Of a stretch of DNA of 23,061 nt, positions 1-23,061 are shown one piece after another (the first letter of the stretch is position 1; the number at the start of each line of letters is the position of its first letter). Both the position numbers and the translations under genes were made by a program. Below the pieces are notes generated by a model. That model worked only from the letters and a program-made list of their open reading frames with translations. It was not told the origin of the DNA and made no database searches. This stretch comes from a virus. Location: positions 1 to 23,061 of IMG/VR virus record IMGVR_UViG_3300021089_000025. The stretch is one strand, 5' to 3'.

Positions 1-10
1 CCAGACAGAG

Positions 11-70
11 GGCACCCCCCATTTAATCAGGGGAGAATCTAGGGGGCGCCTAAATTATTTTTCATTTTTT
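11..70 (+). terminator. Possible imperfect terminator at left edge
   Basis: Bases 11-19 can pair with 42-50: three G/C pairs, one A-C mismatch, then five C-G pairs, around a 22-nt loop. A T-rich stretch follows at about 57-70, set back from the stem by several bases. This could end a transcript arriving from the left. The mismatch and the displaced T-run make it weaker than the other two terminators in the window. Confidence 0.35.
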
Positions 71-100
71 TATACAAAATTGGAAAAAATTCGACGTCGG

Positions 101-130
101 TTGACAGAGAGGGTTATACACTAACATTAT
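101..130 (+). promoter_or_regulatory. Candidate sigma70-like promoter upstream of terL
   Basis: A perfect -35 hexamer TTGACA sits at 101-106. An 18-bp spacer leads to CATTAT at 125-130, a 4 of 6 match to TATAAT. An 8-bp palindrome CGACGTCG at 92-99 lies directly upstream and could be an operator. The surrounding 1-217 region has no gene. It would drive the packaging and head genes. The call is from consensus matching only. Confidence 0.4.
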
Positions 131-131
131 T

Positions 132-194
132 CTATAGCGCCCTTAAAGAAAACACTAGACTATGGTGCTCAGTGACTATAGCACCCTTAAAGAA
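132..194 (+). promoter_or_regulatory. Direct repeat of a 19-bp element (two copies)
   Basis: CTATAGCGCCCTTAAAGAA at 132-150 recurs at 176-194 with a single G-to-A change, start to start 44 bp. CTATAG resembles the initiation core of T7-type phage RNA polymerase promoters, so the copies could be tandem phage promoters, or sites for a regulator or the terminase. GGTGCT (164-169) can pair with AGCACC (180-185) inside copy two. GGTGC (164-168) can also pair with GCGCC (137-141) in copy one using one G-U pair. Function is inferred; only the repeat is certain. Confidence 0.5.
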
Positions 195-217
195 TGTGTT
201 TAGATGAGAGAGCTAAG

Positions 218-1888
218 ATGGCTACTAATGAAATAAAGACTACACAGGAAGCGCAGCGACCTGCTTTAACTAATTTAGAGAAGTTAAGTCTAAAGAAAGA
301 ACTAGTTAGAAGACAGAGACAAGAAAAGTTTAAATCTGACTTTGCTTCCTTTGCTGAAGCAGAAATTAAGATTATTACTAAAGATAGTGCCCTAGGGTTT
401 GTTCCCTTTAAATTTAATGCTGCCCAAGATCTTATTAATAATAAGTTAGAGCAACAGTTAAAGGAGACTGGTAAGGTAAGAGCTATTATACTAAAAGCAA
501 GACAACAGGGCATTAGCACCTATTGTGCAGCTAGAGTATTTTGGAAGACCTACTACATGCCTCATACTAGATCTGTGGTAATGGCCCATGATGGCCCTAC
601 GTCAGAAGCACTATTCACTATGGGTAAGAATATCATTCAGAATATGGATGCTAAGATTTCACTATCTAAAGGTAACAGCAGAGAGATACAATTTGAGCAT
701 AATGACTCAGGTTATCGATTATACACTGCTGGATCACCTGAAGCTGGAAGGGGTACAACACCTACCATAGCTCATCTATCAGAGGTAGCCTTCTGGACCC
801 ATGATGAGAGAATACTAGCGGGATTATTCCAAGGGATAAGCCAAGCAGATGGTACTGAAGTTATTGTGGAATCCACAGCTAACGGTGCTACAGGTGAGTT
901 CCATAGATTATTTAGAGGTGCAATGGCTGGGGAGAATGAATACATACCTGTATTTATCCCTTGGTTCCTAACCCCTGAGTACTTTAGAACTGCACCAGAG
1001 GCCTTTGAATTAGACCTCGATGAAGAGAAGTATAGGGATGAGTACGAATTAAGTGATGATCAAATGTATTGGAGAAGACTTAAGATTGCAGAGGGTGGTG
1101 CTTTAAAGTTTAAGCAAGAGTACCCTGCCAATCCTGAGGAGGCCTTCTTAGTATCTGGATCATCTGTATTTGATCCTGAGATAGTTAATAAATTGTTACC
1201 ATCTACGCCCATATCTACCCGTGTATTTAATCTACAAGCGGGTACATTTGATGAGGGGCGGGAGGGTAGTTTAGAGTTGTGGCAGTACCCCGATTGGGAA
1301 TCCAATTATATTGTATCCGCTGACGTATCCTTAGGGGTGGGGCAGGACTATTCAACAGCTACTGTAATGACAACTGATCGTCAAGTCATAGCTATGTATA
1401 GGAACAATAGAGTTGACCCATCGTTATTCGGAGATGTGTTATTCTACCTAGGCAGGTATTTCAATAATGCCCTGCTAGCTGTAGAGTCTAACTCTATGGG
1501 TATTGCCACCCTAAACAGATTAAAACAGATGGAATATGTGAATCTATATTATCAGACTAAAGCTGCTAATATGGATAATACTGAGGGAGATCGACCTGGA
1601 TTCAGAACCACTAGTGCTTCTAAACCTATGATTATAGGTTATTTGAAGAGAGCTATTGAAGATGAAGACATAGGTCTACCCAGTAAACATATGATATCTG
1701 AGCTTAAGTCTTATGTGTCTAACGAGAATGGATCTACGGGTGCATTACCGGGTTGTCACGATGATACTGTTATTGCAGTAGCAATAGGACTAGAGGTCCT
1801 TAGAACCCATGCTGATAAACTAGCTGGGAATAGGGTATCTTGGAAGCAGAAGAATATGCATTATAACAATGATTCCAATTGGCTATAG
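218..1888 (+). CDS. terL: Terminase large subunit (packaging ATPase-nuclease)
   Basis: This is the motor that pumps DNA into the prohead through the portal and cuts the concatemer. From the start at 218 (556 residues) the ATPase shows a Walker A-type loop ARQQGIST (about 94-101), a Walker B region with LSEVAFW (about 187-193; the E is the likely catalytic acid) and ESTANG (about 218-223), typical of terminase motif III. The C-terminal RNase H-like nuclease shows SADVS (D about 369), AVESN (E about 423) and HDDT (D about 515-516). Length fits the family. I chose ATG 218 because AGAGAG precedes it at good spacing. An in-frame ATG at 194 would overlap the upstream repeat and has little ribosome-binding sequence. 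It is the first gene of the head operon. Confidence 0.95.
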   Translation: MATNEIKTTQEAQRPALTNLEKLSLKKELVRRQRQEKFKSDFASFAEAEIKIITKDSALGFVPFKFNAAQDLINNKLEQQLKETGKVRAIILKARQQGISTYCAARVFWKTYYMPHTRSVVMAHDGPTSEALFTMGKNIIQNMDAKISLSKGNSREIQFEHNDSGYRLYTAGSPEAGRGTTPTIAHLSEVAFWTHDERILAGLFQGISQADGTEVIVESTANGATGEFHRLFRGAMAGENEYIPVFIPWFLTPEYFRTAPEAFELDLDEEKYRDEYELSDDQMYWRRLKIAEGGALKFKQEYPANPEEAFLVSGSSVFDPEIVNKLLPSTPISTRVFNLQAGTFDEGREGSLELWQYPDWESNYIVSADVSLGVGQDYSTATVMTTDRQVIAMYRNNRVDPSLFGDVLFYLGRYFNNALLAVESNSMGIATLNRLKQMEYVNLYYQTKAANMDNTEGDRPGFRTTSASKPMIIGYLKRAIEDEDIGLPSKHMISELKSYVSNENGSTGALPGCHDDTVIAVAIGLEVLRTHADKLAGNRVSWKQKNMHYNNDSNWL

Positions 1889-1904
1889 AGCCTGAGAGAT
1901 GATG

Positions 1905-2453
1905 ATGACTGATAAGATTACTAATAAACCTAAGAAGCCAAAAAAGATAGATAAAGAAAGTTTAAAGATTCCGGGAACTAATTCGTATCCTAAGTACGTA
2001 CCTGTTACCCCGGAAGAACATGCTAAGAATCTCACTGATGGGCAAAAAAGAGCTATGGCTCATCCCGGAGGTGAGAACTTAGTTCTATTTAGAGATAGGG
2101 CTGCTTCTGTTGAAGCTAGAGAGAAGAGTCAAGCTACTAAAGCTAGACGTAGAGCAGAGATTAAAGAGTTAGGTCTCTTTGTTAAAGCTCTAGATTCTAT
2201 TGGTTATGAAGTATCTGGACAAGCCCCTAAGGGCTTAGATGTGTTAAAGCTACTAATGGTTAAAGCTATGCAGGGCGGTGATGATGCAGAAGCTGGTCGT
2301 TTAGCAGCACTAGTTGCTGAGTATGAAGCGCCTAAGCTTACCCGTAGAGATGTGGTAACAACTAGTGTTGAAGCTAAAGATCTAACAGATGATGAACTAA
2401 TGGCTGCATTAGCAGAATTAGAGGTTGTTGAAACTGTGGAGGTATCAAAATGA
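1905..2453 (+). CDS. Small acidic/basic phage protein, possible terminase small subunit
   Basis: About 182 residues, starting 16 bases after terL. The N-terminus is Lys/Pro-rich. A charged helical middle with RRAEIKELGLFVKALD is followed by a region with GGDDAEAGRLAALVAEYEAP, then an acidic C-terminus with LTDDELMAALAELE. The DNA-binding-like basic part, helical middle and position beside terL make a small-terminase role possible, but I cannot show a helix-turn-helix. Three consecutive ATG codons (1899, 1902, 1905) follow GAGAG at 1894-1898; 1905 has the best spacing. The stop overlaps the next start as ATGA. Function remains unproven. Confidence 0.75.
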   Translation: MTDKITNKPKKPKKIDKESLKIPGTNSYPKYVPVTPEEHAKNLTDGQKRAMAHPGGENLVLFRDRAASVEAREKSQATKARRRAEIKELGLFVKALDSIGYEVSGQAPKGLDVLKLLMVKAMQGGDDAEAGRLAALVAEYEAPKLTRRDVVTTSVEAKDLTDDELMAALAELEVVETVEVSK

Positions 2454-2602
2454 GTACAGCATATGTAAGGCCTAAACCAAATGAAGCAGACCCTACTGGT
2501 AGTAATAAAGAAGCTTACGGTAAGGCTTATAAGGCTAAGGTGGCCCGTAGTTCTAAGAATGAAAGAGCTGGTAAGTATAAGATTGAGACTTACCGAAAAT
2601 AA
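2450..2602 (+). CDS. 50-residue basic protein, unknown function
   Basis: A short ORF starts in an ATGA overlap with the preceding gene, which points to translational coupling, and ends at TAA 2600-2602. The product is 50 residues, rich in Lys, Ala and Tyr, with no hydrophobic segment. Lys/Arg spacing in the middle suggests binding to nucleic acid or an acidic partner. Codon use looks like that of its neighbours. It lies between packaging genes and the portal, so an accessory packaging or virion role is plausible but is inference. I do not recognise a family. Confidence 0.6.
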   Translation: MSTAYVRPKPNEADPTGSNKEAYGKAYKAKVARSSKNERAGKYKIETYRK

Positions 2603-2651
2603 ACTTATATAACTAGTGATAGTTTGTATGGCCTAATCTCGGAGATAGAAT

Positions 2652-4871
2652 ATGGCGAAGAAGAAGTTTGAGAAGGTGGACGATGATGCACTCTTAGTGC
2701 AAATCGAGAGTGGAGTGAAAGGTTCTACAGGAACTTGGCTCAACTCATCTGACCTCACACGTGAAAGGCGTATGGCAACCCATGAGTATGCTGGTTTAGC
2801 TACAGGTCACTTATCACCTGAAGGTGTATCAGGGATTGTGTCTTCGGATACAACCGAGACGATAGAGGCTTACTTAGCTGTAATCTCTGAATTAATGTTA
2901 AACAATGAGAAGATCGCTAGGTTTACACCTTATGATCAAACACCTGCTGCACTTAAATCTGCACAGGATGCTTCTGATATTGTGAACTATTGTGTCTTTA
3001 AAAAGAACAATGGTTGGACACTACTGAATACGTGGATCAAAGCCTCCTTACTTTGGAAAAATGCAATTATCCGCTGGGATTATGTAGAAGATTTTAAATA
3101 CGAGTATGAAGAGTTTGATGAAATTAGCCAAGAATCCTTGGATGAGAAACTGGGTGAATCAGATGTTGAGATTGCAGGTGAATTGTTTATCTCACCTCGT
3201 ACTGACGGTGTGTATTATTCTGATGTTCGTTTAAAGAAGAAGATAGACAAGAGTCGTGTTAAGATTGAGAACATTCCTCAAGAAGGTTTTCGTATTAGTC
3301 GGGATGCCACTAGTCTAGATGATGCTGCCTTTGTAGGTATTGAACTAGATCTTACTCGTAGTGAGATTCGTTCTGAATGGCCTGATATCGCTAAAGATAT
3401 TGATGATTGGGATGATTTAGGTGATGAAAACTGGTCTGGTGAATACTCGGAAGAGATTGCTGCTCGTAAGCAAATCACTGGACAAAACTATAATGCCACC
3501 AGTTCTCGTGAAGATAACAGTGCATTAGAAGCTAGCCAGATTGTTACAGTTACTGAGTGTTGGATTAGAGTAGACCGGGATGGTGATGGTATTGCTGAAC
3601 TTAAGCACATCATTGTGGCTGGTGATAACGTACTATTTGAAGAAGATGTGGATAGCATTAACTTAGCATCTATCTGTCCTTTCGAAGTACCTTATGAGTT
3701 CTTTGGTCTATCTGTAGCAGATATGACCCGTAGCTCCACCTTAGCATCTACTGCGATATTACGTGGATTTGTTGAGAACACTTACTTAACGAACTACAGC
3801 CCTCGATTGGCTGACCCCAATGTTGTAGACTTCTCTGCCTTGCAGAACATGAAGCCTAAAGACATTATTGCAACTAACGGTAACCCGCAGGGTGCAGTTA
3901 CAATGTTGCAACCTGAAACAATCAGTACTGGTACAGTTCCTCTCTTGCAGCATTTGCAGATACATAAGGAACAAGCCACTGGTATGTCTAAGGCTGCACA
4001 AGGTTTGAATGATGAACTATATGTGTCAGGTAACTCTGAGACTAAGTTAGCAATGACCCAAACAGCTGCACAGAAGCGTATACAGCACATTGCACGTATA
4101 TTTGCTGAGACAGGCTTTAAGCGTTTAGCTGAAGGTGTCTACAGTACTATGCGTAGGAATATGAAGAAGGCTATTACACCAAACTACACTGGCGTTTATG
4201 CTATGGTAGATATTGATAAATTGCCTAATCATATGGATATGATTGTAGATGTGGATTTAGGTGAGAATAGCAACGCTAATAAGCGTAGTAAACTTACCAT
4301 GATTGCAACCCAACTACTTCCTATGGTTAAGGAAGGTGGTCAGGAAATGATTCTTCGACCTGACGTCACAGCTGCATTAGCAAATAACTTGCTATCTAGC
4401 ATGGATGAGAATCCATTGGACTACTTAGAAGATTATAATTCTGAAGAGTTCAAAGAGAAAGCTAAGGGTGACTCTGAGAAGAAACAGAAGGAAGCCGAAG
4501 AAGCTAAGAAGTTAGCTACAGAAGCTGAGAAGACACAGATGGATCTAGCTAAGGCTAATGTTAACTATACGAATGTACAAGCAAGTAATGCTATACAGGA
4601 TAATACTAAGCAACTAGCTGTAGCGATTGACAGACATTTCCAAGAGTGGGAGAAGCTACGTCAAGATGCTCTTAAGGATGAACTACCCCCTCCTCAAATG
4701 CCCAATATGGAAGAAACCATTAAGAAGGCATCTGCGGTTATTAGTGGGTTAGGTAAACCTCAAGATAGTGGCGGTGGTATCTTAGATGATGCTGTCCGTA
4801 AGATGGGTATTGAACCCGAACAAGCCATGCAGATGATGCAGAAAATGATGCAAGGCGGACCTCCGCAATAA
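2652..4871 (+). CDS. Portal protein
   Basis: At 739 residues this is in the size range of large podovirus portals, the dodecameric ring at the head vertex through which DNA enters and leaves. Portal-like features are the long acidic/aromatic N-terminal half, a central beta segment around RDGDGIAELKHIIVAGDNVL (about residues 309-328), and the following PFEVPYEFFGLSVADMTRSS. A long charged coiled coil follows (about 595-680, rich in EKKQKEAEEAKK), then a Met/Gln-rich tail (QAMQMMQKMMQGG) that could form the barrel or crown. Position after terL and before scaffold and capsid agrees. The start follows CGGAG at good spacing. The family call rests on motif style and synteny, not a search. Confidence 0.88.
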   Translation: MAKKKFEKVDDDALLVQIESGVKGSTGTWLNSSDLTRERRMATHEYAGLATGHLSPEGVSGIVSSDTTETIEAYLAVISELMLNNEKIARFTPYDQTPAALKSAQDASDIVNYCVFKKNNGWTLLNTWIKASLLWKNAIIRWDYVEDFKYEYEEFDEISQESLDEKLGESDVEIAGELFISPRTDGVYYSDVRLKKKIDKSRVKIENIPQEGFRISRDATSLDDAAFVGIELDLTRSEIRSEWPDIAKDIDDWDDLGDENWSGEYSEEIAARKQITGQNYNATSSREDNSALEASQIVTVTECWIRVDRDGDGIAELKHIIVAGDNVLFEEDVDSINLASICPFEVPYEFFGLSVADMTRSSTLASTAILRGFVENTYLTNYSPRLADPNVVDFSALQNMKPKDIIATNGNPQGAVTMLQPETISTGTVPLLQHLQIHKEQATGMSKAAQGLNDELYVSGNSETKLAMTQTAAQKRIQHIARIFAETGFKRLAEGVYSTMRRNMKKAITPNYTGVYAMVDIDKLPNHMDMIVDVDLGENSNANKRSKLTMIATQLLPMVKEGGQEMILRPDVTAALANNLLSSMDENPLDYLEDYNSEEFKEKAKGDSEKKQKEAEEAKKLATEAEKTQMDLAKANVNYTNVQASNAIQDNTKQLAVAIDRHFQEWEKLRQDALKDELPPPQMPNMEETIKKASAVISGLGKPQDSGGGILDDAVRKMGIEPEQAMQMMQKMMQGGPPQ

Positions 4872-4883
4872 AGGTGTTTTAAA

Positions 4884-5246
4884 ATGCGTAAGGAATATGA
4901 AGAAGTAGCTAAAAGACGTTTAGCTAATACAGCAAATCACGGTAGTCATAAGATTCACCCTGATGTGTTGGCACGTAAGGCCCATGTGGAAGCAGAGTTT
5001 ACATCTAGAGTTTTAGATGAATTCTTCATGTCTTCCTATGGGGAAATACTGGTAGAGTACTTCACTCAGTGGCTTAGAACAGAGCCACATGAGACGAAGA
5101 CCCGTGAGTTCTTATACTCTTGTGCTATGGCTTTGGGTTCCGTGAAGGAACAGCTGGTTAGGCAAGAAATGTATGGTAAGAACGTACCTGTTATGGATGA
5201 AATGAAGCACAAAGAAGAGGCCGATGCCTCAGAAGGAGAAGATTAA
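4884..5246 (+). CDS. Conserved-looking head-module protein, unknown function
   Basis: 120 residues, 12 bases after the portal stop, preceded by AAAGGTG. It is soluble and mostly helical. The N-terminus is basic, the centre aromatic (FFMSSYGEILVEYFTQWLRT), and the C-terminus acidic (EEADASEGED). No membrane segment or cysteine motif stands out. Its stop shares one base with the scaffold start (TAATG), so it is probably translated with the scaffold. The position between portal and scaffold suggests a role in prohead assembly, but I do not recognise the family. Confidence 0.8.
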   Translation: MRKEYEEVAKRRLANTANHGSHKIHPDVLARKAHVEAEFTSRVLDEFFMSSYGEILVEYFTQWLRTEPHETKTREFLYSCAMALGSVKEQLVRQEMYGKNVPVMDEMKHKEEADASEGED

Positions 5247-6349
5247 TGTCTATTATAGACCCTACCCAATCGGATGGCGCTATTGGCACTGATGCAGCTT
5301 TTGAAAAAGTACTGCAATCCAGTGATTTCTTTAAAGAAGCAGCAGATGGTGTACCTGAACTTGATGATCAGGCCACAGAAGAAGCTAGCACCGATGAACC
5401 CGAAGAACTTGAAGAAGTAGAGACAGAGTCTGATGACGACGATATTGTCGACGAAGAAGCTGAAGAAGAAGATGAAGAAACCTCTGATGAGGAAGAAACT
5501 GAAGAAGAAACTACGGACGACCCCGTTGGGGATATTCTAGATCCTGCAGAATATGATCTAGACAATCTGCTAGTAAGTGTTAAAATTGATGGTGAGGAAC
5601 GTACCGTATCTGTCAATGATGTAATAAAAGGTTACAGTACTGAACAATCTCTAGGTGCCAAGGGCCGTGAATTCGGAGAAGAACGTAAGAAGTTCGAATC
5701 TGAGAAGGCGACTTACAACCAAGAAATATCTGCGTTAGCCGCAGCAGCATCTGAGCAGCTAATGGCTAACGAGAAGTACTGGGAAGGGCAGTATGTATCT
5801 ATTGAGAAGGAACGGGAAACCGCTCGTGATGATGGTGATACATACGCCGCTTCTGAACTTAAAGACAAGTTAGGCGAAGCACAAGAACAATACTGGAATG
5901 CCCGTAAGCAGCGTGAGACTATCACGTCTAATGCTAAAGCGAAGCAGGATGGTATAGACCAAGCGATGATAAGTAAAGGTGTAGAGCATTTTAATGCTAC
6001 TATACATGAGCATATTTCGGATTGGGATGACTCTGTAGCTGCCGCTGTACGAACTTTTGCGCTAGAAGAGGGGTTACCTGAATCACTATTAAATGTGGTT
6101 ACTGATCCTGCTATTATTAAATTTGTCGACGGTTATAGACGTATGAAAACTAATGTGTCTACGGGTGCTAAGAAACGGGCTAAGGTTGTTACCAAAAAAG
6201 CTCCACCTAAAAAGGGCCAGAGTTCTCGTCAAAAAGACCAGACACGTAAGCTATCCACCCGCAATAAAGTATTATCCGGAAACGGGGATGCAAGCGATGA
6301 ACAGGATTTCTTACGTTCCTTAGCGGCTAGATCGCTGGGAGAACGATAA
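5246..6349 (+). CDS. Capsid scaffolding protein
   Basis: 367 residues. The first third is extremely acidic (runs of Glu and Asp around residues 45-95). Next is a short beta-like segment with LLVSVKIDGEERTVSVNDVI, a motif common in phage scaffolds. A long charged coiled coil (about 140-235) follows, and the C-terminal tail is strongly basic (KKRAKVVTKKAPPKKG near 310). Acidic start, coiled-coil rod and basic tail are the usual scaffold design; the tail would bind the capsid protein inside the prohead. It precedes the capsid gene and overlaps both neighbours by one base. Confidence 0.85.
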   Translation: MSIIDPTQSDGAIGTDAAFEKVLQSSDFFKEAADGVPELDDQATEEASTDEPEELEEVETESDDDDIVDEEAEEEDEETSDEEETEEETTDDPVGDILDPAEYDLDNLLVSVKIDGEERTVSVNDVIKGYSTEQSLGAKGREFGEERKKFESEKATYNQEISALAAAASEQLMANEKYWEGQYVSIEKERETARDDGDTYAASELKDKLGEAQEQYWNARKQRETITSNAKAKQDGIDQAMISKGVEHFNATIHEHISDWDDSVAAAVRTFALEEGLPESLLNVVTDPAIIKFVDGYRRMKTNVSTGAKKRAKVVTKKAPPKKGQSSRQKDQTRKLSTRNKVLSGNGDASDEQDFLRSLAARSLGER

Positions 6350-6558
6350 TGATTGAACAGCTAAATAAAGCTATAGAGATTCTAGAGCGCCAAAGGGCAC
6401 CCCTATTGAGGGAAATTACCTATAACGAAGGACGTGCCCGAACTATTGCACCACAGCTTTACTATGTAAATCTGTTGTTATTGCAACTAAAAGAAGAGGT
6501 AAAGAGCTTAACCGCAGAAATACCTCGGGGTGTAGGTCGCCCTAGAAAAGAAGCATAG
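6349..6558 (+). CDS. Small coiled-coil protein with AT-hook-like tail
   Basis: 69 residues, starting in a TAATG overlap with the scaffold stop. Residues 1-58 form a charged amphipathic helix with Leu spacing suited to a coiled coil (LLLLQLKEEVKSLTAEI). The C-terminus GVGRPRKEA resembles the GRP core of an AT-hook DNA-binding motif. It might touch packaged DNA or regulate the adjacent capsid leader, or be a scaffold accessory; none of this is shown. It is the last gene before the 253-base capsid leader. Confidence 0.7.
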   Translation: MIEQLNKAIEILERQRAPLLREITYNEGRARTIAPQLYYVNLLLLQLKEEVKSLTAEIPRGVGRPRKEA

Positions 6559-6811
6559 AGAGAGTTACTCTATAACACTATAAACCTAATTACTAGATGG
6601 CGGTTAATAGCCCCCTACCTGCACAGTAATTACAGAAGAGAGAACAGTAATTTGACCAGAGGCTGTTCTCAACTCTGCAACGTAAGATGGATGTGAATAA
6701 TATATATGGAGATGGAGGTTACGACTTCTTACCAAGATATGTGGACTGCGCATAATTCTCTACTCAACGGTCGTTAAGTTAAATTTTAATATCTAATAGG
6801 AAAATAGCAAA
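6559..6811 (+). promoter_or_regulatory. Structured leader of the major capsid gene
   Basis: This is the longest internal gap in the window. It carries a direct repeat ACAGTAATT at 6623-6631 and 6644-6652, spaced 21 bp (two helical turns). A perfect inverted repeat, GAGAACAG (6640-6647) with CTGTTCTC (6663-6670), has a 15-nt loop and overlaps the second direct repeat. AGGA precedes the capsid start. I could not identify a convincing -35/-10 pair. ORFs of 22-23 codons between about 6687 and 6780 lack good ribosome sites. A promoter, RNA processing site or operator for the highly expressed capsid gene is the likely content. Confidence 0.45.
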
Positions 6812-7926
6812 ATGGCTAATTATACTTCTACAGGCCCTAAGGGCAAGAACGCTGCCGCTACTACCGAAAAGGAAGACTTGGCGAACTTTATCTCGATGAT
6901 TACTCGTGATGAGACTCCGTTTACTTCTTCAATCGGTAAAAACAAAGCGACTGCAATCTTTCACGAATGGAACACTGACGAACTAGATACTGTTCGACAG
7001 TCTACTGTTGCTGAAGGAACTGACATCGGTTCTACCTTCCAGAACCCAGATGCCCGTGCTCGTTTAGGCAACTATACTCAAATCAACTCTAAGCAACTTA
7101 AGGTTTCTGGCACTAAACGTGCTGTAGATCAAGCTGGTGTAGCTGATGAGTACTCTTATCAATTGAAGAAGCGTGGCACAGAAATGCGTCGTGACTTCGA
7201 CATCCATGCAACTAGTTATGTTGGCGGTTCTACTGCTGCTGGTACTGATGCTGGTGCTAACACTGGTGGTGCTATCCGTCGTGCAGCTGGCTTCTTGTCA
7301 TTTGTAGACGCTGGTAACGTTACCTCTGCTGCTACTGTTTCTGGTACTGGTGATGCTGATGGTACTGTTTCCGCTACTGGTGGTGCTACTGTACTTCCTG
7401 TTGCTGCTACTGGTACTAACGCTGTTACCTTCGGTAAGCTTGAGTTATCTCAGGTTGACGAGACTATGCAGAAGATCTATGAAGCTGGTGGTAAAGCCAC
7501 TAAGTTAATGGTATCCCCTTCTCTACGTCGTGAGTTCTCTGCCAAGGCACAAGCTGCTGGTGCAACTACTTCTACTGGAGCTGGTTCTGTAGGTAACGCT
7601 CGTCGTTCTATTGACGACGGCAAGCTACGTCAATCAGTTGAGATGTACATGTCTGACTTCGGTGACATCATGGTTGTACCTAACTACTTGATGGGTCTAG
7701 CACCTAAGCAAGTAACTGGTACACTGATGCATCTGGTTTCGCTGCCGCTGACTCTACTGCCTTGATCTATGATCCAATGTGGTGGAATATCTCTACTCTA
7801 CGTCCTATGCAGGAAGTAGACGTAGGTCAGCAAGGTGACTCTACTGTCGGCCTAATGGTTGAAGAGTGTACCCTAGAATGTCGTAACCCTAAAGGTTCTG
7901 GCGTCATTGTTGGTCTAACTAAGTAG
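6812..7926 (+). CDS. Major capsid protein (DUF5309-type), apparent -1 frameshift
   Basis: This builds the capsid lattice. The N-terminal half (TKEDLANFISMITRDETPF-like start, then a stretch with TQINSKQLKVSGTKRAVDQAG) matches the style of DUF5309/SU10-like capsid proteins. Residues about 170-206 form a Gly/Ala/Thr/Val-rich insertion, possibly an exposed loop. The initial frame ends at TGA 7763-7765 (317 residues) with an unrelated-looking tail. The -1 frame is open from 7708 to TAG 7924-7926 and encodes the expected family C-terminus (ALIYDPMWWNISTLRPM, then VEECTLECRNPKGSGVIVGL). A join at codon 300 gives about 371 residues. One lost A in CAAAGT at 7710-7711 would explain it. The start follows TAGGAAAA. 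Strong codon bias toward GCT, GGT and ACT suggests high expression. Confidence 0.88.
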
Positions 7927-7939
7927 AAATACTAGTTAT

Positions 7940-7980
7940 AACCCTACAGGTAAATTAAGGTTTACTTGTAGGGTTTTTTT
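7940..7980 (+). terminator. Strong rho-independent terminator after capsid gene
   Basis: Bases 7940-7954 pair with 7961-7975 in a 15-bp stem with one G-U pair and a 6-nt loop (TTAAGG). A T-run continues to 7980. It lies 14 bases past the frameshifted capsid stop at 7926, not at the earlier stop 7765, which supports the longer capsid reading frame. Confidence 0.9.
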
Positions 7981-7995
7981 AATCTGGAGATGATG

Positions 7996-8289
7996 ATGAG
8001 TCTGAAGGACAAAATAATCTTTGATGGTAATTCTTTTCAAACACAAGTATCACAAGATATAAGTGGTATCATTGAGCAAGTGGATCTTGATAGGGAATTC
8101 CAAGATATACATGGTAAATCTAAAAAATACCGTAAGATAGCCACAATACCTGATATTGTTGCCATAGAAATTCTACAAAAGTTTGGTCTTGATATACATG
8201 CACCAGACTTCATGCACCACCCGGCTAATGGTCGGAAAATTAGACAAATACTTAAGAGCGAGTATCCAAAGCTTCTCTTAAACACCTAA
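7996..8289 (+). CDS. Small conserved-looking phage protein, unknown function
   Basis: 97 residues from ATG 7996. Three consecutive ATG codons (7990, 7993, 7996) follow GGAG at 7986-7989; only the third has normal spacing. The protein is soluble and basic. It has an N-terminal segment SQDISGIIEQVDLDREFQDI and a C-terminal half with PDIVAIEILQKFGLDIHAPD and a basic end. It sits between the capsid terminator and the adaptor gene. A virion assembly role is likely by position only; the family is not recognised. Confidence 0.8.
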   Translation: MSLKDKIIFDGNSFQTQVSQDISGIIEQVDLDREFQDIHGKSKKYRKIATIPDIVAIEILQKFGLDIHAPDFMHHPANGRKIRQILKSEYPKLLLNT

Positions 8290-8299
8290 GGAGAAGCTA

Positions 8300-9016
8300 A
8301 TGGCTTTAACAATCCCAGCATCAGTTGACAGCACTTATGTCGCATATAAAGTTGCACACCCTGCACTTATCAGCCTAGTAGACGATGTACGCGACTGGTT
8401 AAACCGTGACGAAGATACTGTGTCAAATAACTTGATTGGTTCATTCATGCAGAAAGCAGCTGATGATTCATATAAGTCATTACGTATACCACCTCTTGAG
8501 ACAACTACACCTGTGACCATAAATGCCACCGATGCAGCCATGAACCGACTAGCAATACCTGGAAACTTCACTGAGTTAATACGTTTGTCGAAGAGTCTTG
8601 GCAGTAACAAATATGATATCTATAACGATAAAGTCGAGTTATCCTCGTTTGATGATGAATATGCGCACAAGCCTAACTATAGGTATTTCACTCGTAAAGG
8701 TACTGATTTAAAGTTGAACCCCCCAGTAGTTGAAGGGGAAGTGTATGAGATACACTACTATCGTAGGCTATTCTCACTAGATGCCTTAACAACAGATACA
8801 GCCACAGAGATATATAATTGGCTACGTGATGATAATGAGAAGGCCTTCCTATTTGGTTCACTTAGATATGCTAGTGTCTATTTAAATGATATGGCAGCGG
8901 CTGATACCTATGAGAAGATGTTTAATGCTGAGATAGAGTCACTAAACATGGAAGAGAAGCGTCGATTAGCGCGTGGAGCCAATATTAGAACTATCTATAC
9001 CAGTGCATTGATTTAA
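8300..9016 (+). CDS. Head-tail adaptor (SU10-type connector)
   Basis: 238 residues, mostly helical. It is probably the ring below the portal that links head to tail. The start region LISLVDDVRDWLNRDEDTVS, a middle with AIPGNFTELIRLSKS followed by an aromatic YRYFTRKGTDLKLNPP, then GEVYEIHYYRRLFSLD, and a helical end with LRYASVYLNDMAAADTYEKM follow the pattern of phage adaptor proteins of the SU10 type. The start is preceded by AAGGAGA. Order (capsid, small protein, adaptor, fibres) fits. The family call is from pattern recognition; a T7 gp11-like connector is the same role by another name. Confidence 0.75.
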   Translation: MALTIPASVDSTYVAYKVAHPALISLVDDVRDWLNRDEDTVSNNLIGSFMQKAADDSYKSLRIPPLETTTPVTINATDAAMNRLAIPGNFTELIRLSKSLGSNKYDIYNDKVELSSFDDEYAHKPNYRYFTRKGTDLKLNPPVVEGEVYEIHYYRRLFSLDALTTDTATEIYNWLRDDNEKAFLFGSLRYASVYLNDMAAADTYEKMFNAEIESLNMEEKRRLARGANIRTIYTSALI

Positions 9017-9025
9017 GGGGATATT

Positions 9026-11152
9026 ATGACTAGTAATGCAGATGGCCTTGCAATAGGTGGTGCTTTTGCTAAAGATACAAATGAGAATTTGTTATTAGAG
9101 AGCACAGATGTTACAGCAGCAGCAGGGACGGCAGCAGGTCTTTCGATAGGTGGTCTTTTTGCCCAAGATTCAGATGACAACTTATTATTAGTTAGAACAG
9201 ATGCAGAGGCTGCGAATGCAGCACGTATAGCAGCAGAGCTTGCGGAAACCAATGCATTAGCTTCTAAAAATGCAGCAGATGCCGATGTGGTACTCACCAA
9301 TGCCGACGTAGTACTTGCAGAAGCTGATAAGGTCCAAACAGGGCTGGATAGAATAGCAACCAATGCTGACGTAGTCCTCACTAATGCTGCCGTAGTGGCA
9401 ACAGCAGCGGTAACTAATGCTGATGTGGTTCTTACACATGCTGATGTAGTATTAACTCATGCTGATGTAGTACTTACAAACGCTAACGTAGTAGCAACCG
9501 CAGCTGTAACTAACGCTGACGTTGTACTTACTCATGCTGACGTTGTGCTTACTAATGCAGATGTAGTTAGTGCCAGTTTGAGTAGTAATAATGCATCAGC
9601 AGCAGCCAATTATGCATTAGGTTACAAGAACGAGGCAGAAGCTGACAAGGAACAAACTGGCTTAGATAGGGTAGCTGTTGCAGCCGACTTGGTAGCAACT
9701 AATCAGGATACTTTAGATACTGCAGCAGATTTATTGGCCACACATCAGGATACTTTAGATACTGCAGCAGACAGAGTTCAGACAGGGTTAGACAGAGTTC
9801 AGACAGGGTTAGATGTGACTGCGACAGCAGCCGTGACTAACGCAGATGTAGTACTTACTCATGCTGATGTAGTACTTACTCATGCTGATGTAGTAACTAC
9901 TAACGCTGACGTTGTACTAGTCGAAGCGGATAAAGTACAGACCGGACTAGATAGAATTGCCACTGCAGCTGATAAAGTAGCAACTAACGCTGATGTTGTA
10001 AGTACTGCTGCTGATGCATCAACTGCAACCACACAGGCAGGTACCGCAACATCTAAAGCAATTGCGGCAGCAACAAGTGAGACTAACGCAGCAACAAGTG
10101 AGACTAACGCAGCAACAAGCGAGACTAACGCAGCAACAAGTGAGACTAACGCAGCAACAAGCGAGACTAACGCAGCAACAAGTGCGACTAACGCCTCAAC
10201 CTCTGCCAGTACAGCAACGGCTCAAGCTAGCACAGCCACTACCAAAGCCACAGAAGCGTCTATAAGCGCAACTAACTCTGCCTCAAGTGCTACAGCCTCG
10301 GCTTCAAGTGCCTCTACAGCGACCACACAGGCCAGTACAGCAACCACTCAAGCATCTAATGCGGCCAGTTCTGCAAGTTCTGCCAGTGGTTCAGCAAGTA
10401 CAGCGACTACTCAAGCCAGCACAGCGACTGCTCAGGCGAGTACAGCAACAGCTAAAGCTAGCCAAGCATCCACTAGTGCTACTAGTGCTTCTGGTTCTGC
10501 TAGTACGGCTACTACTAAGGCCTCAGAGGCAAGCACCTCTGCAGCAAGTGCCAGTACTTCGGCAACAAGTGCAGCTTCAGCTAAATCAGCAGCAGAGGCA
10601 GCAAGGGATGCAGCATTAGCCTCTTTTGATTCTTTTGATGATAGGTACTTAGGTAGTAAGACAACTGCACCAACAACAGATAATGATGGTAACGCCTTAC
10701 TAGGTGGAACCTTATACTACAACTCAACAAACAGCTCAATGCATGTTTATGAAGGTAGTGTTTGGGCATCTGCGTATGCTGCACCCTACACGTTACCATC
10801 CACTCTACCAGCTTCAATGCTGACCGGGCCATTACCTGCCATAGATGGTAGTTCTTTAACTAACTTACCACCAAACGGTGCTACACATATTGATGGTTTA
10901 CTAGACGTAGACACCAGCACCTCGGCACCTACGGCTCGTCAGGTATTAACATGGGATAGCTCCAGCAGTTTATGGAATCCCGAAGACTCTGTCACTTACA
11001 AAAGTGAAACAATAACAACCAGTAAAGTACTTGATGCGGATACTCAGTACTTAACAGGAAAGAACCTTGTTATAGAGCATGGTATAGTCCTGACGATACC
11101 TTCGAGTAGTCAGTTAATAACAAAACTCTGGACCGCCCAGAAACAACTATAG
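9026..11152 (+). CDS. Tail fibre stalk protein with heptad repeats
   Basis: 708 residues. An N-terminal tandem duplication (GLxIGGxFAxDxxxNLLLxxTD at residues 7-28 and 38-59) may anchor it to the tail. Residues about 90-330 are 7-residue repeats of ADVVLTN/H type. Residues 348-389 are six copies of AATSETN, and up to about 530 is Ala/Ser/Thr/Gln repeat, all suited to a trimeric coiled-coil shaft as in lambda Stf-type fibres. At about 535 SFDDRYLGSKTTAPTT starts a common phage fibre linker, then a domain with LYYNSTNSSMHVYEGSVW. Next comes LTGPLPAIDGSSLTNLPP, a motif shared with the following gene. It ends in a small beta-rich tail. The start follows GGGG. Confidence 0.85.
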   Translation: MTSNADGLAIGGAFAKDTNENLLLESTDVTAAAGTAAGLSIGGLFAQDSDDNLLLVRTDAEAANAARIAAELAETNALASKNAADADVVLTNADVVLAEADKVQTGLDRIATNADVVLTNAAVVATAAVTNADVVLTHADVVLTHADVVLTNANVVATAAVTNADVVLTHADVVLTNADVVSASLSSNNASAAANYALGYKNEAEADKEQTGLDRVAVAADLVATNQDTLDTAADLLATHQDTLDTAADRVQTGLDRVQTGLDVTATAAVTNADVVLTHADVVLTHADVVTTNADVVLVEADKVQTGLDRIATAADKVATNADVVSTAADASTATTQAGTATSKAIAAATSETNAATSETNAATSETNAATSETNAATSETNAATSATNASTSASTATAQASTATTKATEASISATNSASSATASASSASTATTQASTATTQASNAASSASSASGSASTATTQASTATAQASTATAKASQASTSATSASGSASTATTKASEASTSAASASTSATSAASAKSAAEAARDAALASFDSFDDRYLGSKTTAPTTDNDGNALLGGTLYYNSTNSSMHVYEGSVWASAYAAPYTLPSTLPASMLTGPLPAIDGSSLTNLPPNGATHIDGLLDVDTSTSAPTARQVLTWDSSSSLWNPEDSVTYKSETITTSKVLDADTQYLTGKNLVIEHGIVLTIPSSSQLITKLWTAQKQL
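10067..10192 (+). repeat. Six tandem 21-bp repeats in the fibre stalk gene
   Basis: Six in-frame copies of GCAGCAACAAGTGAGACTAAC, differing by one base in some copies (AGC for AGT, GCG for GAG), encode AATSETN. Near-identity at DNA level points to recent copy-number change by slippage or recombination. Each unit adds one coiled-coil heptad, so copy number would set shaft length. Similar but older 21-bp units occur upstream, including two exact-looking DRVQTGL units at about 9772-9812. Confidence 0.9.
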
Positions 11153-11161
11153 GAATCTAAA

Positions 11162-13867
11162 ATGAGTATAAAATTAAATAGTTCTAGCGGTTCAATTACG
11201 ATTGCACCCGAAGATGGTACAGGTAATGTTGACGTAACAATCCCACGAGCTGGAGTGTTATCGGCTGGGGCTAACTCAGTCACAGACACAGAATTAAACT
11301 CTGCTAAGTTGAACGGCATTGAAGCAGGGGCCACAGCAGACCAAACCAAAGCTGATATTGAGGCGTTAGGTATTGCAGCGAGTTCTATCACAGGTGCATT
11401 ACCTGCGATCAGCGGTGCCAACTTAACCAACCTACCCAGCGGTGGCGCTTCTGATATTGATGGTCTAACTGATGGTACAACATCAGGTACAGGTAATACT
11501 GGATTGGGTGATTCTGCTTTAGACTCAATCACTTCAGCTACTAATAACACAGCTGTTGGTACTAGGTCTTTAACAACAGCTACTTCAGGTTCTCAGAACA
11601 CAGCAGTTGGTACAGATTCTTTAAAAGTAATGACCACGGGTTCTCAGAACACAGCAGTTGGTTATCTATCTTTAAAGTACAATACCACAGCTAGTGACAA
11701 TACAGCAGTTGGTTCAGTCGCTTTAACAAATAACACCACAGGCAATAGGAACACTTCTTTTGGTGTCCAAAGTATGACGAGTAACACTTCTGGTTACTAT
11801 AGTACGGCAGTTGGTTATTCAGCTAGTCATAGGGCAACTACTGGTGCTCACAATGTATCAGTTGGTAATACAGCTCTCTATAAGACTACTACTGCTGGTT
11901 ACAATACAGCAGTAGGCTCGGGGGCTTTGTTTGAAAGTAATAGTGGAAATAATATAGGTATAGGCTACAATGCGGGATTGCTTATCACAACTGGTTCTAA
12001 CAACACTGTTATAGGAACTCTTGGGGGTTCCACAACTATGGCTAGTACAGTTCTAATTGGAGCTGGTACTACTGAGCGATTAAAGATCGACAGCACTGGT
12101 CTATATGTCAATGGCTCTTCTACTGCTTTGGGTGGTGGTGGCGCATCAGATATTGACGGACTAACGGATGGTTATAGTGACGGTAGTTCTGTTGGGTTAG
12201 GTACAGGTGCTCTAGCTAACGATGATGGCACATCTAACAAGAATGTGGCCGTTGGTCTTAATGCTTTAAACACTTGCACCAGTGGTGGTGATAACACGGC
12301 CGTTGGTCGAGAAGCTTTACTGGACTTAACCATCGGCAATTATAATACAGCTGTTGGTACTCAAGCGATGAAGAAGGCCACCACAGGTAACAGGAATACA
12401 GCAACCGGTTCTCATTGTCTGTGGAACAATAGTACAGGTGATGGTAATACCGCTAGTGGTCATTATTCCATGTTCAGCAACTCCACAGGTTCTTATAATA
12501 CCGCTAGTGGCTTTAAAGCCTTAAAGAGTAACTCTACGGGTACTAAAAACACAGCTACTGGTTATCAGGCTTTATACACTAACACCACAGGTCCAAGTAA
12601 CACAGCCAGTGGTTCTTATGCTTTATACTCTAACACCACAGGTGCTAGTAACGCGGCTTTGGGGTATAAAGCACTTTACGATAACACCACAGGTAATAAG
12701 AACACAGCTACTGGTAGTTATACTTTAACTAATAATATCTCAGGTAACTATAACACAGCTAGTGGTATGTATGCTTTGCACAATAGCACTGCTTCAATAA
12801 ACACAGCTACTGGTTATCAGACTTTAATGTATAACACCGTTGGTGAAAGGAACGTAGCTACTGGTGTTGGTGCTATGAGGAATAATATCTCAGGTAACTA
12901 TAACACAGCTTCTGGTACTTATGCTTTAAAGAATAGTACCAGTCATAACAACACAGGTCATGGTTATAGAGCTTTATATAATAATACCTCAGGTACTAAG
13001 AACATTGGCATTGGCGCAAATGCAGGTGATGCAATTACTACCGGATCTAACAACACCATCATTGGTGATCTAGATGGTACTACTACTTTAGCTGATACAG
13101 TTCTCATTGGTGCTGGTACTACAGAACGATTAAAGATTGACTCAACTGGTCTATATGTTAATGGATCTGCAACTGCATTAGGTGGTGGTGGCGTTAACAT
13201 CACCTCAAATGCCACAGCACCCACTAGCCCAGCAGTAGGCGATCAATGGTACGACACTGCAAACGGTGTGCTGTATGTACGTGTTACTGACGGCACAGAC
13301 GCAGCATGGTTAGATATTTCATCTGCCAACGGTACAGCAGCAGCCGCAAGTGGCGGCGGCGGTGGAGCTTGGGAGGTCGTTTCAAGTACAACTTTAACCG
13401 GCAGCGCTGCTTCCGTCACTTTTACTGGGTTAGATTTTTCTACCTACAAATCCTACGCAATTCAATTATCAGGAATGAAAGCTGCTTATGCGAGTGGCGA
13501 TTGGGCATTTATTAGGGTGAACGGAAGCAGTAGTAATATTTACACATACGGTATGTTTAATGATTACCTTAATGCTACGTCAGGTAAATCTACAAGTTCT
13601 GGGTCTGCGACAAATAAATCTTCTCTAGCATATATGTCGGATGATACCCATGTCGTTTCTGGTATGTTGATAGTAAATTCAGATGCGGATAGAACAACCA
13701 TACAAGGCGATTATTCCAAACTGTACCCTGCGATTAATAACTACGATACATATACGAGATATTTAGGCAGAGCTGATCTAGGATCGATTGCCACTAGTTT
13801 AACGGTTGGTTGTACATGGGGTTTCGACGAAGGAACATTCACTTTATACGGCATTAAAACTTCATAG
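11162..13867 (+). CDS. Tail fibre with YadA-like beta-roll repeats and tip domain
   Basis: 901 residues. The order is a beta-rich N-terminus, then LPAISGANLTNLP and DIDGLTDG. Next is a first block of about 10 repeats of 17 residues (NTAVGxxxLxxxTTGxx; residues about 129-286). A spacer with VLIGAGTTERLKIDSTGLYV follows, then DIDGLTDG again, a second block of about 17 repeats (361-636) and the same spacer. After that come GDQWYDTANGVLYVRVTDG, a Gly-rich linker at 729-736 and a tip domain (about 731-901) ending GTFTLYGIKTS. The repeats match the left-handed beta-roll heads of trimeric autotransporter adhesins, so a trimeric fibre is expected. The tip is the likely receptor-binding part and is shared in design with the next two genes. 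Confidence 0.87.
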   Translation: MSIKLNSSSGSITIAPEDGTGNVDVTIPRAGVLSAGANSVTDTELNSAKLNGIEAGATADQTKADIEALGIAASSITGALPAISGANLTNLPSGGASDIDGLTDGTTSGTGNTGLGDSALDSITSATNNTAVGTRSLTTATSGSQNTAVGTDSLKVMTTGSQNTAVGYLSLKYNTTASDNTAVGSVALTNNTTGNRNTSFGVQSMTSNTSGYYSTAVGYSASHRATTGAHNVSVGNTALYKTTTAGYNTAVGSGALFESNSGNNIGIGYNAGLLITTGSNNTVIGTLGGSTTMASTVLIGAGTTERLKIDSTGLYVNGSSTALGGGGASDIDGLTDGYSDGSSVGLGTGALANDDGTSNKNVAVGLNALNTCTSGGDNTAVGREALLDLTIGNYNTAVGTQAMKKATTGNRNTATGSHCLWNNSTGDGNTASGHYSMFSNSTGSYNTASGFKALKSNSTGTKNTATGYQALYTNTTGPSNTASGSYALYSNTTGASNAALGYKALYDNTTGNKNTATGSYTLTNNISGNYNTASGMYALHNSTASINTATGYQTLMYNTVGERNVATGVGAMRNNISGNYNTASGTYALKNSTSHNNTGHGYRALYNNTSGTKNIGIGANAGDAITTGSNNTIIGDLDGTTTLADTVLIGAGTTERLKIDSTGLYVNGSATALGGGGVNITSNATAPTSPAVGDQWYDTANGVLYVRVTDGTDAAWLDISSANGTAAAASGGGGGAWEVVSSTTLTGSAASVTFTGLDFSTYKSYAIQLSGMKAAYASGDWAFIRVNGSSSNIYTYGMFNDYLNATSGKSTSSGSATNKSSLAYMSDDTHVVSGMLIVNSDADRTTIQGDYSKLYPAINNYDTYTRYLGRADLGSIATSLTVGCTWGFDEGTFTLYGIKTS
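11546..12020 (+). repeat. First block of 51-bp (17-residue) beta-roll repeats
   Basis: About ten degenerate in-frame units, each starting at an Asn codon followed by a Thr-Ala-Val-Gly-type core, recur every 51 bases. Phase is kept with few length changes. The block ends in a distinctive unit NTVIG before the spacer module that recurs after the second block. Confidence 0.85.
12242..13070 (+). repeat. Second block of 51-bp (17-residue) beta-roll repeats
   Basis: About seventeen units of the same design as the first block. Here the core shifts from AVG toward ATG/ASG and the end toward NNTTG. Two units are shortened by one or two residues. One 20-base segment (ATCTCAGGTAACTATAACAC) occurs twice, near 12737 and 12887, showing recent internal duplication or conversion. 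Confidence 0.85.
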
Positions 13868-13876
13868 GAGAAACAC

Positions 13877-14758
13877 ATGGCAATTTATGATTACACAAGC
13901 GGTGGTTTCCCAGCTAGCCCAGCCGCAGACGACACCCTCGCAATGAAGGGCACGACCTACAAATATAATGGGTCAGCGTGGGAAGTTCAAACAGGTGGAA
14001 CGACTAGCTTCACTTACACAGCAACCAGCGGTCAGACCGCGTTTACAGGAGCCGATACAGGTAGCAAAACGCTGGCGTACACAGCAGCAAGCCTGCATGT
14101 ATTTCTAAACGGTGTCCTACTTGATGCAGCAGATTACACAGCCACCGATGGCACGACAGTCACACTAGGCACAGGCGCTAGCACAGGCGATACGCTGCAA
14201 GTGGTGGCGTATGGTGTGCTTGTGAGTGCTGGAGGCGGTGGTGGTGGTTGGACAGAAATATCAACAGGCACCATCTCATCAGACACAGCCTCGCTGGAAT
14301 TTACTGGCATTAGCACAGATTTCAATTTCCTGCGACTGTACATGACGGACATAGAATACTCACCCGCAGCACCCGACTATATAGCTTTAGGCGTGTCCAG
14401 TTCTGACTCGTTTTCCACGCAGCTAACATGGAGGGCTTCTCATGTGTGTAACATGACCAGCAATACTGCGGTTGAAATGAGCTACGGCACAAATGACGAT
14501 AAGGTTACGCTTTTTGACAGTAACATGGATAACATAAATCACCCGCACTACGCTCTCACGTTTGTCCTAGACCTTTACGACATTCAAGATAAACCTTATA
14601 TGTCCCTAGAAGCAATAGTCCCTGACGATGGCGCTCGTTGGAGTACGGCTAAGGCCCACGGTTGTTCTGACAGAATTCAGTCTATCAGACTTTACAATGC
14701 TCTGGGCACAAGTCGTTATTTTACAGACGGCACTTACAAACTTTACGGGATGAAATAG
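13877..14758 (+). CDS. Short fibre/tip protein with shared C-terminal domain
   Basis: 293 residues. Residues 1-40 (MAIYDYTSGGFPASPAADDT...YNGSAWE) are a common phage fibre start. Residues about 43-112 form a beta domain with FTYTATSGQTAFTGAD, LHVFLNGVLLDAADY and GDTLQVVAYG, known from many fibres. A Gly run at 119-125 leads into the tip (about 119-293), which ends GTYKLYGMK. The tip matches the neighbours at its first and last residues (WTEIS, GTxxLYG) but the middle differs. It may sit on the fibre or be an alternative receptor binder. AGGAG overlaps the preceding stop as ribosome site. Confidence 0.82.
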   Translation: MAIYDYTSGGFPASPAADDTLAMKGTTYKYNGSAWEVQTGGTTSFTYTATSGQTAFTGADTGSKTLAYTAASLHVFLNGVLLDAADYTATDGTTVTLGTGASTGDTLQVVAYGVLVSAGGGGGGWTEISTGTISSDTASLEFTGISTDFNFLRLYMTDIEYSPAAPDYIALGVSSSDSFSTQLTWRASHVCNMTSNTAVEMSYGTNDDKVTLFDSNMDNINHPHYALTFVLDLYDIQDKPYMSLEAIVPDDGARWSTAKAHGCSDRIQSIRLYNALGTSRYFTDGTYKLYGMK

Positions 14759-14767
14759 GAGAGCAAT

Positions 14768-15379
14768 ATGAGCAAATCAAGAAATTTAGCAGCACTCCTA
14801 GACAGTTCAGGTGATGTTGTAACAGACGCATTAGATAACGCTGGGGGCGGCGGCGGTGGAGCTTGGACTGAGATTTCATCAACAACAGTGTCATCTGCTG
14901 TATCAGAAGTGGAGTTTACGCTATCGGGCTATTCCGTATATAAAGTAATATTTTGGGACTTGAATTGGGGGTCAGATGAAAATGGCATAACTGTTCAATT
15001 CACAGTCGGCTCAACAGGAACATACAGTGAAACCATAGTGTTTATGAATCATCGAAACGGTGGAATGAATGGCTCAAGCAACCACAGCGGTTATGGCACA
15101 TCTAGTACAAAGTGGACCACGTGGGGCGGCTTCAAGCCCTCATCAACTAACGGCACTGGATCAGGCGAACTGACCATATATAATGCAGTAGGTATGCCTA
15201 ATCTCCGGATGGAGAGTGCACATTTAGATGATTCAGGCTCAGTGGGTATAGGCACTAGTTCTGGTTGGGCTAGACTTGAATCCCCATCATCAACAGACAC
15301 AATTGGAAAAGTAAAATTCTCAGGCGACCAGTCAGACAATTTTGCATCGGGTACCTTCACACTATACGGCTTAAATTAA
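14768..15379 (+). CDS. Third tip-domain protein, short N-terminus
   Basis: 203 residues. Only about 26 residues precede a Gly run, then the tip domain (27-203) beginning AWTEISSTTVSS and ending GTFTLYGLN. The body is Ser/Gly/Thr/Asn-rich, beta-type. DNA of the Gly linker (14846-14866) is identical over 21 bases to that of the large fibre at 13352-13372. With almost no anchor domain, it may cap a fibre or bind through its short N-terminus. It could be a small receptor-binding protein. AGGAG precedes the start. Confidence 0.8.
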   Translation: MSKSRNLAALLDSSGDVVTDALDNAGGGGGGAWTEISSTTVSSAVSEVEFTLSGYSVYKVIFWDLNWGSDENGITVQFTVGSTGTYSETIVFMNHRNGGMNGSSNHSGYGTSSTKWTTWGGFKPSSTNGTGSGELTIYNAVGMPNLRMESAHLDDSGSVGIGTSSGWARLESPSSTDTIGKVKFSGDQSDNFASGTFTLYGLN

Positions 15380-15396
15380 AACTGGAGAACACAAAA

Positions 15397-15645
15397 ATGA
15401 GTACAAACGTATTTAAATTAGTAAATGGTGAGCGCATCGAGCTTACCGAAGAAGAAAACAACCAGCGACTTGCAGACGGTGCAGCCGCACAAGCCGAGCA
15501 AGATGCTAGAGCATGGCTTGATGGGCGATTGTCTGAGTATCCTGCTATACCTGAACAGCTTGATAATATTTTTCATAATGGCCTAGCCGCTTGGAAAGCA
15601 GATATTAAAGCCATTAAAGATAAATACCCTAAACCAACTTTATAA
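15397..15645 (+). CDS. Small tail-associated protein, XkdW-like
   Basis: 82 residues, with ribosome site GGAG. The C-terminal half contains RLSEYPAIPEQLDNIFHNGL and WKADIKAIKDKYPKP, a pattern I know from many phage proteins beside tail fibre genes and resembling the XkdW family. The N-terminus is acidic. Position directly after three fibre genes suggests a fibre-assembly or tail accessory role; this is inference. Confidence 0.75.
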   Translation: MSTNVFKLVNGERIELTEEENNQRLADGAAAQAEQDARAWLDGRLSEYPAIPEQLDNIFHNGLAAWKADIKAIKDKYPKPTL

Positions 15646-15664
15646 CACAACAGGAGAATAAGAT

Positions 15665-15895
15665 ATGTCTAAAACGACTAAAAAAGAACAGACTATTACT
15701 ATTAACGATAAAGAATATAACCTAAGTGACTTCACGCCTGAGCAATCAGGACTGATGAATCATATAGCAGACTTAGAACGTAAGATTGGTTCTAGTCAAT
15801 TCAATCTAAACCAGCTTATGTTTGGTAAGGAAGCCTTCGTTAATGCTCTCGCTAACGCTCTTGAGAGTGCAGGAGAAGCCGAAGGGGTCGAGTAA
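15665..15895 (+). CDS. Small phage protein, DUF6447-like
   Basis: 76 residues after AGGAG. A short beta hairpin (TITINDKEYNLSDFTPEQ) is followed by one long helix with NHIADLERKIGSSQFNLNQL and an acidic end. This beta-then-coiled-coil design resembles DUF6447-type small proteins common in marine phages. Its stop shares a base with the sulfotransferase start (TAATG), so the two are probably co-translated. Function unknown. Confidence 0.72.
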   Translation: MSKTTKKEQTITINDKEYNLSDFTPEQSGLMNHIADLERKIGSSQFNLNQLMFGKEAFVNALANALESAGEAEGVE

Positions 15896-16704
15896 TGAAG
15901 GAGATATTCTATCAGGCATCACTGCCCAGAGCAGGGTCTACCTTATTACAAAACATCTTAGGCCAACATCCAGACTTCTACGTTACCCCCACATCAGGGG
16001 TGCTAGAGTTAGTGTTTGGGGCCAGAGTTAACTTTGATACTTCTCCTGAGTTTAAAGCTCAAGATAGTGCAGAGATGGTAACAGGATTCAGGGCGTTTTG
16101 CTCTGAGGGCGTTAAAGGTTTCTTTAATGCTATAACCGATAAGCCTTACATTGTAGATAAAAGTAGGGGTTGGGGGGTTTATTATGACTTCCTTAGCTTC
16201 TATCAGGATAGCCCTAAAGTTATCTGTATGGTCAGGGATTTACGAGATGTGTTCAGCTCTATGGAGAAACAACATCGTAAAGCTCAGAAGACCTCCAGTG
16301 GTATTAGTAATGATGGTGAGATGGAAGGTACTACCACAGCTAAACGTGTGGATATATGGGCTAACTCTCAACCGGTTGGTCTAGCCTTAGACAGATTACA
16401 TCAGGTGTTACTAGAGAAGCATCCTATCTTATTTGTTAGGTATGAGGACTTAACTAAGAACCCTCATACAGAATTAGATAAGATTTATGATTACTTAGGT
16501 GTACCTAAACATAAGCATAACTTCACAGATGTTAAACAAATCACTGAAGAAGATGACAGTGTGTATGGTGGAGCTGGTGACCACACAATCAGAGGTGATG
16601 TTAAAGCATTACCTTCTGACTATGATGATGTACTAGGTAAGCAGACTGCCGAGAATATCAAAAGAGGGTACCCTTGGTTCTATGAAACCTTTGGGTACAA
16701 CTGA
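15895..16704 (+). CDS. PAPS-dependent sulfotransferase family protein
   Basis: 269 residues. The family moves a sulfonate group from 3'-phosphoadenosine-5'-phosphosulfate to a hydroxyl or amine on a glycan, protein or small molecule. The 5'-phosphosulfate loop is SLPRAGSTLLQNIL (residues 9-22, core PRAGST 11-16). The 3'-phosphate site is MVRDLRDVFSSMEK (112-125), with Arg and Ser at expected spacing. DKSRGW (88-93) and RYEDLTKNPHTEL (182-194) are also typical. It has no signal or membrane segment, so it acts in the cytoplasm. Its place between fibre accessories and lysis genes suggests it modifies a virion glycan or host surface precursor; substrate unknown. Confidence 0.88.
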   Translation: MKEIFYQASLPRAGSTLLQNILGQHPDFYVTPTSGVLELVFGARVNFDTSPEFKAQDSAEMVTGFRAFCSEGVKGFFNAITDKPYIVDKSRGWGVYYDFLSFYQDSPKVICMVRDLRDVFSSMEKQHRKAQKTSSGISNDGEMEGTTTAKRVDIWANSQPVGLALDRLHQVLLEKHPILFVRYEDLTKNPHTELDKIYDYLGVPKHKHNFTDVKQITEEDDSVYGGAGDHTIRGDVKALPSDYDDVLGKQTAENIKRGYPWFYETFGYN

Positions 16705-16756
16705 GTTGATGAACCTACACAACCTATTAGAAATTTAACTAAAGAGAGTAATTAAT

Positions 16757-16975
16757 ATGGAAGAAGTAACAACCGAAGAAATAGCACGGCACTACAGCGC
16801 ACTTGGCGACAGTGTTGATTTAATTAACGAATACAACTCTAGCCCACCTAGTGACCTGAGTTCCGATGAAGTAGCTGATGCTATCTCACGCAATAAAGAA
16901 CACTTGGTTATCATGCTTGCGAAAGACTTCTGGACAACAGAAGATTTGACTGCTGCTACAGCTGCTGCTGCATAA
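16757..16975 (+). CDS. Small acidic phage protein, unknown function
   Basis: 72 residues, preceded by AAAGAGAG. It is acidic and helical: TTEEIARHYSALGDSVDLIN, then DEVADAISRNKEHLVIMLAK, then DFWTTEDLTAATAAAA. The Arg-Asn-xx-His-Leu and DFWTTEDLT segments look like those of small proteins often seen near phage fibre genes. It may be a chaperone or virion protein; the sequence alone does not tell. Confidence 0.75.
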   Translation: MEEVTTEEIARHYSALGDSVDLINEYNSSPPSDLSSDEVADAISRNKEHLVIMLAKDFWTTEDLTAATAAAA

Positions 16976-17089
16976 TACAAAATGTGGTCAGACATAACCA
17001 CACTATACCCAACCCACATAGCGCCTGCCATAGCGCCAGTGGGACAGGTATTACTTAATGAACCTCAGGTAATAAGGAGGCAAGATTAT

Positions 17090-17164
17090 ATGCGTGTACA
17101 ACCACCAAGTAAGCCTTACCAGCCCACGGCATATAGCACTATACATTGGGTGGCAAAATGTTAG
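17090..17164 (+). CDS. 24-residue ORF with strong ribosome site
   Basis: AAGGAGG (17074-17080), the best Shine-Dalgarno match I see in the window, lies 9 bases before ATG 17090. The product is 24 residues, MRVQPPSKPYQPTAY then STIHWVAKC, with no membrane segment. Its stop overlaps the next ATG (17158) by seven bases. It could be a real micro-protein or a leader that feeds ribosomes into the next gene. An in-frame upstream ATG at 16982 would give 60 residues but lacks a ribosome site. A 9-bp direct repeat CATAGCGCC lies near 17018-17038. Confidence 0.45.
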   Translation: MRVQPPSKPYQPTAYSTIHWVAKC

Positions 17165-17592
17165 CCGAACTCGCTGTAGCCAATGCAGCCTTTGGTGTCA
17201 TTAAGCAAGCCCTGTCTAATGGTAAAGAATTAGTAGATGCAGGAGATGCAGTTGGTAAGTACTTCAAGGCTGAGAACGATATAGCCAAAGAGGTAGCTAC
17301 TAAAGGTAAAGGATCGGCACTAGAAGCTTATCAAGCACAACAACAACTACGTAAACAAGAAGATGAGCTGAAATACATGCTCAATAAACAAGGACTCCTC
17401 GGATACTCCAACTTTATACAATTTAAAGCTGAATGGGCTAGGGAGCAGAAGGAACAAGTTAAGCTGGCAGCACGTAAGAGGCACCAGAGAGCTAAGGTAC
17501 TAGAAGAAAACATAACTATTGGCCTCAAGGTTGGTGGTATACTATTACTAATAATGGCCACCCTCTTTGGTGTTGCCATCTACTTGAGATGA
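17158..17592 (+). CDS. Membrane-anchored coiled-coil protein of lysis region
   Basis: 144 residues from ATG 17158; a TTG at 17146 is an alternative. The N-terminal helix is mildly hydrophobic (ELAVANAAFGVIKQAL). A long charged helix with QQQLRKQEDELKYML follows, then LLGYSNFIQFKAEWAREQKE. A single C-terminal membrane span IGLKVGGILLLIMATLFGVAIYL (about 120-142) ends in Arg. Tail anchoring puts the helical part on the cytoplasmic side if the end crosses outward. It lies upstream of a holin-like gene and endolysin and overlaps the next start (ATGA). It could help lysis, or be an internal virion protein; not a classical spanin. Confidence 0.75.
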   Translation: MLAELAVANAAFGVIKQALSNGKELVDAGDAVGKYFKAENDIAKEVATKGKGSALEAYQAQQQLRKQEDELKYMLNKQGLLGYSNFIQFKAEWAREQKEQVKLAARKRHQRAKVLEENITIGLKVGGILLLIMATLFGVAIYLR

Positions 17593-17870
17593 TAAACATG
17601 GATGACTTCAATAGTCGCTTAGATAGATTGGAAACGAAGATAGATAAACTATCTGATGCAATGATTACATTAATACAGCACGACACTAAGATTGATGGGC
17701 TAGTGGCCCACAATAATACGCAGGATAATAGGCTCAATAAACACTCGGAAGCAATTGACGCGTACGCTGTTAAACTAGCTACAGTGTCCAAGGCGAGTGG
17801 TGCCAATGAGTGGTTTGTTAGATTATTAATTGCTGCTCTAGTTACTGGTGCAGCGTTTATGCTGAGGTAG
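17589..17870 (+). CDS. XhlA-like small membrane protein (holin accessory)
   Basis: 93 residues, starting in an ATGA overlap. Residues 4-50 are a coiled coil (RLDRLETKIDKLSDAMITLI), and a C-terminal membrane span WFVRLLIAALVTGAAFML occupies about 75-92. Coiled coil plus one C-terminal span is the design of the hemolysin XhlA family, which helps phage lysis at the cytoplasmic membrane. It sits four bases before the endolysin gene. Confidence 0.75.
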   Translation: MINMDDFNSRLDRLETKIDKLSDAMITLIQHDTKIDGLVAHNNTQDNRLNKHSEAIDAYAVKLATVSKASGANEWFVRLLIAALVTGAAFMLR

Positions 17871-17874
17871 TAAT

Positions 17875-18261
17875 ATGTTTAAATTAGGTAATAATTCACT
17901 TAACAATAGAGCTGGTGTAGACCCCCGCCTTATAGAGATCAGTGACCGTGCAATTCAAATTAGTATCATTGATTTTGGTATCCCTAGCACTGGTGGCTTG
18001 CGTACCACTGAAGATCAAGCCGCATTGTTCACCGCAGGTAATTCGAAAGCAGATGGACGCACCAACAAGAGCTACCACCAAACAGGAAGGGCACTGGACG
18101 TGTACGCTTACGTTGACGGTAAAGCCAGTTGGGAGAAAGAGCATCTGGCTATAATTGCAGTTGCTATGATGCAAGCTTCAGCAGAACTGGGGCACAGACT
18201 TCAATGGGGTGGTCTATGGAAAAGCTTTCAGGACATGCCACATTTTCAACTAGGAGAGTAA
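17875..18261 (+). CDS. Endolysin, peptidase M15 family
   Basis: 128 residues, a single-domain enzyme that cuts the peptide of peptidoglycan, as T5-type L-alanyl-D-glutamate peptidases do. Zinc ligands are visible: H68 in SYHQTGRALDVYAY, D75 in the same motif and H123 in DMPHFQ, with D120 as the likely catalytic acid. QWGGLW (110-115) before the last motif is typical. There is no signal peptide and no cell-wall binding domain, so it needs a holin for release. Small size suits a Gram-negative host. It lies between an XhlA-like protein and the holin. Confidence 0.92.
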   Translation: MFKLGNNSLNNRAGVDPRLIEISDRAIQISIIDFGIPSTGGLRTTEDQAALFTAGNSKADGRTNKSYHQTGRALDVYAYVDGKASWEKEHLAIIAVAMMQASAELGHRLQWGGLWKSFQDMPHFQLGE

Positions 18262-18262
18262 T

Positions 18263-18712
18263 ATGAGCTGGAATCCATTCTCAAAAGTAGTAGAAGTTGT
18301 TGGTTCTATAGGCAGTACATATCTTGAAGGTAAGAATGCCGTAGCCAAGGCAACATCTGCGGCTAAGATAATCACCATCAAGGCAGAAGCTGATATGAAA
18401 ACAGCCAATGCCAGGGCAGCTCATAAGCTTGCTGACGATGGCCAGACTCAGGATTATAATCTAGATGCTATTGCAATGCAACAAATGGATAAGTCTATTG
18501 TTGATGACATAATGATAGCATTACTATTAGTACCTATTGGTGCATCCTTTGTAGGGTACCATGCAGAAGTAACCGCAGCATTTGAGTCATTCGCATCTAT
18601 GCCAGATTGGTACCAGTACTTAGTTATTGGTGTATATGTAGTCAAGTTTGGTATGCGTGGTTTATTGACTAAATTAGTATCAGGTAAATTAGGTAGTCTT
18701 AAGAAAGCATAA
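18263..18712 (+). CDS. Holin, GTA-type three-span family
   Basis: 149 residues, starting two bases after the endolysin stop. The N-terminal half is Lys/Ala/Asp-rich and helical, with NLDAIAMQQMDKSIVDDIMI. Membrane segments follow at about IMIALLLVPIGASFVGY and WYQYLVIGVYVVKFGMRGLL, with a semi-hydrophobic AFESFASMPDWY between. This matches the gene-transfer-agent holin family (3TM, PF11351-like), including the MxxS(K/I)xD motif before the first span. It forms the membrane lesion that frees the endolysin. The terminator stem begins in its stop codon. Confidence 0.82.
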   Translation: MSWNPFSKVVEVVGSIGSTYLEGKNAVAKATSAAKIITIKAEADMKTANARAAHKLADDGQTQDYNLDAIAMQQMDKSIVDDIMIALLLVPIGASFVGYHAEVTAAFESFASMPDWYQYLVIGVYVVKFGMRGLLTKLVSGKLGSLKKA

Positions 18713-18750
18713 CCCCCTTAAAGGAGAGGTAACCCTAGGGGGTTATTTTT
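18711..18750 (+). terminator. Rho-independent terminator after lysis genes
   Basis: AACCCCCT (18711-18718) pairs perfectly with AGGGGGTT (18737-18744) around an 18-nt loop, followed by ATTTTT. The stem overlaps the holin TAA. A smaller hairpin GGTAACC may form inside the loop. Confidence 0.8.
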
Positions 18751-18772
18751 AACAATATTTAGGAGTAGTACA

Positions 18773-18964
18773 ATGGAAATTTGGTTATATGATGCTAGTG
18801 CATTAAAGTATTTTAAAGTATTAGATTTTACAGTGGATGCCAATGGCCTCCTAACCGGTAATGTGGGTGTAACAGGAGCTACTGTTGCCTCTGCCGCAGG
18901 TGACTATGTATTTAAGTTTGGTTCCCGTGGACTTAATGACGTATTAGTAATCGCTAAACGATAA
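18773..18964 (+). CDS. 63-residue beta-rich protein, unknown function
   Basis: It starts after AGGAG and lies just past the lysis terminator, so it may open a new transcript, though I see no clear promoter. The product alternates hydrophobic and polar residues (YFKVLDFTVDANGLLTGNVG, then GDYVFKFGSRGLNDVLVIAK), suggesting a small beta fold. It precedes the nozzle gene by 18 bases, so a tail role is plausible. Family not recognised. Confidence 0.75.
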   Translation: MEIWLYDASALKYFKVLDFTVDANGLLTGNVGVTGATVASAAGDYVFKFGSRGLNDVLVIAKR

Positions 18965-18982
18965 TAAAGATGGAGGTCACCT

Positions 18983-20656
18983 ATGCCTAAAGTAGATATA
19001 CCAGAGTTTGGGTTAAAGGGTTTGAACACAGACCTCCCTTCTTTTGTTTTACCACTAGAAAATTTTAGTGATGGGATGAATATAAGATCTAGTAATAATA
19101 GATTATCGGCTGTGCCTGCTCTCACTACATATACATCTACCTTTACAGCATTGAATAAGATTTACCGGGGTGCCCAATGGACACCTGCAGGTTCTTCTTT
19201 CTATAATATTGCGGTAGTAGGTAATAAGACATCTGATAATTCAGTAAAGGCTTACGTAGACTTTAATGGTACTGTGGCTACTCTGGATTTCCCTGCAACA
19301 ACTGATAACCCGATTGGTTCCAATGACCCTGATCTATTCGTATTTAACGAATTATTGATAGGTAATTTCGAAAATAATAGACCTATGTACTCATCACCTA
19401 ATGCATCTACTCAGGGTGACTTTGCGTATATACCTAACTGGTTACCCGCTGTAAGGACTAACAACGTGGAACTTACTGGAGTGGCATTAGGTGTATCTTA
19501 CTACATCTCTGAGGCCACTACTAGTGATTGGTCAAGTGTAGGTGGGCCTTCTGTTGCAGAAGTAGGTGATACTTTCCTTTGTACAGCCGCTGCTGCTGAT
19601 ATTACAGCATTAGGTAAAGTATCCTCTGCAACCCAGTTATATGCTAAAAATATAGCTCAGTATAATGGTCGGCTTATAGCCATGAACCTTTACGGTGGTG
19701 CATTAGAGCCTATCACACTATCCTGGAGTACACCTATATCTAACATAGCAAGCTTATCAGCTGTTAGATGGTCTACCAATGGTGCCTTTTCAGATGGTGA
19801 CGATTTAATAACAGATACTGCGGGTAAGCTAATAGATGGTGGCCAACTAGGTCAGTATTTTATAGCTTATAAAGAGGATTCTGTAATCCGATATAGGGAT
19901 ACAGGTTCTCCTTTCTTCCTAGTGCCAGAAGTAGCATTTGCTGATGATGGTATGTATAGTAATAAATGTTTTGTAGAGATAGAAGGTAACAGGCATGTAG
20001 TGCTTGGTAACCGTGGTGTCTACGTACATAATGGTGGCCCTGATAAAGAGAATATATCTAAGGGTGTTGTAGAGGGTGATCTATATAACTCTATTAACCC
20101 TGCACATAAAGATCGTACATTCCTATTTAGGCATAGTGAAGAGAAAGAGGTTTGGATTTGTTATTCTACTACAGCTAATTCAGGTGATGGCTGTAATCAG
20201 GCGCATGTATTCAATTATCAGACTAACTCGTGGTATAAGCGTAGTTTACCTGACATTAATCACCTTGAAGAAACAGAGATCGCTGGTGCATATATTGCAT
20301 TAGCCTTTAAACCCTCTACAAGTAGTGTATTTAAAATTGGAGCAACCGTAGAGCCTACAGGTTATGTTGCATTCCAATTAAACACTATGGGGGATACAAG
20401 TTCCACCAAGAATATTAGTGCTGTGTATCCTAAGTGCCTCAATACGTTGAAGCTAAAGATACAGGGCACTAGCAAAGTTGGAGGTAATGGTTCAGTTGCA
20501 TTTGGGGTTGGTAAGGAATTTAACCCCATAACGGACTATAAGTTTGATACTCGTGTTAACGGTAGATTTATCAGCATGAAATTAGAGATGGTTGGTGGGG
20601 TTTCCCCCGAAATTTCAGGAATTGAAGTAGACGTAGAGGCAGGGGGTTTAAGATAA
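18983..20656 (+). CDS. Probable tail nozzle/tubular protein
   Basis: 557 residues after GGAGG at good spacing. The N-terminus (PEFGLKGLNTDLPSFVLPLENFSDGMNIR) and repeated beta strands with DPDLFVFNELLIGNFENNRP, QYFIAYKEDSVIRYRDTGSP and HVVLGNRGVYVHNGG are like nozzle or stabilisation proteins of podoviruses (T7 gp12 and P22/SU10-type), a beta-propeller tube below the adaptor. Residues about 155-215 (VELTGVALGVSYYISEATTS to FLCTAAAADITALGKV) look like a small inserted domain that also occurs in other phage tail proteins. It is far from the adaptor gene, with fibres and lysis genes between. Confidence 0.7.
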   Translation: MPKVDIPEFGLKGLNTDLPSFVLPLENFSDGMNIRSSNNRLSAVPALTTYTSTFTALNKIYRGAQWTPAGSSFYNIAVVGNKTSDNSVKAYVDFNGTVATLDFPATTDNPIGSNDPDLFVFNELLIGNFENNRPMYSSPNASTQGDFAYIPNWLPAVRTNNVELTGVALGVSYYISEATTSDWSSVGGPSVAEVGDTFLCTAAAADITALGKVSSATQLYAKNIAQYNGRLIAMNLYGGALEPITLSWSTPISNIASLSAVRWSTNGAFSDGDDLITDTAGKLIDGGQLGQYFIAYKEDSVIRYRDTGSPFFLVPEVAFADDGMYSNKCFVEIEGNRHVVLGNRGVYVHNGGPDKENISKGVVEGDLYNSINPAHKDRTFLFRHSEEKEVWICYSTTANSGDGCNQAHVFNYQTNSWYKRSLPDINHLEETEIAGAYIALAFKPSTSSVFKIGATVEPTGYVAFQLNTMGDTSSTKNISAVYPKCLNTLKLKIQGTSKVGGNGSVAFGVGKEFNPITDYKFDTRVNGRFISMKLEMVGGVSPEISGIEVDVEAGGLR

Positions 20657-23061
20657 TGGCTAAGCTTTTCATACCTAATGACCTCACTAGATCACAACTT
20701 GATGCCTTCCGTAGCATAGAGATGGAGCTTAATAAGCTTGCTTCAGGTGGTCTAACCACAGGTACAGGTCCACCTACATTAACATCTAAGCTTCAAGATG
20801 GTTCTTTATATTATGATTACACTAATTTAAACCTATATGTTCTCAATGGTATTAGTTGGAATATAGCTGCTACACAGTTACATACACGTTATGCAACAGG
20901 TGTGGTTAATCCTGACCAATCAGGTAAGGTTTCCTTAGCTAGTAATATTACAGGCTTCTCTACCCAACCATTTGACACTGCAGGTGAACAATTACTATGG
21001 AGAGGAACCTGGTGGGGATCTGAGGTAGCTTCTACAGACCCTACTGATTATATATGGACATATACCTCAGGTGCAGATGGTAACAACATACGAGTAGAGT
21101 ATTCTACCGATGGTACAACATGGGTAACCACACAAGCATCTGGAGTTGTATACCTATATATACGTACTGCTCAAGACACTAATAATGATGGTGCCTACAT
21201 TGCAGGTCTAGCCTCTAAGTTCGTACCAGAGAAGGGCGTGGAGTATGATGATGGCGGTACTGTAGCACAGCTTACTATCTACAAGCGAAGCTCAACTGCG
21301 TTATCCACACCAACAGGTGGCCAGTATAACTTCGGAACGCATACATTAACAGCCCCAACTGGTTGGACCTCATCCATACCTACAGGCACTGACCCTGTGT
21401 ACTCAAGCGTAACATTAGCTAACATCATAGGTAACACAGGTACTGACACTACACTAACATGGTCAAGCCCTGAGATTACTATCTCTGATGGTACAGCAGG
21501 TAGGTCCGTATATACAACTAATGTTTACTTAAGACAGGCTACAGCACCCGGAACACCAGTATCTGATACAGGTTCCTTTGCATTTGGCACTAACGTTCTA
21601 ACAGTCCCCACAGGATCACCTTCAACTGAAGTGTGGTCTAAGGGTATGCCTAGTGGTACTGACCCACTATACGCATCAGAAGCTACCTTTAGTGTCTTAG
21701 GGGATACGGGGACTGACTCGACAGTGGACTGGGGTACTCCTCGTGTTGTTGCACAGGATGGTGTAACAGGGTTAGATGGCATCTCAACATATCTGTTCAG
21801 TGTGTTCCAGAGGTCAGCTACTGCATTAACAGCTGCACCAACTACTGGTTCTTATAACTTTACAACAAATACACCTACAGCCCCTACAGGGTGGTACGTG
21901 GAAGTACCTTCGGGAACTGACCCACTGTATGTAACAACAACCCTAGCGTCTACAACGGGGCCTACGGGTAGTGATAGTACATTAACATGGTCTACCCCTG
22001 TCATCCTAGCGCAGGATGGTTATACACCAGTACAGGGTGTTGACTATTATGACGGTACAGGCATTTATATAAGCTATATATTTATTACAGGTACAACTAC
22101 ACCCACTGCACCTACAACAGGTTCTTTTGACGGCACTACGGAAACTATACCTACAGGTTGGCAGGATGACCCATACGTTACAGCTGGTAGTATTACATAC
22201 GTAAGTAAGCGTACTTATACTCAGACACTCGTTAACGGTGTGGCCAGTACAACTTGGACAACCTCTACTTGGTCAACACCTTCTAAGTTCTATGAGAGGG
22301 GTGATGATGGTGATAGTTATACTGGTACTACCGAGTACTATAAATTAACTAATAGCACTACCGCACCTACTATCGCATCTGGTTCATGGCTAACAAGTCC
22401 ACAATTCCCAACATCTAGTAACCAGTATCTATGGAACTACAATGTAAATACCAGAACCATAGGTAATGATATCAACAGTCCTGTGAGTTTAATCACACAG
22501 TATGTTGAAGATGGTGTAGGGATATCTTCCATAGGTGAGGAATACGCTAAGAGTAGCTCTGGCACCACTGCACCTACATCGTGGGGGACATATGCAAATG
22601 CACTGCCACTGAGTGATACATCACCCTATTTGTGGAACAAAACTACAACTACATATACCGATGCGACTGATACCAGTACATCTACTATTATAGCAATCAA
22701 AGGTATTGACGCAGACGCACTAACTGTATCTACTAGTACATCAAATGGTGTGACCACGCTAACATTCAGTGATGGTACAACTGCTTCTGTTAACGATGGC
22801 GCAACTGGTACAGCTTCTGGCGTTAAAGTGATATACGCTACAAATGCTTCTGGAACTAGTGCTTCATTTACTAAAGGTTCTCGGACATACGTTAACTATT
22901 ATGAGTGGACAGGTTCTGCTCCTACATCTGTACCCTCTGGTCTTACCTATACTTTATTCGTAGGGGAAGATGGTGATAATGCTGGTGTGTTAGCTATATA
23001 TGCTGATGATGCAACAGGGACTGGTGCTTCTCTCACTGACAGCACTAAAGATTACGTAAAC
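20656..23061 (+). CDS. Large repeat-rich tail protein, partial at right edge
   Basis: An open frame of 802 codons starts in a TAATG overlap with the preceding stop and runs off the window without a stop. The N-terminus (LFIPNDLTRSQLDAFRSIEM) is helical and could dock to the nozzle. A beta region follows, then at least three copies of a roughly 85-residue module from about residue 195: YKRSSTAL, GxYNFGTxTLTAPTGW, PxGTDPxYxS, xWSxP, DG. Later shorter modules read SPYLWNKTTTTYTDATD and YYKLTNSTTAPT. This style is known from tail-tip, fibre-hub and host-specificity proteins. A central tail fibre or tip attached to the nozzle is the best guess. Confidence 0.85.
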   Translation, partial: MAKLFIPNDLTRSQLDAFRSIEMELNKLASGGLTTGTGPPTLTSKLQDGSLYYDYTNLNLYVLNGISWNIAATQLHTRYATGVVNPDQSGKVSLASNITGFSTQPFDTAGEQLLWRGTWWGSEVASTDPTDYIWTYTSGADGNNIRVEYSTDGTTWVTTQASGVVYLYIRTAQDTNNDGAYIAGLASKFVPEKGVEYDDGGTVAQLTIYKRSSTALSTPTGGQYNFGTHTLTAPTGWTSSIPTGTDPVYSSVTLANIIGNTGTDTTLTWSSPEITISDGTAGRSVYTTNVYLRQATAPGTPVSDTGSFAFGTNVLTVPTGSPSTEVWSKGMPSGTDPLYASEATFSVLGDTGTDSTVDWGTPRVVAQDGVTGLDGISTYLFSVFQRSATALTAAPTTGSYNFTTNTPTAPTGWYVEVPSGTDPLYVTTTLASTTGPTGSDSTLTWSTPVILAQDGYTPVQGVDYYDGTGIYISYIFITGTTTPTAPTTGSFDGTTETIPTGWQDDPYVTAGSITYVSKRTYTQTLVNGVASTTWTTSTWSTPSKFYERGDDGDSYTGTTEYYKLTNSTTAPTIASGSWLTSPQFPTSSNQYLWNYNVNTRTIGNDINSPVSLITQYVEDGVGISSIGEEYAKSSSGTTAPTSWGTYANALPLSDTSPYLWNKTTTTYTDATDTSTSTIIAIKGIDADALTVSTSTSNGVTTLTFSDGTTASVNDGATGTASGVKVIYATNASGTSASFTKGSRTYVNYYEWTGSAPTSVPSGLTYTLFVGEDGDNAGVLAIYADDATGTGASLTDSTKDYVN

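What the first reader, a model, noticed from the sequence alone, without database searches (positions are those of the whole stretch)
7705..7926. Major capsid gene broken by an apparent -1 frameshift
The initial frame stops at 7763-7765 with 17 odd residues after codon 300. The -1 frame is open from 7708 to 7923 and encodes the family's conserved C-terminus. The terminator follows the second stop by 14 bases. Restoring one A in CAAAGT (7710-7711) gives a smooth join KQ-SNWYTDASGF. A homopolymer sequencing error or real 1-base deletion is simplest. A recoding event giving two capsid forms, as in T7 gene 10, is an alternative. GGTTTC at 7735-7740 is a possible but poor slip site.
Basis: partly seen in the sequence, partly recalled or inferred. 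Interest (0 to 1): 0.72.

Follow-up and report, generated by a model that had tools for sequence, protein, structure and literature searches.

The report
One-base break in phage capsid gene
The capsid gene of this marine phage looks split only because this one assembled sequence is a single base shorter than its relatives, almost certainly a sequencing or assembly slip (or a rare dud mutation), so it is ordinary.

Summary
The reading-frame break is real in the window: the SU10-type major capsid gene (6812-7765) stops early, and the family's conserved C-terminus lies in the -1 frame (7708-7926), followed by a terminator at 7940-7975. Two other IMG/VR contigs carry essentially the same phage (99.96% identical over 5,029 bases; 99.6% over 13,210 alignment columns). 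Both have the capsid as one uninterrupted 371-codon frame. The only frame-breaking difference between them and the window in either comparison is one missing base at about 7720-7723. Of 161 related loci, 158 hold both halves in one frame and the other three run off a contig end first. No relative has the 17-residue tail as a C-terminus. The exact window junction occurs in no other indexed viral contig. The overlap has no canonical slippery heptamer. Most likely this is a consensus error in one contig; a rare real deletion in an inviable or minority genome is the main rival. It is an ordinary capsid gene with an artefactual break.

The parts
6812..7723 (+). Major capsid gene, in-frame N-terminal part (about 304 residues), SU10_MCP family
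   Evidence: Pfam PF17236 E 3.5e-51; 100% identical to two other contigs over residues 1-304
7720..7723 (+). Site of the frame break: the window is one base shorter here than near-identical relatives
   Evidence: Base-by-base comparison with L169 (13,210 alignment columns) and L170 (5,029): the only indel that is not a multiple of three
7724..7765 (+). Out-of-frame tail of the interrupted reading and its stop; no counterpart in relatives
   Evidence: Relatives' proteins leave this frame here; all 41 substitutions in this overlap among relatives fall at third positions of the other (C-terminal) frame
7724..7926 (+). Conserved C-terminus of the capsid protein, in the -1 frame
   Evidence: Pfam PF17236 profile positions 236-292, E 5.9e-13; identical to residues 309-375 of the ORF in the sister contigs
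7940..7975 (+). Intrinsic terminator after the capsid gene
   Evidence: 16-pair stem, loop 4, T tail

Best explanation
The window holds an ordinary SU10-type major capsid gene whose frame is broken by a one-base shortfall at about 7720-7723, present only in this assembled record. Most likely it is a consensus error of sequencing or assembly. The phage itself would encode one continuous capsid protein of about 371 residues, as its near-identical relatives do.
For: Two separately assembled contigs (IMGVR_UViG_3300027501_000029, IMGVR_UViG_3300031773_000135) match the window at 99.96% over 5,029 bases and 99.6% over 13,210 alignment columns. The other indels are 42 bases (in a repeat) and 3 bases (at a contig end), both in frame; the only frame-breaking difference is one base at 7721. 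Both contigs carry the capsid in a single ORF. 158 of 161 related loci have both halves in one ORF, and the remaining three end at the contig edge first. The exact window junction is found in no other viral contig, the intact junction in two. Among relatives, substitutions downstream of the break fall 45/13/148 at codon positions 1/2/3 of the C-terminal frame, and 0/0/41 inside the overlap, so that frame is the selected one. Other window genes with near-full-length homologues show no comparable break.
Against: Raw reads are not available, so error and rare real mutation cannot be told apart directly. The site is only a two-base run, not a long homopolymer, so it is not a classical error hot spot. 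Nothing else in the compared 13.2 kb looks like an error.
Confidence: 0.8

Rival explanations
1. A real, recent one-base deletion in a genome of this phage population. It truncates the capsid protein to 317 residues without its C-terminal region, and the genome persists only as an inviable or complemented minority.
For: The sequence downstream is 100% identical to intact sisters, as expected of a very recent mutation as well as of an error; the site is not a long homopolymer.
Against: The lost part belongs to the conserved Pfam domain, and SU10 needs 715 copies of an HK97-fold capsid protein per head (PMC9509320), so the mutant should not multiply. A consensus should show the majority form. 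No second record carries the form.
Confidence: 0.17
2. Programmed -1 frameshifting makes a short (317 aa) and a long capsid form, as in T7 gene 10.
For: Both frames are open together over 7708-7765; the RNA downstream folds somewhat better than shuffles (z -2.88).
Against: Near-identical relatives carry the gene in one frame, so there is nothing to recode. There is no canonical X XXY YYZ heptamer in the overlap, and the best candidate, GGTTTCG at 7735, keeps only 2 of 3 and 1 of 3 matches. In T7 the short form is the main functional product (general knowledge); here it would lack a conserved part of the fold. Slipping at 7735 would also give a junction that no relative has.
Confidence: 0.02

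Closest known systems
SU10-type major capsid proteins (Pfam PF17236, formerly DUF5309)
   Same: Both pieces match, in order, covering profile 5-234 and 236-292; SU10 portal and adaptor families also occur in the window
   Different: In the window the gene is broken by one base; in relatives it is continuous
Roseobacter phage CRP-7 (MK613349.1) major capsid gene gp55
   Same: About 50% protein identity over residues 9-296, 68% over the C-terminal part; same order terminase, portal, scaffold, capsid
   Different: A single 393-codon gene (7904-9085 in locus L162) without frame break
T7 gene 10 -1 frameshift (10A/10B)
   Same: Superficially, a capsid reading frame ending near the 3' end with a -1 frame open beyond it (T7 facts from general knowledge)
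   Different: No usable slip site; the -1 frame encodes part of the conserved fold rather than an optional extension; relatives have no break

Membership tests
SU10-type major capsid protein (PF17236) | Match to the family profile above its cut-off, over its length | tested here: met
   174.9 and 49.4 bits against a cut-off of 24.1 for the two pieces, together profile 5-292 of 292
SU10-type major capsid protein (PF17236) | Sits among SU10-like portal and adaptor genes | tested here: met
   SU10_portal E 1.9e-124 at 2652-4871; SU10_adaptor E 1.2e-18 at 8300-9016
Programmed -1 frameshift capsid gene (T7 gene 10 type) | Slippery heptamer in the overlap of the frames | tested here: not met
   No X XXY YYZ heptamer in 7708-7765
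Programmed -1 frameshift capsid gene (T7 gene 10 type) | The two-frame arrangement is conserved in relatives | tested here: not met
   158 of 161 related loci have one frame, the others are cut by contig ends; sisters at 99.6-99.96% identity have one frame
Programmed -1 frameshift capsid gene (T7 gene 10 type) | Two protein forms are made | not testable with these tools
   Needs virions and mass spectrometry

The most novel reading that the evidence does not exclude
The shortened form is a real variant in the sampled population, and the phage makes working capsid from it by an unrecognised recoding event at a non-canonical site.
Probability: 0.01. Interest if true: 0.6.

Novelty: not a real feature. 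Interest (0 to 1): 0.05.

Why it matters
It mainly matters as a caution: a capsid frame break in a single metagenomic virus contig should be checked against near-identical contigs before recoding is proposed. The capsid protein here should be annotated as one interrupted gene with a suspected consensus error; intact relatives have one frame of about 371 residues.

Tried and rejected
Slip-site scan of the whole overlap: no canonical heptamer. RNA fold of the stretch downstream of GGTTTCG: z -2.88, modest, and not meaningful without a slip site. Search for other records with the same break: none. Search of plasmid records: only distant capsid matches in Sinorhizobium. Solved structures: relatives 9ny2 and SU10 7z45 match the N-terminal part and 9ny2 weakly the C-terminal part. 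A literature search for indel errors in viral contigs was run, but no paper was read for it and nothing rests on it. No structure prediction was run because the family is clear.

Full report
What is there. The window is a virus record of 23,061 bases carrying the structural genes of a tailed phage: portal (SU10_portal, 2652-4871), scaffold-like protein (5246-6349, matching the CRP-7 gene annotated as putative scaffolding protein), capsid (6812 onward) and adaptor (SU10_adaptor, 8300-9016). The nearest annotated phage genome found is Roseobacter phage CRP-7, with the same gene order.

The observation. The capsid frame from 6812 ends at 7763-7765 after 317 residues, while the -1 frame is open from 7708 to a stop at 7924-7926. 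The two pieces match successive, nearly abutting parts of one Pfam profile, SU10_MCP: positions 5-234 and 236-292. A terminator-like hairpin follows at 7940-7975.

Where the break is. Two contigs in the viral collection carry practically the same phage. Against IMGVR_UViG_3300031773_000135 the window aligns over 13,210 columns at 99.57%. The differences are substitutions, a 42-base difference within a repeat, a 3-base difference at the contig end, and one base at 7721. Against IMGVR_UViG_3300027501_000029 (5,029 columns, 99.96%) there are exactly two differences: one substitution and the same one base at 7721. Both contigs have the capsid in one frame; L003, a stretch of the first, reads ...LAPKQVTGTTDASGFAAADS..., and the DNA across the join is the same in the second.

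Relatives in general. Of 161 related loci (160 from two searches, about 146 different contigs because 14 contigs were fetched by both, plus CRP-7), 158 have the N- and C-terminal parts in one ORF. The other three (L017, L018, L068) run off the contig before the C-terminus. None has the window's 17-residue tail as a C-terminus. Scans of the viral collection for the exact junction found the window's form in no other record and the intact form in the two sisters.

Which frame is selected. Comparing the window downstream of the break with 12 loci, the differences fall 45, 13 and 148 times at positions 1, 2 and 3 of the C-terminal frame; inside the stretch where both frames are open they fall 0, 0 and 41 times. 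Some of these loci are near duplicates, and in some the comparison starts up to 23 bases into the stretch, so the counts are not independent or complete, but the direction is clear: the C-terminal frame is the coding frame right back to the break.

Recoding. No heptamer of the form X XXY YYZ exists in the overlap. The RNA after it folds somewhat better than shuffles (z -2.88), which is weak and has no slip site to serve. Since near-identical phages carry the gene uninterrupted, recoding is not needed and not supported.

Error or mutation. The evidence cannot fully separate a consensus error from a very recent deletion, because the sequence beyond the break is identical to the sisters either way. 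A capsid lacking the conserved C-terminal region should not assemble: SU10 builds its head from 715 copies of a single HK97-fold capsid protein (PMC9509320); the consequence of truncation is inference. A consensus should represent the common form, so an error is favoured (about 0.8), with a real but inviable or minority mutant at about 0.17. The sequencing technology and reads are unknown here.

Conclusion. Ordinary SU10-type capsid gene, one-base contig-specific break, most likely an artefact. Nothing novel.

Noticed in passing
window 10129-10182: A 42-base (two 21-base units, 14 residues) copy-number difference in the repeat part of a putative tail protein (9026-11152) between the window and an otherwise nearly identical contig; in frame.
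   Followed up: partly
window 15895-16704: Sulfotransferase-family gene (Pfam Sulfotransfer_3, E 3.2e-19) among the phage's tail-side genes.
   Followed up: no
window 11162-13867: Putative tail fibre protein made largely of short NTAxG-type repeats that resemble the head repeats of trimeric adhesins (by eye, not tested).
   Followed up: no
window 7742-7830: Coding RNA folds better than dinucleotide shuffles (z -2.88); no role assigned.
   Followed up: partly
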